Below, piece after piece: positions 1 through 64,000 of a stretch of DNA of 64,000 nucleotides. The position numbers and the translations under genes are program-made. Source of the stretch: Curtobacterium flaccumfaciens pv. betae (GTDB lineage: Bacteria > Actinomycetota > Actinomycetes > Actinomycetales > Microbacteriaceae); NCBI RefSeq assembly GCF_026241855.1, contig NZ_JAPJDC010000001.1:1116001-1180000 (forward strand). The letters are read 5' to 3'. Under the pieces are notes generated by a model that ran no database searches, was not told where the DNA came from, and saw only the letters and a program-made list of their open reading frames with translations. Positions within the stretch are counted from its first letter, which is position 1, and the number at the start of each line of letters is the position of its first letter.

Positions 1-39
1 GCCGACGGCTCCGACGGCACAGTGATCCTGGGGAACTGA
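1..39 (+). CDS. 3' end of an unidentified upstream gene (partial)
   Basis: Reading from base 1 gives the last 12 codons of a gene (ending ...TVILGN) and a TGA at 37-39. The next gene starts with GTG one base later, so the two are probably co-transcribed. Too little is visible to name the product. Confidence 0.5.
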   Translation, partial: ADGSDGTVILGN

Positions 40-40
40 C

Positions 41-862
41 GTGACGAGCCCGGGCGACCCGCAGCAGCAGCGTGGGTACTACGGTGCGGGCTGGTCCCAG
101 CCCGCACCGCCCGGCCCGGGTGCCCAGCAGCCCGGTGGCCCCGTGCCGCCGCAGCAGGGCGGTGTGCCGCAGTACGGGCGTCAGCCCGGTGCCGGTGCGC
201 CGTACGCCCCGCCGCGGCCGCCCCGTGCCCCGGCAGACCCGCGTCGGGCCTTCGCGCCCGGGGCCTCGGTGACGAACACGGCCGGCGCGCTCATCGCCGT
301 GGTGGCGCTGGTGCTCGTCGAGTTCGTGTCCGGGCTCTTCGGGCTGCTCGGCACCTCGCTCGTGGTCAGTCCGTTCCGGCACTACGGCGCCGGCACGAGC
401 CTGCTCGGCAGCTTCACGACCGGGGTCTTCGTGGCGCCGTTCCCGTACTACGTCGGCGCGTTCCTGGCCCTGGCGTTCCTGACGCCGATCGACCGTCGCA
501 GTCCGCTGCCGAGGCTCCTGCTCCGCGTGGTCCTCGCCGGCGCCGCTGGCACGGTGGCCCTGATGCTCGTGGGGGTCTTCACCGGGTCGCTCGGAGCGAC
601 CACCGCCGGCGCTTCCCAGCTCGTCATCGACGTGGTCACGCGGCCGCTGCAGAACGGTCTGCCGTTCACGGTGATGCTCCTGGCGACCGCCACGGCGGCC
701 TGGCTCTGGCTCGGTCGACCGCGCCGCGGACGAGGCCCGTCGACGACCCCGGGCATGCCGGGCACCGTCCGACCCGCCGACGCGGTGCCGCCGTCGACGA
801 TCCAGCAGCCCCCGCAGCAGCAGCCCCCGGCGAACCCCTGGGGCGGTCCAGCGCCCCGCTGA
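41..862 (+). CDS. hypothetical membrane protein with Pro/Gln-rich N-terminus
   Basis: The protein has 273 aa and its function is not recognised. The first 75 residues are rich in Pro, Gln and Gly and look disordered. They are followed by about four hydrophobic segments (roughly 80-110, 123-147, 158-183 and 205-225), and then a short Pro/Gln-rich tail ending near PPANPWGG. This predicts an integral membrane protein with cytoplasmic low-complexity ends. It starts with GTG one base after the stop of the preceding gene, which suggests an operon. It converges on the DUF4031 gene, and palindromic repeats lie between them. No catalytic motif is visible. Confidence 0.7.
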
Positions 863-876
863 GCCCGCCCGCGGCC

Positions 877-967
877 CCTCGCACGGTGCGAGGCCCCCGC
901 CGACCCGTGCGAGGTTCCGTACTCGGTGCGCCCGTCTCCGCGTCGCACGGAGTACGGAACCTCGCAC
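877..967. repeat. paired inverted repeats in a convergent gap
   Basis: Two hairpins lie side by side between convergent genes. The first, 877-893, is CCTCGCAC-G-GTGCGAGG. The second has left arm 907-924 (GTGCGAGGTTCCGTACTC) and right arm 950-967, a perfect 18-base match to its reverse complement. Pairing continues into the loop with one mismatch. The octamer GTGCGAGG is shared by both hairpins. There is no T-run, so this is not a standard intrinsic terminator, though it could act as a bidirectional one. The rest of 863-1067 holds no gene. Confidence 0.75.
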
Positions 968-1067
968 CGTTCGCGCGGCCCTGCGGCCCTGCGAGCCGGC
1001 GACGCGCCGTGGGAGGTGCCGCGCGGGGCGGACCCGAACCGGGCCTCCCGGCCGCCCTGACGCGCTG

Positions 1068-1340
1068 TCAGCGGCTGCGCTTGTCCCGCTGCGCCACGCG
1101 CAGCCCACTGCGGATCAACCGCAGCACGAGCTCGCGACCGGTCACCGCCGAGGCGCCCGCGGCCACCAGTTCGTCGTACCGCGCGAGCGGGACGTCGTAG
1201 TGGTCGTGGTCGAACGCACGGCGCGGCACACCGGCCCGCGCAGCGAACGCGTGGAGTTCCGCGTAGGATTCATCACTGACGAGGTGCGACCACAGTGTGT
1301 CGTGGGCGGGCCACGTCGGTGGGTCGATCAACACGGTCAC
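1068..1340 (-). CDS. DUF4031 domain-containing protein
   Basis: This is a 90-aa protein of the DUF4031 family, whose function is unknown. The family pattern is clear: [12 protein letters not shown] near the start, [16 protein letters not shown], then [11 protein letters not shown] and a C-terminal [16 protein letters not shown]. The GTG at 1340 gives the usual family length. An in-frame extension up to 1496 would add an unrelated low-complexity stretch and overlap the rplU promoter. The gene is divergent from rplU and convergent with the gene at 41-862. Confidence 0.8.
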
Positions 1341-1365
1341 CGTGCAATCGTACGGGTGTCGCCGT

Positions 1366-1520
1366 TTGACCGGACCCAGGGTGATCGAGTATTCTCGGTC
1401 CCTGGTGTCAGCGGGCCGTTCTGCCTGCGTCGCCGATCGGGCCCGGCCTTCCCGGGAGCCGCTCGTGCAGAAGTGGGCACCCGAGACTTCCCTCAAGCAG
1501 AGTTACGTAAGGATTTCCAC
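1366..1520 (+). promoter_or_regulatory. rplU promoter and leader
   Basis: A sigma-70-like promoter is visible: TTGACC at 1366-1371 and TATTCT at 1390-1395 with 18 bases between them. It leaves an untranslated leader of about 118 nt before the rplU GTG at 1521. An AAGGA-type ribosome binding site lies at 1509-1513. Leaders of L21 operons carry autoregulatory structures in some bacteria. Whether this one does is inference only. Confidence 0.55.
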
Positions 1521-1829
1521 GTGGTTTACGCAGTAGTGCGCGCCGGCGGCCGTCAGGAGAAGGTCGAGGTCGGCACCATCCTGACCATCGACCGTGCCAA
1601 GGCGGACGACAAGGGCAACATCGACCTCGCCCCCGTGCTCCTCGTGGACGGTGACAAGATCACGTCGGCGGCTTCCGAGCTCGCGAACGTGACCGTCACC
1701 GCCGAGGTGCTCGACGACCTCCGTGGTCCCAAGGTCATCATCCAGAAGTTCAAGAACAAGACCGGGTACAAGAAGCGCCAGGGTTTCCGCGCTGAGCTGA
1801 CCCGCGTCAAGATCACCAAGATCGCGTAA
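1521..1829 (+). CDS. rplU: 50S ribosomal protein L21
   Basis: This is ribosomal protein bL21, a 23S rRNA-binding protein of the large subunit. The 102-aa length is typical. The start [18 protein letters not shown] and the C-terminal [15 protein letters not shown] block are family hallmarks. The GTG at 1521 is chosen because it gives the conserved N-terminus and has AAGGA a few bases upstream. Longer in-frame starts run back through the promoter. It forms an operon with rpmA 12 bp downstream. Confidence 0.97.
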
Positions 1830-1841
1830 GGGAGTCATCTC

Positions 1842-2093
1842 ATGGCACACAAGAAGGGTGCGAGTTCCACTCGCAACGGTCGTGACTCGAACGCACAGCG
1901 CCTCGGCGTGAAGCGCTTCGGTGGCGAGGTCGTCAACGCCGGCGAGATCATCGTCCGCCAGCGCGGTACCCACTTCCACCCGGGCGCCAACGTCGGCCGC
2001 GGTGGCGACGACACGCTGTTCGCCCTCTCGTCCGGTTCGGTCGAGTTCGGCACCAAGGGTGGCCGCAAGGTCATCAACATCGTCAACGCGTAG
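1842..2093 (+). CDS. rpmA: 50S ribosomal protein L27
   Basis: This is ribosomal protein bL27 (83 aa), which reaches toward the peptidyl transferase centre. The N-terminus [20 protein letters not shown] and the [19 protein letters not shown] block identify it. It follows rplU at 12 bp with a GGGAG ribosome binding site. An intrinsic terminator follows at 2114-2152, so L21-L27 form a complete transcription unit, with obgE probably expressed by readthrough or its own promoter. No extra N-terminal cleavage sequence like that of Firmicutes L27 is seen. Confidence 0.97.
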
Positions 2094-2113
2094 TCGTTCG
2101 AACGACTGCAGCT

Positions 2114-2152
2114 GGAGGGGCGGGCCGAGTGCCCGCCCCTCCTTCGCTTTTC
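2114..2152 (+). terminator. intrinsic terminator after rpmA
   Basis: A 12-bp GC stem, GGAGGGGCGGGC (2114-2125) with GCCCGCCCCTCC (2131-2142), surrounds a 5-base loop. It is followed by TTCGCTTTT. This is the form of a Rho-independent terminator between rpmA and obgE. Confidence 0.85.
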
Positions 2153-2197
2153 CCGCCGACGATCCCGTCGGCACAACGAAACACCAGGAGTGGACCC

Positions 2198-3760
2198 ATG
2201 GCGACCTTCGTCGACCGCGTGACCCTGCACCTCAGCGCGGGGCACGGCGGCAACGGCTGCGTGTCGGTCCGCCGTGAGAAGTTCAAGCCCCTCGCCGGGC
2301 CCGACGGCGGCAACGGCGGTGACGGCGGCGACATCGTGCTCGTGGCCGACCCGCAGGTGACGACGCTGCTCGGCTACCACCGTTCCCCGCACCGCTCGTC
2401 GAAGAACGGGCAGCCCGGCATGGGCGACCACCGCAGCGGTGTCAGCGGCGAGGTCCTCGAACTCCCGATGCCCGTCGGCACCGTGGTGTACGACGAGTCC
2501 GGCGAGGTCATCGCCGACCTCACCGAGCCCGGTATGCGCGTCGTCGTGGCCCCCGGTGGACAGGGCGGCCTCGGCAACGCGGCGCTCTCCACCACGAAGC
2601 GCAAGGCCCCCGGCTTCGCGCTGCTCGGCACCGAGGGGTGGGCGGGTGACATCAGCCTCGAGCTGAAGACCATCGCCGACGTCGCCCTCGTCGGGTTCCC
2701 GAGCGCCGGCAAGTCCTCGCTCATCGCCGCCGTCTCCGCCGCCAAGCCGAAGATCGCGGACTACCCGTTCACGACCCTCACCCCGAACCTCGGTGTCGTC
2801 GAGTCCGGTGACACCCGGTTCACCGTCGCCGACGTCCCCGGTCTGATCGAGGGCGCAAGCGAGGGCAAGGGCCTGGGCCTCGAGTTCCTGCGCCACGTCG
2901 AGCGGTGCGAGGCGCTGCTCCACGTCATCGACTGCGCCACGCTCGACCCGGGCCGCGACCCGATCAGCGACCTCGACGTCATCCTCGGCGAGCTCGAGCG
3001 CTACCCGGTCCCCGAGGGCCAGGTGCCGCTGCTCGAGCGCCCGCAGATCGTCGCCCTGAACAAGATCGACGTGCCCGAGGCGCAGGAGCTCGCCGAGTTC
3101 GTCACCGCCGAGCTCGAGGGCCGCGGCTACCGCGTCTTCCCGATCTCCACGGCGTCCCGCAAGGGGCTCCGTGAGCTGACCTTCGCCCTGGCCGACATCG
3201 TCGAGCAGGCTCGCGCCGCCCGTGCGGCCGAGCCCGTGCCGGAGCGCATCGTGCTCCGCCCCCGCTCGGTCAACGAGAAGCCGTTCACCGTGCGCGCCGA
3301 GGGCGGCGAGGAGCACCGCTTCTACCGCGTCCGCGGCGCCAAGCCGGAGCGCTGGGTCCAGCAGACCGACTTCACCAACGAAGAGGCGATCGGCTACCTG
3401 GCCGACCGGCTCGCGAAGCTCGGCGTCGAGGACGGTCTGTTCAAGGCCGGAGCCGTCGCCGGCTCGACCGTCGTCATCGGTGGCGACGGCGGCATGGTGT
3501 TCGACTGGGAGCCCACGCTCACGTCGACCGCGGAGCTCATCACGAGCGCCCGTGGCACCGACGCCCGCATCGGTGCGACCTCGCGTCCGACCCGCAACGA
3601 GCGGCGCGAGGAGTACTTCGAGCGGATGGACGCCAAGGCGGCCGCCCGTGCCGAGCTCGAGCAGGAGCGCGTCTCCGGGCTCTGGGTGGACGACGACGTG
3701 GTGACCAGCGACCAGCTCGGCACCAGCGAGCAGGTCGAGACCAGCGACCAGAAGGACTGA
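2198..3760 (+). CDS. obgE: GTPase Obg (ObgE/CgtA)
   Basis: This is an essential ribosome-assembly and stress-linked GTPase of 520 aa. The glycine-rich Obg fold fills residues 1-158 (many [12 protein letters not shown] repeats). The G domain begins with the P-loop GFPSAGKSS at 166-174, then DVPGLIEGA (G3) and NKID (G4). A C-terminal OCT domain follows, and then an acidic tail rich in Asp, Ser and Gln specific to this lineage. ATG 2198 is preceded by CCAGGAG and gives the canonical MATFVDRV start. It lies downstream of rplU-rpmA and 7 bp upstream of proB, the usual actinobacterial order. Confidence 0.96.
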
Positions 3761-3767
3761 CCGCGGC

Positions 3768-4586
3768 ATGACCGACACGACCGCCCGCACCGACCTCGGA
3801 CCCGTCACCCGGCGAGAGGACATCCCGCGTGCGCGGCGGATCGTGGTCAAGGTCGGCTCGTCCTCGGTCAGCGGTGACGCCGCCGGCCAGATCGGCCCCC
3901 TGGTGGACGCCCTGGCCGCCGCCTACGGTCGGGGGACCGAGGTCGTGCTCGTGTCGTCCGGTGCGATCGCGACCGGTTTCCCGTTCCTCGGACTCGAGGG
4001 CCGACCGGACGACCTCGCCACGCAGCAGGCTGCGGCGGCCACCGGGCAGAACGTCCTGATGTTCCGGTACCAGAAGGAACTCGATCGGCACGGCGTCGTC
4101 GCGGCGCAGATCCTGCTCACCGCCGGTGACCTGCAGAACCCCACACACCGGGTGAACGCCCAGCGCGCCATCGACCGCTTGCTCGCCCTGCGCGTTCTCC
4201 CGATCGTGAACGAGAACGACACCGTCGCCACGCACGAGATCCGCTTCGGCGACAACGACCGGCTCGCGGCCCTGGTGGCCCGGATGCTCGGGGCCGACGC
4301 CCTCGTGCTGCTCTCCGACGTCGAGGCGCTCTACACGGCACCCCCGGAGCAGCCCGGCGCGACCCGCATCGACGAGGTGCCGTTCGGCGACGAGCTGGCC
4401 GGGGTCACCTTCGGCTCGATCGGCACCGCCGGCGTCGGCACCGGGGGAGCGGGGACCAAGGTCGCCGCCGCACGGCTCGCGGCCGAGGCGGGCACCGCGG
4501 TGCTCGTGACCGACACGGCGCTGGTCGACCGTGCGTTGGCGGGCGAGCACCTCGGCACCTGGTTCCACGCCGCGCCGCGTCCCTGA
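3768..4586 (+). CDS. proB: glutamate 5-kinase (short form, no PUA domain)
   Basis: The enzyme phosphorylates L-glutamate to glutamyl-5-phosphate, the first step of proline synthesis. The 272 aa form an amino-acid kinase fold: KVGSSSV near residue 28, VLVSSGAIATG, VNENDTV, FGDNDRLAALVA, and GTGGAGTKVAAARLA near the end. The roughly 100-aa C-terminal PUA domain found in many ProB proteins is absent. Such short forms are known, so this is not evidence of a broken gene. It starts 7 bp after obgE. proA, normally next to it, is displaced by about 970 bp of repeats. Confidence 0.95.
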   Translation: MTDTTARTDLGPVTRREDIPRARRIVVKVGSSSVSGDAAGQIGPLVDALAAAYGRGTEVVLVSSGAIATGFPFLGLEGRPDDLATQQAAAATGQNVLMFRYQKELDRHGVVAAQILLTAGDLQNPTHRVNAQRAIDRLLALRVLPIVNENDTVATHEIRFGDNDRLAALVARMLGADALVLLSDVEALYTAPPEQPGATRIDEVPFGDELAGVTFGSIGTAGVGTGGAGTKVAAARLAAEAGTAVLVTDTALVDRALAGEHLGTWFHAAPRP

Positions 4587-4603
4587 GACGGGTTGCGCCC
4601 GGA

Positions 4604-5472
4604 GCGGTCACGACTCGCCGTCGGTCCGGTGCCGACTGGTCGGGAACCGTCGGTGTGGTCGGCGCGGAGCGACGGCCTGCGACCGCTCGCGTGGTGCGGG
4701 ATGACGTGTCGTGACCGACCGACGGGGTGGACGCGACCGCCTGGAGGTCCGGTGCGGGTCCCGGGGACCGGTGGCGGGCCTCCAGGCGGTCACGACTCCC
4801 CGTCGCGACGCGGTCGTGTGGTCGGGAACCGTCGGTACGGTCGGCGCGGAGCGACGATCTGTGACCGCTCGGCGGGCGGGGGACGACGTGTCGTGACCGG
4901 TCGACGCGGCCAGCCGCCGGGGTGGACGCGACCGCCTGGAGGTCCGGTGCGGCTCCCGGGGACCGGTGGCGGACCTCCAGGCGGTCACGACTCCCCGTCG
5001 CGACGCCGTGGTGTGGTCGGGAACCGTCGCCGCGGGCGTCGCGGAGCGACGATCTGTGACCGCTCGGCGGGCGGGGGACGACGTGTCGTGACCGGTCGAC
5101 GCGGCCAGCCGCCGGGGTGGACGCGACCGCCTGGAGGCCCGGTGCGGGTCCCGGGGGCCGGTGGCGGGCCTCCAGGCGGTCACGACTCACCGTCGGGGCG
5201 CGGTCGTGTGGTCGGGAACCGTCGGCGCGGGCGTCGCGGAGCGATGATCTGTGACCGCTCGCGTGGTGCGGGACGACGTGTCGTGACCGACCGACGGGGT
5301 GGACGCGACCGCCTGGAGGTCCGGTGTGGGTCCCGGCGACCGTTGGCGGGCCTCCAGGCGGTCACGACTCACCGTCGGGACGCGGTCGTGTGGTCGGGAA
5401 CCGTCGGTAGGGTCGGCGCGGAGCGACGATCTGTGACCGCTCGGCGGGCGGGGGACGACGTGTCGTGACCGG
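4604..5472. repeat. tandem array of 182-195 bp palindrome-bearing units between proB and proA
   Basis: The whole proB-proA gap is a tandem repeat. The landmark GACCGCCTGGAGG starts at 4735, 4930, 5125 and 5307, giving periods of 195, 195 and 182 bp, with a partial unit before the first landmark. Each unit holds a large palindrome (ACCGCCTGGAGG ... CCTCCAGGCGGT), then GTCACGACTC, GGTCGGGAACCGTCG, GGAGCGACGATCTGTGACCGCTC and GACGACGTGTCGTGACC. Short units lack a 13-bp stretch around GACGCGGCCAGCCG. Long open frames on both strands here simply translate the repeat (recurrent GRDRLEVR or DRLEARHRS) and are not credible genes. Confidence 0.92.
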
Positions 5473-5542
5473 TGGTCGGGCGGACCGGGCCCGGAGGCAC
5501 GGCGAGTGTCCGGAACGCCCGTCACGAACCGAGGGACGGACC

Positions 5543-5548
5543 TACAAT
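5543..5548 (+). promoter_or_regulatory. -10 hexamer of proA (leaderless start)
   Basis: TACAAT lies with only 6 bases between it and the proA ATG at 5555. Transcription would begin at or next to the ATG, so the message is probably leaderless. It lies just outside the repeat array, so proA has its own promoter independent of proB. Confidence 0.6.
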
Positions 5549-5554
5549 CGGTCC

Positions 5555-6820
5555 ATGTCGTCGATCGCGCCCGCCCCGACCCTGACCGACAAGCTCGTGG
5601 CCGCTCGGGCCGCCTCGTCGGCGCTCGCGACCGCGACGACCGCCGTCAAGGACGCGGCCCTCGGCGCGATCGCCTCGGCCGTGCGTGCCGCGACCGACGA
5701 GATCGTCGCCGCGAACCACGACGACCTCATCGCCGGCGAGGACGGCGGACTCTCGTCCGGGCTGCTCGACCGGCTGCGACTCGACCCCGGCCGGATCGAG
5801 GCCCTCGCCGCCGCGGTCGAGCACGTCGTCGGGCTGACCGACCCCGTGGGGGAGCACGTGCGCGGGTCGCAGCTGCCGAACGGACTCCAGCTCACCCAGG
5901 TGCGCGTGCCGTTCGGTGTCGTCGGGGCCATCTACGAGGCGCGCCCGAACGTCACCGTCGACATCGCCTCGCTCGCGCTCAAGTCGGGCAACGCCGTCGT
6001 GCTCCGTGGCGGATCGGCGGCCCAGCACACGAACGCCGTGCTCGTCGCCCGGATCCAGGACGCGGTCGAGTCGGTCGGCCTGCCCCGCGACCTGGTGCAG
6101 ACCATCGACGAGTTCGGCCGCGCCGGTGCCACCGAGCTCATGCGCGCACGTGGCCTGGTCGACGTGCTGATCCCGCGGGGGAGCGCCGCACTCATCCAGA
6201 CCGTCGTCACCGAGTCGCAGGTGCCCGTCATCGAGACCGGTGCGGGCGTCGTGCACGTGTTCCTCGACGCCTCCGCGCCGGAGCAGCGTGCGGTCGACAT
6301 CGTCCTGAACAGCAAGGTGCAGCGGCCGAGCGTCTGCAACGCCCTCGAGACCCTCCTGGTGCACGAGGCCGCGGCCGAACGACTCCTGCCGGTGCTGGCC
6401 GACCGGTTGCGGGCGTCCGGTGTGACGCTGCGCGGCGACGACGCCACGCGGGCGATCGTGCCCGGGGTGCTCCGCGCCACCGACGGCGACTGGGCGACCG
6501 AGTCGATGGACCTCGACCTGTCGATCCGCGTCGTGCAGGACGTCGACGCGGCGATGGCGCACATCGCACGGTGGTCGACGCACCACACGGAGTCGATCGT
6601 CACGAACGACGTCGACACCGCCGAACGGTTCCTGGCGACCGTCGACTCGGCGGTCGTGATGGTGAACGCGTCGACCCGGTTCACCGACGGCGGCGAGTTC
6701 GGTTTCGGGGCCGAGGTCGGCATCTCGACGCAGAAGCTGCACGCGCGCGGTCCGATGGGCCTGCCGGAGCTGACGAGCACGAAGTGGATCGTGCGCGGCT
6801 CCGGGCAGATCCGCGGCTAG
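5555..6820 (+). CDS. proA: gamma-glutamyl phosphate reductase
   Basis: The enzyme reduces glutamyl-5-phosphate with NADPH to glutamate semialdehyde, the second proline step. The 421-aa length is typical. It has an aldehyde-dehydrogenase fold with IYEARPNVTVDIASLALKSG, the GGSAA loop, IPRGSAALIQ and a catalytic Cys at about 261 in PSVCNALETLL. ATG 5555 gives the family N-terminus and sits 6 bases after a TACAAT hexamer. Upstream in-frame codons lie inside the repeat array and are rejected. A small membrane protein gene and nadD follow. Confidence 0.95.
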   Translation: MSSIAPAPTLTDKLVAARAASSALATATTAVKDAALGAIASAVRAATDEIVAANHDDLIAGEDGGLSSGLLDRLRLDPGRIEALAAAVEHVVGLTDPVGEHVRGSQLPNGLQLTQVRVPFGVVGAIYEARPNVTVDIASLALKSGNAVVLRGGSAAQHTNAVLVARIQDAVESVGLPRDLVQTIDEFGRAGATELMRARGLVDVLIPRGSAALIQTVVTESQVPVIETGAGVVHVFLDASAPEQRAVDIVLNSKVQRPSVCNALETLLVHEAAAERLLPVLADRLRASGVTLRGDDATRAIVPGVLRATDGDWATESMDLDLSIRVVQDVDAAMAHIARWSTHHTESIVTNDVDTAERFLATVDSAVVMVNASTRFTDGGEFGFGAEVGISTQKLHARGPMGLPELTSTKWIVRGSGQIRG

Positions 6821-6860
6821 ACTGAACGGCGTCTTTCCCCGACCGAACGGAGCACGAACG

Positions 6861-7061
6861 ATGACCCTCCTCGCAGAAGCTGCTGAGCACGCCTCCGGGG
6901 CGCCCGCGTTCGTGTTCCCCATGGTCGGCGCCCTCTTCTTCATCTTCCTCGGCTTCGTGACCTGGAGCTTCCGTGACGTGGCCTACCGCCACTCCCAGAA
7001 GTTCGAGGCCACCCGCCACCACGAGACGGGTGTCGACGAGTTCGGCCACACCAAGATCTGA
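6861..7061 (+). CDS. small single-pass membrane protein
   Basis: This is a 66-aa protein of unknown function. Residues 14-40 form one hydrophobic helix ([19 protein letters not shown]). A short polar tail follows with several His and acidic residues ([15 protein letters not shown]). The ATG has an ACGGAGC-type binding site upstream, and a TAGACT hexamer overlaps the proA stop. It lies between proA and nadD. Its compact size and good start make it a likely real gene. Confidence 0.75.
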
Positions 7062-7072
7062 CCGACCACTCG

Positions 7073-7672
7073 ATGCTCGAGACCACCGGACGGCCACGCA
7101 TCGGCGTGATGGGTGGCACGTTCGACCCCATCCACCACGGGCACCTGGTCGCGGCGTCCGAGGTGGCGCGGGCGTTCGACCTCGACGAGGTCGTCTTCGT
7201 CCCCACCGGACAGCCGTACATGAAGTCCGACGTCACCGACGCCGAGCACCGGTACCTGATGACCGTGATCGCCACCGCGTCGAACCCGATGTTCACCGTC
7301 AGCCGCGTGGACATCGACCGCCCGGGGCCGACGTACACCGTCGACACCCTGCGGGATCTGCACGAACAGCGACCAGATGCCCAGCTCGTCTTCATCTCGG
7401 GCGCAGACGCCGTTCAGCAGATCGTCGACTGGAAAGACCATGATGGTCTCTGGGACCTCGCGCACTTCGTGGCCGTGACGCGTCCGGGACACGCCTTGAG
7501 CCTCACCGGATTGCCCGAGCGGGACGTAAGCTTGCTCGAAGTCCCTGCACTGGCCATATCCTCGACGGATTGCCGTGACCGGGTTCGACGGGGGTTCCCC
7601 GTCTGGTACTTGGTTCCCGACGGTGTCGTCCAGTACATCTCCAAGCACCATCTGTATCGGAGCGTTGCATGA
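7073..7672 (+). CDS. nadD: nicotinate-nucleotide adenylyltransferase
   Basis: The enzyme transfers AMP from ATP to nicotinate mononucleotide, giving deamido-NAD. The 199 aa show the nucleotidyltransferase signature [12 protein letters not shown] at residues 14-25 and the C-terminal ISSTDCR motif (family ISSTxxR). It starts 11 bp after the small membrane gene. Its stop overlaps the ATG of the next gene by 4 bases (ATGA), so translational coupling is likely. Confidence 0.95.
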
Positions 7673-9129
7673 GTTCGTCCGACGCGCAGCCGCCCCTGTC
7701 GCGGCGCCAGGCGCGCGAGCGGGAGCGTGCCGCCGCGGCCGGTTCGCAGCCCGCGACGCCGCCCCCGACCGTCGCCGCACCCGCCGCCGAGACCCCTGAG
7801 TCCCGCCGTCCCGGGTCGCACGTCGCCCCGGCCCCCGGTGGCCCCGCCCAGTCGTCCGCGCCGGCATCGGCGCAGACCGCTCCGGCGTCTGCCTCGTCCG
7901 TCCCGGCGTCGTCACCCGCAGCCGGTGTGCCGCCGTTCCCGCCTGCCTCCGCGACCGAGATCGTCCCCGGCAGCGGTGGGCTCACCCGTCGGCAGATCCG
8001 GCAGCTCCGCGCCGCCGAGCGCCAGGCGGTGCAGCCGGTCCCGCTGCAGGACCCCACGCCCCAGTCGTCCGACCGCACCGTCGAGGACGTCCTCGGGTCG
8101 GTGGACACGATCGACCCCACCGCCGGGCCGCAGAGTGCTCCGGACGCCGAGGCCACGCACGACGAGCAGCCCGCTGCCCCGACGGTCCTCGACCAGGCCG
8201 CGGTCGCCCAGGCCACCGAGGCCGACGGCTCCCCGGACGCGCTCGAGCCCCTCGACGAAGCCGCCGCGCACGCCGAGGAGCCCCGCCGCCACCGGTCGAC
8301 GTGGTCGCCGCCCGCCGACGTCACCGACTCCGACACGCCGGCGACCGACGTCCCCGAGTCGGATGCGCCGGTGAACGACGCCCCTGCGGACGAGACGACC
8401 GACGTCGCCCCGGCGGACGAGCCGTCCAAGGACGCACCCGCTCCCGCTGCCGGGTCGCAGCCCGCCGTCACGCCGGTGCCGATCCCGACGAACACCGCCG
8501 CAGCGACCCCCGCGGTGTTCCCGCTCTCGCTCGACGCCGAGGACGACGACACCAACGAGGTGCCGCTGCCCGAGCCCGCCACCGAGGCTCCGAAGGTCCC
8601 CGCCGCGTTCCAGCGTCCGACCGAGCCGAAGCCGGTGACCACCGCCTTCGCGCCGCCCGCCGGCCACTGGTCCCAGCAGGCGCACGACTCGAACGACTCC
8701 GAGGTGCACGACGCCGAGACCGGCACCCGTCGGGTCGCGGTGACGAACACGAACGCGATCATCCTGCCGAACTCGGCCCTGGCCGACCCCACCGGCGCCC
8801 TGAACGCGACGGGCGAGGTGATCCTGACGGGGTCGATCGACCTTCCGGCATCGCTGTCGTCGACGGGGTCGCACCGGCCGATCGACGGCGCCGAGGTCGA
8901 CCGCCTGCTCGAGCAGCAGGACGAGCAGCCCGACACCGACGCCAGCCCGGTCCGGGCCAGCCGCGCGGTGTCCAGCCACACCTCGACCCGCCAGGTCGTG
9001 CTCGCCGCCGCCAAGCCGAAGGAGTCGCGCACGCCGCTGATCCTCGGTGTCACGGTCGGCGCGGTCGGACTGGCTGCGGCCGGTGTCATCATCACCGCAC
9101 TGCTCACCACCCACGCGTTCGGCGGCTGA
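7669..9129 (+). CDS. Ala/Pro/Asp-rich protein with a C-terminal membrane anchor
   Basis: The protein has 486 aa and its function is not recognised. Most of it is low-complexity and predicted disordered, rich in Ala, Pro, Ser, Thr and Asp. The only hydrophobic helix is at the very end ([20 protein letters not shown], about residues 460-480), so it would be tail-anchored. Two Arg-rich patches, [11 protein letters not shown] near residue 5 and [16 protein letters not shown] near residue 105, resemble each other and may be short functional motifs. It is coupled to nadD by an ATGA overlap and lies upstream of rsfS. Confidence 0.75.
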
Positions 9130-9158
9130 CCGCTGCCGTCCCCGACGTCCGTTCTCCA

Positions 9159-9199
9159 CCACCCCGCCGACCCTGGCCTGGCCGCTGTCGGCGGGGTGG
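9159..9199 (+). terminator. strong hairpin after the tail-anchored protein gene
   Basis: The 13-base arms CCACCCCGCCGAC (9159-9171) and GTCGGCGGGGTGG (9187-9199) pair perfectly around a 15-base loop. There is no long T-run (only CTTAT follows), so it may be a weak terminator. A TATGAT -10 hexamer for rsfS begins 3 bases later at 9202. Confidence 0.6.
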
Positions 9200-9261
9200 C
9201 TTATGATCGTGACCCATCAAGCGAACCGGCTGTCCGTCGGTTCGACGACCGGAAGGAATCC

Positions 9262-9636
9262 GTGACCGCCTCCACTCGCGCACTGGAACTCGTGCAGGCC
9301 GCAGCACTCGCGGCCGACGCCAAGCAGGCCGAGGACCTCGTCGCTCTCGACGTGACCGGGCCGTTGCAGCTCACGGACGTGTTCCTGCTCGCAACCGGTC
9401 GGAACGAGCGCAACGTGCAGTCCATCGCCGATGCCGTCGAAGAACGCCTCCTCGAGCTCGGTGCCAAGACGCTCCGCCGCGAAGGCCGTACCGAGGGCCG
9501 CTGGGTCCTCATCGACTTCGGCGAGATCATCGTGCACGTCTTCCACGACGAAGACCGCCAGTACTACTCACTCGAGCGTCTCTGGGCCGACTGCCCGACG
9601 ATCCCGCTCGAGCTCCCGGTGGACCACACCGCCTGA
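9262..9636 (+). CDS. rsfS: ribosome silencing factor RsfS
   Basis: RsfS binds ribosomal protein L14 and blocks subunit joining when nutrients are low. The 124 aa match the family: DLVALDVT, DVFLLATGRNERNVQSIADAV, the GRWVLIDFGEIIVHVFHD block and the YYSLERLWADCP tail. GTG 9262 is chosen because GGAAGGA (9251-9257) precedes it and a TATGAT hexamer lies at 9202-9207. The nadD-rsfS neighbourhood is conserved across bacteria. Confidence 0.95.
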   Translation: MTASTRALELVQAAALAADAKQAEDLVALDVTGPLQLTDVFLLATGRNERNVQSIADAVEERLLELGAKTLRREGRTEGRWVLIDFGEIIVHVFHDEDRQYYSLERLWADCPTIPLELPVDHTA

Positions 9637-9744
9637 TCAGCGACGCGCCCGGGTGACGGCTTCGATTTCGTCGCCCGGCGTTCGCATGGTGTACGCTTCT
9701 ATGGTGCCTCCGGGGAACCGGTTGGTACGAAAGCAACACGATCT

Positions 9745-9817
9745 GGGTCTGTGGCGCAGCTGGTAGCGCACCTGCATGGCATGCAGGGGGTCAGGGGTTC
9801 GAGTCCCCTCAGATCCA
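9745..9817 (+). tRNA. tRNA-Ala (anticodon GGC)
   Basis: A 73-nt cloverleaf is visible. The acceptor stem is GGGTCTG/CAGATCC with one G-T pair, and the D-arm is GCGC...GCGC. The anticodon stem is CCTGC/GCAGG around ATGGCAT with GGC at 9778-9780, and the T-arm contains GGTTCGAGTCC. The CCA end is not encoded (ACCC follows). An intrinsic terminator follows immediately. Confidence 0.96.
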
Positions 9818-9824
9818 CCCTCAA

Positions 9825-9855
9825 CCCCGCCGTTCCTCGGAACGGCGGGGTTTTT
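9825..9855 (+). terminator. intrinsic terminator of tRNA-Ala
   Basis: CCCCGCCGTTCC (9825-9836) and GGAACGGCGGGG (9839-9850) form a perfect 12-bp stem followed by TTTTT. This is a textbook Rho-independent terminator. Confidence 0.92.
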
Positions 9856-9896
9856 CGTGCGCCCGTCAGGCCTCGGCGGCCCGATACGCTGAGCGC

Positions 9897-10820
9897 ATGA
9901 GCAACGACGCGCCGCTGTCCGGGTCTCCGCTGACGATCGCCTCCGCCGGGTACACGGCCGACATCGCCACCGTCGGAGCGACACTGCGGACCCTGCGGCA
10001 CGAGGGCCGAGACCTGGTCGTCCCGTTCGACGCCGACGAGGTCCGCCCGGTCTTCCGCGGTGCCGTCCTGGCCCCGTGGCCGAACCGGATCGTCGACGGC
10101 GAGTACTCCTTCGGCGGCGTCGACCACGAGCTGGCCCTCACCGAGCCCGCACGGCACCACGCCCTGCACGGACTCGTCGCGTGGACGGACTTCCGCGTGC
10201 AGGAGCAGGCGGACGACCGCGTGGTGCTCGCCACGACCGTGCAGGCGCAGCAGGGCTACCCGTACCGCGTCGAGGTCACCGTGGAGTACCGGCTCGACGC
10301 CGAGGGGCTGCACACCACGATCACCGGGACGAACACCGGCGCCGAGGACGCGCCGTGGGGGACCGGCCCGCACCCCTACCTCGTCGCGGGTGCCGGCACC
10401 GTCGACGACTGGACCCTGACGCTCCCCGCCGCCCAGGTGCTCGAGGTGACGCCGGACCGGCTCGTCCCGACGGACCTGGTCCCCGTGCACGACGAGTTCG
10501 ACCTGCGCACGCCCACGCTGATCGGCGACCGGTTCATCGACCACGCCTTCACCGGCTTCGACCGTGACGCCGCCGGCCTCGCCACCATCGCGGTCACGGC
10601 GGCGGACGGTCACGGGGTCCGTGCGACCTTCGGGCCGGAGTGCGGCTGGGCCCAGGTGCACACCGCCGACCACGTGGTCCCCGAGTACCACCGCGCCGGT
10701 CTCGCCGTCGAGCCGATGACGTGCGCCCCGGACGCCTTCAACGACGGCGAGGACCGCGGCCTCGTGGTGCTCGCGCCCGGTGCCTCGCACGCCGCCGCAT
10801 GGACGATCGCCGCGATCTGA
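9897..10820 (+). CDS. aldose 1-epimerase family protein
   Basis: This is a galactose-mutarotase-fold enzyme of 307 aa, expected to interconvert sugar anomers; the sugar is not predictable. Family elements are the early PWPNRI segment, HHALHGLVAWTDF with a catalytic-type His, GPHPYLV, and a C-terminal GLAVEPMTCAPDAFN. The ATG is 6 bases after a TACGCT hexamer (9885-9890), suggesting a leaderless message. Its end overlaps the pabB start by 22 bases. Confidence 0.88.
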   Translation: MSNDAPLSGSPLTIASAGYTADIATVGATLRTLRHEGRDLVVPFDADEVRPVFRGAVLAPWPNRIVDGEYSFGGVDHELALTEPARHHALHGLVAWTDFRVQEQADDRVVLATTVQAQQGYPYRVEVTVEYRLDAEGLHTTITGTNTGAEDAPWGTGPHPYLVAGAGTVDDWTLTLPAAQVLEVTPDRLVPTDLVPVHDEFDLRTPTLIGDRFIDHAFTGFDRDAAGLATIAVTAADGHGVRATFGPECGWAQVHTADHVVPEYHRAGLAVEPMTCAPDAFNDGEDRGLVVLAPGASHAAAWTIAAI

Positions 10821-12316
10821 GCACCCCCGACCCCGGCGTCCGCGTCGAGGTCCGCCGACTCGACCCGGTCCCCGACCTCGCGGCCCTGGCGGCGCAGGTC
10901 GCCGGGGACCTGGTGTGGCTCGACTCCGGCCTGCCCGACGGTGCTCCCGCCACGGCTCGGCCCCGGGCCCGCTGGTCCGTGCTGGCGTGGACGGACGGGC
11001 CGTTCGCCGCCCGGTTCCGGCACCAGGACCGTCGCGCGCACCTGACGGTCGCCCCGCCCGCCCAGGAGTGGTTCGGGCCCGCCCGATCCGAGGAGCGTCC
11101 GGCCTTCGCGGTGCTGGCTGACCTGCTCCGACGCACGCCCAGCCTGCCCGAGCCGGTCGTCGGGTGCGGGTTCGCGCTGGGCTGGGTCGGGTTCCTCGGC
11201 TACGAGCTCGGCCGCGAGTCCGGCGGCCCGGACCGCACCGCCGACGGGCACGCCGACGCCGACCTGCGGTTCGTCGACCGAGCCGTCGTCGTCGACCACA
11301 CCGGTGGCGGCTGGGCGCTCGCGCTCGTCGCCGACGCGGAACCGGCGGCCAGCGCGCGGAACCGCTCGTGGCTCGAGGAGGTGCCCACCCCCGCGACGTC
11401 GGTCGGCGTCGTGGACGCGGCCACGGGCCTCCCGGCCGGGGTGTCCACGGCGACCGGACGCGTGACGCGTGCCGCCTACGAGCGGGCGGTCGACGTGTGC
11501 CGCGCGGAGATCCGCGAGGGGAACGCGTTCCAGGTCTGCCTCACCACCGCCTTCGCGGTCGGTCAGGAGGCCCGTGGCGGCCCCGGTACGGACCCGCACC
11601 TGGGCGAGTACCTGCGGATGCGGGCGTCCGACCCCGTCCCGTTCGGTGCGTTCCTGCGGCTCGGCCCGCTGCGCGTGGCGAGCCGGTCACCGGAGCGGTT
11701 CCTGCGGATCGACGCGGCCGGAGCGGTGCTCGCGGAGCCGATCAAGGGCACGCGGCGGCGGCTCGCCGGCGCGGTGGCGGATGCGGCCGCGCGGGACGAC
11801 CTGGCGGCGAGCCCGAAGGACCGCGCCGAGAACGTGATGATCGTCGACCTGCTGCGGAACGACCTGCTGCGGACCGCGGTGCCGGGGTCGGTGCACGTCG
11901 AGCGGCTGTGCGCCGTCGAGACGTACGCCAGCGTGCACCAGCTGGTCTCGACGATCGGGGCGGTGCTGCCGCCGGGGACGTCGCGGGCCGAGGTGGTGCA
12001 CGCGGCGTTCCCGCCGGGGTCGATGACCGGGGCGCCGAAGAGCAGTGCCACGGCGATCGCGGACCGGCTCGAGGGGGCGCCGCGCGGGGTGTACTCGGGC
12101 GCGATCGGGTACTTCTCGGCGAGCGGGGCGGTCGACCTGTCGGTGGCGATCCGTAGCCTCGTGACCGTGCTCGACGAGTCGGGTGCAGTGCGTTCCCGGA
12201 CCCTCGGAGCCGGGGGAGCGGTGACCTGGTCGTCGGTGCCCGCGGACGAGGCGGACGAGGTCGAGACCAAGACACGGTCGGTGCTCGGCGGAGTCGGGTC
12301 GGTCGCCAGCTGGTGA
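10799..12316 (+). CDS. pabB: aminodeoxychorismate synthase component I
   Basis: The enzyme converts chorismate and ammonia to 4-amino-4-deoxychorismate for folate synthesis. The 505 aa show the chorismate-binding domain: GNAFQVCLTT at about 241-250, SPERFLRI, PIKGT at 314-318, AENVMIVDLLRNDL and PPGSMTGAPK. The Lys in PIKGT is the PabB nucleophile, where TrpE has Ala, which favours PabB over anthranilate synthase. ATG 10799 overlaps the upstream gene by 22 bases. No glutamine amidotransferase (pabA) is adjacent. pabC lies about 21 kb downstream. Confidence 0.92.
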   Translation: MDDRRDLSTPDPGVRVEVRRLDPVPDLAALAAQVAGDLVWLDSGLPDGAPATARPRARWSVLAWTDGPFAARFRHQDRRAHLTVAPPAQEWFGPARSEERPAFAVLADLLRRTPSLPEPVVGCGFALGWVGFLGYELGRESGGPDRTADGHADADLRFVDRAVVVDHTGGGWALALVADAEPAASARNRSWLEEVPTPATSVGVVDAATGLPAGVSTATGRVTRAAYERAVDVCRAEIREGNAFQVCLTTAFAVGQEARGGPGTDPHLGEYLRMRASDPVPFGAFLRLGPLRVASRSPERFLRIDAAGAVLAEPIKGTRRRLAGAVADAAARDDLAASPKDRAENVMIVDLLRNDLLRTAVPGSVHVERLCAVETYASVHQLVSTIGAVLPPGTSRAEVVHAAFPPGSMTGAPKSSATAIADRLEGAPRGVYSGAIGYFSASGAVDLSVAIRSLVTVLDESGAVRSRTLGAGGAVTWSSVPADEADEVETKTRSVLGGVGSVASW

Positions 12317-12330
12317 GCTGACGCCCTGAT

Positions 12331-12346
12331 CCGAACACGTGTTCGA
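12331..12346. promoter_or_regulatory. upstream LexA-type (SOS) box
   Basis: CGAACACGTGTTCG is a perfect palindrome matching the actinobacterial/Gram-positive SOS consensus (CGAAC-N4-GTTCG). It lies about 38 bases upstream of a second box in the promoter of the mutasome operon. Confidence 0.85.
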
Positions 12347-12375
12347 TCGGGACTGTCCACGGATGTCGGACGCGA

Positions 12376-12404
12376 TTGACATCATCGAACACATGTTCGA
12401 ATAT
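12376..12404 (+). promoter_or_regulatory. promoter of the mutasome operon with embedded LexA box
   Basis: TTGACA at 12376-12381 and GAATAT at 12399-12404 are separated by 17 bases. The spacer contains TCGAACACATGTTCGA (12385-12400), a perfect 16-base LexA palindrome that overlaps the -10. LexA binding here would block RNA polymerase directly. Transcription would start about 6-7 bases further on, at or next to the imuA' ATG at 12411, giving a leaderless message. Confidence 0.85.
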
Positions 12405-12410
12405 GAGGGC

Positions 12411-13232
12411 ATGCAGACGGCGGCGGCACTCCGGTCGCCCACCCCGGACCGGGGCGGGCGGAGCGGTGCTGCACGCGGTGGCAGCGGTGCGGGCGGTGGC
12501 GGTGCGCGCCGTGGGCCGGACCACCTGAGCGATGCCCGGGCTGCGCTCGACCGCATCACGTCCCTGCGGTCCCGGGTGGCCGACATGGAGTCCACGCGGG
12601 TCGACACCGCCGGGCTCCCCACGGCCCCGGCGCTCGAACCCCTGCTGCCCGGCGGCGCGATCCGGGTCGGTGGCACCTACGCCGTCCCCGAGTCGGTGCT
12701 GCTCGCGATCACGATGCTGCAGGCGGCCTCGGCTGCCGGGGCGTGGTGTGCGGTCGTCGGGGTGCCGTCCTTCGGGATCGAAGCCGCCGCCGCCGCGGGG
12801 ATCGACCTCGAACGGCTCGTGCTCGTCCCCGATCCCGGTGACCAGTGGCTCGCCGTGACGGCGGCGATGGCCGACGTCGCCCAGATCGTCCTCACCCGAC
12901 CGCTCGGCCGGGTCGTGCCGGGCGACGTGGCACGGCTGTCGGCTCGGCTGCGACAGCGCGGTGGCGCACTCGTCGCGCTCGGCTCCTGGCCCGGGGCGGA
13001 CGTCACGCTGCGGGTCACGTCCTCGACGTGGAGCGGCATCGGTCAGGGCCACGGCCACCTGACGGAGCGCCGGGCCACCGTGACCGCGACCGGGCGTGCC
13101 GGCGCGGTGCGTCCGGCGACCGCCGAGCTGCTCCTGCCCGCGGCCGACGGTGCGGTCCGGGCCGCCACACCGGTGCCGACGGTGGGCTCCGGGGACACCC
13201 GCGTGCTGCGGCCCGTGGCGGTGGCGTCGTGA
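12411..13232 (+). CDS. imuA': ImuA'-like SOS mutagenesis protein
   Basis: This 273-aa protein is the RecA-fold partner of ImuB in the actinobacterial mutasome. Its sequence alone is weakly conserved. It has a Gly/Arg-rich start, LPGGAIRVGGTYAV, a hydrophobic core with LLAITMLQAASAAGAWCAVVGV, and a RecA-like DVAQIVLTRPLG segment. The classical Walker A is not evident. Identification rests mainly on position ahead of imuB and dnaE2 and on the LexA boxes. ATG 12411 is chosen because earlier in-frame starts would place the -35, -10 and LexA box inside the gene. Its stop overlaps the imuB GTG by 4 bases. Confidence 0.85.
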   Translation: MQTAAALRSPTPDRGGRSGAARGGSGAGGGGARRGPDHLSDARAALDRITSLRSRVADMESTRVDTAGLPTAPALEPLLPGGAIRVGGTYAVPESVLLAITMLQAASAAGAWCAVVGVPSFGIEAAAAAGIDLERLVLVPDPGDQWLAVTAAMADVAQIVLTRPLGRVVPGDVARLSARLRQRGGALVALGSWPGADVTLRVTSSTWSGIGQGHGHLTERRATVTATGRAGAVRPATAELLLPAADGAVRAATPVPTVGSGDTRVLRPVAVAS

Positions 13233-14857
13233 TCGCCTCCGGGCGCGTCCGGACCGACGCGATCACGCGTGGGGCGGCACTGCCCGAACCACCCCCGACC
13301 CGGACGATCGTGCTCTGGTGCCCGGACTGGCCGGTCATCGCGGCGGCTCGGGCCGGTGGCACCCCGCCGGAGCAGCCCCTCGCCCTGACCGCCAAGGGGC
13401 TCGTGTTCGCGAGCTCCGCGTCTGCGCGTGAGCAGGGTGTCGTGCGGGGGCTCCGCGTGCGTGAGGCCCAGGCACGGTGCCCCGAGCTCCTCGTGCAGCC
13501 CTACGACGACGCCCTCGACCACCGCGCCTTCGAGCCCGTCATCCGTGCGGTCGAGGCGGCGGTCCCCGGGGTCGAGGTGCTGCGGCCGGGCACCCTCGCG
13601 CTCCGCGCCCGCGGCCCGGCCCGGTACTACGGCGGTGAGCGCGCGGCGGCGGCGACCCTTGCCGGCATCGCGGCCGACCACGGCGCCCCCGCGGTGCGGG
13701 CCGGGGTGGCCGACACCCCGTTCGCGGCGGACCAGGCCGCCCGGGCCCGTCCGGTGCGCCCCGGTGAACGGGTGCGGCTCGTGCCCGTCGGGGGATCGGC
13801 GGACTTCCTCGCGCACCTGCCGCTCGGTGTGCTCGGCGACCCCGACCTCACGACGGTGCTCGACCGGCTCGGCATCACCACGCTCGGCGACTTCGCGGCA
13901 CTCGGCGACGAACAGGTGCGGGACCGCTTCGGCGTGGCCGGGGCGTTCCTGCACCGGTTGGCCGGGGGCCGCGACCCCCGCGAGATCGCGGCGCGGGAGA
14001 TCCCGCCGGAACTCCGGGTCGAGGCGTCGTTCGAACCCCCGCTGGACCGCGCCGACCAGATCGCGTTCGCGTTCCGGCGTTCCGCCGACGACTTCGCCGA
14101 GCGACTCCGGGCCGCGGGACTCGTGGCGACGACCATCCGTGTGGGGATCGTCGACGAGCGCGACATCCTGCTCGAACGGACCTGGGCGCACCCGCGCTGG
14201 TTCGACGCCGCCGACGTGGTCGACCGGGTGCGGTGGCAGCTCGCCGGCGGGGTGGACCCCAGCGGGCTCGAGGCGCCGGTCACCTCGGTCGTGCTCGAGC
14301 CGGTCGCCGTCGACGACATGGCGAACCACGAGCGCGGGCTGTGGGGCTCCGGCCCGGACGAGCGCGTGCACCACGGCCTCGCCCGGATCCAGGGCATGGT
14401 CGGCCACGACGGTGTGGTGAGCCCGCGCATCGGCGGGGGCCGCACCCTGTCCGAGCGCGTGGTGCTCGTGCCGTGGGGCGACGCACCCGCCGGCGGTGAG
14501 CGAGCCCTGGCGACCGTCCGCGACCGTCCGTGGCCCGGCAAGCTGCCCGGCCCGCCCCCTGCCACCGTGCTCGAGCGCCCCCGACCGGTCGACGTCGTCG
14601 CCGTCGGTGGTGCGAGCGTCGACGTCGACGAGCGCGGCGTGCTGTCCGGCGCACCCGAACGGTTCCGTGCCGAGGGCGACCGGGGCGGCGGCTTCTCGGC
14701 CGTGACGGCCTGGGCGGGCCCGTGGCCGCTCGTCGTCCGGTGGTGGGAGTCCGGCGGTCGACGCCTGCACCGGCTGCAGCTCGTCGACGCCGAGGGGCGT
14801 GCCTGGTACCTGGTGCTGGCGGACCACCGCTGGTGGGCCGAGGCGATCGCGACGTGA
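13229..14857 (+). CDS. imuB: ImuB-like Y-family DNA polymerase homologue
   Basis: ImuB is a Y-family polymerase relative that acts as the hub linking DnaE2 to the beta clamp in translesion synthesis. In known ImuB proteins the catalytic acidic residues are lost. This 542-aa protein has the Y-family palm/fingers pattern (TIVLWCPDWPVIAAA near 30, GVVRGLRVREAQARCPEL, GTLALRARGPARYYGGE). It also has a helix-hairpin-helix LDRLGITTLGDFAALGDEQVRDRFG and a C-terminal extension. The start region reads WCPDWP where active enzymes have an Asp (for example DMDAFF), consistent with an inactive site. GTG 13229 overlaps the imuA' stop. Confidence 0.9.
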   Translation: MIASGRVRTDAITRGAALPEPPPTRTIVLWCPDWPVIAAARAGGTPPEQPLALTAKGLVFASSASAREQGVVRGLRVREAQARCPELLVQPYDDALDHRAFEPVIRAVEAAVPGVEVLRPGTLALRARGPARYYGGERAAAATLAGIAADHGAPAVRAGVADTPFAADQAARARPVRPGERVRLVPVGGSADFLAHLPLGVLGDPDLTTVLDRLGITTLGDFAALGDEQVRDRFGVAGAFLHRLAGGRDPREIAAREIPPELRVEASFEPPLDRADQIAFAFRRSADDFAERLRAAGLVATTIRVGIVDERDILLERTWAHPRWFDAADVVDRVRWQLAGGVDPSGLEAPVTSVVLEPVAVDDMANHERGLWGSGPDERVHHGLARIQGMVGHDGVVSPRIGGGRTLSERVVLVPWGDAPAGGERALATVRDRPWPGKLPGPPPATVLERPRPVDVVAVGGASVDVDERGVLSGAPERFRAEGDRGGGFSAVTAWAGPWPLVVRWWESGGRRLHRLQLVDAEGRAWYLVLADHRWWAEAIAT

Positions 14858-14887
14858 CCCCGACCACACCGACAGGAGCGTGACCTG

Positions 14888-17800
14888 ATGGGCTACAGCA
14901 ACCCACCCATCCCGTGGTCGCAGTTCGAGCGCGCGCTGTCCGACAAGCGGAGCCCGGGCACGGCGCACGACGGCGACGGCGGCGACAGCCCCGCGTGGTC
15001 GCGGAAGCGCGAGCCGTACGTCCCGTCACCGCTCGACACCGACGGCGGGCCCGTGGTGCCGTACGCCGAACTGCACGCGCACTCGGCCTTCAGCTTCCTC
15101 GACGGCGCCAGTCAGCCCGAGCACCTGTTCGAAGAAGCTGCTCGGCTCCGACTGCACGCCCTCGCGCTCACCGACCACGACGGCTTCTACGGGGCCGCCC
15201 GGATGGCCGAGGTCGCCGAGTCGTACCCGCAGGTCGGCACCGTGTTCGGCACCGAGCTGTCCCTGGGGCTGACCGAACCGCAGAACGGTGTGCCCGACCC
15301 CGAGGGCTCGCACCTGCTCCTGCTCGCCGACGGTCAGGACGGCTACCACCGGCTCGCCGGCGCGGTGACGAGCGCACACCTGGCAGCCGGGTCCGAGAAG
15401 GGCAGCCCGCAGTACGACCTCGACGACCTCGCCGCGCGGGCGGACGGGCACTGGCGGGTCCTCACCGGGTGCCGGAAGGGCTCCGTGCGGCAGGCCCTCG
15501 AGCAGGGTGGCGAGTCCGCCGCCGAGACCGCGCTCCGGGTGCTGCTCGACCGGTTCGGCAGCCGCAACGTCGTCGTGGAGCTGCTCGACCACGGCGACCC
15601 GCTCGACAGCGCCCGCAACGACGCCCTGGCCGCCCTCGCCGCGAAGCACGCGCTGCCCCTGGTCGCCACCGGCAACGTGCACTACGCCACCCCCGACCGG
15701 TTCCCGGTGGCGACCGCACTCGCGGCGGTGCGTGCCCGTCGCAGCCTCGACGAGATCGACGGCTGGCTGCCGGCCGCCGACACCGCCCACCTGCGCTCCG
15801 GCGCCGAGATGGCCAGACGGTTCGGGCGCTACCCCGGCGCGATCGAGCGGACCGTGGAACTCGCCGACGAGCTCGGGTTCCGGCTGAAGACCGTGCAGCC
15901 CGGGTTGCCCGACCTCGACGTCCCGGACGGACACACCGCGATGTCGTGGCTCCGCGAGCTCACGTGGACGGGTGCCCGGCGGTTCTACCCCGGCAGCGCC
16001 GACGGCGTCGACCCCCGCAAGCGGGAGCGCATCGAGCGTGAGCTGTCCGTGATCGAGGAGAAGAACTTCCCGGGGTACTTCCTGATCGTGCGGGACATGG
16101 TGCAGTACGCCCGTGGTCGCGGCATCCTCTGCCAGGGGCGTGGCTCGGCGGCGAACTCGGCGGTCTGCTACCTGCTCGAGATCACCGCGGTGGACTCGAT
16201 CCGGTACGGATTGCCGTTCGAGCGGTTCCTGTCGGCGATGCGCGACGAGGAACCCGACATCGACGTCGACTTCGACTCGGACCGCCGCGAAGAGGTGATC
16301 CAGTACGTGTACGCCAAGTACGGCCGGCACAACGCCGCCCAGGTCGCGAACGTCATCACCTACCGGCCCAAGGGTGCGGTGCGTGACATGGCGAAGGCGC
16401 TCGGCCACAGCCCCGGGCAGCAGGACGCCTGGTCGAAGCAGGTCGAGCGGGGGGGCTCGGTGACCGAGAGCCAGGACCACGACATCCCGCCGGCGGTCGT
16501 CGGGCTCGCGAGCGACGTCCTCGGGTTCCCGCGGCACCTCGGCATCCACTCCGGCGGCATGGTGCTGACCGACCGCCCGGTGGGCGAGGTCGTGCCGATC
16601 GAGCACGCCCGGATGGACGGCCGCACCGTGCTGCAGTGGGACAAGGACGACTGCGCCTACATGGGGCTCGTGAAGTTCGACATGCTCGGGCTCGGCATGC
16701 TCGCGGCCCTGCAGTACTCGTTCGACCTGGCGGCAGAGCACTGCGGGGAGCGCTGGGAGATGCACTCCATCCCGAAGGAAGAACAGGGGGTCTACGACCA
16801 GCTGTGCCGCGCGGACACGATCGGGGTGTTCCAGGTGGAGTCCCGCGCGCAGATGGGCACCCTGCCCCGACTGCTCCCGCGGCGGTTCTACGACCTGGTG
16901 ATCGAGGTCGCACTCGTCCGACCCGGGCCGATCCAGGGCGGCGCGGTGCACCCGTACATCCGCCGACGCACGGGCGAGGAACCGATCACGTACATGCACC
17001 CGGCGCTCGAACCCGTGCTCGAACGCACCCTCGGGGTCCCGCTGTTCCAGGAACAGCTCATGCAGATGGCGATCGCGGTCGGCAACTGCTCCGGTGACGA
17101 CGCCGACCTGCTGCGACGAGCGATGGGGTCGAAGCGCGGGCACGAGAAGATCGACCTGCTGCGCGACAAGCTCTACACGGGGATGGCGGACAACGGCATC
17201 CACGGTGCGGACGCCGACGCCATCTACGCGAAGATCCAGGCCTTCGCGAACTTCGGCTTCGCGGAGAGCCACTCGATCAGCTTCGCCCTCATCGTCTACG
17301 CGAGCGCGTGGATGCGACTGCACTACCCGGGGGCGTTCCTGGCGGCCCTGCTCCGGGCGCAGCCGATGGGGTTCTACTCACCGCAGACCCTGGTCGCCGA
17401 CGCCCGACGGCACGGCGTCCGCGTGCTGCGACCGGACATCCTGCGGTCCGGGGTCGACGCCACGCTCGAACCGCTGCCGGACGGGGATGCCCCTGCCGGT
17501 GACGACGCGTGCCTGGCCACCGAGCAGCCCCCGGTGCTGCCCTTCGACAAGGCGCTCCCCGACGACACCGCGAGCCACCGACGCGACGGTGCCTTCGCCG
17601 TGCGGCTCGGGCTCGCCGAGGTCGCGTCCCTCAGCCGGAAGAGCGCCGAGAAGATCGTCGCGGAGCGGGACGCGAACGGCCCCTTCCGCGACATGTCGGA
17701 CCTGGCCCGACGGGTCGGGCTCACCACGCCGCAGCTCGAGGCACTCGCCGCTGCCGATGCCTTCGCCCCCTTCGACATCGACCGCCGCGGTGCGATGTGG

Positions 17801-18298
17801 TCGGCTGCCCAGGCGGCCGCCGAGCGCCCGGACCAGTTGCCGGACACGCAGGTGTTCGTGCAGCCGCCGCTGTTCGGGCAGATGACGAGCGGGGACGTGC
17901 TCATCGCCGACATGTGGTCGACGGGCATGACGACCGACGACCACCCCGTCCGGCACGTGCGCGACCGCCTCGCCGCCCGCCGGGTGCTCAGCGTGCAGGA
18001 CACCGCGACCGCCGAGACCGGACGACGGGTCGAGGTCGGCGGGATCGTGACGCACCGGCAGCGTCCGGCGACGGCCTCCGGCATCACGTTCCTGAACGTC
18101 GAGGACGAGACCGGGCTGGTCAACGTCATCTGCAGTGTCGGGGTCTGGGGGCGCTTCCGCCGGGTGGCGCGGGAGTCCCCGGCGGTGATCGTCCGGGGCA
18201 TCCTCGAGCGCTCACCCGACGGGGTCGTCAACCTGGTGGCGGACCGCATCGAGCACCTGTCGCTGTCCGTCCGCACCCGCTCGCGGGACTTCCAGTGA
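14888..18298 (+). CDS. dnaE2: error-prone DNA polymerase DnaE2
   Basis: This is a C-family polymerase for SOS-induced, mutagenic translesion synthesis (1136 aa). The PHP domain begins with ELHAHSAFSF near residue 61 and LTDHDGFYGAARM. The polymerase core has CQGRGSAANSAVCYLLE and the catalytic triple-Asp region PDIDVDFDSDRR near 456. A helix-hairpin-helix and an OB fold (VEVGGIVTHRQRPAT) close the protein. It follows imuB by 30 bp with an ACAGGAGCG binding site. The three genes form one SOS operon under the LexA boxes at 12.33-12.40 kb. The stop is 10 bp from the stop of the convergent sensor kinase. Confidence 0.95.
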   Translation: MGYSNPPIPWSQFERALSDKRSPGTAHDGDGGDSPAWSRKREPYVPSPLDTDGGPVVPYAELHAHSAFSFLDGASQPEHLFEEAARLRLHALALTDHDGFYGAARMAEVAESYPQVGTVFGTELSLGLTEPQNGVPDPEGSHLLLLADGQDGYHRLAGAVTSAHLAAGSEKGSPQYDLDDLAARADGHWRVLTGCRKGSVRQALEQGGESAAETALRVLLDRFGSRNVVVELLDHGDPLDSARNDALAALAAKHALPLVATGNVHYATPDRFPVATALAAVRARRSLDEIDGWLPAADTAHLRSGAEMARRFGRYPGAIERTVELADELGFRLKTVQPGLPDLDVPDGHTAMSWLRELTWTGARRFYPGSADGVDPRKRERIERELSVIEEKNFPGYFLIVRDMVQYARGRGILCQGRGSAANSAVCYLLEITAVDSIRYGLPFERFLSAMRDEEPDIDVDFDSDRREEVIQYVYAKYGRHNAAQVANVITYRPKGAVRDMAKALGHSPGQQDAWSKQVERGGSVTESQDHDIPPAVVGLASDVLGFPRHLGIHSGGMVLTDRPVGEVVPIEHARMDGRTVLQWDKDDCAYMGLVKFDMLGLGMLAALQYSFDLAAEHCGERWEMHSIPKEEQGVYDQLCRADTIGVFQVESRAQMGTLPRLLPRRFYDLVIEVALVRPGPIQGGAVHPYIRRRTGEEPITYMHPALEPVLERTLGVPLFQEQLMQMAIAVGNCSGDDADLLRRAMGSKRGHEKIDLLRDKLYTGMADNGIHGADADAIYAKIQAFANFGFAESHSISFALIVYASAWMRLHYPGAFLAALLRAQPMGFYSPQTLVADARRHGVRVLRPDILRSGVDATLEPLPDGDAPAGDDACLATEQPPVLPFDKALPDDTASHRRDGAFAVRLGLAEVASLSRKSAEKIVAERDANGPFRDMSDLARRVGLTTPQLEALAAADAFAPFDIDRRGAMWSAAQAAAERPDQLPDTQVFVQPPLFGQMTSGDVLIADMWSTGMTTDDHPVRHVRDRLAARRVLSVQDTATAETGRRVEVGGIVTHRQRPATASGITFLNVEDETGLVNVICSVGVWGRFRRVARESPAVIVRGILERSPDGVVNLVADRIEHLSLSVRTRSRDFQ

Positions 18299-18308
18299 GC
18301 GGTCGTGC

Positions 18309-19820
18309 TCAGCGCACCTCGGGCAGGCGGATCGTGACCTCGAGTCCACCGGCGGGCACGTTGCGGAGGGACGCCGTGCCTCCCGCCCGTTCCGCCACCG
18401 CACGCACGATCGCGAGTCCCAGCCCGGAGCCGCCGGGCAGGGCGCCGACACCGGTCGACGGGTCCGGGTTCGGGCGGGACGTCCGGGCCTCGTCCGGACG
18501 CGTGAAGCGGTCGAACGCCACGGGGATGAAGGACTCGGGCACGCCGGGGCCGTCGTCGGTGATCTGCAGGACGCCTTCGCCGCCGGTGCTCCGCCAGGAC
18601 ACGAAGATGCCGCCGCCACGGGGGAGTGCGGCCACGGCGTTGCCCGCGATGTTCGTGACGAGCTGCGCCATCCCGCCGGTGTCGATCCGGTACCGCGGTT
18701 CGACGGTGCCGCCGCCGATGCCCGGGCCGGAACCGCCGACGGCGACGGGCGGCTCGAGGTCGAAGTCGACGGTGACGTCCTTCGCCGAGGCGATGAGCCG
18801 GACACGGTCGACCGCGGCCATCACCTCGTCGCCGAGGTCCGACCACGCGGTCTCGGGTCGCCGGTCGCCGTCTTGTTCACGCCGCTCGGACTCCTCGATC
18901 CGCGACAGCGCGAGCAGGTCGTTCGCCAGCCGCGACAACCGCGCGACGCTGTGCTTGGCGCGTTCGATGTGGGCGGCGAGGGCGGCGGCGTCGTTCCCGT
19001 CGAGCGAGGCGAGGTCGAGCTGGGTCGTCAGGATCGCCAGGGGTGTCCGGAGCTCGTGGCTGGCGTCCGACACCATCTGGCGTTCGCGCTCGGTCGCCTG
19101 CCGAGTCCGGGCGAGGAAGGCGTTGAGCGTGGTCGCCAGGGACGCCAGCTCGTCCTGTGCGGGGCCCACCGGCAGTTCGGCACGCTCCGGGGCGACGGAG
19201 AGCCGTTCGGCCTCGCGGCGCATCCGGTTCACCGGGCGCAGCGCGGTGGTCGCGAGCACCCAGGACGCCACGCCGAAGGCGAGCAGGATCGCCAGGCCGG
19301 TCAACGACAGGGTCGTCGTGAGGTCGTCGACGACGATGGCCTCGGCCTGCGAGTTGCGGGCGGCCACGACGGTCCAGCGGCCGGCCTCGTTGACGGGGTG
19401 CTCCACCACGACGCGGTACTCCGAGCCGGAGACGGTGATGATCGAGGTACCGGCAGGGGTGGACCGCAGACTGCCGAGCGCCTGCTCGACACGGTCGGGC
19501 ATCGTCGACAGCACGATCTCGCCGGACGGGGACACGACGGCGACGAGCTGCGCGTTGCCCGGCGGCGACAGGTCGGGGTCGCTGTCGACCTCGAGCGTGG
19601 CGACGTAGGGGTCGGCGTCGGCGTCGAGCAGCGTGCGCGTCGCACTCGCGACGACGCTCACCACCTGGAACCGCATCACGAGGACGAGCAGCAGGATGAC
19701 GATCGCGGCGATCGCCGTCGAGCCGATCGTGATCCGGGCACGCAGCGACAGCAGACGCAGCGGCCGGATCGGACCGCCGCGTCGGCGGTCCGACCGTGGG
19801 GCGTCGTCGGCCCCGTTCAC
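18309..19820 (-). CDS. two-component sensor histidine kinase
   Basis: This is a membrane sensor kinase of 503 aa. Transmembrane helices lie at about 31-50 and 171-192 and flank an extracytoplasmic domain of about 120 residues with no recognised ligand fold. A HAMP linker (LRPVNRMRREAERLS) precedes the H-box SDASHELRTPL with His255. The ATPase domain has LVTNIAGNAV (N-box), ITDDGPGVP (G1) and GGSGLGLAIVRAV (G2). The segment VGALPGGSGLGL includes a Pro/Asp-rich insert ahead of G2. It overlaps the response regulator by 4 bases (ATGA), so the two form a coupled pair. The signal is unknown. Confidence 0.93.
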   Translation of the reverse strand: MNGADDAPRSDRRRGGPIRPLRLLSLRARITIGSTAIAAIVILLLVLVMRFQVVSVVASATRTLLDADADPYVATLEVDSDPDLSPPGNAQLVAVVSPSGEIVLSTMPDRVEQALGSLRSTPAGTSIITVSGSEYRVVVEHPVNEAGRWTVVAARNSQAEAIVVDDLTTTLSLTGLAILLAFGVASWVLATTALRPVNRMRREAERLSVAPERAELPVGPAQDELASLATTLNAFLARTRQATERERQMVSDASHELRTPLAILTTQLDLASLDGNDAAALAAHIERAKHSVARLSRLANDLLALSRIEESERREQDGDRRPETAWSDLGDEVMAAVDRVRLIASAKDVTVDFDLEPPVAVGGSGPGIGGGTVEPRYRIDTGGMAQLVTNIAGNAVAALPRGGGIFVSWRSTGGEGVLQITDDGPGVPESFIPVAFDRFTRPDEARTSRPNPDPSTGVGALPGGSGLGLAIVRAVAERAGGTASLRNVPAGGLEVTIRLPEVR

Positions 19821-20494
19821 GCCCCGAGCAGATCCAGGCGGTACCCGCGACCGCGGACCGTGGCGATGGCGACGGTGGCCTCGTGCGCGGTGAGCTTCTT
19901 GCGGAGGTACGAGATGTACTGCTCGACCACGTTCGGGTCGACGTGCTGCGAACCGTCCCAGACCTCTTCGAGGATCTTCGGGCGGTCGACGACGCTGCCG
20001 GCGGAGCGGGCGAGCAGTCGGAGCAGGGCGAACTCGGTGGGGCTCACGGCGACGCGCTGCCCCTTGATCGAGATGCGGCGGGCCTCGGAGTCGATCGACA
20101 CGTCCCCGACCTCGATCGTGCGGGGAGCCCCGGCGGACTCGCGACGGCCGAGCGCACGCAGCCGGGCGGTGAGCTCGGCGAAGGCGAAGGGCTTGGTGAG
20201 GTAGTCGTCCGCGCCGGCGTCGAGCCCGAACACGCGGTCGTCGACGGCGTCGCGCGCGGTCACGAGCAGGATCCGCACAGGGTCCTCGCGCTCACGGATC
20301 CGCCGCGCGAGCTCGAAGCCGGACATGCCGGGCATCATCACGTCCACGACCGCAAGGTCGAACGCCTGCTCGCCGAGGGCGATGAGCGCCTCGACACCGT
20401 TCTCTACGGCCGTGACCCGGTACCCCTCGGCCGCGAGTCCGCGTTCCATCAGGGCACGCATCTCGTCGTCGTCCTCGACCACCAACAGCCGCAT
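19817..20494 (-). CDS. OmpR-family response regulator
   Basis: The protein has 225 aa with an N-terminal receiver and a C-terminal winged helix. Receiver residues visible are the acidic Glu7-Asp8-Asp9 cluster, phospho-acceptor Asp51 in AVVDVMMPG, and the Lys of LTKPF. The DNA-binding half ends with NVVEQYISYLRKKL and VRGRGYRL, the OmpR/PhoB pattern. The ATG at 20494 follows GGAGG and gives MRLLVVEDD; an upstream in-frame extension is non-conserved. It is the first gene of a two-gene unit with the sensor kinase and is divergent from the gene at 20690. Confidence 0.94.
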   Translation of the reverse strand: MRLLVVEDDDEMRALMERGLAAEGYRVTAVENGVEALIALGEQAFDLAVVDVMMPGMSGFELARRIREREDPVRILLVTARDAVDDRVFGLDAGADDYLTKPFAFAELTARLRALGRRESAGAPRTIEVGDVSIDSEARRISIKGQRVAVSPTEFALLRLLARSAGSVVDRPKILEEVWDGSQHVDPNVVEQYISYLRKKLTAHEATVAIATVRGRGYRLDLLGA

Positions 20495-20689
20495 AGTGGA
20501 CCTCCTCGGACCCATCGTGGCATCGAACCGGCGCGGAGGGGCGTTCTCCGGGTCCGACTCGCTGAATCTCGTCACAGGACGAAGCAGAACGGTCTGTCCC
20601 ACGTTCTAGGGACGTGAGCGCCGCTTGCTTCGTTGCTAGGCTCCGGCAGCGGACAGCGCGACCCGATGCGCCGCCCGCACTGGGGGATC

Positions 20690-21004
20690 ATGAACGACTC
20701 GATCGACCACCCGGCCATCGTGCGCCTGCGCGCCGAACTGGACGCCGCGTGGAAGGGCATCGGCGCGCTCGCGCAGTTGGAGGACGCTCCGCGCGACCGC
20801 GTGGTCGCGGAGCTGCGGACGGCCGTGCCGGACGTGGCGAGCCGTGCTGCACGCGAGGTCGGCACCGAGGCCGTCGTCGCGGAGATCAGCCGGTACGCCG
20901 ACGCCGGCATCCCGGGTGCGACCGCGACCGACGTCGTGCCGACCGCGGTGATCTGGTCGGACGTCGTCCGGACGGCGTCGGAAGCAGCCTGCGCAGCGCG
21001 CTGA
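20690..21004 (+). CDS. hypothetical protein
   Basis: The protein has 104 aa and its function is not recognised. It is mostly helical and soluble (MNDSIDHPAIVRLRAELDAAWKGIGALAQ start), with no membrane segment. The ATG follows GGGGGA at a usual distance. Its last codons (AACAAR-stop) lie inside the first unit of a 31-bp tandem repeat, so the natural C-terminus may have been altered by the repeat. It is convergent with the FUSC gene. Confidence 0.6.
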   Translation: MNDSIDHPAIVRLRAELDAAWKGIGALAQLEDAPRDRVVAELRTAVPDVASRAAREVGTEAVVAEISRYADAGIPGATATDVVPTAVIWSDVVRTASEAACAAR

Positions 21005-21076
21005 AGCGGACCGAGCGGCCTGCGCAGCGCGCTGAAGCGGACCGAGCGGCCTGCGCAGCGCACTGAAGCGGACCGA
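20987..21076. repeat. 31-bp tandem repeat, about 2.9 copies
   Basis: The unit GCCTGCGCAGCG followed by CGCTGAAGCGGACCGAGCG occurs at 20987-21017 and 21018-21048. A third, slightly shorter copy at 21049-21076 has one change (CGCACTG). Each unit contains the TGA that ends the upstream gene in copy one. The array runs right up to the stop codon of the convergent FUSC gene (21077). Perfect identity of the first two copies suggests recent slippage. Confidence 0.9.
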
Positions 21077-22180
21077 CTAGTCGTCCTCGCCGAGCAGCTC
21101 GCCCCGCACCCGTCGGATGTCCTCGAGCAGTGCCCCGATGAGCACCCAGTGCCGGGAGTTCGGCCGCACCACCTCGAGCGGCGCGGTGAGCGCCGGCTCC
21201 GAGGCCTCCGCCCACGGCTCGACGTCCGGTCCGAAGGCGGCGGCGTCCGTCCGGCCGACCCCGTCCACCGGGTCGAGTCGTGTCGATTCGACCCGCGCAC
21301 TGAGCGCGCGGACGTCCGCACCGATCCGTGCCACCTCGGTCGCGATGCCGTGCACCACCGGGTCGTCGCGCAGGTCCGGGGCGGTGTTGTCGCGGATCGC
21401 CCGGGTCATCCCGGTGACCCGGGTCACCAGGACGCGCAGGTGGTCGGTGGTCACCACGTCGCGGTCGAGGATCGTCCGGTGCCGGCCGCCGCGCGGGTTC
21501 ATCGTCAGGGACTCGCGGGCCGACCCCAGGGACGCCTCGGCCTTGGCGTGCTGCTGCCGCAGTGCCCGGGCGGCGACGAGCGCCTCGTCCCAGCGCTCGC
21601 GGTCCCACCCTTCGGTCAGGCCGATCGCGATCCGCTCGAACGCCACCGCGGTGTCACGGGCGAGCCGCGCGACGGCGAGGTGTGCCGGTTCGAGCAGCAC
21701 GGGCGGCACGATGAGCGCGTTCACGACCAGGGCGACGATCGCACCGATCACGGTCTCGAGGATCCGGTCGGCGGAGTAGTTCGGCGTCACGACCCCGGCG
21801 GTGAGCACGAGCATGCCGCTGATCCCCACCTGGGTGGCCGACGTCGGGGTGAGCCGGAGCGCCCAGGCGATGAGGATCGCGAGCACGATGACGAGCAGCA
21901 CGACGAACACGCCGTCGCCGAGCAGCAGGTGGAACCCGGTGGCCAGCACGACGCCGATCACGACGCCCGCGCTCCGCTCGAGCCCCTTCACGAACGACTG
22001 GTTGATGCTCGGCTGCACCACGAGCAGGGCAGCGATCGCCGCGAAGGTGGGGAACGGCCCCTGGATGACCAGGCGGCAGAGGAGCACGGCGGCGACCACC
22101 GCGACGGCGGTCTTCACGACCTGCAGGAACGGCGTGCGACTGGAGCTGCGGAGGCGCGCGACCGGGTTCACATCGACCAC
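21077..22180 (-). CDS. FUSC-family membrane protein
   Basis: This is a FUSC / aromatic-acid-exporter-like protein of about 367 aa. The N-terminal half has about five or six transmembrane helices (LQVVKTAVAVVAAVLLCRLV onward, then VVIGVVLATGFHLLL, VFVVLLVIVLAILIAWAL, and IGAIVALVVNALIV). The C-terminal half is a soluble helical domain. Substrates cannot be predicted. The start is uncertain: GTG 22180 (VVDVNPVARL) is used, GTG 22171 is close by, and a longer frame to 22237 would overlap the divergent phosphotransferase start. Confidence 0.8.
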   Translation of the reverse strand: MVDVNPVARLRSSSRTPFLQVVKTAVAVVAAVLLCRLVIQGPFPTFAAIAALLVVQPSINQSFVKGLERSAGVVIGVVLATGFHLLLGDGVFVVLLVIVLAILIAWALRLTPTSATQVGISGMLVLTAGVVTPNYSADRILETVIGAIVALVVNALIVPPVLLEPAHLAVARLARDTAVAFERIAIGLTEGWDRERWDEALVAARALRQQHAKAEASLGSARESLTMNPRGGRHRTILDRDVVTTDHLRVLVTRVTGMTRAIRDNTAPDLRDDPVVHGIATEVARIGADVRALSARVESTRLDPVDGVGRTDAAAFGPDVEPWAEASEPALTAPLEVVRPNSRHWVLIGALLEDIRRVRGELLGEDD

Positions 22181-22206
22181 GGTAGCCACCGGCCGCGCGC
22201 CGAGCC

Positions 22207-23496
22207 GTGCACGAACGCGACGAAACCCGCGCGACACGGTTGACTGATGCCGTGTGGCCCAACCATGAGCGCGTCATCCCGCAGGCCTTCGCCGGCTCCG
22301 GGACCTCCGTGGTGGCCGCGCGGGCGCACTCCGTCGAGCCCTCGGGCAACGGCTACCTGTACGGCTACGAGGTCGACACGGTGGACCGCAACGGCCAGCG
22401 CGCCACGGTCCTGACCTACGTCGACACCGGCGGCACCCACGACCAGAACAGCGCGATCGTCACCGATCCGGCGACGGGCGACCCGGTGTCGGTGTGGGCG
22501 TACCCGAACGACCCCGGTCTGCCGGTGCTGCCGCAGGTCACCTACCGCGACGCCGTCGCCGAGCTCCTGACCACGCTCGGCATGCCCGTCACCGACCCGG
22601 TGCTCACCGTGGCGGCGTACCGGCCCGGCAAGCGCGCGGTCGTGCGCGTCGACGCCCCCGAGCGCACCCTGTTCCTGAAGATCGTCCGTCCGCACCGGGT
22701 CGCACCGATCGTGCAGTCGCACGAGCAGTTCGTCGCGGCCGGTCTGCCCGTGCCGCGTGTGCTGTCCAGCCGTGGCGACGGCCTGCTCGTGCTCGAGCGC
22801 ATCCGTGGCGTGCCCGCCGGCAGCCGCATCCTCGACATCGCCGACGACCCCCGCTTCGTGGCGTCGCTCGCCGCGCTGAGCGGCCGGGTCGCCACCGTCC
22901 CGATGACCCAGCAGGCGCGCGCCGACGCGATGGACCACGCCGACTGGCACCGTCGCACGCTCATCGCCGCGCTGCCGCGCGACGCCGAGGAGATCGACCG
23001 CCTGTACGACGCCATCGGCCGCCGCTCCATCGGCTGGTCGAGCTCGACCAAGCAGGTCGTGCACGGCGACCTGCACCTGGAGCAGGTGTTCGTCGACGAG
23101 GACGAGCCGTGGCGCATCTCCGGCCTGCTCGACATCGACACCGCGGGCTGGGGCTTCCCGGTCCGTGACGTCGGCGCCGTCGTCGCCCACCTCGTGGTCA
23201 CCGGGCTCTGGCACCGGTCCCGCGGGGACGCCGAGCGCGGCGCCGCCGCCGAGCGCCTGGCCGACGCGATCGCCCGCGACTGGGTCGCGCGCAACCCGCG
23301 CGAGGCGGACCGCATCGGACCCGCCATCGGCGCCCAGCTGCTCGCCCACGCCGGCGGCCAGGCGACCACCGGCTCCGCCAACGGGATCCAGACCGCCCAG
23401 CAGCTCCTCGCCGCGACGCAGGCCGCCCTGGCGGACGCGGCCCGGAGCCTCCCGACCGGTGGTTCGACCCGCCCGCGGTCCGCACCGCAGGTCTGA
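22207..23496 (+). CDS. phosphotransferase family protein (APH/kinase fold)
   Basis: This is an aminoglycoside-phosphotransferase-fold protein of up to 429 aa. The kinase-like core is visible: a nucleotide Lys region (TLFLKIVRPH), the catalytic loop VVHGDLHLEQVFVDED with the HGDxH pattern, and GLLDIDTAGWG with the metal-binding Asp. The first 130 residues form a separate domain of unknown role (YLYGYEVDTVDRNG). A resistance function should not be assumed, since this fold covers many small-molecule kinases. GTG 22207 is the longest start, and a GTG at about 22252 is possible. It is divergent from the FUSC gene. Confidence 0.82.
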   Translation: MHERDETRATRLTDAVWPNHERVIPQAFAGSGTSVVAARAHSVEPSGNGYLYGYEVDTVDRNGQRATVLTYVDTGGTHDQNSAIVTDPATGDPVSVWAYPNDPGLPVLPQVTYRDAVAELLTTLGMPVTDPVLTVAAYRPGKRAVVRVDAPERTLFLKIVRPHRVAPIVQSHEQFVAAGLPVPRVLSSRGDGLLVLERIRGVPAGSRILDIADDPRFVASLAALSGRVATVPMTQQARADAMDHADWHRRTLIAALPRDAEEIDRLYDAIGRRSIGWSSSTKQVVHGDLHLEQVFVDEDEPWRISGLLDIDTAGWGFPVRDVGAVVAHLVVTGLWHRSRGDAERGAAAERLADAIARDWVARNPREADRIGPAIGAQLLAHAGGQATTGSANGIQTAQQLLAATQAALADAARSLPTGGSTRPRSAPQV

Positions 23497-23512
23497 GACG
23501 CGACCGGAGGAC

Positions 23513-23554
23513 GGACGGGAGGCGCGGGTCGGGCCCGCCACGGGCCTCCCGTCC
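23513..23554. repeat. GGAGGC-core palindrome (family D)
   Basis: An imperfect palindrome runs from GGACGGGAGGC to GCCTCCCGTCC across 42 bases, directly after the phosphotransferase gene. The same core recurs in the arrays at 4.6-5.5 and 40.4-41.3 kb and near 43.98, 49.18, 58.27 and 61.25 kb. Confidence 0.8.
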
Positions 23555-23609
23555 GCTGTCGCGACGCGCGCGGGCAACGCGCCGGTCGCCTCTGTCGGTG
23601 GTCCGGGAG

Positions 23610-23948
23610 TAAACTGAGCGCGCACGCACCGCGTTCCCGCGTGCCGCGTCGATTCCGGACGCAGCCGTCGATCACTTGATCGACGCGGGGACCGGGCCGT
23701 GACCGCCCCGAGGGGGCATCACGTGCGTGTGACGACGCCGGATCCCGGCGCGGACCGTCCGAACCTGCTCCCGGCAGGTGCTCGTGTGGAACGGCTCGCG
23801 GGAGTCCACCGGACGTCCCGATGCGGGGACCGGCGATGCGGTGGGCCACGGTGGCCCGCAGCCGAACCGGAGCCGCGCCAGGCCCCGGTGCAGGACTTCC
23901 CGCCCCACGGGCGGATCGCCCCGACGTGTGGGCGGAACAGGAGGAGCG
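23610..23948 (+). promoter_or_regulatory. long leader of the SNF2 helicase gene
   Basis: A TAAACT hexamer at 23610-23615 could serve as a -10, leaving about 330 nt of untranslated RNA before the TTG start at 23949. The region includes a tight hairpin at 23666-23685 (CGTCGATCA-CT-TGATCGACG). No convincing coding frame was found. I looked for RNase P RNA and tmRNA landmarks and did not see them. A structured or regulatory leader is possible, as is a separate small RNA. Confidence 0.4.
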
Positions 23949-26075
23949 TTGGCTCGATCAGGCACCCGGCGTGCTGCCGGCGGGACGCGGACCGCGTCAC
24001 GTCGCACCAGGCCGCTGGACAACGACGGCGTCATCCCCGTCCTCGCCCGCGCTGTGCGCGAGGTCGAGGCCGCGGCACAGCGCGGACCGCTCAAGGCATC
24101 GAACCGGACGAAGTTCCAGGCGGTCGCCCTGCTCATGCGCGAAGAGCGCGCGCGGGTGAAGGCCGACACGGAGCTCACCGACGCGCAGCGCGCCGAGCAG
24201 CTCAAGCGGCTCGACGGCGTGGCCACGATCCTGGCGAAGACGGCGGCGCGGGACACCAGCGTCATCCAGCTCCTCGCCGAAGAGGTCCAGGTGTCCGAGG
24301 CGACGCGTGCGGTCAAGCGCGACATGATGATCGCCGGTGGCATGGAACTGCAGCCGGAGGACCTCGTCATCGCGTCCGAGCCCGCCGCGGTGGTCGAGAC
24401 CCCGGTGCGGGCCGTCGTGCCGCAGGCGGTCGTGCAGCGCCAGCTCGCGAACCCGTTCATGCCGCCGGACTTCGCCCTCGCCGACCAGCCCGTCGCACAC
24501 CCGCGTCGTCTGGCGAACTGGGAACTGTTCGGACCGCTGTTCAAGTCGTTCGAGTACGGCGCGGGCGGGGGAGCGGCGTCGATGCCGCTGCCGGAGCCCA
24601 CGACGCTGCACTCGCGCTCGGGCACCACGCTCATGAAGCACCAGGCGGAACTCGTCGCCGCAGCGGCGCAGGGGCACCGCACGTTCCTGCTCGCCGACGA
24701 GCCCGGCCTCGGCAAGACCGCACAGTCGCTGCTCGCCGCCGATGCCGCGAACGCGTTCCCGCTGCTGGTCGTCGTGCCGAACGTCGTCAAGACGAACTGG
24801 GCGCGTGAAGCCGAGCGCTGGGTGCCGAACCACCGCGCCACGGTGATCCACGGGGACGGCAACGACCTCGACGGGTTCGCCGACATCGTCATCGTGAACT
24901 ACGAGATCCTCGACCGGCACGCCGGGTGGCTCGGCAACTTCGGGTTCAAGGGGATGGTCGTCGACGAGGCGCACTTCATCAAGAACAAGGACTCGCAGCG
25001 CGCCCGGTTCGTGCTGCAGATCGCCGAGCGGATCCGGCAGCGCACCGCCGCGCCGCTGCTCATGGCGCTGACCGGTACCCCGCTGATCAACTCGGTCGAG
25101 GACTTCCGCACCATCTGGGAGTACCTCGGCTGGATCGACGACAAGAAGCCGCGCGCGAAGCTCATGAACGAACTCGAGGAGATCGGCCTGACGCCGGCCG
25201 ACCCCGGGTTCTTCGTCGAGGCCCGCCGTGCCGTCATCGACCAGGGCATCGTCCGACGCCGCAAGGTCGACGTCGCCGCGGACATCCCCGCCCGCCGGAT
25301 CGCCGACATCCCCGTCGAGCTCGACGGTGACGAGGGTCGCTCCATCCGCGACGCCGAGCGCGAGCTCACCGCGAAGCTCGTCCGTCGCTACCACCAGGCG
25401 CTCGACGCCCGCACCGGGCAGGACCCGGTCGTCGGCATCGACCACAAGCTGGTCCGCCAGGTCGCGCGCTGGGAGCTCGAGGACCAGGACGCCTCGTCGA
25501 CCGGCGAGAACGTGTTCTCGATGGTCCGCCGCATCGGCCGGGCCAAGGCCCAGCTCGCGGCCGACTACGCGGCACAGCTCGCCTCGAACGTCGGCAAGGT
25601 CGTGTTCTTCGCGAAGCACCTCGACGTGATGGACCAGGCGGAAGAGGTGTTCGCCCGTCGCGGGCTGCGCACCGCCACGATCCGCGGCGACCAGACCCCG
25701 ACGCAGCGCACGGCCGAGATCGACTCGTTCGTGAACGACCCCGACGTCGCCGTCATCGTCTGCTCGCTGACCGCCGCCGGTGTCGGGCTGAACCTGCAGG
25801 TGTCGTCGAACGTCGTGCTCGCCGAGCTGTCGTGGACGAGCGCCGAACAGACCCAGGCGATCGACCGTGTGCACCGCATCGGACAGGAAGAGCCCGTCAC
25901 CGCGTGGCGCATCATCGCCGCGCAGACGATCGACACCAAGATCGCTGAGCTCATCGACTCGAAGGCGTCCCTGGCCGCCCGCGCGCTCGACGGTTCGGAC
26001 GAAGAGGTCGTCGACTCCGGTGACATCCAGCTCGACGCGATGGCTGCGCTGCTGACCGAGGCGCTCGGCGGCTAG
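23949..26075 (+). CDS. SNF2-family DEAD/DEAH helicase
   Basis: This is a SWI2/SNF2-type ATPase of 708 aa that is expected to translocate on double-stranded nucleic acid. The ATPase lobes show LADEPGLGKT (Walker A, about 250), VVDEAH (Walker B, about 338), ALTGTPLIN (motif III), and the C-terminal CSLTAAGVGLNLQ and QAIDRVHRIGQ motifs. The N-terminal 200 residues are lineage-specific. A TTG start at 23949 is chosen because a strong CAGGAGGAG binding site sits just upstream and the in-frame sequence before it is low-complexity. It is convergent with the mycoredoxin gene. Confidence 0.9.
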   Translation: MARSGTRRAAGGTRTASRRTRPLDNDGVIPVLARAVREVEAAAQRGPLKASNRTKFQAVALLMREERARVKADTELTDAQRAEQLKRLDGVATILAKTAARDTSVIQLLAEEVQVSEATRAVKRDMMIAGGMELQPEDLVIASEPAAVVETPVRAVVPQAVVQRQLANPFMPPDFALADQPVAHPRRLANWELFGPLFKSFEYGAGGGAASMPLPEPTTLHSRSGTTLMKHQAELVAAAAQGHRTFLLADEPGLGKTAQSLLAADAANAFPLLVVVPNVVKTNWAREAERWVPNHRATVIHGDGNDLDGFADIVIVNYEILDRHAGWLGNFGFKGMVVDEAHFIKNKDSQRARFVLQIAERIRQRTAAPLLMALTGTPLINSVEDFRTIWEYLGWIDDKKPRAKLMNELEEIGLTPADPGFFVEARRAVIDQGIVRRRKVDVAADIPARRIADIPVELDGDEGRSIRDAERELTAKLVRRYHQALDARTGQDPVVGIDHKLVRQVARWELEDQDASSTGENVFSMVRRIGRAKAQLAADYAAQLASNVGKVVFFAKHLDVMDQAEEVFARRGLRTATIRGDQTPTQRTAEIDSFVNDPDVAVIVCSLTAAGVGLNLQVSSNVVLAELSWTSAEQTQAIDRVHRIGQEEPVTAWRIIAAQTIDTKIAELIDSKASLAARALDGSDEEVVDSGDIQLDAMAALLTEALGG

Positions 26076-26112
26076 GGCCGGCGCGCGGCGCGTCCGGCGC
26101 GCGGCTCTGACA

Positions 26113-26182
26113 GCAAAACACCGGTGTTCACACTCTGAACCGCGTCATGCGCGTGTTCGGAGCGTGAACACCGGTGTTTTGC
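26113..26182. repeat. 70-nt palindromic element, family A copy 1
   Basis: Perfect 19-base arms, GCAAAACACCGGTGTTCAC (26113-26131) and its reverse complement (26164-26182), enclose 32 bases. Each arm holds the self-complementary core ACACCGGTGT. The element sits between convergent genes. An element with the same total length, arm length and spacer length is at 44053-44122. Confidence 0.9.
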
Positions 26183-26195
26183 GGAGGGCCGCCGC

Positions 26196-26468
26196 TCAGA
26201 TGCGGGACTGTACCTCGGCCAGGGACGGGTTCGTCGCCGTCGTGCCGTCGGGGAACACGAGCGTCGGCACGGTCTGGTTGCCGCCGTTGACCTCGGCGAC
26301 GAGTTCGGCGGTGCCCGGGGTCTGCTCGATGTCGACCTCGGTGAAGGGCACCCCTGCCTTCGACATCTGGTTCTTCAGCCGGGCGCAGTAGCCGCACCAC
26401 GTGGTGGTGAACATCGTGACGCCGCCGGCTTCGGGCGTGAACTGCTCGCGGGTGATCGTGTCGCTCAT
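26196..26468 (-). CDS. mycoredoxin / glutaredoxin-like protein
   Basis: This is a small thiol oxidoreductase of 90 aa. The active-site motif is CGYC (Cys25, Cys28) in MFTTTWCGYCARLK, and TVPTLVF carries the cis-Pro. It lacks other cysteines. In actinobacteria such proteins (mycoredoxin-1) reduce mycothiol mixed disulfides; that substrate is inferred from the phylum. It is divergent from the CYTH-CHAD gene with 58 bp between them. Confidence 0.9.
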   Translation of the reverse strand: MSDTITREQFTPEAGGVTMFTTTWCGYCARLKNQMSKAGVPFTEVDIEQTPGTAELVAEVNGGNQTVPTLVFPDGTTATNPSLAEVQSRI

Positions 26469-26526
26469 CCCTGCAGGCTAACCCCGGGTGCGGGGAAACC
26501 TCGCAGTGCCTGGTAGACAAGAGCGT

Positions 26527-28056
26527 GTGAGCCACACGCACCTCGAGATCGAGCGCACCTACGACCTGCCCGAGGGCGGTGCCCTCCCCGACCTCCTCGG
26601 CGCGGGCGGCATCCTCCGCACCGAGCACCAGGAGCCGTTCGAACTGGACGCGACCTACTGGGACACCGAGCGGTACGACCTGGTGGCCGCGCGGGTGACC
26701 GTGCGCCGCCGCACGGGCGGCCCCGACGCCGGCTGGCACATCAAGCGCTCGGAGTCGGACACGGTCCGCCACGAGCAGCAGTTCCCCCTGACCGACGACG
26801 CCGACACGGTGCCCGACGAGGTCCTCGCCGCGCTCTTCACGGAGCGTCGCGGTCGCGGGCTGCGTCCCGTCGTCCGGATCACCACCACCCGCACCGTCAC
26901 CCGACTGCTCGACGAGGACGGCGACCAGATCGCCGAACTCGCCGACGACCAGGTCACCGCCCAGCGCCTCGACGACGACGCTCCGGAGACCCCGCGCACC
27001 TGGCGTGAGGTCGAGGTCGAGACCGTCGACGGCGTCGACCCGCAGATCGCCCACGAGCTGTTCGCGGCCCTCGACGGGCGCTTCGCGGCCGTCGGTGCCG
27101 GCCCCGCCGCCGTCGCGTCCAAGCTGGCACGCGGGCTGGCAGGAGCACCGGCACCGCGCCTCCAGACCGAGGAGAAGCCGGCCAAGGGCACGACCGCACG
27201 CATCCTGGCGAAGCGGGTGCGCAAGCTGCGCGTCGCGCTGCTCGGCCAGGAGGCCCGGCTCCGCTCCGGCGACACGGCCGACCTCCGGCAGGCGGCCGAC
27301 ACCACCCTCGAGATCGCCGCGATCCTAGGCGCCTACCGCCCGGCGTTCCCCGACGGCGAGGCCGTCGACCGCGCCGCCGAGGCGGCGGACGGCCTGGCGG
27401 GCGTCACCGCGCGTGCGGCGCTGGCCGAGTACCTGATCGACCGGCTGCCGCGGGCGTCGTCGCCAGCGCAGGACGACCTGGTCGATGCGATGACCCGCGA
27501 GCGCATCCTCGCCTCGACCCGGGAACGTCGCGACCAGGCGGTGCGGGACGTCGTCGCGTTCCTGCACGGCGAGCCGTTCCTCGAGCTGCTCGACGCCCTC
27601 GACGACGCTGCCGAGCGCCCGGTGCCGACGGCGTGGTCGCTCCGCGCACCGAAGCAGGTCGCGCAGGACGTCGGCGCCGACGTGAAGCCGCGTGTGCGCG
27701 AACTCGTCCGGGCCGCCGTCGCCGACGACACCTCGGACACCGCCGCCGAGCGCGAAGCCGCTGACCGGACCACCACCGAGGCCGCGTGGCAGGAGACGAT
27801 GCGCGCCCGGATGGCGATGGACGTGCTCGGCGACGACGCGTTCCCGCACGCGCTGTGGAAGCGGATCGGCACCGCGGCCGACGTGCTGACCGAACGGGTG
27901 CGGTCCCTGCACGCCCTCGACATCCTGCGGGCGAACGCGGCGATCGCGGAGCGCGGGGGTGAGGGCACGTTCGGGTACGGCGTGCTCGCGGGGGACCGGG
28001 TGCGCCTGGCCGAGGAGTCCTACGACGAGGCGGTGCACGCGCTCAACCGCGTGTGA
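26527..28056 (+). CDS. CYTH and CHAD domain protein
   Basis: The 509-aa protein joins an N-terminal CYTH (triphosphate tunnel) domain with a C-terminal all-helical CHAD domain. The CYTH part starts with HLEIERTYDLP, a variant of the ExExK signature, and has acidic and basic strand motifs to about residue 200. CHAD follows from about 225, with the conserved Arg/His helices ending near LHALDILRANAA. Both domains are tied to polyphosphate and triphosphate binding, so a polyphosphate-linked role is likely. The GTG at 26527 lies 7 bases after a TAGACA hexamer (26514-26519), suggesting a leaderless message. Confidence 0.88.
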   Translation: MSHTHLEIERTYDLPEGGALPDLLGAGGILRTEHQEPFELDATYWDTERYDLVAARVTVRRRTGGPDAGWHIKRSESDTVRHEQQFPLTDDADTVPDEVLAALFTERRGRGLRPVVRITTTRTVTRLLDEDGDQIAELADDQVTAQRLDDDAPETPRTWREVEVETVDGVDPQIAHELFAALDGRFAAVGAGPAAVASKLARGLAGAPAPRLQTEEKPAKGTTARILAKRVRKLRVALLGQEARLRSGDTADLRQAADTTLEIAAILGAYRPAFPDGEAVDRAAEAADGLAGVTARAALAEYLIDRLPRASSPAQDDLVDAMTRERILASTRERRDQAVRDVVAFLHGEPFLELLDALDDAAERPVPTAWSLRAPKQVAQDVGADVKPRVRELVRAAVADDTSDTAAEREAADRTTTEAAWQETMRARMAMDVLGDDAFPHALWKRIGTAADVLTERVRSLHALDILRANAAIAERGGEGTFGYGVLAGDRVRLAEESYDEAVHALNRV

Positions 28057-28059
28057 GCG

Positions 28060-28162
28060 GGGTGCGTGCGCCGCGTGCGCCGGGTGCGCCGGGTGCGCCG
28101 CTGATCGCTTGGTGAGCAGAAGAGGTCGGGTCCCGCGTTCGGACCCGACCTCATCTGCTCAC
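28060..28162. repeat. GTGCGCCGG tandem run plus 51-nt palindrome (family B copy)
   Basis: About four short GTGCGCCGG-type repeats (28060-28100) lead into a 51-nt palindrome at 28112-28162. Its arms GTGAGCAGAAGAGGTCGGGT... and ...GACCTCATCTGCTCAC differ by one base, with a 7-base loop. It lies between two convergent genes. Other 51-nt members are at 40689, 40906, 41121 and 49097, and a shorter one is at 40379. Confidence 0.88.
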
Positions 28163-28179
28163 GAAGTGCGCGGTGCGGC

Positions 28180-30351
28180 TCAGCCCGCGGCGATCGGGTT
28201 GGTGGTCGCGGCGGCGGGCGTCTCGTCGGCGAGCCCGAGCACGTCGAGCAGCCAGGCGAGTTCGAACGCCCGCTCCTTCCACGACGCGTAGCGACCGCTG
28301 ACACCACCGTGGCCGGCGGACATCTCGGTCTTCAGCAGCACCGGAGCGCCGACCTCGCGGAGCTTCGCGGTCCACTTCGCGGGCTCGACGTAGAGCACGC
28401 GGGTGTCGTTGATCGAGGTCACGGCGAGGATCTGCGGGTACCGCACGTCGTCGCGGACGTTCTCGTACGGGGTGTACTCGCTCATGTAGCGGTAGACCTC
28501 GGCGTCGTGCAGCGGGTCGCCCCACTCGTCCCACTCGATGACGGTGAGGGGCAGGTCCGGGTCGAGGATGCTCGTCAGCGCGTCGACGAACGGCACGGCG
28601 GCCAGGATGCCGGCGAACCGCTCGGGTGCGAGGTTGGCGACCGCGCCCATCAAGAGTCCGCCCGCGCTGCCGCCCTCGGCCACGAGCCGGTCGGCGCTGG
28701 TCCGGCCGGACTCGATCAGGTGCTCGGCGACCGCGACGAAGTCGGTGAACGTGTTCTTCTTCGTCAGGGTCTTGCCGTTCTCGTACCAGTGCCGGCCGAG
28801 CTCACCGCCACCACGGACGTGCGCGACGGCGAAGACGACACCGCGGTCGAGCATCGACAGGCGCATGACGCTGAAGCCGGGGTCGATCGAGTGCTCGTAC
28901 GAGCCGTAGCCGTAGAGGTGCAGCGGTGCCGGGGTACCGTCCTCGACGGCGTCACGACGCCAGACGAGCGAGATCGGCACACGGGTGCCGTCCGACGCGG
29001 TCGCCCAGTCGCGCTCCTGCACGTAGTCGGCCGGGTCGTAGCCGCCGAGCACGGGCTGGCGCTTCAGGACGGTGACCTCGCCGGTGGCCAGGTCGAGGTC
29101 GCTGACCTCGGAGGGGGTCACGAACGACGTGTACCCGATGCGGAGCGTCGGCTGCTCCCACTCCGGGTTGCCGCCGAGCCCCGCCGAGAACAGTGCTTCG
29201 TCGAAGGGGACCTCGTGCGCGTCGCCGTAGCCGTCGCCCTCGATCGGGATGATCGCGACGCGGGGGAGCGCCTCGGACCGGTACTCCAGGGCGAGGTGCC
29301 CGGCGAAGGCGTCGACCGACTCGATGCGGCGCTCGGTGTGGTGCGCCACGACGACGCGGCGGTCACGCTCGGACGTCGGGTCGTCGGCGGGGACGTCGAC
29401 GAGCTCGAAGTTCTCGGCGCCGTCGTTGTGCAGCACCAGGAACCGGTCGCTGCCGCCGACGATGGCGTGCTCGATCTCGTACTCGACGCCCTCGCGGCGG
29501 GGCCAGACGACCTGGAACTCACCGGTCGGGTCCGCGGCGTCGAGGACGTGCGCCTCGGAGGTGATCTTCGAGCCGAGCTCGATGACGATGTACTGCGAGG
29601 AGCGGGTGACACCGACACCGACCCAGTAACGGTCGTCGGGCTCCTCGAACACCAGGACGTCCTCGGACGCCGCGGTGCCGACCGTGTGGCGCCAGATCTT
29701 GTCCGGACGCCAGGACTCGTCGACCGTGGGGTAGAACACGTAGCGCCCGGCCGGGTCGAACGTGGCGCCGGCCCCGGTGTTCGGGATGGCGTCGCCGAGG
29801 TCGGTCCCCGAGGCCAGGTCGCGCACGTGCAGGGTGTAGCGCTCGTCACCCTCGACGTCGATGCCGTAGACCAGGCGGGTGCCGTCGTCGCTGATGTCGT
29901 ACGTGCCGAGGGAGAAGAACTCGTGGCCGTCGGCCAGGGCGTTGCCGTCGAGGACCACCTGCTCGCCGGGGAGCGTCGACTCGCCCTCGACGACGGCGGG
30001 CGGCGTCCAGTCGTCGGGGCCGGCGACGGGCACGCGGCAGTGCACGCCGTACTGGCTGCCCTCGGCGGTGCGGGTGAAGTACCACCAGTCGCCCATGCGG
30101 ACCGGTACTGAGAGGTCGGTCTCCTGCACGCGGCTCTTCACCTCGGCGAAGATGCGGTCCCGCAGCGGCGCGAGGTGCGCGGTGGCGGCGTCGGTGTGGG
30201 CGTTCTCGGCTTCGAGGTACGCCAGGGTGTCGGGGGATTCCTTGTCCCGCAGCCACTCGTAGTCGTCGACGAAGTCGATGCCGTGGTGGGTCCGTGTCAC
30301 GGGCCGCTTGGCGGCGCTGGGCGGGGTGGATGCGGTGTGCTCGTTGCTCAC
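28180..30351 (-). CDS. ptrB: oligopeptidase B (S9 family)
   Basis: This is a cytosolic serine peptidase that cleaves short peptides after Arg or Lys (723 aa, family length). An N-terminal beta-propeller begins after VTRTHHGIDFVDDYEWLRD. The catalytic domain holds the nucleophile in AEGGSAGGLLMGA (Ser about 562), the Asp in TSINDTRV, and the His in SAGHGGVSGRY. There is no signal peptide. It is convergent with the CYTH-CHAD gene and 29 bp upstream of the stop of the Fic gene. Confidence 0.93.
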   Translation of the reverse strand: MSNEHTASTPPSAAKRPVTRTHHGIDFVDDYEWLRDKESPDTLAYLEAENAHTDAATAHLAPLRDRIFAEVKSRVQETDLSVPVRMGDWWYFTRTAEGSQYGVHCRVPVAGPDDWTPPAVVEGESTLPGEQVVLDGNALADGHEFFSLGTYDISDDGTRLVYGIDVEGDERYTLHVRDLASGTDLGDAIPNTGAGATFDPAGRYVFYPTVDESWRPDKIWRHTVGTAASEDVLVFEEPDDRYWVGVGVTRSSQYIVIELGSKITSEAHVLDAADPTGEFQVVWPRREGVEYEIEHAIVGGSDRFLVLHNDGAENFELVDVPADDPTSERDRRVVVAHHTERRIESVDAFAGHLALEYRSEALPRVAIIPIEGDGYGDAHEVPFDEALFSAGLGGNPEWEQPTLRIGYTSFVTPSEVSDLDLATGEVTVLKRQPVLGGYDPADYVQERDWATASDGTRVPISLVWRRDAVEDGTPAPLHLYGYGSYEHSIDPGFSVMRLSMLDRGVVFAVAHVRGGGELGRHWYENGKTLTKKNTFTDFVAVAEHLIESGRTSADRLVAEGGSAGGLLMGAVANLAPERFAGILAAVPFVDALTSILDPDLPLTVIEWDEWGDPLHDAEVYRYMSEYTPYENVRDDVRYPQILAVTSINDTRVLYVEPAKWTAKLREVGAPVLLKTEMSAGHGGVSGRYASWKERAFELAWLLDVLGLADETPAAATTNPIAAG

Positions 30352-30380
30352 CGTCCCACCCTATTCGCCCGTACCCCCGG

Positions 30381-31580
30381 TCAGGCCGCCGTGCGCTCGC
30401 GGCCGCCCACAGCGGCGTGCACCCGCTGCTCGAACGCCTCGAGCTCGGCGACCACGGCGGGTGCGACCCACGCGCGGTCACGGCGACGACCGGTGACCGG
30501 ACGGAGCACTCCCGCCAGCACCAGGTCGTGCGTGACGCGCTCGACCTCGTCGGCGGTGAGCAGGGTGTCCAGGTGCGCTTCGGTCAGGACGGGGTCGTCG
30601 GCGAGTGCACGGCCGACCACGGCGTGCGGACCCGAGGCGCAGGGGCCTGCCGACAGGTCGGCGTCGTGCTCCTTGAGCAGCAGGGCGCTCAGCGTCGCCT
30701 CGTCGCACACTGTCCCGATCGCCAGGGCCAGGTCGACCACGAACCCGGTGACCCGGCCGTCGCGGTACTGCTCCAGGTGCCGGAAGTACCGCCGCCGGTC
30801 CGCCGCGAGCGCGGTGGCCACCGGTGCCGTGACCGTGGTCGTCACCCCGCGTCGCCGGAGCACGGCCCCGATCAGCGCCCGCCCGATCCGACCGTTGCCG
30901 TCGGTGAACGGGTGGATCGACTCGAACTGCGCGTGGGCGATCGCGGCCTGGGCGATCGGGTGCAGGTCCACGCGGTGCACGAACGCGAACAGGTCGGCCA
31001 TCAGCGGTGCCACGAGCTCGGGCGGCGGTGGCACGTGGACGGCGTCGCGGGGTGTGGCGCCGCCGCCGATCCAGTTCTGCACGTCGCGGTACCGGCCGGC
31101 GTACCGTCCGTCGACCGGGTCGTCGCGCATCAGCAGGCGATGTGCCTCGAGCAGGGAGGCCTCGGTGACGGTTCCCGAATCCGCTCCGGACACCAGGTGC
31201 TCGACGGCTCCGCCGACCCGGACGACCGCGGTGGCACCCGCGTTCGCGCGGATGCCGACGAGTGCCCGCGCCAGGTCGTCGATCGACGCGGACTCGTCCT
31301 CGATCCGCGACGACGCCAGGGCGTCGGTCCGGCCGAGCACCGACCCGAGCGGTGCGAGCCGCGAGCCGTGGTGGACGTCGAGGGTGCGCAGGGCCGTGGC
31401 GCTCCGGTCGAGCAGCGCGACGGTGTCGTCGTCGGGCGTCCACCGAGCCCTCGCGATGGACGGGGGCAGCGACACCTGCACGGTGGTCACCAGCCGGTCG
31501 TCGCGGCACCCGCGGACGGTGCTCCGCCACGGTCGCTCGGTGCAGTCGTGCGTGGGCCAGGTGTCGATCCGGTGTGCCAT
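30381..31580 (-). CDS. Fic family protein (probable AMPylase, class II)
   Basis: Fic proteins transfer AMP or related groups to protein hydroxyls. The 399-aa sequence has the core HPFTDGNGRIGR with catalytic His223. An N-terminal helix carries SSRIED at 90-95, close to the inhibitory (S/T)xxxE(G/N) motif with Asp in the last place, which marks a self-inhibited class II Fic. The C-terminal 100 residues resemble a winged helix. The target is unknown, and no antitoxin-like gene is adjacent. It is divergent from the amidohydrolase gene. Confidence 0.92.
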   Translation of the reverse strand: MAHRIDTWPTHDCTERPWRSTVRGCRDDRLVTTVQVSLPPSIARARWTPDDDTVALLDRSATALRTLDVHHGSRLAPLGSVLGRTDALASSRIEDESASIDDLARALVGIRANAGATAVVRVGGAVEHLVSGADSGTVTEASLLEAHRLLMRDDPVDGRYAGRYRDVQNWIGGGATPRDAVHVPPPPELVAPLMADLFAFVHRVDLHPIAQAAIAHAQFESIHPFTDGNGRIGRALIGAVLRRRGVTTTVTAPVATALAADRRRYFRHLEQYRDGRVTGFVVDLALAIGTVCDEATLSALLLKEHDADLSAGPCASGPHAVVGRALADDPVLTEAHLDTLLTADEVERVTHDLVLAGVLRPVTGRRRDRAWVAPAVVAELEAFEQRVHAAVGGRERTAA

Positions 31581-31684
31581 CCCGCGACGGTAGAACCACC
31601 CGGACGCTCGACGCCAGGAATCGGTATTCCGCCCGCTCGCCCCCGCCCGCTCGCCGCCGCCCGCCCCCGCGTACCGTTGGTGCC

Positions 31685-32884
31685 ATGAGCAACTCCTTCG
31701 CGATCACCGGTGCCCACGTCGTCCCCGTCTCCGCTCCCGCCTTCGACGGCGGCGCGGTCGTCGTCGAGGACGGCCGGATCACCGCGATCGGTCCGGACGT
31801 CTCCCCGCCCGAGGGGATGACGGTCATCGACGCCGCGGGTTCGTGGCTCGTCCCCGGCTTCGTCGAGGCACACGGCCACGTCGGCATCCACGAGGAGGCC
31901 AACGGCGAGGCCGGCAACGACACGAACGAGATGACCGCGCCGAACATGGCCGGCGTCCGGGCGATCGACGCGATCGACATCGACGACGAGGGCTTCCGGG
32001 ACGCGCTCGCCGGCGGCATCACGAGCATCGTCGTCAAGCCCGGCTCCGGCAACCCGATCGGCGGTCAGAGCGTCGCCATCAAGACCTGGGGCGGCCGCAC
32101 GATCGACGAGCAGCTCATCTCCGACTCGGTGAGCGTGAAGAGCGCCCTCGGCGAGAACCCGAAGCGCGTCTACGGCGGCAAGGGCCAGACACCCTCGACC
32201 CGGCTCGGCGTCGCGAAGATCATCCGCGACGCCTTCGTCGAGGCGCAGAACTACCGGGCCGCCCGTGACGCCGCCGCCGCGAAGGACGAGCCGTTCGCCC
32301 GCGACCTGACGAAGGAGACGCTCGTTCGGGTGCTCGACGGCGAGCTCGTCTGGGACCAGCACACGCACCGCCACGACGACATCGCCACCGCGATCCGCCT
32401 GTCCGAGGAGTTCGGCTACCGGCTCGTCGTGAACCACGGCACCGAGGCGCACAAGATCGCCGACGTGCTGGCCGCCAAGGACATCCCGGTCATCTACGGC
32501 CCGCTGTTCACCAGCCGCTCGAAGGTCGAGCTCCGCGACCGCGGCATCCCGAACCTCGCCGCCATCGCGGCGGCGGGGGTGCGGGTCGCCATCACGACGG
32601 ACGCGCCGGTCGTGCCGATCAACATGCTCGTCGACCAGGCGACCGCCGCCGTGAAGGAGGGTCTGCCCGCCCAGACCGCACTCGAGGCGCTCACGATCAA
32701 CCCGGCCGAGTTCCTCGGGTTCGGGGACCGCGTCGGTCGCCTGGCCGAGGGCTACGACGCCGACCTCGTGCTCTGGGACGGCGACCCGCTCGACGCGACC
32801 AGCCGCGCGACGCGCGTCTGGATCGACGGCAAGTCCGTCTTCACGTGGGCCGACGGAGCCGGCGTCACCACGCCGCGCTGGTAG
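31685..32884 (+). CDS. metal-dependent amidohydrolase
   Basis: This is a TIM-barrel hydrolase of 399 aa related to imidazolonepropionase-like enzymes. Metal ligands expected for the superfamily are seen: VEAHGHVG (HxH), the THRHDD and VVNHGTEAH histidines, and the Asp of ITTDAPVVP. C-terminal GRLAEGYDADLVLWDGDP is the usual small beta-domain return. Substrate specificity is not evident. ATG 31685 is 7 bases after TACCGT (31672-31677), and in-frame sequence further upstream is the shadow of the divergent Fic gene. Confidence 0.9.
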   Translation: MSNSFAITGAHVVPVSAPAFDGGAVVVEDGRITAIGPDVSPPEGMTVIDAAGSWLVPGFVEAHGHVGIHEEANGEAGNDTNEMTAPNMAGVRAIDAIDIDDEGFRDALAGGITSIVVKPGSGNPIGGQSVAIKTWGGRTIDEQLISDSVSVKSALGENPKRVYGGKGQTPSTRLGVAKIIRDAFVEAQNYRAARDAAAAKDEPFARDLTKETLVRVLDGELVWDQHTHRHDDIATAIRLSEEFGYRLVVNHGTEAHKIADVLAAKDIPVIYGPLFTSRSKVELRDRGIPNLAAIAAAGVRVAITTDAPVVPINMLVDQATAAVKEGLPAQTALEALTINPAEFLGFGDRVGRLAEGYDADLVLWDGDPLDATSRATRVWIDGKSVFTWADGAGVTTPRW

Positions 32885-32899
32885 CGAGCACGACACACA

Positions 32900-32937
32900 A
32901 CTGGAGGCGCGGTGCCAGCTGGCACCGCGCCTCCAGT
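32900..32937. repeat. perfect 38-nt palindrome
   Basis: ACTGGAGGCGCGGTGCCAG is followed directly by its exact reverse complement, with no loop. It begins 15 bases after the amidohydrolase stop. The GGAGGC/GCCTCC ends resemble family D. Confidence 0.92.
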
Positions 32938-32957
32938 CCGTCGTGGGCCCACGCCCA

Positions 32958-33017
32958 TTTCGCCGTGCGCGACACCTCACGCGCGCGCCGCCCCGTGACG
33001 TGTCGCTCAGCGCGAAA
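32958..33017. repeat. 60-nt palindromic element, family C copy 1
   Basis: The element opens with TTTCGCCGTGCGCGACACCT and closes with GTGTCGCTCAGCGCGAAA, an imperfect inverted repeat. A second member with the same length is at 57589-57648. Both lie between convergent genes. Confidence 0.78.
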
Positions 33018-33051
33018 CGCCCGCGGCACACGCGCCGGGGGCGCCGCGTGC

Positions 33052-33942
33052 TCAGACCTCGCGTGCCAGCAGGAAGTCGTTGATCCGCGTCGTGAGCTCG
33101 GCGTCGATCGGCCGCGCGTCGCCGTTCACCGAACGGATCGGCGCAGCCTGCCGCACGCTCGACACGAGCCAGAGCGCGTCCGCCGCCGCCAGGTCGGCGA
33201 GCGTGACGAGCTCGTAGGCGGTCTCGATGCCCTCCTGCTCGGCGAAGCGGAACACGTCGGCCTGCGTCGTGCCGGCCAGGATCCCGATGTCGGTGCGGGG
33301 CGTGACGAGCCGGTCGCCGACCTTCATGATCAGGTTGGCGCGCGTGCCCTCGAGCACGTAGCCGTCGCTCGAGACGAACAGGGCGTCGTCGGCGCCGCGG
33401 CGGACGGCTTCGCGCAGGGCGGCCATGTTGACGCCGTACGACAGCGTCTTCGCGCCCTGCAGCAGCCACGGCGAGGTGCGCTCGACGTCGTGCCGGTACC
33501 CGCGGTCCAGGACGACGACGGAGATGCCCTCGGTGCGTGCGGCCGTGGAGTCGCCCGACGGCGCCGCGTAGACCCACCCGGTCGGGCGGTCGGTGCCCTC
33601 GACGCCGCGGGTCAGGACGGTCTTGGCGAAGGCCTCGCGCACCGGGTCGAGGCGGGCGCAGACGGCCTCGATGGCCTGGCGCCAGGCCTCCGGGTCCGGG
33701 GCGGGCAGGTCGAGCATCGCGGCGGAGCGGCCGAAGCGGGCGAGGTGCGCCTCGAGGGCCTGGGGCCGACCGTCGATCACCGTGATCGTCTCGAACACGC
33801 CGTCGCCGCGCGTCACGCCGAGGTCCTGCACCTGGACGTGCTCCTCGAGCGGCTTCGCCCAGGTGAAGGCGTCGGCCGCGGGGTCGTGCGGCGCGGCGTC
33901 GCGGGAGGGCTGGTTGAGGACGGCGAGCACGATTTCGGTCAT
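33052..33942 (-). CDS. pabC: aminodeoxychorismate lyase (class IV aminotransferase fold)
   Basis: This is a PLP enzyme that splits 4-amino-4-deoxychorismate into 4-aminobenzoate and pyruvate, completing the pathway begun by pabB. The 296 aa have DGVFETI near 47, the PLP Lys165 in GAKTLSYG, and LEGTRANLI with the PLP-nitrogen Glu. Branched-chain or D-amino-acid transaminases share this fold. PabC is preferred because of length, the SYGVN context and the presence of pabB. ATG 33942 gives MTEIVLAVLNQP; upstream in-frame sequence is non-conserved. Confidence 0.82.
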   Translation of the reverse strand: MTEIVLAVLNQPSRDAAPHDPAADAFTWAKPLEEHVQVQDLGVTRGDGVFETITVIDGRPQALEAHLARFGRSAAMLDLPAPDPEAWRQAIEAVCARLDPVREAFAKTVLTRGVEGTDRPTGWVYAAPSGDSTAARTEGISVVVLDRGYRHDVERTSPWLLQGAKTLSYGVNMAALREAVRRGADDALFVSSDGYVLEGTRANLIMKVGDRLVTPRTDIGILAGTTQADVFRFAEQEGIETAYELVTLADLAAADALWLVSSVRQAAPIRSVNGDARPIDAELTTRINDFLLAREV

Positions 33943-34010
33943 GCATCCATCCAACCGCACGCGGGTGCGTGCGTGCGCGGGGCCGGGGTGTGCGTGCGCC
34001 GACGCGCGCG

Positions 34011-34361
34011 TCAGCCCGCTTCGGGCAGCGCGCCCAGCAGCTTCCACACGGCGGGCGTCAGCTCGGGGTGCTGCAGCGCGATCCGGCGCAGCCGGTGGTA
34101 CTCCTCGCCCAGCCTGGTGCCCTGCCCGGACGCCGGGTGGCTCGACCACTGCGCGTGCCGCTTGCCGATCGCCTCGTCCAGGTCGACGGCGTCCGCACGC
34201 AGGATCAGCACGACCTGCTCGTCGACGGTGGGGAGCGTCGGCATGAACTCCCACGGGTCCTCGCCCTGACGGCTCCGGTGCTCGACGAGCATCGAGATCT
34301 CCTCGGCGGCCTCGGCGCGCAGCACTTCGAGGCTGCGCCCGGTCCTGCGGGGCTCAGCCAT
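34011..34361 (-). CDS. hypothetical protein
   Basis: This is a 116-aa soluble protein with no recognised domain. It has a basic start (MAEPRRTGRSLEVLRAEA), an acidic middle (PTVDEQVVLILRADAVDLDEA) and a Leu-rich C-terminus (LTPAVWKLLGALPEAG). It is divergent from the NUDIX gene, with 64 bp between starts. The start ATG 34361 fits; a longer frame to 34409 would run through the NUDIX promoter. Confidence 0.65.
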   Translation of the reverse strand: MAEPRRTGRSLEVLRAEAAEEISMLVEHRSRQGEDPWEFMPTLPTVDEQVVLILRADAVDLDEAIGKRHAQWSSHPASGQGTRLGEEYHRLRRIALQHPELTPAVWKLLGALPEAG

Positions 34362-34425
34362 GGTGCCCCCGCAGCACGCCTGCCATGGGAAAAGCGTACG
34401 ACACTCCATCGGTCACACTGGACGC

Positions 34426-34944
34426 GTGACCCTTCGCGACGAGAGCAAGTCCCAGCATCCCCGGGTGGTGGTCGTGTACCTGCTGCGCGACGGCGAGGCA
34501 GGCCCCGAGGTGCTGCTGGGGGAGAAGCGCCGTGGCCTCGGCACGGGCCGTCTGGTCGGCCCCGGCGGCAAGCGCGAGCCCGGCGAGTCGGCGGTCGAGA
34601 CCGCCGTGCGCGAGGTGCGTGAGGAGGTCGGCCTGCGGCTCGACACGGTCGACCTGGAGGCCCGTGGCACGTTGGACTACCGGTTCCCGTACCGGCCGTC
34701 CTGGTCCCAGGTCTCGGACGTCTTCGTCTGCCGCCGCTGGCAGGGAGACCCGACGGGCTCCGACGAACTCGAGCCGCGGTGGATCCCCGTCGACACCGTG
34801 CCCTACGACGCGATGTGGGACGACGCCCGCTACTGGCTGCCGGGGGTGCTCGCCGGGGGCAGCGTCCGCGCGCGGTTCACGTTCGCCGAGGACGACGCGA
34901 CGGTCGCCGGGTTCACCGGGACGGGCGTCGGCGTGGGTGACTAG
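34426..34944 (+). CDS. NUDIX hydrolase (MutT-like)
   Basis: This 172-aa protein hydrolyses nucleoside diphosphates linked to another moiety. The Nudix box is complete at about residues 42-65 (GKREPGESAVETAVREVREE, then VGL). An oxidised purine dNTPase role like MutT is likely but not proven. The GTG at 34426 comes 6 bases after a CACACT hexamer (34414-34419), suggesting a leaderless message. Its stop is 3 bases from the stop of the convergent small membrane gene. Confidence 0.87.
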   Translation: MTLRDESKSQHPRVVVVYLLRDGEAGPEVLLGEKRRGLGTGRLVGPGGKREPGESAVETAVREVREEVGLRLDTVDLEARGTLDYRFPYRPSWSQVSDVFVCRRWQGDPTGSDELEPRWIPVDTVPYDAMWDDARYWLPGVLAGGSVRARFTFAEDDATVAGFTGTGVGVGD

Positions 34945-34947
34945 CGG

Positions 34948-35235
34948 CTAGCGCGGCTGCTGGGTACGGGTGCTGCCGGTGCGCGCTTCCTCGGCGGCGG
35001 CCATGACGTCGGCGTCGCCGCTCCGGCCGCCCAGGGGCCGCACGAAGAAGTCGATGATGCCGACGACGATCGCGCCGATCATCGAGAACATCGCCCACCC
35101 GACGAACAGCCCGGCGGTACCCCGGCCGTCGGCGGGCGCGAGCAGGACGCTCGCGGCGTAGAAGCCGACCGTCAGCACGAGGAACACGACGACGACGGTG
35201 ATGAGGACGCGGTGCCAGGTGATGCGGGGGTTCAT
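34948..35235 (-). CDS. small membrane protein, two helices
   Basis: This is a 95-aa protein of unknown function. Hydrophobic helices are at about 8-32 (VLITVVVVFLVLTVGFYAASVLL) and 42-66 (LFVGWAMFSMIGAIVVGIIDFFV). A basic and then polar tail ends in RTQQPR. It lies 27 bp downstream of the start of no other gene on its strand: the next gene upstream ends at 35263 with the same orientation, so the two may be co-transcribed. Confidence 0.7.
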   Translation of the reverse strand: MNPRITWHRVLITVVVVFLVLTVGFYAASVLLAPADGRGTAGLFVGWAMFSMIGAIVVGIIDFFVRPLGGRSGDADVMAAAEEARTGSTRTQQPR

Positions 35236-35262
35236 CCGATCAGGATACGCGTCAGCGGCGCC

Positions 35263-36897
35263 TCACCGGTCCGCGTGCCGGCCGTGCGGCGGCTCGTCCG
35301 ACGTGTCGGACCGAGCCGGCGCCCTGGAGCCCTCGGAGCGTGGGACGGGACGCGTGCGCGGTCCGGTCCCCGCGCCTCCCCCCACGTGCTCGGCCGTCAC
35401 GTCGCTCCGCAGGCTCCGCGACGCGCCGGTACCGGCCCGCGTGGGCCCAGGCCGCTGCACCGGGCCGGTGCGGTCCCCGGGGCGCTGCACGGCGATGCGA
35501 CCGGTCGGCGTCCCGCCGGGCTCCAGGCCGTCGCGACCGCCGGTGAAGACGTCGCCGCCGGTGCGGTCGTCCTCCCAGTCGTCGTCCCGCAGCACGCTCA
35601 GGGTGCCGGTCTCGGTGGAGGTCAGGCCGTGGCGCTCGAGCTCGGCGTCGCGCTGCCCGCCGAGGAACTCGCGGTTGGCGGTGTTGGCGTCCTGGAACAT
35701 CGTGGTCCGGCCGGTGACGATCGCCCGGATCCGTCGGCGCTCCCACCACTTCTTGCCGAAGTACATCAGCACCAGGCCGGCCGTGGCGTAGCAGGCCATC
35801 GTGATCAGGCCGCGAGCCGGGCCGGGGCCGACGCCGTAGACCTGGTGCTTGATCATGTCGACCATGCTCGAGCCGACGACGACGTTGTTCAGCCAGGCGA
35901 AGGGCTCGGGCATGAACCACTTCGGGTAGGCGCCGCCGGACGACGGCATGGACAGGAAGACGAAGCAGATCATCGCGGGTGCGGCGATGAACCGGCCGAC
36001 GAAGTAGCTCAGGCCGTTCACCGCCAGGCCGATCGCCACGATCCAGCCCCAGGCGATGAGCACGAGCTGGATCCAGTGCCCGTGGATGGCGCCGAGCACA
36101 GGCCCGGCGAGCGTGTTCGTAATGAGCGAGATGACGAGGCCGCCGACCACGATGACCGTCATCCGGGTGCGGTGCCGGAGCGGGCCGCCCATGATGCCGA
36201 TGAACATCGCGACCATGTAGCCGCCGATGCACCACGCGAGCATGACGTACATCGCGACGGTGCCGTACTCGTCCCACGCCGGCAGCGGTGCGAGCTCGGT
36301 GACCTTCGGGGTCGCCACGCCCAGGCCGGTCAGCACCGCGGTGAGGGTGGCCGGTACGAGGCTCGCGACCTGGAACTGGTGCGCGCTCGCCTTGAAGAAC
36401 TCGTTCGCAGCGGGGTCGTACGCGACCGCCATCGAGCCGCCCACCACGTCGCGCTTCGCCTGCGCGAGCGAGTCGTACGTGTGGAACACGAACTCGCCGG
36501 GCAACGCCTGCTGCACCGCCTGCACGAACGCCGGGTCGCTGCCGATCAGGGCGATCGGGACGTCGTGCGGGTGCGGGGCGTGGAACGCGAAGACGTAGCA
36601 CAGGCAGAACCCGACGATGAAGAACAGCGGCATCCAGAGCTGCAGGCCGATCAGCTGCAGCGACGGGTGCAGGGTCGAGTACCACCGGCGGTAGGCGCCG
36701 TGCTGCTGGGGCGCGGGTACCGGAGCCTGTCGCCGGGGTCCCGAGCGCGCATGCCCGGCGACCTTGCCACCACGACGCGGCTTGGTCCCACGCGCGGAGG
36801 GCCGGGTCCCGCGCGGCTTCGGCGGCGTGGGACGGGAACCGCCGGGGCGCTCCGGTCCGTCGTCGTTCCTGGGGACGTCGTTCCGCGGCGTGCTCAC
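35263..36897 (-). CDS. ABC-2-like / DUF3533-type membrane protein
   Basis: The protein has 544 aa. The first 80 residues are basic and Pro-rich. A transmembrane helix at about 86-106 (FFIVGFCLCYVFAF) is followed by an outside domain of about 110 residues (VPIALIGSDPAFVQAVQQAL...). About five more helices lie between 215 and 390, and a disordered Gly/Arg/Pro tail of about 130 residues follows. This helix-loop-five-helix plan is that of ABC-2 permeases and the YhgE/Pip-like and DUF3533 proteins. No ATPase gene is adjacent. The function is unknown, and export of a cell-surface component is a guess. Confidence 0.72.
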   Translation of the reverse strand: MSTPRNDVPRNDDGPERPGGSRPTPPKPRGTRPSARGTKPRRGGKVAGHARSGPRRQAPVPAPQQHGAYRRWYSTLHPSLQLIGLQLWMPLFFIVGFCLCYVFAFHAPHPHDVPIALIGSDPAFVQAVQQALPGEFVFHTYDSLAQAKRDVVGGSMAVAYDPAANEFFKASAHQFQVASLVPATLTAVLTGLGVATPKVTELAPLPAWDEYGTVAMYVMLAWCIGGYMVAMFIGIMGGPLRHRTRMTVIVVGGLVISLITNTLAGPVLGAIHGHWIQLVLIAWGWIVAIGLAVNGLSYFVGRFIAAPAMICFVFLSMPSSGGAYPKWFMPEPFAWLNNVVVGSSMVDMIKHQVYGVGPGPARGLITMACYATAGLVLMYFGKKWWERRRIRAIVTGRTTMFQDANTANREFLGGQRDAELERHGLTSTETGTLSVLRDDDWEDDRTGGDVFTGGRDGLEPGGTPTGRIAVQRPGDRTGPVQRPGPTRAGTGASRSLRSDVTAEHVGGGAGTGPRTRPVPRSEGSRAPARSDTSDEPPHGRHADR

Positions 36898-36949
36898 TCG
36901 GCGCTCTGCTCCTGCTCTCGATCGGAGCGCCAGGATACGCCCGGGGTGC

Positions 36950-38638
36950 TCAGGAGCGACTGCGCGACGCCTGCGCCGAGTCCATCGCGAGCTCCTCGGC
37001 GTCGAGGGTCACGAGCACGCGGCGCATGACCTCCTCGTCGAGGTTCCCCTTCTCCCGCTCCTCGAGCACGATCTCGCGGCGGCGGTCGAGGAGCTCGCGC
37101 CGGATGTCCTGGATCTGCGAGCCACGCAGGCGCAGTGCGACGTTCCGCCCCTCGTCCTCTTCTTCTTCGGCGTCCTGACGGAACGTCTCGGCCTGACGCT
37201 CGAGTCGCGCCTTCAGCCGGTTAACCACCGAGTCGACGGCCTCCGAGCCGTACTGCTTCGCCCATGCGGGGCGCCGCTTCTCGAGCAGCTCGATCGCGGC
37301 CTCGGTGGTGCGCTGGTTGAGTCGCATCTCGCTGCGCACGTCCTCCTCGCCCTCGGCGGGGTCCTGCACCTTGAGCGCGCGGATGACGAACGGCAGGGTG
37401 AGTCCCTGCAGCAGCAGGGTGCCGACGGTCACGAAGAAGGCGATGATGAAGATCGTGTCCTGCGCCGGGATCTGCGTGGGGCTCGCGACGACGGAGACCG
37501 CAGCCGCCAGGGTCACCACACCGCGCATGCCCGTCCACGAGATGACGGTGAGCTCTCGCCAGTTGAGCTTCGGCTCCGCGGAACCGCGCATCCACCGAAG
37601 CGAGGGGTGCCCGCGGGACAGCTTGATCCGCAGTGGCCGGAGCCACTTCCCGTTGATGCGGTTGCGCGCGTAGGACTCGAACACGAAGAGCGGCCGCACC
37701 AGGATCACGACGACGAGCACGACGGCCGCGGCGGTGAGGGTCTGCCCGAGACTCCGCTCGCTCTCGACCAGGTCCTGCACGACGGTGTTGAGCTGCAGGC
37801 CGATGAGCGCGAACACGAAGCCCTCGAGGATGACGTCGATGCTCGTCCAGAGCGGGCGCTCCTGCAGGCGGGTGGCGTAGCCCTCCTTCGGCGAGTTGTA
37901 GCCGATGTACAGGCCGGCCGTGACGACCGCGATGACCCCGGAGCCGGACAGGTCCTCGGCGAGGATGTAGGCGACGAACGGCAGCAGGATGCTCATGATC
38001 GTCTCGACCACGGGGTCGTTGATGCGCATCCGGATCCAGTGCACGACGACGCCGAGCACGATGCCGACGACCAGACCGACGCCGATCGCCAGGCCGAAGA
38101 TGCCGAGGTCCTGCCAGATCGTCAGTGACGTGCCCGCGATGATGAGCGTGAACACCCGCACCAGGGTCAGCGAGGCCGCGTCGTTGATCAGGCTCTCGCC
38201 GGACAGCACGGTCATGACGCGGCGGGGGAGTCCGAGCTTCCGGCCGATCGCGGCGGCGGACACCGCGTCCGGTGGGGCGACGATCGCGCCGAGCAGGATC
38301 GCCGCCGGCAGCGTCATGTCCGGGATGAGCAGGTACGCCACCCCGCCGACGACCAGGGCGGTGACGATCACCAGGAAGATGCCGAGCCGTCGGATCTGCT
38401 TGATCGAGCCGCGGAAGCTCTGCCACGACACGTCGAGGGCCGCCGAGTAGAGCAGCGGCGGCAGGATCACCGTGAGGATGACCTCGGAGTCGATCTCCAT
38501 CGGCGGCAGCCCGGGCAGGAACGAGGCAGCCAGGGCGACCGCCGTGACGAGCAGCGGAGCGGGGAGCCCCTTGGCCCGGGCGAACCCCGTCACCGCGAGC
38601 GATCCGATCAGCAGGATGAGGAGCTCAGCGGTGTCCAT
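36950..38638 (-). CDS. Na+/H+ antiporter (CPA1 family)
   Basis: This is a cation/proton exchanger of 562 aa with about twelve transmembrane helices over the first 420 residues. Family motifs are APPDAVSAAAIGRKLG and the ion-site SLINDAASLTLVR. The C-terminal 140 residues are charged and cytoplasmic (ERRPAWAKQYG... RRREIVLEEREKG) and probably regulatory. It is divergent from the Pit transporter gene. The ion (Na+, K+ or Li+) cannot be told from the sequence. Confidence 0.88.
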   Translation of the reverse strand: MDTAELLILLIGSLAVTGFARAKGLPAPLLVTAVALAASFLPGLPPMEIDSEVILTVILPPLLYSAALDVSWQSFRGSIKQIRRLGIFLVIVTALVVGGVAYLLIPDMTLPAAILLGAIVAPPDAVSAAAIGRKLGLPRRVMTVLSGESLINDAASLTLVRVFTLIIAGTSLTIWQDLGIFGLAIGVGLVVGIVLGVVVHWIRMRINDPVVETIMSILLPFVAYILAEDLSGSGVIAVVTAGLYIGYNSPKEGYATRLQERPLWTSIDVILEGFVFALIGLQLNTVVQDLVESERSLGQTLTAAAVVLVVVILVRPLFVFESYARNRINGKWLRPLRIKLSRGHPSLRWMRGSAEPKLNWRELTVISWTGMRGVVTLAAAVSVVASPTQIPAQDTIFIIAFFVTVGTLLLQGLTLPFVIRALKVQDPAEGEEDVRSEMRLNQRTTEAAIELLEKRRPAWAKQYGSEAVDSVVNRLKARLERQAETFRQDAEEEEDEGRNVALRLRGSQIQDIRRELLDRRREIVLEEREKGNLDEEVMRRVLVTLDAEELAMDSAQASRSRS

Positions 38639-38753
38639 GGACGCATTCTCCCATCGGCATGGTTCCGAAGCTGAACGAGTGTGAAGCTGCGGTGAACAAC
38701 AGGTTGCCGATCAGGTTTGCTCGAAGGGCCGACGCCTGGGACACTTGCCCGCG

Positions 38754-40010
38754 GTGGACATCACACTCATAGTCGTCCTGGTCATCGCGTTGGCCCTCTT
38801 CTTCGACTTCACAAACGGTTTTCACGACACCGCCAACGCGATGGCGACCCCGATCGCGACCGGCGCCATGAAGCCCAAGGTGGCGGTCACCGTCGCTGCG
38901 GTGCTCAACCTGGTCGGTGCGTTCCTCAGCACCGCCGTGGCGACGTCGATCTCGCACGGGTTGATCAACGAGGGGCCCGGTGGCGTCGCCATCAGCCCGG
39001 AGATGATCTTCGCGGGCCTGATCGGGGCAGTCGTCTGGAACATGATCACGTGGCTCCGCGGGCTGCCGTCATCGTCGTCGCACGCACTGTTCGGCGGGCT
39101 GATCGGTGCCGCGATCGTCGGCGCCGGGTTCCAGTCGGTCAACTACGTCGCGCTGCTGACGGTGGTGATCATCCCGGCGTTCGCCTCGCCCGTGATCGCC
39201 GCGCTCGTGTCGTTCCTGTCGACGCGCATCGCGTACCGGATCACGAAGCGTCCGGTGTTCCCGAACGAGCGCGGCGGGTTCCGCATCGGGCAGGTCTTCA
39301 CCAGCTCGATGGTGTCCCTGGCACACGGCACCAACGACGCGCAGAAGACGATGGGTGTCATCACGCTGACCCTCATCGCCTCGGGCGCGCAGTCGTCGAA
39401 CCAGGGCGTGCAGTTCTGGGTCGTCGTCGCCTGTGCCCTCGCGATCGCCCTCGGTACCTACACGGGTGGTTGGCGCATCATCCGCACCCTCGGCTCGGGC
39501 ATCACCGAGATCCGCGCGACGCAGGGCTTCGCCGCCGAGGCCTCGACCGCCGCGACGATCCTCGCCTCCAGCCACCTCGGCTTCGCGCTGTCGACCACGC
39601 AGGTGTCCTCGGGCTCCATCATCGGTGCCGGTCTCGGCCGCCGCGGCTCGAAGATCCAGTGGTCGACCGCCGGCAAGATCGTCATCGCCTGGTTCATCAC
39701 CCTGCCCGCGGCTGCCGCGGTCGGTGCGGTCGCCTCGGGCATCGCCCGCCTCGGCGTCATCGGGCTGGTACTCGACGCCGTGATCGGTGCCGTCGTCATC
39801 CTCGGCCTGTACCTGTGGTCGCTCCGCAAGCCGCACGAGCAGGCCTCCGCGATCGAGGTCGACGTCGCCGCGAACGCGGTCCTGACCCGCAAGGAGCTGC
39901 GTGACATGCAGCGCAAGAAGCGTGCCGATGCGGTCGCCCAGCGTCGTGCCGAACTGAGCCGCGAGCGCACGCTCCGTCGCATGGCGGCCCGCAAGGGAGG
40001 CCGTCGCTGA
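38754..40010 (+). CDS. pit: inorganic phosphate transporter (PiT family)
   Basis: This is a low-affinity phosphate (or metal-phosphate) proton symporter of 418 aa. Both Pit signatures are present: FTNGFHDTANAMATPIAT near the start and SLAHGTNDAQKTMGVITL near 185. About ten transmembrane helices are visible. GTG 38754 (VDITLIVV) is preferred; a TTG at 38745 would touch a GACACT hexamer. The stop is fused to a mini-ORF by a TGATG overlap at 40008-40012. Confidence 0.92.
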   Translation: MDITLIVVLVIALALFFDFTNGFHDTANAMATPIATGAMKPKVAVTVAAVLNLVGAFLSTAVATSISHGLINEGPGGVAISPEMIFAGLIGAVVWNMITWLRGLPSSSSHALFGGLIGAAIVGAGFQSVNYVALLTVVIIPAFASPVIAALVSFLSTRIAYRITKRPVFPNERGGFRIGQVFTSSMVSLAHGTNDAQKTMGVITLTLIASGAQSSNQGVQFWVVVACALAIALGTYTGGWRIIRTLGSGITEIRATQGFAAEASTAATILASSHLGFALSTTQVSSGSIIGAGLGRRGSKIQWSTAGKIVIAWFITLPAAAAVGAVASGIARLGVIGLVLDAVIGAVVILGLYLWSLRKPHEQASAIEVDVAANAVLTRKELRDMQRKKRADAVAQRRAELSRERTLRRMAARKGGRR

Positions 40011-40066
40011 TGGGCATCGCGCTTGACGGACGCAGTTTTGCATTCCTCGAAGGGGGAGACCGCTGA
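40010..40066 (+). other. 18-codon mini-ORF chained between pit and the next gene
   Basis: ATG 40010 overlaps the pit stop (TGATG) and reads MGIALDGRSFAFLEGGDR. Its own TGA overlaps the next ATG at 40066 in the same TGATG way. Its start (MGI...D...FAFL) and DNA (CGCTGATGGGCATCG, TTTGCATTCCTC) repeat the start of the downstream gene (MGIDWFAFL). It looks like a partial duplication of the gene start that keeps translational coupling. Whether the peptide itself matters is unknown. Confidence 0.55.
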
Positions 40067-40362
40067 TGGGCATCGACTGGTTTGCATTCCTCACCGTGGC
40101 GCTCGTCGCCGTGGTCTCGTCGTGCTTCGTCGTCGCCGTGTACTCGGTCGGCCTCCGTCTCTGGAGTGCCGCCGACACCCGCGAAGGCAAGTTCACCGTG
40201 AAGGACGACGGCACGATCGGCCCGGCCACCGCCGGCTTCCCGAACCCGGCCGGAGCCTCGGCAGCGGCACGTGCGCTCCGTGCCGCGGCCATCGCGTGCT
40301 TCGTCGTGTGCGGCGCCGTCGTGCTCTACGGCATCTACCTCATCGTCCCGCAGTTCCACTGA
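40066..40362 (+). CDS. small two-helix membrane protein downstream of pit
   Basis: This is a 98-aa protein of unknown function. Helices are at about 5-30 (WFAFLTVALVAVVSSCFVVAVYSVGL) and 72-95 (AAIACFVVCGAVVLYGIYLIV). A polar loop between them contains KFTVKDDGTIGPATAGFPNPAG. It is tied to pit through the TGATG-linked mini-ORF, so it may assist or regulate phosphate transport (inference). A GGGGGAGA binding site precedes it. Confidence 0.75.
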   Translation: MGIDWFAFLTVALVAVVSSCFVVAVYSVGLRLWSAADTREGKFTVKDDGTIGPATAGFPNPAGASAAARALRAAAIACFVVCGAVVLYGIYLIVPQFH

Positions 40363-40378
40363 CGGGCCCGCTCACCGG

Positions 40379-41260
40379 GTGAGCAGAAGACGCCGGGTCG
40401 CCCTTCGCGACCCGGCGTCCTCTGCTCCCTCGTCGCGCGTGCGCTGCGTGCGCTGCGTGCGCTGCGCTGCGTGCGCTGCGCGAGCGGGCGAAATGCCCGC
40501 GTCTTCGCGCGCAGGAACCCCGCCACCTCGCCCGCTCGCGTCCGGGCGTGCCCGCGGGTCGGACGGGAGGCCCGTGGCGGCCTGGCGCCGCGCCTCCGGG
40601 CCGTCGCGTGGCGAGTGGGAGAAATGCCAGCGCGCGTTGCCGAGGCGACCGCGGCATTTCGCCCGCTCGCGCGGGCGGCGCGTTCTCGGTGAGCAGAAGG
40701 TGTCGGGTCGCCGTCTGGGACCCGACATCTTCTGCTCACGAAGTGCGAGCGAGGGCGTCCGGGCGTGCCCGCGGGTCGGACGGGAGGCCCGTGGCGGCCT
40801 GGCGCCGCGCCTCCGGGCCGTCGCGTGGCGAGTGGGCGAAATGCCAGCGCGCGTTGCCGAGGCGACCGCGGCATTTCGCCCGCTCGCGCGGGCGGCGCGT
40901 TCTCGGTGAGCAGAAGGTGTCGGGTCGCCGTCTGGGACCCGACATCTTCTGCTCACGAAGTGCGAGCGAGGGCGTCCGGGCGTGCCCGCGGGTCGGACGG
41001 GAGGCCCGTGGCGGCCTGGCGCCGCGCCTCCGGTTCGTCGCGTGACGAGTGGGCGAAATGCCGGCGTGCGTTGCCGAGGCGACCGCGGCATTTCGCCCGC
41101 TCGCGCGGGCGGCGCGTTCGGTGAGCAGAAGATGTCGGGTCGCCGTCTGCGACCCGACGTCTTCTGCTCACGAAGCGCGAGTGAGGCCGGCCCCGGGCGA
41201 GCGGGCGGAATGCCGGCGTGCGTTGCCGAGGCGACCGCGGCATTTCGCCCGCTCGCGCAG
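40379..41260. repeat. composite tandem array of three palindrome types (215-217 bp units)
   Basis: The gap before aspA is one array. It begins with a degenerate 51-nt type element at 40379-40427, then a GTGCGCTGC tandem run. 51-nt palindromes (GTGAGCAGAAG...CTTCTGCTCAC) start at 40689, 40906 and 41121, so the period is 217 then 215 bp. Each unit also holds a family D palindrome (GGACGGGAGGCCCG...) and a third type (GCGAAATGCC ... GGCATTTCGC). Units at 40689 and 40906 are nearly identical. Open frames here on both strands translate the repeat (recurrent GREARGGLAPRL) and are not genes. Confidence 0.92.
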
Positions 41261-41329
41261 GAACGCGCCGGTCCCACCAGCCGCGGCGCGTTCCCGGACC
41301 GGCCGGACGGACGGGACTAGCCTCGACGT

Positions 41330-42814
41330 GTGACCGGCAACGAGGAGGCACCTGTGACGACGACGACGCGGACCGAGAGCGACTCGCTGGGATCACGGGA
41401 GGTCCCGAACGACGCGTACTGGGGCGTCAACACGTTGCGGGCGCTGGAGAACTTCCCGATCACCTCCGTCCCGATCGCCGTGTACCCGGACCTCATCGAG
41501 GCGCTCGTCACCGTGAAGCAGGCGGCGGCGCGGGCGAACCGGGCGATCGGTGTCCTCGACGAGGAGCGCGCCGATGCGATCGACCGCGCGGCGCAGGAGG
41601 TCCGCGACGGGGCGCTCCGCGAGCAGTTCGTCGTCGACGTCGTGCAGGGCGGCGCCGGGACGAGCACGAACATGAACACGAACGAGGTGCTCGCGAACCG
41701 GGCCCTCGAACTCCTCGGGCGTGAGCGGGGCGACTACGGGTACCTGCACCCGATCGACCACGTGAACCGCAGCCAGTCGACGAACGACACGTACCCGACG
41801 AGCATCAAGATCGCGATGATCTTCGGGGTCCGTCGTCTGATCGTGCAGCTCGAAGAACTGTCGGCGGCGTTCGCCGAACGGGGCCGCGCCTTCGCCGACG
41901 TGCTGAAGGTGGGCCGGACGCAGCTGCAGGACGCCGTGCCGATGACCCTCGGGCAGGAGTTCACCGGGTTCTCGCACACGATCCAGGAGGACGCGGACCT
42001 GCTCCGCAAGGTGATGCCGCTGCTCGCCGAGATGAACCTCGGCGCCACGGCGATCGGCACCGGGATCACCGCGGACCCGCTCTACCGCGACGAAGTCCGT
42101 CGGCAGCTGCAGGAGGCGAGCGGCATCGACGTCGTCACCGCCCCCGACCTCATCGAGGCGACGAGTGACGCCGGTGCGTTCATGACCCTGTCCGGCACGG
42201 TGAAGCGCAGCGCCGCGAAGCTCTCGAAGATCTGCAACGACCTGCGGCTGCTGTCGTCCGGTCCGCAGGCGGGTCTCGGTGAGATCACCCTGCCGGCTCG
42301 CCAGGCCGGCTCGTCGATCATGCCGGGCAAGGTCAACCCGGTGATCCCCGAGGTCGTGAACCAGATCGCCTACGCGGTCGCCGGGGCCGACACCACCGTG
42401 ACGATGGCGGCGGAGAGCGGGCAGCTGCAGCTCAACGCCTTCGAGCCGATCATCGCCCACTCGATCCTGCAGTCGCTGCAGTGGATGTCCCGCGGCTGCG
42501 CAACGCTGCGCGAGCACTGCGTCGTCGGCATCGAGGCGAACGAGGCGAAGCTCGCTGCGCAGGTCGACACGAACGTCGGCGTCGTCACCGCGCTCACGCC
42601 GTACATCGGGTACGCGGCGGCTGCGTCGATCGCGCACACGGCGCTGACCACCTCCACGCCGATCTCGACGCTCGTCGTGGCCGCGGGGCTGATGGAGGAG
42701 GACCAGGTCATGCGGGTGCTCAGCCCGGCACGGCTGTCGGGCATCGAGCTGGCGACGGGCGCGATCCCGATCATCACCGAGGAGATGCTGGACGCCGAGG
42801 CGCGCAAGCGCTGA
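41330..42814 (+). CDS. aspA: aspartate ammonia-lyase
   Basis: The enzyme deaminates L-aspartate to fumarate (494 aa). Fumarase/aspartase signature GSSIMPGKVNP is near residue 326, and GAGTSTNMNTNEV and HPIDHVNRSQSTNDTYPTS form the substrate-binding region. The sequence separates aspartase from class II fumarase only moderately well. Aspartase is favoured by overall pattern, but fumarase cannot be fully excluded. GTG 41330 lies 6 bases after TAGCCT (41318-41323); GTG 41354 is an alternative start. A convergent YihY gene follows. Confidence 0.88.
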   Translation: MTGNEEAPVTTTTRTESDSLGSREVPNDAYWGVNTLRALENFPITSVPIAVYPDLIEALVTVKQAAARANRAIGVLDEERADAIDRAAQEVRDGALREQFVVDVVQGGAGTSTNMNTNEVLANRALELLGRERGDYGYLHPIDHVNRSQSTNDTYPTSIKIAMIFGVRRLIVQLEELSAAFAERGRAFADVLKVGRTQLQDAVPMTLGQEFTGFSHTIQEDADLLRKVMPLLAEMNLGATAIGTGITADPLYRDEVRRQLQEASGIDVVTAPDLIEATSDAGAFMTLSGTVKRSAAKLSKICNDLRLLSSGPQAGLGEITLPARQAGSSIMPGKVNPVIPEVVNQIAYAVAGADTTVTMAAESGQLQLNAFEPIIAHSILQSLQWMSRGCATLREHCVVGIEANEAKLAAQVDTNVGVVTALTPYIGYAAAASIAHTALTTSTPISTLVVAAGLMEEDQVMRVLSPARLSGIELATGAIPIITEEMLDAEARKR

Positions 42815-42873
42815 CGCGGGGCGTCCGCGCCGATAAGCACACGCGCCCACGCACGCGCGCCCGCACGCACCCG

Positions 42874-43959
42874 TCAGGGCAGCGGCCGCTCGCCCACCCG
42901 CACCTGCTGTGCCATCGCCCGCAGGTGCTCCTCGCCCGGGGTCAGCTCGGCGTCCTCTTCCTCGGCCACCCTTGCGGCCTCGGCCCGCACGTGCTGCGCG
43001 GCCGCGATGTCCTGGTCCCGCCAGCGCGCGAGCGTGAAGTTCCGCGTGACGTCCCGCAGCGGCAGCCGGATCGACTCGTCCGCCTCGATGCCGGCGAGTA
43101 GCTGCCGCATCCGGATCACCTCGGAGTCGAGCTCCCCGCCGACCACGAGCACGAAGTTCGAGATGTACAGGTACACGAGCAGCAGGATCGCGCCACCGAG
43201 CCACCCGTAGGCGCGGTTCCCGCCACCGAGGGTCTCCACGTACAGCGCGAACCCCACCGTGGCGATGGCCCAGGTCACGATCGCGAACGCGGCACCGGCC
43301 GACACCCACCGCAGCTGCGGGGTCTTCACGTTCGGCGTCGCGTAGTAGAGCACAGCCACCATCACGACGAGGTCGGCCGCGAGCACCGGCCACTTCACCA
43401 CGTTCCACACGTCGTCTATCCAGGGCGCCCACCCGAGCTGTCGGATGACGGCCTCGGAGATCGTCGGTGTGCCGAGCAGGATGACGATGGCGACGGCACC
43501 GCCGACCATGACGAGCAGCGTGACGAGGAGCATCATGCTGCGGAACTTCCAGATCCGTCGGCCCTCCTCGACCTCGTAGGCGGTGTTCATCGCCCGCCCG
43601 AACGCCGTCGCGTAGCCGGACAGTGACCAGAGCGTCAGCACGACGCCGATCGTGAACCCGAGCCACGGGTTGTCCAGGGTCAGCAGCTGCCGGAGCGGCC
43701 CCTCGAGGTGCTCGGCGGTCTCCGGCCGGACGATGAACCCGAGGACCTCGACGATGTCGGTCAGGCTGTCGCCCTTGCGGTCGACGATGGACAGCGCCGA
43801 CACGACCGCCAGCGCGGTCGGGAACACCGTCAGCAGCGCGAAGAACGTCAGCGACGCGGCCGCGTCGACGACGCGGTGCCGGATGACCGAGTGGTAGGTG
43901 CGCCGGACGACGGCGCGGACTCCGGTCCGCTGGAGGTCGCGCGATGCGCTGTCCGGCAT
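42874..43959 (-). CDS. YihY/virulence factor BrkB family membrane protein
   Basis: This is a 361-aa integral membrane protein of the YihY family with about six helices (AAASLTFFALLTVFP, then WLGFTIGVVLTLWSLSGYATAFGRAMN, and LLVTLLVMVGGAVAIVILLG onward). The name reflects history; no nuclease activity is implied. The C-terminal 80 residues are polar and acidic. ATG 43959 comes 7 bases after TACCGT on the minus strand (43967-43972), again a leaderless arrangement. Confidence 0.87.
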   Translation of the reverse strand: MPDSASRDLQRTGVRAVVRRTYHSVIRHRVVDAAASLTFFALLTVFPTALAVVSALSIVDRKGDSLTDIVEVLGFIVRPETAEHLEGPLRQLLTLDNPWLGFTIGVVLTLWSLSGYATAFGRAMNTAYEVEEGRRIWKFRSMMLLVTLLVMVGGAVAIVILLGTPTISEAVIRQLGWAPWIDDVWNVVKWPVLAADLVVMVAVLYYATPNVKTPQLRWVSAGAAFAIVTWAIATVGFALYVETLGGGNRAYGWLGGAILLLVYLYISNFVLVVGGELDSEVIRMRQLLAGIEADESIRLPLRDVTRNFTLARWRDQDIAAAQHVRAEAARVAEEEDAELTPGEEHLRAMAQQVRVGERPLP

Positions 43960-43982
43960 GTCTCGTACGGTACCCGACACGT

Positions 43983-44029
43983 GCGGTCCTGGAGGCCCGT
44001 GGCGGGCCCGCCCCGCGCCTCCCGACCGC
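43983..44029. repeat. GGAGGC-core palindrome (family D)
   Basis: GCGGTCCTGGAGGCCCG pairs imperfectly with CGCGCCTCCCGACCGC across 47 bases, just upstream of the YihY gene on its transcribed strand. Confidence 0.7.
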
Positions 44030-44052
44030 CTGTTGGTCGCGCTGGTGCGCCG

Positions 44053-44122
44053 GCAAGGCACCGGTGTTCACGCTCCGCACCGCGGAACGCGGGTGTTCCA
44101 CCCGCGAACACCGGTGTTTTGC
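44053..44122. repeat. 70-nt palindromic element, family A copy 2
   Basis: The arms at 44053-44071 (GCAAGGCACCGGTGTTCAC) and 44104-44122 enclose 32 bases. Length, arm size and spacer size equal those of the copy at 26113-26182, and the spacers also align (shared CTC, ACCGCG and GTGTTC). Here the arms carry three mismatches. It lies between two minus-strand genes. Confidence 0.88.
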
Positions 44123-44149
44123 GGCCCCGACCCCGACCGCCGCCCGCCG

Positions 44150-45469
44150 TCAGTTGGCGTGCGGGTGCAGGGCGTCGTAGCGGCGGAACGACGGGACCAT
44201 CCGGAGGAGCAGCGCGACGAGGCCGATGATGAGCACGCCGCCGATGACCGGCGGGTACGCGATGCCGGCCGCGACGACCAGGCCGGCGTACAGGTCGCCG
44301 AGCCGCGGGCCGCCCGTGACCACGACGATGAAGATGCCCTGCAGCCGACCGCGCATGCCGTCCGGCGACGCCGCCTGCAGGATCGTGTTCCGGAACACCG
44401 AGCTGACGTTGTCCGCGCCGCCGGCCATCGCCAGGAACAGCGCCGCGAGCCCGAGGGCGGGCAGGATCTCGACGCCGAACGCCTCGCCCGAGCGGCCGCC
44501 GAGCACGTGCGCCAGCGCGATGACCACACCGAACGCCGCGATCGCCCCGCCGTACGCCGTGATGGCCCAGCCGACGGCCTCGCCCTGGCGTCGGACGTGC
44601 CCGAGCGGCCCGGAGAACACGCTCGACAGCAGCGCCCCGATCGCGTACGCGGCGGTCAGGGTGCCGACGGTGATCGACCCACCGCCGATGACGAGCGCGC
44701 CGATCGCGGGGAACAGCACACGCGGCTGCCCGAAGGTCATCGCGATGATGTCGAGCACGAACGTCATCGTGATGTTGCGCGACCGCCGCAGGAACTTCGC
44801 GCCCTCGATGAGCGAACCGAGCCCGGGCCGCAGTGCGTCGTGGTCGGCGGCCATCCGGGGCAGCGTGAACACCCCGAGGAACGCGAACGTGAACAGCACG
44901 ACGTCGATCGTGTAGGTCGGCGCGAACCCGACGCTCGCGATGAGCACGCCGGCGATCGCCGGACCCACGGTGACCTGGAACCCGGACGCGATCCCGCCCA
45001 GGGCGCTCGCCGCGGGCAGCAGGTCGGTACCGACGAGCCGCGGGACGATGGCCGAGCGGGAGGCGTTGCTGACGGTGGCGGCCACGGCGTTGACCGTCGC
45101 GAGCAGGTAGAGCAGTGCGACGCTGTGCAGGTCGAGCCAGGCGTGCGTGGCGATCAGGGCGACGGCGACCCACGCGATGATCGACGACACGAGCGCGACG
45201 AGCCGTCGGTCGAAGGCGTCCGCGAGCATGCCGCCGTACAGGCCGGCGACGATCATCGGCACGAGCGCGATGACACCCACCAGGGCCACGGCGAAGGTCG
45301 ATCGGGTGATCTCGTAGACCTCGAGCCCGACGGCGACGGTGGTCATCTGGGTGCCGATGCCGGCGATCGCGGTGCCGGCCCAGAGTCGGGCGAAGGCGGG
45401 GGAGCGGCGGAGCGGGGTGAGGTCGGCGAGCAGGCGGCGGCGCGGCGGTGCGGGAGTCGATGGTGTCAC
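44150..45469 (-). CDS. MFS transporter
   Basis: This is a major facilitator superfamily permease of 439 aa with about twelve helices, of the drug/siderophore-exporter-like (MFS_3, EntS-like) kind. The start region LRRSPAFARLWAGTAIAGIGTQMTTVAV and the loop ADAFDRRLVAL (motif A variant) are typical. The substrate is unknown. GTG 45469 is the first plausible start. A longer frame runs through the divergent FKBP gene. Confidence 0.87.
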   Translation of the reverse strand: MTPSTPAPPRRRLLADLTPLRRSPAFARLWAGTAIAGIGTQMTTVAVGLEVYEITRSTFAVALVGVIALVPMIVAGLYGGMLADAFDRRLVALVSSIIAWVAVALIATHAWLDLHSVALLYLLATVNAVAATVSNASRSAIVPRLVGTDLLPAASALGGIASGFQVTVGPAIAGVLIASVGFAPTYTIDVVLFTFAFLGVFTLPRMAADHDALRPGLGSLIEGAKFLRRSRNITMTFVLDIIAMTFGQPRVLFPAIGALVIGGGSITVGTLTAAYAIGALLSSVFSGPLGHVRRQGEAVGWAITAYGGAIAAFGVVIALAHVLGGRSGEAFGVEILPALGLAALFLAMAGGADNVSSVFRNTILQAASPDGMRGRLQGIFIVVVTGGPRLGDLYAGLVVAAGIAYPPVIGGVLIIGLVALLLRMVPSFRRYDALHPHAN

Positions 45470-45538
45470 GGTGAAACCATTCTGCGGGCTGGACGCTCGT
45501 TGCGCGTGCCCGGTGCGCGCTCTGGTTGACTGATCGGC

Positions 45539-45910
45539 ATGACTGACCTGAACAGCAAGCCCGAGTTCGACGCCCCCGAGGGCCCCGCCCCCACCGAGCT
45601 CGTCATCACCGACATCGTCGAGGGCTCCGGCGAGGAAGCGTCCGCCGGCTCCACCGTCAAGGTCCACTACGCCGGGGTCGAGTACGAGACCGGCGAGGAG
45701 TTCGACAGCTCCTGGAACCGCGGCGAGCCCATCGACTTCCCGCTCGCGGCCCTGGTGCGCGGCTGGCAGGAGGGCATCCCCGGCATGAAGGTCGGCGGCC
45801 GCCGCAAGCTCGTCGTCCCGCCGGAGCTCGCCTACGGTCCCGCCGGTGGTGGGCACTTCCTGTCCGGCAAGACCCTCATCTTCGTGATCGACCTGCTCGG
45901 GGTCCGCTGA
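45539..45910 (+). CDS. FKBP-type peptidyl-prolyl isomerase
   Basis: This is a cytosolic single-domain FKBP of 123 aa, without signal peptide. The core VKVHYAGVEYETGEEFDSSW, the active-site GWQEGIPGMKVGGRRKLVVPP and the final LIFVIDLLGV are standard. It catalyses proline isomerisation in folding. Its stop overlaps the next start (TGATG at 45908-45912), so it is co-translated with an aldo/keto reductase. Confidence 0.94.
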   Translation: MTDLNSKPEFDAPEGPAPTELVITDIVEGSGEEASAGSTVKVHYAGVEYETGEEFDSSWNRGEPIDFPLAALVRGWQEGIPGMKVGGRRKLVVPPELAYGPAGGGHFLSGKTLIFVIDLLGVR

Positions 45911-46746
45911 TGCAGGTCGGTGCCCCGACGATCGAGCTGAACGACGGCCACCGGTTCCCGGAGCTCGGCCTCGGCACCTACGGCCTGAACGGCGACGAGG
46001 GCGCTGCGGCGGTCGGCACCGCGATCGCGAGCGGCTACCGGCTGCTCGACACGGCGCTGAACTACGGCAACGAGGACGCCGTCGGCAAGGCCGTCCGCGA
46101 GTCCGAGGTGGCGCGCGAGGACCTCGTCGTCACGTCGAAGCTGCCCGGTCGGCACCACGGCTACGACGAGGCGCACCGCTCGATCGACGAGACCCTCGGC
46201 AACCTGGGGCTCGACCACGTCGACCTGTACCTGATCCACTGGCCGAACCCGTCGGTGGACAAGTTCGTCGACACCTGGAAGGCGTTCGTCGACCTCCGCG
46301 ACAGCGGCAAGGTCCGCTCGATCGGCGTCTCGAACTTCACGCCGGAGCACCTCCGCCGCATCGTCGACGCCACCGGGGTCGCCCCGGCCGTCAACCAGGT
46401 GGAGCTGCACCCGTACTTCCCCCAGGCGGAATTGCGGAAGGTGCACCAGGAGCTCGGCATCGTGACCGAGAGCTGGAGCCCGCTCGCGAAGCGGTCGGAA
46501 CTGCTCACCGAGCAGCCGATCGTCGACGCCGCCGCGGCGCACGGTGTGGCCCCCGGCCAGGTCGTGCTGCGCTGGCACGTCCAGCTCGGTGCGGTGCCGG
46601 TGCCGAAGTCGGGCGACGCCGCCCGCCAGAAGGAGAACCTCGACGTCTTCGGCTTCGAACTGACCGACGACGAGGTGCAGGCGATCTCCGCGCTCGAGCG
46701 CGGTCGTCTGTGGGACGGCGACCCGGACACGCACGAAGAGATGTGA
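45910..46746 (+). CDS. aldo/keto reductase
   Basis: This is an NADPH-dependent oxidoreductase of 278 aa with an (alpha/beta)8 barrel. The catalytic tetrad is complete: Asp47, Tyr52, Lys77 and His110 (LLDTALNYGNE, TSKLPG, YLIHWP). It resembles the 2,5-diketo-gluconate reductase group, though the true substrate is unknown. Translation is coupled to the FKBP gene by TGATG. Confidence 0.92.
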   Translation: MQVGAPTIELNDGHRFPELGLGTYGLNGDEGAAAVGTAIASGYRLLDTALNYGNEDAVGKAVRESEVAREDLVVTSKLPGRHHGYDEAHRSIDETLGNLGLDHVDLYLIHWPNPSVDKFVDTWKAFVDLRDSGKVRSIGVSNFTPEHLRRIVDATGVAPAVNQVELHPYFPQAELRKVHQELGIVTESWSPLAKRSELLTEQPIVDAAAAHGVAPGQVVLRWHVQLGAVPVPKSGDAARQKENLDVFGFELTDDEVQAISALERGRLWDGDPDTHEEM

Positions 46747-46824
46747 CTCCGACGCGACCCTTCGGGGACAGCGGGGCTCCCGGTGGGCAGTACACTGGTT
46801 CCCCCTCTTCCCGAAGGGTTGCGT

Positions 46825-49068
46825 GTGTCCGAACCGACCGAGATCGACCGTGAACGCGGCTACGTCGACGGCCTCTTCCGTCGTCTCGACGAGCTGACCG
46901 CCGAGGCCGAGCAGCGCCTCGCCGAGACCCGCCGACAGGCGGTCGGCGGGAACCACCAGAGCCGCAGCGAGCGCGATGCGTACGCCCGGCTCTACGAGGA
47001 CACCGTCGCGACGCTCGAGCGGGTGGGGGACCGTCTGGTCTTCGGCCGGCTCGAGGTTGCCGAGCCCGACAACCCCGACGACACCTTCCGGTACATCGGC
47101 CGTGTGGGGCTGCGCGACGCCGAGCACCGGCCGCTGCTGCTCGACTGGCGCGTCCCCGGCGCGAGCGCCTTCTACCAGGCCACCGCAGCGCACCCGATGG
47201 GCATGCGGTCCCGTCGGCACCTTTCCCTGCAGGGTCGTCGCGTGGTCGGCGTCGAGGACGAGGTGTTCGACGCCTCGCTCTACGACGACGAGCGCACCCA
47301 CCTGCAGGGCGAGGGGGCGCTGCTCGCCGCGGTGACCGCCGAGCGCACCGGCCGGATGACCGACATCGTCGCGACGATCCAGGGCGAGCAGGACCGCATC
47401 ATCCGCTCCCCGCTCGAGGGCGTGCTCATCGTGCAGGGCGGCCCCGGCACCGGCAAGACCGCCGTGGCGCTGCATCGGGCCGCCTACCTGCTCTACTCGT
47501 ACCGCGAGCGGCTGCGGGGCTCCGGCGTGCTCATGGTCGGCCCGTCCCCGGCGTTCCTGACGTACATCGAGCAGGTGCTCCCGTCGCTCGGCGAGACCGG
47601 TGTCGTGATGGCGTCGCTCGGCTCGCTCTACCCGGGCGTGCACGCGACGACCCACGACTCCCGCGACGTCGCCGCCGTGAAGGGCGCAGCGCAGATGGCG
47701 TCACTCCTTCGGCGGGCCGTGCGCTCGCGCCAGGTCGTGCCGACCGAGTCGGTCACGCTCGACGTCGAGGGCGAGCGGCTCGTCGTCCCGCCGCAGCTCG
47801 TCGCCGACGCCATGAAGCGTGCGCAGGACCGCGGCAAGCCGCACAACGCCGCTCGCGTCACGTTCAACAAGAACGCCCTCGACGCGATGACCCGCCTGCT
47901 CGCCGAGCAGCTGCGGGAGCGCGGCACCACGGTGGACGAGGCCGACGAGAAGGTCCTGCGCGAGGACATCCGGAGTTCGTACGACGCCCGCGTGCTGCTC
48001 AACACCGCGTGGCTGCCGCTGCCGCCGGAGAAGTTCCTCGAGGACCTCTATGCCCGGCCGAACTGGCTCGCCTCGCTCACCCCGGACTGGACCCCAGAGC
48101 GCCGAGCCCTGCTGCAGCGCGCCCGAGGCGCAGCCTGGACCGTCGAGGACGTCCCCCTGCTCGACGAGGCCGCCGAACTGCTCGGCCCGTTCGACCCGAC
48201 CGGCGGCGCCGCCAAGCGCGCGGCGAAGGCCAGCCGGAACCGCGACATCGAGAACGCCCGCCAGGCCATCGAGAACATGGGCGTCGAGGGCATCGTCAGC
48301 GCCGAGCAGGTCGCCGGCTCGTTCGCCGAGGGCGGCGACCCCCGCTCCACCGCCGAGCGCGCCGCCGACGACCGCGAGTGGACCTACGGGCACATCGTCG
48401 TCGACGAGGCGCAGGAGCTCTCGCCGATGCAGTGGCGCGTGCTCGCCCGCCGCAACCCGCTGCGCTCGTTCACGATCGTCGGCGACATGGCGCAGGGTTC
48501 CTCGCCGGGTGCCGCACGCACCTGGGACGACGTCATCGGAGCGCTCGCGCGTCGCCGACGCGGCCGTGCGCCGCAGGTGCCGCTCGACCACCGCATCGAG
48601 CAGCTCACGGTGAACTACCGCACCCCGCGCTCCATCGTCGAGGCCGCCGGGGCCTTCGCGGACAGCGCAGGCCTCACCGTCACGCGCAACGAGGCCGTGC
48701 GCGACGGCGACCCGGTCGAGCGTGTCCGCGTCGCCCGGGCCGACCTGCTCGACACCGTCGTGGCGGTCGCCGACGCCGAGCGCGCCCGGATCGGCTCCGG
48801 CACCATCGGCGTCATCGTCCCCGAGTCCCAGGTCGACACGGTCCGGCAGCGGCTCGCCCGCACCGAGGCGGACGTCCGGGGACTCGCCTCGCCGAACGCC
48901 GGCTCGCTCACGGTGCTGACGGGTGCGGACGCCAAGGGCCTGGAGTTCGACGGCGTGCTGCTCGTCGACCCGGACGGCGTGGGCGCCGACGCCGCCCGTG
49001 CCGCCGCCGCGGTGTACGTCGCGATGACGCGTCCGACCCGTCGCCTGACGGTCATCGACGTCGACTGA
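46825..49068 (+). CDS. helD: HelD-like UvrD/Rep-family helicase (RNA polymerase recycling factor)
   Basis: This is a 747-aa superfamily 1 ATPase. It has an N-terminal helical arm (VDGLFRRLDELTAEAEQRLAE), Walker A GGPGTGKTA at about 206, VVDEAQELSP, and the late TGADAKGLEFDGVLLVDP motif. The long N-terminal coiled arm and the domain order fit HelD, which frees stalled RNA polymerase, rather than UvrD. GTG 46825 is used. A TACACT hexamer at 46791-46796 suggests its promoter. Confidence 0.87.
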   Translation: MSEPTEIDRERGYVDGLFRRLDELTAEAEQRLAETRRQAVGGNHQSRSERDAYARLYEDTVATLERVGDRLVFGRLEVAEPDNPDDTFRYIGRVGLRDAEHRPLLLDWRVPGASAFYQATAAHPMGMRSRRHLSLQGRRVVGVEDEVFDASLYDDERTHLQGEGALLAAVTAERTGRMTDIVATIQGEQDRIIRSPLEGVLIVQGGPGTGKTAVALHRAAYLLYSYRERLRGSGVLMVGPSPAFLTYIEQVLPSLGETGVVMASLGSLYPGVHATTHDSRDVAAVKGAAQMASLLRRAVRSRQVVPTESVTLDVEGERLVVPPQLVADAMKRAQDRGKPHNAARVTFNKNALDAMTRLLAEQLRERGTTVDEADEKVLREDIRSSYDARVLLNTAWLPLPPEKFLEDLYARPNWLASLTPDWTPERRALLQRARGAAWTVEDVPLLDEAAELLGPFDPTGGAAKRAAKASRNRDIENARQAIENMGVEGIVSAEQVAGSFAEGGDPRSTAERAADDREWTYGHIVVDEAQELSPMQWRVLARRNPLRSFTIVGDMAQGSSPGAARTWDDVIGALARRRRGRAPQVPLDHRIEQLTVNYRTPRSIVEAAGAFADSAGLTVTRNEAVRDGDPVERVRVARADLLDTVVAVADAERARIGSGTIGVIVPESQVDTVRQRLARTEADVRGLASPNAGSLTVLTGADAKGLEFDGVLLVDPDGVGADAARAAAAVYVAMTRPTRRLTVIDVD

Positions 49069-49096
49069 CGGTGGTGCGCGCGTCGCCGCGCGCTTC

Positions 49097-49147
49097 GTGA
49101 GCAGGAACGGTCGGCTCCGGCGGTCCCACGCGACCGTTCCTGCGCAC
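49097..49147. repeat. 51-nt palindromic element (family B, divergent copy)
   Basis: GTGAGCAGGAACGGTCG (49097-49113) pairs with CGACCGTTCCTGCGCAC (49131-49147). The outer ends and 51-nt length equal the GTGAGCAGAAG copies, while the inner arm sequence differs but remains self-complementary. It lies between convergent genes. Confidence 0.85.
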
Positions 49148-49177
49148 GATCGGTGGGTGGTGGCGTCACCGCGGGGC

Positions 49178-49218
49178 GGACGGGAGGCCCGGCGCGGGCC
49201 CGCCACGGGCCTCCCGGC
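49178..49218. repeat. GGAGGC-core palindrome (family D)
   Basis: GGACGGGAGGCCCG and CGGGCCTCCCGGC face each other over 41 bases, ending at the stop codon of the emfourin-like gene. It follows a 51-nt element, the same pairing seen in the 40.4-41.3 kb array. Confidence 0.78.
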
Positions 49219-49488
49219 TCAGGTCGGGTCGCCCTCGGAGCGCACACGCGCGACCAGGTCGGCCCACGGACCGTCGAGGCGGCGACCCGGGATCGTCACG
49301 GTGGTGCGCTCGACGGTGATCGTCCAGCTGAAGTCGTCGGGGACGGGCGCTGCCGTCGGCGCCGGGGTGCGCTGCAGCGCATCGACGACCTCGGACCACG
49401 CCGTGGGGTCGCTGCTCGTGTCGGTGTCGACCCGCCAGCGCCGTGTGGTGCCGGCGAAGCCCCCGGAGCGGCGGACCTCGATGCGCAT
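49219..49488 (-). CDS. emfourin-like protealysin inhibitor
   Basis: This is an 89-aa protein matching the emfourin family, protein inhibitors of protealysin-like metalloproteases. The start MRIEVRRSGGFAGTTRRW and the WTITVERTTVTIP strand are typical. The gene lies 29 bp downstream of the protease on the same strand, the arrangement known from Serratia protealysin and emfourin. It would guard the cell from its own enzyme. A longer upstream frame is the shadow of the protease gene. Confidence 0.85.
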   Translation of the reverse strand: MRIEVRRSGGFAGTTRRWRVDTDTSSDPTAWSEVVDALQRTPAPTAAPVPDDFSWTITVERTTVTIPGRRLDGPWADLVARVRSEGDPT

Positions 49489-49517
49489 GCCCTCGACGCT
49501 ACGCCCGGGTGGCGCGG

Positions 49518-50567
49518 TCAGTCGAGCACGCCCACGCGCTGCCAGGCCTGACGCACCGCGGTCTGCTCGGCGGAGCCGTCCCCGAACCGCCGCCCGGCGA
49601 CGTCGACGGTGACGTTGGCGAAGCCCGCGAAGTCGATCGAGGCGGTCACCTCGGGCGACGTCAGGGCGTCCCACCAGACCGCACCGGCGCCCAGCCACGC
49701 GGGGCCGCCGATCGCCGTGGCCGCCAGGAAGAACGCGTGGTTCGGGATGCCGGAGTTCGTGTGGACCCCGCCGGCGTCGTCCGTGGTGTCGACGAACCCG
49801 GCCATGGTCGCCGGTTGCGGGTCCTTCCCGAGCACCGGGTCGTCGTACGCGGTGCCGGGGGCTCGCATCGACCGGAGCGCGTCGCCCTGCACGGCGTCGG
49901 TGAACAGCCCCTCGCCGATGAGCCAACTCGCCTGCTCCGCCGTCTGCCCCGCCGCGTACTGGGCGACCAGGGAGCCGAAGACGTCGCTGATCGACTCGTT
50001 GAGGGCGCCCGACTGGCCCTGGTAGGTCAGGTCGGCGGTGTACTGCGTGACGCCGTGCGCGAGCTCGTGGCCGATGACGTCGAGCGCGACGGTGAAGCGG
50101 CGGAACACCTCGTCGTCGCCGTCGCCGAACACCATCCGGTTGCCGTCCCAGTAGGCGTTGTCGTAGTCCTGGCCGTAGTGCACGGTCGCGTCGAGGGGGA
50201 GCCCCGCGCCGTCGATCGACACCCGGTCGAACACCTCGAGCCAGAAGGCGTGCGTGGCGCCGAGGCCCGCGTACGCCTCGTCGACCGCGGCGTCACCGGA
50301 GTCGGCGTCGCCCTCGCGCCGGACGACGGTGCCGGGCAGCGTCGTGGTGCCGTGCGCGTCGGTGATCGTCCGCTGCGGGGAGCGGTCGACGGTGCCGCTG
50401 ACGCCGCGCGGCGCGACCAGGTGCTCGTGCTTCGGCGCCTGCACGGCGTCGAGCGAGGCCAGTGCGGTGCGTGCCGCCGAGGCTGCCCGCGGGAACGCAT
50501 CGGCATGGGCGACGGCGCGGAGCAGGTAGGGCGGGACGACGGAGCGGAGGCGGTCGGTCGCGGTCAT
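49518..50567 (-). CDS. protealysin-like M4 metalloprotease
   Basis: This is a thermolysin-family (M4) zinc protease of 349 aa. Zinc and catalytic residues are H167-E168-x-x-H171 in GHELAHGVTQYTA, Glu191 in GALNESISD, and His277 in GIPNHAFF. There is no signal peptide. The short N-terminal propeptide has PPYLL at 12-16, the protealysin hallmark, so cytosolic synthesis or non-classical export is likely. It is followed by its likely inhibitor gene, and a GH6 glycosidase gene lies 59 bp upstream on the same strand. Confidence 0.93.
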   Translation of the reverse strand: MTATDRLRSVVPPYLLRAVAHADAFPRAASAARTALASLDAVQAPKHEHLVAPRGVSGTVDRSPQRTITDAHGTTTLPGTVVRREGDADSGDAAVDEAYAGLGATHAFWLEVFDRVSIDGAGLPLDATVHYGQDYDNAYWDGNRMVFGDGDDEVFRRFTVALDVIGHELAHGVTQYTADLTYQGQSGALNESISDVFGSLVAQYAAGQTAEQASWLIGEGLFTDAVQGDALRSMRAPGTAYDDPVLGKDPQPATMAGFVDTTDDAGGVHTNSGIPNHAFFLAATAIGGPAWLGAGAVWWDALTSPEVTASIDFAGFANVTVDVAGRRFGDGSAEQTAVRQAWQRVGVLD

Positions 50568-50626
50568 GCACACATGCAACCACCGGGCACCGACACGGCC
50601 CTGCGCGGGCTGTCGGGCGGCGGCGG

Positions 50627-51703
50627 TCAGTCGCGCTTGCGGTGCTCGACGAGGGCCAGCGCGTACGACTCCCACCACTGGCCGGCCGCGGGGCCGCCGT
50701 TGCAGGTGCCGTCGCTGAGCCCCGGCGTCTTCACCCAGAGCAGGGCGTCGAGCCGGGTGCTGCCGCCGGTGACGTGCGGCTCCTGGCCGAGGCCGGCGCC
50801 CTCGGGGTTGCACCAGGTTCCCCGCCACCCCTGCCCGTTCCGGGAGACGTCGATGACGAAGTGCGGGTCGCCGCCGATCGCGTCGGCGAGCTCGTCGGCG
50901 TACGCGCGCTCCTGGTCGACGCGGTAGAAGTTCGACACGTTCGTGAAGAACCCCTGCACCTCGTCGACGCCGGCCTGCCGCAGCCAGTCGGCCATGGTGG
51001 CGGTCGGCACACGGTTCTCGTTGCCGCCGTCCAGGTACACGGTGAGCCCGTGGCCGGTCAGCGCGTCGACGGCTTTCCGCAGCAGGGGCAGGCGTTCGTC
51101 GCGCAGTCGCTCGCAGTTCTGGATCTGGGCGATCGAGTCGGGTTCGACGAGCACGACGGCGTGCGAACCCGCCATTGCACGGACGGCAGACCGGACCCAC
51201 GGCAGGTAGGCGTCGTCCGCGGTGCCGCCCTTCGAGTAGCTGCCGCAGTCGCGGTCCGGGATGCTGTAGAGGACGAACACGGGGGTGCCGCCACGGTGCT
51301 TCGCCGTGCTGACCACCGACCGGATCGTCGAGCGGGTCTCGGCCTGCGAGGTGTTCGTCAGCCAGGTCGCGATCGGCTGGTCGGCGATCACGGCGATCTG
51401 CTCGGCGGTCGCGGCGTCGCCGGCGGCCCGTGCCTGTCGCTCGCGGATGCTGGCCTGGTTCACGGCGGTCGGCTGGCGCGCGAGCCCGCCCGGGAACGCC
51501 CCGGCGGCGGACTTCCGCTCGGCGACGGTGCGCCCGCTCGGGGTGCCGTCGCCGTCCGGCTGGCCGCCGTTCCACGGGCCGACGACCACGAGCGTCGTGA
51601 CGACCGCGGCGACGACGACGGCGGCGACGGCGATCCACCCCCACTGCCGCGGGCCGCCGGTGCGGCTGCGGCGTGGGGTGCTGGGTGCCTCGTGCTCCGG
51701 CAT
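50627..51703 (-). CDS. GH6 family glycosidase (endoglucanase-like), membrane-anchored
   Basis: This is a 358-aa protein with one N-terminal transmembrane anchor (about 22-42, GWIAVAAVVVAAVVTTLVVV) and an outside GH6 domain. Family motifs are YSIPDRDCGSYSKGG with the proton-donor Asp and VLVEPDSIAQIQNC, then DVSRNGQG. GH6 enzymes cut beta-1,4-glucan by inversion. The anchor may be an uncleaved signal. ATG 51703 is used; upstream in-frame sequence is the shadow of other genes. It lies just upstream of the protease on the same strand. Confidence 0.9.
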   Translation of the reverse strand: MPEHEAPSTPRRSRTGGPRQWGWIAVAAVVVAAVVTTLVVVGPWNGGQPDGDGTPSGRTVAERKSAAGAFPGGLARQPTAVNQASIRERQARAAGDAATAEQIAVIADQPIATWLTNTSQAETRSTIRSVVSTAKHRGGTPVFVLYSIPDRDCGSYSKGGTADDAYLPWVRSAVRAMAGSHAVVLVEPDSIAQIQNCERLRDERLPLLRKAVDALTGHGLTVYLDGGNENRVPTATMADWLRQAGVDEVQGFFTNVSNFYRVDQERAYADELADAIGGDPHFVIDVSRNGQGWRGTWCNPEGAGLGQEPHVTGGSTRLDALLWVKTPGLSDGTCNGGPAAGQWWESYALALVEHRKRD

Positions 51704-51886
51704 GCTGCGGTGCTCCTGATCTGCCCGTGCGGTGTCGGTGGTGCGGGCACCGATCGCGCCCCGCGACCCATGCTGGCAGGTGCGGGGGAGTCCTGACCAG
51801 CGCCGAGCCCGATCCCCCAGGAGTCGTACCGCCGCCTGACAGGAGCGCTCCAGCGACCGGCCAGGGCCGTGCCGCACACTGTCCGG

Positions 51887-52336
51887 ATGTTCCGTCGACT
51901 CCTCCTCCTCGCCCTGACCGCGGGCTACGCCTGGGTGATCTGGCGGATGACGCTGACCCCGCAGGTCTTCACCTCGGCCCAGAACTCGCTCGTGCTGCAC
52001 GCGATCGCCTGGGTGCAGCAGCTGCCGCACGGTGCGTGGTTCACGTACGAGCGCACCGAGTTCCTCGCCAACATCGCCATGTTCGTGCCGGTGGGGGTGC
52101 TCGCGGCGCTGTGGCTGCCCCGGCGCTGGTGGATCCTCGGTGCGCTCGTCGCGGTCGCGCTGTCCACGGGCATCGAGTTCGCGCAGGCCACCTACCTGCC
52201 GTACCGCGTCGCGGACCCGCGCGACGTGCTGTCGAACGGCCTCGGCGGGCTGCTCGGCGCGACGCTGGTCGGACTCGTCCGCAGTCTGCTGCCGGAGCGT
52301 CGCCGCCGACGCCGTCTGCACCCCAGGACCGCCTAG
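51887..52336 (+). CDS. VanZ-like membrane protein
   Basis: This is a 149-aa protein with four helices in the VanZ pattern ([72 protein letters not shown]). Despite the name, most members have no role in teicoplanin resistance. ATG 51887 lies 6 bases after CACACT (51875-51880), a leaderless arrangement. rpsO follows 100 bp downstream. Confidence 0.86.
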
Positions 52337-52436
52337 GACTCTGGTAGTCTTGTGCGGTTGCCGTCGAACGGCCGCGGACAAAGAGCGCTCGTGCATCAGG
52401 CACGGGCACCGCGCAACGGACAGGAAGGGGATCACC

Positions 52437-52706
52437 ATGGCACTTGACGCACAGGTCAAGCAGGAGATCATCGAAGAGTACGCGACCCACCCGGGCGACA
52501 CCGGATCCCCCGAGGTCCAGGTCGCCGTTCTGACGCGTCGTATCAACGACCTGAACGAGCACCTCAAGGAGCACAAGCACGACCACCACTCGCGTCGTGG
52601 CCTGCTCCTCATGGTCGGTCAGCGTCGCCGTCTCCTCGGCTACCTCTCCGACGTCGACATCGCCCGCTACCGCACGCTCATCGAGCGCCTCGGCCTGCGT
52701 CGCTAG
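52437..52706 (+). CDS. rpsO: 30S ribosomal protein S15
   Basis: This is ribosomal protein uS15, an 89-aa primary binder of 16S rRNA. The [30 protein letters not shown] and [10 protein letters not shown] blocks are family standards. ATG 52437 has AGGAAGGGG upstream. A TAGTCT hexamer at 52345-52350 leaves an 80-nt leader that could carry an S15 autoregulatory structure (inference). It is followed by a strong hairpin at 52727-52765. pnp, usually adjacent, is 2.5 kb further on. Confidence 0.97.
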
Positions 52707-52726
52707 TCGACCGACACACGCTTGAC

Positions 52727-52770
52727 CGAACGCCCCGGACCTCTTCGTGAGGACCGGGGCGTTCGTCGTT
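52727..52770 (+). terminator. intrinsic terminator after rpsO
   Basis: CGAACGCCCCGG pairs with CCGGGGCGTTCG, extended inward by CCTC/GAGG, and is followed by TCGTT. This strong stem ends the rpsO unit. It lacks a long T-run. Confidence 0.75.
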
Positions 52771-52871
52771 CCCGGGGCGGTCGACGCTCGACGGGGCACC
52801 GCTCCCACCGCGCTCCGTCCTCGGTCGGTCACGACGCCGGTCGCGAGGTCGGCCACGAGGTCGGCCACGCG

Positions 52872-52985
52872 GCTGGTCACGACACGTCGCCCGCGCTCGT
52901 CCCGCGGTCACGATTCGTCGGCCAGCGCGGTCCCAGTCGACACTTCATGACCGCTCCGCTGTCAGCGCGCGGGGAGTCGTGACCG
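52872..52985. repeat. diverged, inverted single copy of the proB-proA unit
   Basis: Compared with the reverse complement of the 4.6-5.5 kb unit, this stretch shares GGTCACGACACGTCG, GCGGTCAC followed by GATTCGTCG (GATCGTCG in the array), and a closing GGGGAGTCGTGACCG in the same order and similar spacing. A short GAGGTCGGCCAC direct repeat precedes it. It lies in the gene-free stretch 52771-53076 between rpsO and the FMN reductase gene. A TATGTT hexamer at 53040-53045 is a candidate promoter for the latter. Confidence 0.72.
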
Positions 52986-53076
52986 ATCGGCACGCCGCTC
53001 GACGGCGGGAATGGTTGTGGCGGTGACCCGGTTGGATGCTATGTTCATGCAAACGCATCGAAAGTCGGGAAGCATC

Positions 53077-53694
53077 ATGACCACCATCGCCGTCGTCTCC
53101 GCCGGACTCTCCGAGCCCAGCTCCACCCGCCTGCTCGCCGACCGTCTGGGCGAGGCCGCCGTGGCGTCGCTCGTCGCCGAGGGCACCCCGGCACACGTCG
53201 TGCACGTCGAACTCCGGCCGCTCGCGCACGAGATCACCGACGCGATGCTCACCGGCTTCGCTGCCCCGGCGCTCTCCGCAGCGATGGCCGCCGTGGTCGA
53301 GGCCGACGCCGTCGTGTTCGTCACGCCGATCTTCACCGCGGGCGTCAGCGGACTGGCGAAGTCGTTCCTGGACGTGCTCGACAAGGACTCGATGGCCGAC
53401 ATGCCCGTCCTGCTCGGTGCCACCGGCGGGACCTCGCGCCACTCGCTCGCGATCGACCACGCCCTGCGGCCCGTCTTCGCGTACCTGCGCGCGGCGATCG
53501 TGCCCACCGGGGTCTTCGCCGCGACCGACGACTGGGGGACCGACGGTGACGCGGCCGCCCTGGAAGGTCGCATCCGCCGGGCCGGAGCCGACCTGGCCTG
53601 GGCGATCCGGGCCTCCAGGCGGGCCCCGCAGGAAGCCGACGCGCTCCCCGCGACCCCGGACTTCGCGAGCCTGCTCGGCGGCCTCGGCCACTGA
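53077..53694 (+). CDS. NAD(P)H-dependent FMN reductase
   Basis: This is a flavodoxin-fold reductase of 205 aa resembling the actinobacterial CE1759-type FMN reductases. The start TTIAVVSAGLSEPSSTRLLA carries the flavin phosphate loop. FVTPIFTAGVSGLAKSFLDV and GATGGTSRHSLA form the flavin site. ATG 53077 has a GGGAAG binding site. Partners (for example a monooxygenase) are not adjacent. Its stop is 18 bp from the convergent cell-wall gene. Confidence 0.82.
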   Translation: MTTIAVVSAGLSEPSSTRLLADRLGEAAVASLVAEGTPAHVVHVELRPLAHEITDAMLTGFAAPALSAAMAAVVEADAVVFVTPIFTAGVSGLAKSFLDVLDKDSMADMPVLLGATGGTSRHSLAIDHALRPVFAYLRAAIVPTGVFAATDDWGTDGDAAALEGRIRRAGADLAWAIRASRRAPQEADALPATPDFASLLGGLGH

Positions 53695-53712
53695 CCGCGG
53701 TCGACCCCTGGC

Positions 53713-54930
53713 TCAGTACCAGTGCGGGTTGACGCTCATCTCGTGACCCCACGCCCCGCAGGGTGAGCCGTAGGCGCTCTTGATGTACGCGAGCCCCCAG
53801 TCGATCTGCGTGTTCGCGTTGGTGCGCCAGTCGGCTCCGGCGACCGCCATCTTCTCGGCCGGGAGCGACTGCGGGATGCCGTAGGCGCCGCTCGAGGAGT
53901 TCAGGGCGTTCGCCCGCCACCCGGACTCCTGCGTCCAGAGCGACACCAGGCACGAGAACTGGTCGGAGCCCCACCCGTACGACCCGAGCGCGCTCCGTGC
54001 GTAGGCCTGTGCGGCCGCGGGGTCCACGGCGACGCCCCCGGTGCTCGGGTAGGACGAGCCGGTGCCGCCGCTGGTCGCGCCGCCGCTGGAAGCGCTGCTG
54101 CCGGCGTTCGCGGCGTTCGTGTTCGCCGCCGCCTCGGCCGCCGCCGCTGCGGCCCGCTTGCGCTGCTGCTCCGCCTTCTGCGCGGCGACCCGCTGGCCGA
54201 GCTCGTACCCGGCCTCCTGCTTCGCGGTGCTGTCCTTGAGCGACGCGAGCTGCGCGTACAGCTCGTCGCTGTGCTGTTCCGTCGACTCGACGGCGGCATC
54301 CGCCGCCTGTTCCGCCGACTTCGCCGCGGCCGAGCGTTCCTCGGCCGCCTGCGCGCGCGTCGCGCGTTCCGTCTCGGCCCGCTCGGCCTGCTCGTGCAGC
54401 GACGACGCCGTGCCGGCCGCGACGGACGCCTCGTCCATGACACCGGACCAGGTCTCCGACAGCTGGTCGAGCGCGCCGAGCTGGTAGAGCAGCTGGTCCG
54501 GGTCCTTCGCGGTCGCGATGCGGGTGGTCATCTGGTTCGTGCTGCCGTCGCGGTACAGGTTCGCGGCCAACTGGCCGGCCCGCTGCTGGGCCCGGTCCGC
54601 CGTCTCGCTCGCGTGCTGCGCCTGGGCCTGGAGGCTCGTGGCGGCCTGGGTGGCCGACGCCAACTCCGACTCGGCCGCGTCCGCCTTCGACGAGGCCACC
54701 AGGGCGGCCTGTGACTTCGCGGCTGCTTCGTCCTGCGCCGACTGCAGCGCGGCCTGCACCTTCTGCACCTCGGCGCGCTTCGCGGTCTCGTTGCCCTTGG
54801 CGCGCTGGACGTCCTGCCACGTGGGGTACTCGGTGGCGTTCGCGGGGGCTGCGGTCAGGGCCGGGGCGACGAGCGCGCCGACGACCACGGCGGCCGCGAC
54901 GAGCACGCCCCGCGAGGGGGTGAAGCGCAT
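53713..54930 (-). CDS. secreted coiled-coil protein with lytic-transglycosylase-like domain
   Basis: The 405-aa protein has a signal peptide (residues 1-32, cleavage near ANA-TE), and a long Ala/Glu/Gln-rich coiled coil of about 240 residues. A Gly/Ser linker and a C-terminal SLT-type domain of about 110 residues follow. That domain has SLWTQESGWRANALN with the catalytic-type Glu, SSGAYGIPQSLP, and WGLAYIKSAYGSP, as in soluble lytic transglycosylases. It probably cleaves peptidoglycan during growth or division. It is convergent with the FMN reductase gene and divergent from pnp. Confidence 0.87.
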   Translation of the reverse strand: MRFTPSRGVLVAAAVVVGALVAPALTAAPANATEYPTWQDVQRAKGNETAKRAEVQKVQAALQSAQDEAAAKSQAALVASSKADAAESELASATQAATSLQAQAQHASETADRAQQRAGQLAANLYRDGSTNQMTTRIATAKDPDQLLYQLGALDQLSETWSGVMDEASVAAGTASSLHEQAERAETERATRAQAAEERSAAAKSAEQAADAAVESTEQHSDELYAQLASLKDSTAKQEAGYELGQRVAAQKAEQQRKRAAAAAAEAAANTNAANAGSSASSGGATSGGTGSSYPSTGGVAVDPAAAQAYARSALGSYGWGSDQFSCLVSLWTQESGWRANALNSSSGAYGIPQSLPAEKMAVAGADWRTNANTQIDWGLAYIKSAYGSPCGAWGHEMSVNPHWY

Positions 54931-55211
54931 GTGGGCAGGCTACCGATGTTCACCAGGAGTCCAGCGAGCCGCGCCGCCGACAGCCTGAGGACTGGTAAAG
55001 TCCATCCTGTCCGAGGACTCATTCCCCGGACGTCACACACAACACTGCGCAGGCCGGGCACGGAGCTGGTCATCGGTGGTGGCTCGCGGGCCGGAACGGT
55101 TTCCCGAGTGCTTCTACTGCTGGCCAGACATGCGTCCGGAACGATCGGCGCGCACGCACCATCGAGTGCCGTCGCCATGGCCTGCCGGAAACACATCAAG
55201 GAGGCGCCCTT

Positions 55212-57491
55212 TTGGAGGGTCCCGAGATCAAGTTCGCCGAAGCCGTCATCGACAACGGCAAGTACGGCAAGCGCACCGTCCGGTTCGAGACCGGTCGGCT
55301 CGCACAGCAGGCCCAGGGCGCGGTCGCCGCGTACCTGGACGAGGAAACGATGCTCCTCTCGGCCACCAGCGCCGGCAAGCACCCGCGTGAGGGCTTCGAC
55401 TTCTTCCCGCTGACCGTCGACGTCGAGGAACGCTCCTACGCCGCCGGCAAGATCCCCGGTTCGTTCTTCCGTCGTGAAGGCCGCCCGTCGACCGAGGCCA
55501 TCCTCGTGTGCCGTCTCATCGACCGGCCGCTGCGTCCGTCGTTCGTCGACGGCCTCCGCAACGAGGTGCAGATCGTCATCACCGTCCTGAGCATCGCTCC
55601 GGACGAGTTCTACGACGCGCTGGCGATCAACGCCGCGTCCGCGTCGACGCAGATCTCCGGTCTGCCGTTCTCCGGCCCGATCGCCGGTGTGCGCCTCGCG
55701 CTCATCGGTGACCAGTGGGTCGCGTTCCCGAAGGCCTCGCAGCTCGCCGACGCCGTGTTCGACCTGACCGTCGCCGGTCGTGTCGTCACGGACGAGGCCG
55801 GCAACGAGGACGTCGCGATCATGATGGTCGAGGCCGAAGCCACCGAGCACGCCTGGGACCTCATCCAGGGCGGGGCCACCAAGCCCGACGAGGCCATCGT
55901 CGCCCAGGGTCTCGAGGCGGCGAAGCCGTTCCTCAAGTCCCTCGTCGACGCGCAGGCCAAGCTCGCCACGCAGTCGGCCAAGGAGATCCAGGACTTCCCG
56001 GTCTTCCCGCCCTACGCGCCCGAGGTCTACTCGGCTGTCGAGGCACTCGCGCTCTCCGAGCTCGGCGACGTCTACAAGATCGCTGCCAAGACCGAGCGTC
56101 AGGACGCCGACGACGCGCTCAAGTCGCGCGTCAAGGCCGCCATCGCGGAGCAGGTCACCGCGGGCTCGCTGCCCGAGGTCGCCAACTCGCAGGTCAGCGC
56201 CGCCTACAAGTCGGTCACGAAGAAGGTCGTCCGCGGCCGCATCCTGACCGAGCAGATCCGCATGGACGGCCGCGGCCTCGCCGACATCCGTCCGCTCGAC
56301 GCCGAGGTCGCCGTGATCCCGCGCGTCCACGGTTCGGCGATCTTCCAGCGCGGCGAGACGCAGATCCTCGGCGTCACCACGCTGAACATGCTCAAGATGG
56401 AGCAGCAGATCGACTCGCTGTCGCCCGTCACGAAGAAGCGCTACCTGCACCACTACAACTTCCCGCCCTACTCGACCGGTGAGACCGGCCGTGTGGGTTC
56501 GCCGAAGCGTCGCGAGATCGGGCACGGCTTCCTCGCCGAGCGCGCCCTCGTGCCGGTGCTGCCGTCGCGCGACGAGTTCCCCTACGCCATCCGTCAGGTC
56601 TCCGAAGCGCTCAGCTCCAACGGCTCGACCTCGATGGGTTCCGTCTGCGCCTCGACCCTCTCGCTGCTCAACGCCGGTGTGCCCCTCAAGGCCCCGGTCG
56701 CCGGCATCGCGATGGGCCTGGTCTCCGACACCGTCGACGGTCAGACCCGCTACGCGGCCCTGACCGACATCCTCGGCGCGGAAGACGCCCTCGGCGACAT
56801 GGACTTCAAGGTCGCCGGTACCTCGGAGTTCGTCACCGCGATCCAGCTCGACACCAAGCTCGACGGCATCCCGTCGACGGTGCTCGACGCGGCGCTCAAG
56901 CAGGCCAAGGAGGCCCGCTCGGCCATCCTCGGTGTGCTGAACGAGGCCATCGACGCCCCCGACGAGATGGCGGACACCGCTCCTCGCGTCATCTCGGTGC
57001 AGATCCCCGTCGACAAGATCGGCGAGCTGATCGGCCCGAAGGGCAAGACGATCAACGGCATCCAGGACACCACCGGTGCCGACATCTCGATCGAGGACAA
57101 CGGCACCGTCTACATCGGCGCCGTCGACGGTCCGTCGGCCGAGGCCGCTCGTGCCCAGGTCAACGCGATCGCCAACCCGACCAACCCGGAGATCGGGGAC
57201 CAGTTCCTCGGCACCGTCGTGAAGATCGCCACCTTCGGCGCCTTCGTGTCGCTGCTCCCGGGCCGTGACGGTCTGCTCCACGTCTCCGAGGTGCGCAAGC
57301 TCGCCGGTGGCAAGCGTGTCGAGAACGTCGAGGACGTCCTGGGCGTCGGCCAGAAGGTCCTGGTCGAGGTCACCAAGGTGGACGACCGCGGCAAGCTGTC
57401 GCTCGCGCCGGTCGTGGCCGACGAGACCGAGGGTGACTCCACCTCGGCCGAGACGGTCCGCGCCCACGCCGAGGACCCGGCCGAGGGCTGA
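55212..57491 (+). CDS. pnp: polyribonucleotide nucleotidyltransferase (PNPase)
   Basis: This is a trimeric phosphorolytic 3'-5' exoribonuclease of 759 aa. It has two RNase PH domains (about 12-150 and 345-560, with FSREGRPST-like [14 protein letters not shown] and [12 protein letters not shown]), a KH domain near 595-660 ([12 protein letters not shown]) and a C-terminal S1 domain ([21 protein letters not shown]). A TTG start at 55212 is chosen for the strong AAGGAGG at 55198-55204. A TAAAGT hexamer at 54996-55001 implies a leader of about 200 nt, which could host the known PNPase autoregulation (inference). 54931-55211 holds no gene. Confidence 0.97.
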
Positions 57492-57513
57492 TCCTCCTCC
57501 GCGTCCTGACGCA

Positions 57514-57551
57514 CGAACGGCCGCCGTCCCTTCCGGGGCGGCGGCCGTTCG
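57514..57551 (+). terminator. hairpin terminator after pnp
   Basis: CGAACGGCCGCCG (57514-57526) and CGGCGGCCGTTCG (57539-57551) pair perfectly around a 12-base loop. No T-run follows, so the stem may act as a Rho-independent-like or RNA-protecting structure. Confidence 0.7.
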
Positions 57552-57588
57552 CCGTTGCGGGGCGTGTGTGCGTGTTGGCCGCGCGTGC

Positions 57589-57648
57589 TTTCGCGGCCGG
57601 CGACACCTCACGGGCACGGCGCCGCGTGAACTGTCGCTGTGCGCGAAA
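57589..57648. repeat. 60-nt palindromic element, family C copy 2
   Basis: It begins with TTTCGCGGCCGGCGACACCTC and ends with CTGTCGCTGTGCGCGAAA (shown in pieces). Its length equals the element at 32958-33017, with which it shares TTTCGC, GCGACACCTCACG, CGTGA, TGTCGCT and GCGCGAAA in order. It lies between convergent genes, after the pnp terminator. Confidence 0.78.
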
Positions 57649-57674
57649 GACCGCCGCGCCGTGCCACGTGCCGG

Positions 57675-58202
57675 TCAGGCCGCGGGGGTCTCCTGCGTGC
57701 CCATGAGCTGCGCGCGCCCGAGCAGGTGCCCACGGAGCATGAAGCCCACGACCGCGGGGGTCGCGTCGGCGGGGACCTCGAGCACGGGGACGTCGAGGGC
57801 GCTCAGCGTGAAGAAGTAGCGGTGCACACCGTGACCCGCGGGCGGAGCGGCCCCGAGGAACGTGTCCGTGCCGAACTCGTTGCGGCGACGGAGCGCCTCG
57901 GCGGGCAGCAGGGCGTCATCGGTACCGGCGCCGGCGGGGAGCGAGGTCGCCGAGCCCGGGATGTCGGTCAGGCTCCAGTGCCAGAAGCCGGAGCCGGTCG
58001 GGGCATCGGGGTCGTAGACGGTCAGGACGAAGCTCTTCGTGCCCTCGGGTGCGTCCGACCACTCGAGTGCGGGGGAGCGGTCCTCACCGCCGACGTCGGA
58101 GCCGCGTGCCGAGGTGGGCAGCTCGCCTCCGTCGGTGAAGTCGGGGCTCGTCAGGGTGAAGGACGGGACGTCGGGCAGGTTCCAGTTGGGGTCGTTGGCC
58201 AT
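57675..58202 (-). CDS. YbhB/YbcL family PEBP protein
   Basis: This is a phosphatidylethanolamine-binding-protein-like (Raf kinase inhibitor-like) protein of 175 aa. Ligand-pocket motifs are SPALEWSDAPEGTKSFVLTVYDPDAP, FWHWSLTDIP and HRYFFTLSALD. There is no signal peptide. Its role in bacteria is unclear. ATG 58202 gives the MANDPNWN start. It lies between pnp and a TetR regulator gene, on the minus strand. Confidence 0.9.
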   Translation of the reverse strand: MANDPNWNLPDVPSFTLTSPDFTDGGELPTSARGSDVGGEDRSPALEWSDAPEGTKSFVLTVYDPDAPTGSGFWHWSLTDIPGSATSLPAGAGTDDALLPAEALRRRNEFGTDTFLGAAPPAGHGVHRYFFTLSALDVPVLEVPADATPAVVGFMLRGHLLGRAQLMGTQETPAA

Positions 58203-58271
58203 GCCCCAAGCCAACACCCGCCGGCTCGGGCTGCGCTCGGTGCGCGCGCGGGGCTGTGGGAGTTCGCACGC

Positions 58272-58314
58272 GACGGCCTGGAGGCACGGTGCGGGCCCGT
58301 CACGGGCCTCCCGT
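58272..58314. repeat. GGAGGC-core palindrome (family D)
   Basis: GACGGCCTGGAGGCACGG faces CACGGGCCTCCCGTC over 43 bases in the gap between the TetR and PEBP genes. Confidence 0.72.
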
Positions 58315-58372
58315 CCGATGGCGGTCGCCTCGACCGCCCCGCCGGAGCGACAGCGTCGGCGACAGCCGGGCG

Positions 58373-59020
58373 TCAGCCCGCGAGCACCCGGTCGACCACG
58401 CGGTTGAGCGCAGCGGTGGCGGCGATCGCGTCACCGGCGTACGCGCCGGCCATCGCACCGTCGCGCGCGAGCATGAGCTCGTCGGCACCGTCCCCGGGAA
58501 GGGGATGTCCGGCCTCCTGCAGCAGGGTCGCCAGTCGTTCGGTGTACCAGTCGCGGTGCACGGCGACGACCTGGCGGACCGGGTCGCGCGGGTCGTGGTA
58601 CTCGGCGGCGGCGTGCAGGAACGCACAGCCGCGGAACGCCGGGTCGTTGACGTCGTCGGCCAGTGCGGCGACCCACGCACGGACGGCCCGGTCGGGGGAG
58701 CCGGCGTCGGCGATCAGCTGCTCCATCCGCTCCTGCACGCGCTCGTGCTGGGTGCGGATGTAGGCGAGGATCAGGTTGTCCTTCGACCCGTAGTGCTTGT
58801 AGAACGTCGCCTTCGTGACGCTCGCCTCGGAGATGAGGCGGTCGACGCCGACGCCGTGGATGCCCTCTTCGTAGAAGAGCCGCGTGGCGGTCTCGAGGAC
58901 GCGGACCTTCGCGCCGCCGGAGCGGGGAGTCGGGGGGACGCTCGACCCGTCCGGCGACGCGAGGTTCGTGCTCGGGCCGGGGAGACGCTGGACGGCCGGT
59001 TGGGGGGAATCGACCGTCAC
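58373..59020 (-). CDS. TetR family transcriptional regulator
   Basis: The protein has 215 aa. After about 37 polar residues comes the helix-turn-helix: VDRLISEASVTKATFYKHYGSKDNLILAYI (in two blocks). The C-terminal ligand domain has Cys145-type residue FRGCAFLHAAAEYHD and is otherwise of the TetR_C kind seen in small-molecule sensors. Its likely operator is the palindrome at 59159-59184 (see below). Whether it controls the divergent M16 peptidase gene, itself, or the PEBP gene downstream is not settled. The GTG start at 59020 is uncertain. Confidence 0.88.
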   Translation of the reverse strand: MTVDSPQPAVQRLPGPSTNLASPDGSSVPPTPRSGGAKVRVLETATRLFYEEGIHGVGVDRLISEASVTKATFYKHYGSKDNLILAYIRTQHERVQERMEQLIADAGSPDRAVRAWVAALADDVNDPAFRGCAFLHAAAEYHDPRDPVRQVVAVHRDWYTERLATLLQEAGHPLPGDGADELMLARDGAMAGAYAGDAIAATAALNRVVDRVLAG

Positions 59021-59100
59021 AGCGTGTACTCCTCGGACTCATCGGCTCCGCGACCGGAGTGGGGGGGACTCGGTGGTCGCGCAGGACTGATGTCCCGAGC

Positions 59101-59184
59101 CGCCGGATCGGAACTTAGGGGGGCTTTCGATCCGGCGTGGCCAACAGTAGCACAAGGAGGACAGACAGACGAGTCGGTCTGTCC
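59101..59184. promoter_or_regulatory. two palindromes upstream of tetR and the M16 gene (candidate operator)
   Basis: 59159-59184 reads GGACAGAC-10 bases-GTCTGTCC with an inner GAC...GTC, a shape typical of TetR-family operators. A second palindrome has arms CGCCGGATCG (59101-59110) and CGATCCGGCG (59128-59137). They lie between divergent starts at 59020 and 59273, where the TetR protein would be expected to bind. The rest of this 252-bp gap shows no gene. Confidence 0.6.
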
Positions 59185-59272
59185 ACATTTTCTGTACCCC
59201 ACTTCGAGTGGCACGCGACCGAGACCGGGAAACTGGGCAGGAGGCATCGACGGATCAGTAGGCTCGTCTGCG

Positions 59273-60607
59273 ATGAACCAGCCAGTGCCACTGCCGCTCG
59301 GGGCCCCGGACACGTCGTTCCTGACGTCCGGCGGGGCCTTCGTCCGTCGCACCGTGCTGCCCTCGGGTGTCCGTGTGCTGACCGAGGCGGTGCCGGGTGC
59401 CGCGTCGACGAGCATCGGGTTCTGGGTCGGCGTCGGTTCGCGTGACGAGCGCGACGGGCAGTTCGGGTCGACCCACTTCCTCGAACACCTGCTCTTCAAG
59501 GGCACCGAGACCCGATCGGCGCTCGACATCGCCATCGCGTTCGACTCGGTCGGCGGTGAGCACAACGCTGCGACCGCCAAGGAGTACACCTGCTACTACG
59601 CACGGGTCCGGGACACCGACGTCCCGATGGCCGTGAACGTCATCGGTGACATGGTCACCGGCTCGGTGCTCGAACCAGACGCCTTCGCCGTCGAGCGCGG
59701 GGTCATCCTCGAAGAACTCGCGATGGCCGCCGACGACCCGGCCGACGTCGCGGGCGAGGCGTTCTTCGCCGCGGCCTTCGGTGGACACCCCCTCGGCCGT
59801 CCCATCGGCGGGACCCCGGACAGCATCCGTGCAGTCCAGCGCGACGAGGTGCTGGCCCACTACCGCGAGCACTACGCACCGAACGGCATCGTCGTGACCG
59901 CCGCCGGTGCCGTCGACCACGACCGGTTCTGCGAACTCGTCGCCGGCGTCTTCCACGACGCCCCCGATGCCGAGCCGCTGCCACGCCGCACGCCCGAGAC
60001 CGTGGCCGACCCGGTCGAGGCGAAGCTGTCCGTGGTGCACCGCCCGACCGAGCAGGTCAGCATGCTCCGCGGCTCGCAGGGCCTCGACCTGCGCGACGAC
60101 CGCCGTCCCTCGCTCAGCGTCCTGAACGCCGTGCTCGGTGGCGGCATGAGCTCGCGCCTGTTCCAGGAGGTCCGCGAGCGCCGCGGTCTGGCCTACGCGG
60201 TGTCGTCGTTCGCCCCCGCGTACCTGGACAACGGCGCCTTCGGTGTCTACGCCGGGTGCGCGCCGGACAACGTCGCCGGAGTCATCGACATCGTCGACGC
60301 CGAGTTCCGCCGGATGGTCGACCACGGCATCACCGACGACGAGCTCCGACGAGCCAAGGGCCAGATCGAGGGCGCGCTGACGCTCTCGCTCGAGGACTCC
60401 GACGCCCGCATGACCCGGCTCGGCCGTTCCGAGCTCGGCACCGGCGAGTACACCGACCTGTCGACGGCGCTCGAGCGTGTCGACGGTGTCACGACCGACG
60501 GCGTGCTCGAACTCGCGCGCGACCTGCTGACCCGGCCGACGATCACCTCGGTCGTCGGTGCCGTGCAGCAGGACGAACTCGCCGCGGCCATCGGGATCGG
60601 CAGCTGA
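59273..60607 (+). CDS. M16 family zinc peptidase
   Basis: This is an insulinase-like / mitochondrial-processing-like metallopeptidase of 444 aa. The inverted zinc motif HFLEH is in STHFLEHLLFKGT, with the distal Glu in VILEELAMA. The C-terminal half has RRGLAYAVSSFAPAY, the substrate-binding R/Y motif. It is thought to degrade peptides in the cytosol. ATG 59273 is 8 bases after TAGGCT (59259-59264). pnp followed by this peptidase is a common actinobacterial order, here broken by PEBP and tetR. Confidence 0.93.
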   Translation: MNQPVPLPLGAPDTSFLTSGGAFVRRTVLPSGVRVLTEAVPGAASTSIGFWVGVGSRDERDGQFGSTHFLEHLLFKGTETRSALDIAIAFDSVGGEHNAATAKEYTCYYARVRDTDVPMAVNVIGDMVTGSVLEPDAFAVERGVILEELAMAADDPADVAGEAFFAAAFGGHPLGRPIGGTPDSIRAVQRDEVLAHYREHYAPNGIVVTAAGAVDHDRFCELVAGVFHDAPDAEPLPRRTPETVADPVEAKLSVVHRPTEQVSMLRGSQGLDLRDDRRPSLSVLNAVLGGGMSSRLFQEVRERRGLAYAVSSFAPAYLDNGAFGVYAGCAPDNVAGVIDIVDAEFRRMVDHGITDDELRRAKGQIEGALTLSLEDSDARMTRLGRSELGTGEYTDLSTALERVDGVTTDGVLELARDLLTRPTITSVVGAVQQDELAAAIGIGS

Positions 60608-60615
60608 GCACGGAC

Positions 60616-61218
60616 ATGTCGCACTACCTGTACCTCGTCCGGCACGGCGAACACCAGGACGCCGAACACGGCCTGCGGGACGGCAAGCTCTCCGAACGCG
60701 GCAAGCGTCAGGCGACCCTGATCGCGGACCGTCTCGGCGGCGTGCCCTTCGACGGCGTGTACCACTCGCCGCTCGAGGCCCCCAGTGAGACCGCCGCGTT
60801 CCTGTCGCAGCGGCTGCCGTCGATCCAGCCCGAGCCCTCGACCCTGCTGTTCGACTGCATCCCCTCGGGCCCGACCCCGGACATGCCGCACGCCTACCAG
60901 GGCTGGTACGGCGGCATCACCGAAGAGGAGATCGTCGCCGGGCAGGCCCAGATGGGCGACGCCGTGTCGGAGTGGTTCACCCCGGCGCGCGAGGACCGGC
61001 ACGACCTGCTGATCACCCACAACGCCGTGATCGGCTGGTTCGTGCGTGAGGCGTTCCAGGCCCCCGAGTGGCGCTGGATGGGCACGAACGTCGCCCACAC
61101 CGCGCTCACGATCATCCGGATCCGGTCGGCGAAGCCCGCCGAGGTCGTCACGCTGAACGACCTGGCCCACCTGCCGGTGGAGCTGCGCACGGGCCTGCCG
61201 GTCGACCAGCCCGTCTAG
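60616..61218 (+). CDS. histidine phosphatase family protein
   Basis: This is a phosphoglycerate-mutase-like phosphatase of 200 aa. LVRHGEHQ near residue 7 carries the nucleophile His and the RHG motif, and LLITHNAVIGWF gives the second His. The substrate is unknown. It starts 8 bp after the M16 gene and is probably co-transcribed with it. It is convergent with a GNAT gene. Confidence 0.88.
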   Translation: MSHYLYLVRHGEHQDAEHGLRDGKLSERGKRQATLIADRLGGVPFDGVYHSPLEAPSETAAFLSQRLPSIQPEPSTLLFDCIPSGPTPDMPHAYQGWYGGITEEEIVAGQAQMGDAVSEWFTPAREDRHDLLITHNAVIGWFVREAFQAPEWRWMGTNVAHTALTIIRIRSAKPAEVVTLNDLAHLPVELRTGLPVDQPV

Positions 61219-61270
61219 CGGCTGTCCGTCCGGTCCGCGGCGGCGGGGCGGACGGGAGGCCCGTGGCGGC

Positions 61271-61762
61271 TCAGACGATCGGCTTGCGGTACCAGGCGGT
61301 GGCGTTCGGGTTGTCGTTGAACGGCTCGACCCGCTGGTACCCGCGGCCGCGGTACATCGCGCCCGCCGCCACGAGCGAGTCGTTCGTGTCGAGGACGATG
61401 CTCGTCGCACCCAGGTCGGCCCCGGCCCGCTCGAGCAGGTCCATCACGGCCGTCGCCACGCCCGTGCCGCGCCCGGCCGGCGCCACGAAGACGTGCTTGA
61501 CCTCGAACCGGACGTCGACGGCACCGGTCGCGTCGACCTCGTCCGCGATCCGACGGAGGCCGCCACAGCCGACCGCGACGCCGTCGTGGTACGCCACGGC
61601 GAACACCCCGTTCGGCGGCGTGAACTCGGCTGCGGGGGTGCGCTTCCGCGAGTACGTGCCCTGCGCGCTCGGGAACGTCGCCTCGCGCTCGTCCAGGTAC
61701 GCATCGAGCAGCGCGTCGACCTCGGGCAGATCGGCCGGCACGGTCCTGACCTCGACTGACAT
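61271..61762 (-). CDS. GNAT family N-acetyltransferase
   Basis: This is a 163-aa acetyltransferase. The acetyl-CoA loop is VFVAPAGRGTGVATAVM (R/Q-x-x-G-x-G/A), and YRGRGYQRVEPFNDNP is the usual C-terminal strand-helix. The substrate is not predictable. It is divergent from dapB with 23 bp between starts. Confidence 0.87.
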   Translation of the reverse strand: MSVEVRTVPADLPEVDALLDAYLDEREATFPSAQGTYSRKRTPAAEFTPPNGVFAVAYHDGVAVGCGGLRRIADEVDATGAVDVRFEVKHVFVAPAGRGTGVATAVMDLLERAGADLGATSIVLDTNDSLVAAGAMYRGRGYQRVEPFNDNPNATAWYRKPIV

Positions 61763-61785
61763 GCGTCGATCCTAGGATGGACCGC

Positions 61786-62532
61786 ATGGTCACTCCCGTC
61801 GCCGTCGTCGGCGCCACCGGTCGTCTCGGGGGCCTCGTGGCGTCCGTCGTCGAGGAAATCCCGGAGTTCGAGCTCGTCGCCCGCCTGTCGTCGAAGGACG
61901 GCGCGCACGAGGCGCCGCCGTCGGTCTTCGGCGGCGCGGCCCTGGTGGTCGACGTGACGGTGCCGTCGCTCAGCCCGGCGATCGTGGAGAACGCCCTCTC
62001 GAGCGGCGCGAACGTGCTCGTCGGCACCTCCGGCTGGTCGCTCGACCGGCTCGCCAAGCTCCGCACCGGGCTGCAGGAACGCCCGGACCAGGGGGTGCTC
62101 GTGGTCCCGAACTTCTCGATCGGCTCCGTGCTCGGCACGCACCTGGCGACGATCGCGGCCCCGTGGTTCCCCGCCGCCGAGATCGTCGAGACCCACCACG
62201 CCGGCAAGATCGACTCGCCCTCGGGCACCGCGGTGCGCACCGCCGAGCTGATGGCCGACGCGCGGCGCGAGGTCGGTCCCGTGGACGCCCCGCACGTCGA
62301 CCAGCGCGCCCGCGGCCAGCAGGTCGCCAGCGTGCCCATCCACTCGCTCCGGCTCCCCGGGGTGAAGGCCGTGCAGGACGTGGTGCTGAGCGGCCCCGGC
62401 GAGACGCTGACGATCCGGCACGACACCAACGACGACGTCGCCTACGTCGCGGGCATCCGTGCGGCGCTGGCGAACGTGGTGTCGGCGCGGGGCCTCACCG
62501 TGGGCCTCGGCAGCGTCCTCGGGATCGGCTGA
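61786..62532 (+). CDS. dapB: 4-hydroxy-tetrahydrodipicolinate reductase
   Basis: The enzyme reduces hydroxy-tetrahydrodipicolinate with NAD(P)H in lysine and diaminopimelate synthesis (248 aa). It has the N-terminal nucleotide loop VAVVGATGRLGG and the signature THHAGKIDSPSGTA with catalytic-type His and Lys141. ATG 61786 comes 7 bases after TAGGAT (61773-61778), so a leaderless message is likely. The ATG at 61777 lies inside that hexamer and is rejected. The following membrane/TPR gene is 6 bp away. Confidence 0.94.
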   Translation: MVTPVAVVGATGRLGGLVASVVEEIPEFELVARLSSKDGAHEAPPSVFGGAALVVDVTVPSLSPAIVENALSSGANVLVGTSGWSLDRLAKLRTGLQERPDQGVLVVPNFSIGSVLGTHLATIAAPWFPAAEIVETHHAGKIDSPSGTAVRTAELMADARREVGPVDAPHVDQRARGQQVASVPIHSLRLPGVKAVQDVVLSGPGETLTIRHDTNDDVAYVAGIRAALANVVSARGLTVGLGSVLGIG

Positions 62533-62538
62533 GGCGTC

Positions 62539-63012
62539 ATGGGTCGGATGGAGCGGGCCGGACGCACGATCCGCTCGCCGTTCTGGGGTGCGGCGCTGAT
62601 GGCGGTGCTGCTCGCCCTGTACATCGTGCTCGTCGGGCAGCGCGCCGTGGCCTTCATCGCCACCGGGATCCCGATCGGCATCGGCATCGGCGTCGCGCTG
62701 TTCGTCGTCGCCGCGATCGGGGCGCTCCTGCTCGTGCTCGAGTTCCGCTTCGGCATCCGCATCACCCGGCTCGGCGCACGGCTCGAGGCCGAGGGCGGCA
62801 CCCCGGACGACGTCGTCCCGGTGCGGGCGTCGGGCCGGCCGATCCGCGACGCCGCCGACGAGCTGTTCCCGCGGTACCGCGACGCGGTCGAGCAGGACCC
62901 CGCCGACTGGCGTGGCTGGTACCGGCTCGGCGTGGTCTACGACGCCGCCGGTGACCGCAAGCGTGCACGATCGGCGATGCGCACAGCCCTGGCGCGCGCC
63001 GCCGACCGCTGA
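62539..63012 (+). CDS. membrane protein with a single TPR-like segment
   Basis: This is a 157-aa protein with two helices (about 17-35 and 42-66), then a soluble tail. The tail holds DWRGWYRLGVVYDAAGDRKRA, one tetratricopeptide-like repeat. The function is unknown. It follows dapB at 6 bp and is presumably co-transcribed. Confidence 0.78.
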   Translation: MGRMERAGRTIRSPFWGAALMAVLLALYIVLVGQRAVAFIATGIPIGIGIGVALFVVAAIGALLLVLEFRFGIRITRLGARLEAEGGTPDDVVPVRASGRPIRDAADELFPRYRDAVEQDPADWRGWYRLGVVYDAAGDRKRARSAMRTALARAADR

Positions 63013-63030
63013 CCCCGGGCCGGAGGCGGA

Positions 63031-63945
63031 TCAGAAGACGGCGTCGATGGCGTCCGCCGCCTGCGTGTACCGGAACGTGTAGCCGGACTCGAGCAGCTTC
63101 GTCGGGACCATCCGCTGGCTCGACAGGAGCATGTCGTCGGCGGCGTCCCGCAGCGCCAGGCGCAGGGCGAACTCGGGGATCCGGAAGAGGTACGGGCGGT
63201 GCAGGACCTCGGCGACGTGCTTCGTGATGCGGTCGGCGACGACGGGCTCAGGACCCGCCAGGTTCACCGGGCCGGAGACGTCCGGGGCCGCGGTCGCCAG
63301 GTGCACGATCGCGCCCACCTCGTCCTCGAGCGCGATCCACGGCCAGTGCTGGCCACCGGTGCCCAGCCGGCTGCCGACGCCGAGCTTGGTCAGCGGGACG
63401 AGCGGCGCGAGCGCACCGCCGCCCTTGCCGATGACGATGCCGGTACGGAGCGTGACGACGCGGACCCCGGCGGGAGCGGCGTTCGCGGCGGCCTCCCACG
63501 CGGTGCAGACGTCGGCGAGGAATCCCGTGCCCGGGGCGGCGTCGTCCTGCAGCACGTCGGCCGGGCGGTCGCCGTACACACCCGAGGCCGAGCCCGACAG
63601 GAACAGGGCCGGGGGAGTGGCGGCGTGCCGCATCGCCTCGACCAGGGTGTCGGTGGCGTCGATGCGCGAGCTGCGGATCTCCCTGCGGTAGGCGTCCGTC
63701 CACGGCAGCTTGCCGATGTTCGCACCGGCCAGGTTGATCACCACGTCGGCGCCGTCGAGGATCGCCGGGTCGAGCGGACGCCGCCCCGGCGCCCAGCGGA
63801 ACTCGGTCGCGGTGCGCGCTTCGCGGCGGACGAGCGTGGTGACGTGGTGCCCCGCCTCGCGCAGGGCGCGGACGAGGGGCGTTCCGATGAACCCGGACGA
63901 GCCGGCCACCAGGATCGAGAGCGGTTGTTCCGTCGTGTCGGGCAT
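63031..63945 (-). CDS. TIGR01777-type NAD-dependent epimerase (SDR39U1-like)
   Basis: This is an extended short-chain dehydrogenase relative of 304 aa. It has the NAD loop VAGSSGFIGTPLVRAL, ADVVINLAGANIG, the RIDATDTLVEAM helix, FLSGSASGVYGDRP and VTLRTGIVIGKGGGAL, the family pattern. Its reaction is not known. ATG 63945 lies 7 bases after TAGCGT on the minus strand. Confidence 0.88.
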   Translation of the reverse strand: MPDTTEQPLSILVAGSSGFIGTPLVRALREAGHHVTTLVRREARTATEFRWAPGRRPLDPAILDGADVVINLAGANIGKLPWTDAYRREIRSSRIDATDTLVEAMRHAATPPALFLSGSASGVYGDRPADVLQDDAAPGTGFLADVCTAWEAAANAAPAGVRVVTLRTGIVIGKGGGALAPLVPLTKLGVGSRLGTGGQHWPWIALEDEVGAIVHLATAAPDVSGPVNLAGPEPVVADRITKHVAEVLHRPYLFRIPEFALRLALRDAADDMLLSSQRMVPTKLLESGYTFRYTQAADAIDAVF

Positions 63946-63983
63946 GCCCGCAACGCTACTCACACCGACGTAGGCTTCTGTGT

Positions 63984-64000
63984 GTGACCGACAGCGAGAC
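63984..64000 (+). CDS. 5' end of a downstream gene (partial)
   Basis: GTG 63984 reads MTDSE to the window end. TAGGCT at 63971-63976 sits 7 bases before it, a leaderless pattern shared with many genes here. The product cannot be named. It is divergent from the epimerase gene. Confidence 0.5.

What the first reader, a model, noticed from the sequence alone, without database searches (positions are those of the whole stretch)
40379..41260. Second array built from three different palindromes in 215-217 bp units
Between a Pit-linked gene and aspA, a composite unit is repeated. It holds a 51-nt GTGAGCAGAAG palindrome, a GGACGGGAGGC palindrome and a GCGAAATGCC/GGCATTTCGC palindrome. The same elements occur singly in other gaps, so the array looks like a cluster of elements that then amplified as a block. 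Units at 40689 and 40906 are almost identical.
Basis: seen in the sequence. Interest (0 to 1): 0.75.

Follow-up and report, generated by a model that had tools for sequence, protein, structure and literature searches.

The report
Mosaic array of gene-end hairpin repeats
Between two genes of a Curtobacterium chromosome, three families of small palindromic repeats have piled up and then been copied as a block; two of the families usually sit at the ends of genes, where they may mark where transcripts stop, while the third was found in only one stretch of the chromosome and also inside one protein gene.

Summary
Window 40379-41256 holds twelve palindromes of three families in the order A C B C A B C A B C A C; the 217-bp B-C-A unit occurs three times, two adjacent copies 100% identical. 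All three families occur elsewhere: A at 62 listed sites, B at 84 or more, C at 23. Best reading: a BIME-like mosaic that grew in one gap and was block-duplicated; C. aurantiacum has A-B-C-A-A there, and another species amplified B-C-A with a 180-bp unit and other junctions. A and B sit in gaps with a gene 3' end (59 of 62, 59 of 59 examined), median 19 and 15 nt from a stop, with covarying stems but no U-tract; I infer transcript-end hairpins. No RAYT in 40 Curtobacterium genomes. A-B co-occurrence is explained by the shared niche. Unexpected: the 23 C copies found lie in 0.3 of 3.7 Mb, with listed copies in the same segment in relatives, and C sits in frame, 0-3 copies, in an ECF-transporter ATPase gene. 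New variant of a known kind.

The parts
40379..40429 (.). palindrome A, copy A0; its model edge (40374) begins 11 nt behind the stop of the 98-aa gene
   Evidence: distance
40435..40481 (+). GCGTGCGCT short tandem repeat between A0 and C0
40480..40539 (.). palindrome C, degenerate copy C0
   Evidence: 52 bits
40559..40604 (+). palindrome B, copy B1
40611..40670 (+). palindrome C, copy C1
40689..40739 (.). palindrome A, copy A1
   Evidence: folds at -46.5 kcal/mol, z -9.3
40776..40821 (+). palindrome B, copy B2
40828..40887 (+). palindrome C, copy C2
   Evidence: -47.6 kcal/mol, z -7.5
40906..40956 (.). palindrome A, copy A2
40993..41038 (+). palindrome B, copy B3
41045..41104 (+). palindrome C, copy C3
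41121..41171 (.). palindrome A, copy A3
   Evidence: -49.2 kcal/mol, z -10.2
41197..41256 (+). palindrome C, copy C4, last element of the array
   Evidence: -48.1 kcal/mol, z -6.5
40538..41186 (+). tandem repeat of the composite B-C-A unit, period 217, 3.0 copies, first two identical
40066..40362 (+). 98-aa gene upstream of the array (no Pfam match), behind the PHO4/Pit transporter gene 38745-40010
   Evidence: orthologue of at least 69% identity in 39 of 40 genus genomes
41330..42814 (+). aspA-type lyase (Lyase_1 + FumaraseC_C) downstream of the array

Best explanation
The array is a BIME-like mosaic of three palindromic repeat families in the gap between a Pit-linked gene and aspA. Shown: A and B are 61-nt and about 46-nt hairpin elements scattered over the chromosome, in the sites examined nearly always in gaps with a gene 3' end and usually just behind a stop codon; their stems covary; the same gap carries different sets in related species; the B-C-A block is tandemly repeated with different junctions in two species. 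Inferred: A and B work as two-way transcript 3'-end hairpins (termination and protection of the mRNA end, probably together with Rho, because there is no U-tract). This gap tolerates piling up because it lies behind one gene's stop and ahead of the aspA start. The block then grew by recombination or slippage between direct repeats. C spreads by local copying within one chromosome segment and was caught once inside a gene.
For: Families and counts. Gene context: A 31 convergent, 28 tandem, 3 divergent of 62; B 37, 22, 0 of 59 with context (84 sites listed, 24 not fetched, 1 at a piece edge); gaps of the window and sampled pieces 9, 41, 17 of 67, chi-square p 6e-6 and 3e-9. Nearest facing stop: median 19 nt (A) and 15 nt (B). 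In tandem gaps the stop is nearer than the next start for 21 of 28 A and 20 of 22 B (read off the table). In 11 A copies the element's own TGA is the gene's stop. Covariation: A 85 double-change cells versus 42.7 shuffled, B 55 versus 21.8, 0 of 500 shuffles reaching either; slid partners give 7-17 and 1-23. In 16 pairs of orthologous A copies (10 own sites), stems differ at 101 of 800 positions and loops at 59 of 176, with 26 compensatory pairs. Array history; gap length follows the number of palindromes (r = 0.95, 26 of 27 gaps).
Against: No expression data were used, so termination or mRNA protection is not shown. No U-tract: 0 of 51 A and 0 of 51 B have 5 or more T in the 10 nt after the element, so these are not canonical intrinsic terminators. 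B1 of the array (identical to B2) folds no better than its shuffles (z 0.03). A dozen hairpins in a row exceed what one terminator needs. Two weaker covariation measures are not decisive: pairs with a change on both sides are reached by 38 of 500 (A) and 73 of 500 (B) shuffles, and further pair types for B by 86 of 500; the shuffles also do not keep relatedness. In the orthologous pairs 23 single changes have a non-pair before or after and 11 double changes lack pairing, against 26 compensatory and 4 single pair-keeping changes, and double changes may come from conversion by another copy: L252 has the flanks of own site 1144107 but an element like own site 72884. Three A copies lie in divergent gaps. 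Gene calls come from my own codon-usage script, not from annotation. That the two amplifications are independent rests on their junctions; one amplification with a later 37-bp change is not excluded.
Confidence: 0.62

Rival explanations
1. Neutral or selfish hairpins: A, B and C spread by an unknown factor and survive at gene 3' ends only because insertion there does least harm; they have no function of their own.
For: Patchy presence: A in 28 of 40 and C in 28 of 40 genus genomes, in only partly overlapping sets. C is absent or present in 1-3 copies inside a gene. Same-site turnover in the pit-aspA gap.
Against: In orthologous pairs stems are conserved more than loops (101 of 800 versus 59 of 176) with 26 compensatory pairs; 18 of 28 A loci from other genomes have flanks matching an own A site on at least one side (read off), so many copies are old and kept; other palindrome families share the niche.
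Confidence: 0.2
2. REP/REPIN elements moved by a REP-associated tyrosine transposase (Y1_Tnp, RAYT).
For: Palindromic form, copy number, extragenic 3' position and clustering resemble REPs and BIMEs (PMC3733652 passages; PMC2817692 passages).
Against: No Y1_Tnp match in the own genome or in any of 40 genus genomes, 34 of which carry A or C, while the controls ring in 5 of 14. A has no GTAG-type tag in its flanks.
Confidence: 0.06
3. Family C is a position-specific chromosomal site, like matS in the E. coli Ter domain, bound by a domain-organising protein; the array here is one of its sites.
For: The 23 own copies found lie in 298.8 kb of 3.70 Mb, 1 of 200,000 trials for 7 random points. In 100 own-genome pieces outside the segment (367,649 bases, some overlapping) the C model finds 11 matches of 25-34 bits, all on A or B palindromes and no C. 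The 34 listed sites of nine other near-closed genomes lie from -269 to +180 kb of the same anchor gene.
Against: Sites come in tandem clusters and are largely the same inherited sites (20 of 28 loci), so descent plus local copying explains the confinement, and clusters are not independent points. 12 of 40 genomes have no C match. The only parS-like site found lies near the contig end, so the segment is probably mid-arm, not Ter or ori.
Confidence: 0.1

Closest known systems
REP sequences and BIMEs (bacterial interspersed mosaic elements) of enterobacteria and pseudomonads
   Same: Short palindromic repeats, mostly extragenic, single or in mosaic tandem clusters; proposed roles in termination and mRNA stability (PMC3733652 and PMC2817692, passages).
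   Different: No RAYT in 40 genus genomes; no GTAG tag on A; A (61 nt) and C (60 nt) are longer than the 20-40 bp given for REPs; three unlike palindromes; C found in one chromosome segment only.
RPE (Rickettsia palindromic elements) and CGTC-tagged repeats
   Same: A palindromic repeat found both between genes and in frame inside a protein gene, in families not tied to a transposase gene (PMC3733652 passages).
   Different: Only one host gene was found here (ECF-type ATPase linker), with 0-3 tandem copies; sequence and host phylum differ.
3'-end stem-loop sequences described across bacterial genomes
   Same: Stem-loops prefer convergent gaps and the 50 bp after stop codons, and some form repeat families (PMC1590033 passages).
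   Different: In the passages I saw, its high-GC Gram-positives are Corynebacterium and Mycobacterium; the families here were found in Curtobacterium (A also weakly in two other genera) and are amplified into arrays.
matS sites of the E. coli Ter macrodomain
   Same: A repeated site confined to one segment of the chromosome (23 sites in 800 kb, start of the PMC3330122 abstract in a search listing).
   Different: C is a 60-nt palindrome in tandem clusters, probably mid-arm, without a match in 12 of 40 genomes, and no binder is known.

Membership tests
REP | short palindrome in tens to hundreds of extragenic copies | tested here: met
   A 62, B at least 84, C 23 listed sites; none of 62 A and 59 B sites with context lies inside a called gene, though 11 A overlap a stop codon
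REP | GTAG (or CGTC) unpaired tag at one end | tested here: not met
   A: no GTAG-like conserved tetranucleotide in the 20 nt either side of 51 oriented copies. B ends in a CGTC that pairs with its other arm, so B is unclear; C not tested
REP/REPIN | cognate RAYT (Y1_Tnp) gene | tested here: not met
   0 of 1 and 0 of 40 genus genomes
BIME | mosaic cluster of several palindrome types, some tandemly amplified | tested here: met
   other genomes
BIME | regularly spaced REPs in alternating orientation | tested here: inconclusive
   spacing regular (217); orientation is poorly defined for near-perfect palindromes; by model score 3 of 3 B and 4 of 5 C have one orientation, so no alternation is seen
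RPE-like palindromic element | in-frame insertion inside a protein gene, with empty-site orthologues | tested here: met
   C only:
intrinsic terminator | GC-rich hairpin just after a stop codon | tested here: met
   (B1 of the array folds poorly)
intrinsic terminator | U-tract after the hairpin | tested here: not met
   0 of 51 A and 0 of 51 B with 5 or more T in 10 nt; the consensus scan finds no terminator-like site in the array
MITE | terminal inverted repeats with target-site duplication and a helper transposase | not tested
   no empty A or B site was aligned for duplications
matS-like domain site | specific binding protein | not testable with these tools
   needs binding assays

The most novel reading that the evidence does not exclude
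Family C is a palindromic element that can copy itself only to nearby places on the chromosome, or is kept only there, so that one chromosome segment is marked by it in the Curtobacterium species that carry it, with one lineage of copies living in frame as a protein linker. It would be a natural record of distance-limited DNA copying inside a bacterial nucleoid, or a new kind of chromosome-domain site.
Probability: 0.2. Interest if true: 0.75.

Novelty: new variant of a known kind. Interest (0 to 1): 0.5.

Why it matters
It gives a clean case of a BIME-like mosaic array in an actinobacterial genus where no RAYT was found, with stages preserved at one site in 27 genomes (0 to 12 palindromes), so the growth of such arrays can be followed step by step. 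The confinement of family C to one chromosome segment, and its double life between genes and inside a transporter gene, make the question of how REP-like repeats spread without a RAYT directly testable.

Tried and rejected
RAYT-driven spread: rejected on the Y1_Tnp searches. Canonical terminators: rejected for lack of a U-tract. A known structured RNA: at gathering thresholds Rfam gives only one tRNA in the window. A composite element defined by A-B co-occurrence: not above the shared 3'-end preference. An ori or Ter location for the C region: the single parS-like site found is near the contig end; sampled GC skew was too noisy to help. Strain comparison at the array in the same-species genome G199 failed, because its contig ends about 30 nt behind the 98-aa gene. 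Literature: of three searches for such repeats in these bacteria, one held no paper, one 36 papers of which I saw 15 listed, one 9; from titles and abstract starts I recognised none that describes palindromic repeats of Curtobacterium or Microbacteriaceae. Most subscription journals are not in that library.

Limits of the counts: each genome search scored only the best candidates of a first look (150, 136-137). All 150 B candidates matched, so B is a lower bound, and the array's own B copies are not even in that list; 123 of 150 A and 45 of 150 C candidates gave matches. As a check, the A model run on 69 own pieces not chosen for A, the window among them, finds no strong A copy outside the list, only matches of 21-26 bits at C or B palindromes (the one at L076:158 was not identified); for C. 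The two weakest listed C sites (36-38 bits) score little above the cross-matches. The match lists were cut, so positions in other genomes are the best-scoring ones; for five of the nine genomes only one site was used, and G224 is 65% complete. The comparison gaps come from the window and 14 sampled pieces, one of them lengthened by an overlapping piece chosen for B. In one search, 6 of 121 proteins could not be parsed and two of the 14 'zero copy' rows (P0118, P0120) are mis-parsed, leaving 12 clean empty linkers; the 120 homologues are the best of 7443. In one search some gap lengths failed or were wrong (L282), so one search replaced them.

Full report
What is there. The window is G000:C1:1116001-1180000 of a 3.78-Mb genome in 2 contigs. 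Its AspA is 98% identical to that of Curtobacterium aurantiacum CFBP 8824, and one same-species genome is in the set (G199). The gap between a 98-aa gene (40066-40362, no Pfam match, behind a PHO4/Pit gene) and an aspA-type lyase (41330) is 967 bp long. It holds A C B C A B C A B C A C. The B-C-A unit is tandemly repeated three times with a period of 217; units one and two are identical.

The three families genome-wide. I built covariance models from 15 A, 13 B and 9 C copies and searched the genome; each search scored 150 candidates. A: 123 matches at 62 distinct sites (the last two weak) spread from 73 kb to 3.65 Mb. B: 150 matches, 84 distinct sites, a lower bound. C: 45 matches at 23 distinct sites, all between 998,299 and 1,297,092. 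A control run of the C model on 100 own pieces outside that segment (367,649 bases, some overlapping) finds only 11 matches of 25-34 bits, which fall on A or B palindromes. MAFFT needed no gap in 61 A copies cut at 61 nt (the weakest, 2906541, was left out); the model's own match spans are 61 nt apart from a few of 60 or 62 on one strand and the weakest site. The A and C copies and the one typical B copy folded are far more stable than shuffles; B1 of the array, identical to B2, is not.

Where A and B sit. Using my own codon-usage gene caller, A is in 31 convergent, 28 tandem and 3 divergent gaps of 62; B in 37, 22 and 0 of the 59 sites with context (24 of 84 were not fetched, 1 at an edge). 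Gaps of the window and of sampled pieces split 9, 41, 17 of 67 (p 6e-6 and 3e-9). The nearest facing stop codon is 19 nt (A) and 15 nt (B) away at the median; in 11 A copies the TGA of the element itself ends the gene. Many B copies carry a further outer arm next to the stop: GACGC(G/A)ACC upstream in 20 of 51 and GGT(T/C)GCGTC downstream in 17 of 51, one mismatch allowed, against 1 and 4 in reversed sequence. Among the comparison gaps a strong palindrome is found in 6 of 9 convergent, 16 of 41 tandem and 0 of 17 divergent, and in none after shuffling. This is the pattern reported for stem-loops across bacteria (PMC1590033, passages). Stems covary in A and B by the cell counts and scores, less clearly by the counts of pairs. 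In 16 pairs of orthologous A copies at 10 own sites, stems change at 101 of 800 positions and loops at 59 of 176, with 26 compensatory pairs, 4 single changes that keep pairing, 23 single changes with a non-pair before or after and 11 double changes without pairing. One of these sites (L252) carries another A subtype in like flanks, which points to copying between A elements. There is no U-tract. I therefore infer transcript-end hairpins that do not rely on the canonical intrinsic mechanism; this is not shown.

How the array grew. An orthologue of the small gene was found in 39 of 40 genus genomes (G221, 73% complete, gave only a 42% paralogue) and loci were taken for 30. Three contigs end in the gap, leaving 27. 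Of these 25 hold at least one of the families. Examples: C. aurantiacum (G203) A-B-C-A-A; G209 A-B-C-A-C-B-C; G231 A-C-B-C-A-B-C-A-B-C with a 180-bp unit; G205, G218, G223, G233 arrays of B and C without A (some of these C matches are weak); many with a single B or A; two with none. In G231 the repeat junction joins A directly to B, while in the own genome 37 further bases lie between, so the two amplifications have different junctions and are most simply independent. Gap length rises by about 82 bp per palindrome (r = 0.95, 26 of 27). A and B share gaps no more than their common 3'-end preference predicts.

Family C. In nine other near-closed genomes the 34 C sites that the cut list or the fetched loci show lie between -269 and +180 kb of the same anchor gene. 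Of 28 C loci from other genomes, 20 have flanks matching own C sites, 1 an own gap without C, 7 no match in the pieces held. Two own copies lie in frame in an 869-aa protein with two ABC ATPase domains and a CbiQ domain, in the linker between the ATPases. Six relatives checked on DNA have 1, 2, 3, 1, 1, 1 copies there, read by eye, without a stop; the same-species genome has 1 where the own genome has 2. Among the best 120 homologous proteins plus the query, 115 linkers could be parsed: 51 with two copies, 49 with one, 1 with three, 12 clean empty linkers of 29-35 residues (three of them named C. citreum) and 2 mis-parsed. P0110 (C. citreum) comes from a contig of the same length as G215, a genome without a C match. 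So C behaves like a palindromic element inserted into a gene, as described for RPEs (PMC3733652, passages).

What moves them is open. No Y1_Tnp match is present in 40 genus genomes. A is found in 28 and C in 28 of the same 40, in only partly overlapping sets (22 both, 6 A only, 6 C only, 6 neither). In the wider family sample, with stricter scoring, A occurs in 5 of 199 genomes, 3 of them in this genus, the own one included.

Verdict. Real, well above chance, and best described as a new variant of the REP/BIME kind: a mosaic array of palindromes in a genus where no RAYT was found, with one segment-confined family that also lives inside a gene.

Noticed in passing
L104:3838-6447 (G000:C1:1017837-1020446): Family C palindrome sits in frame, twice, in the linker of a double-ATPase ECF transporter protein; copy number 0-3 in relatives.
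   Followed up: yes
window 40011-40067: An 18-codon reading frame whose start resembles that of the following 98-aa gene and whose TGA overlaps that gene's ATG; it looks conserved in L118, L119, L121 and L122 by eye. Possibly a coupled leader peptide.
   Followed up: no
window 4604-5473: The other array of the window also contains palindromes that match the B model weakly (4736, 4931, 5126, 5308), so it may be a B-derived array.
   Followed up: partly
own-genome gaps, e.g. G000:C1:713112 and 32902: Further palindrome families (GAATCGGGCGTACC..., CGAGACGCCGCCGGA...) occupy the same 3'-end niche.
   Followed up: partly
L270, L271, L279: Contigs of three other genomes end within about 110 nt behind the 98-aa gene, as expected if arrays there break short-read assemblies.
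   Followed up: no
L200, L201, L204: A few A-like palindromes occur in two other genera of the family (G052, G192).
   Followed up: no
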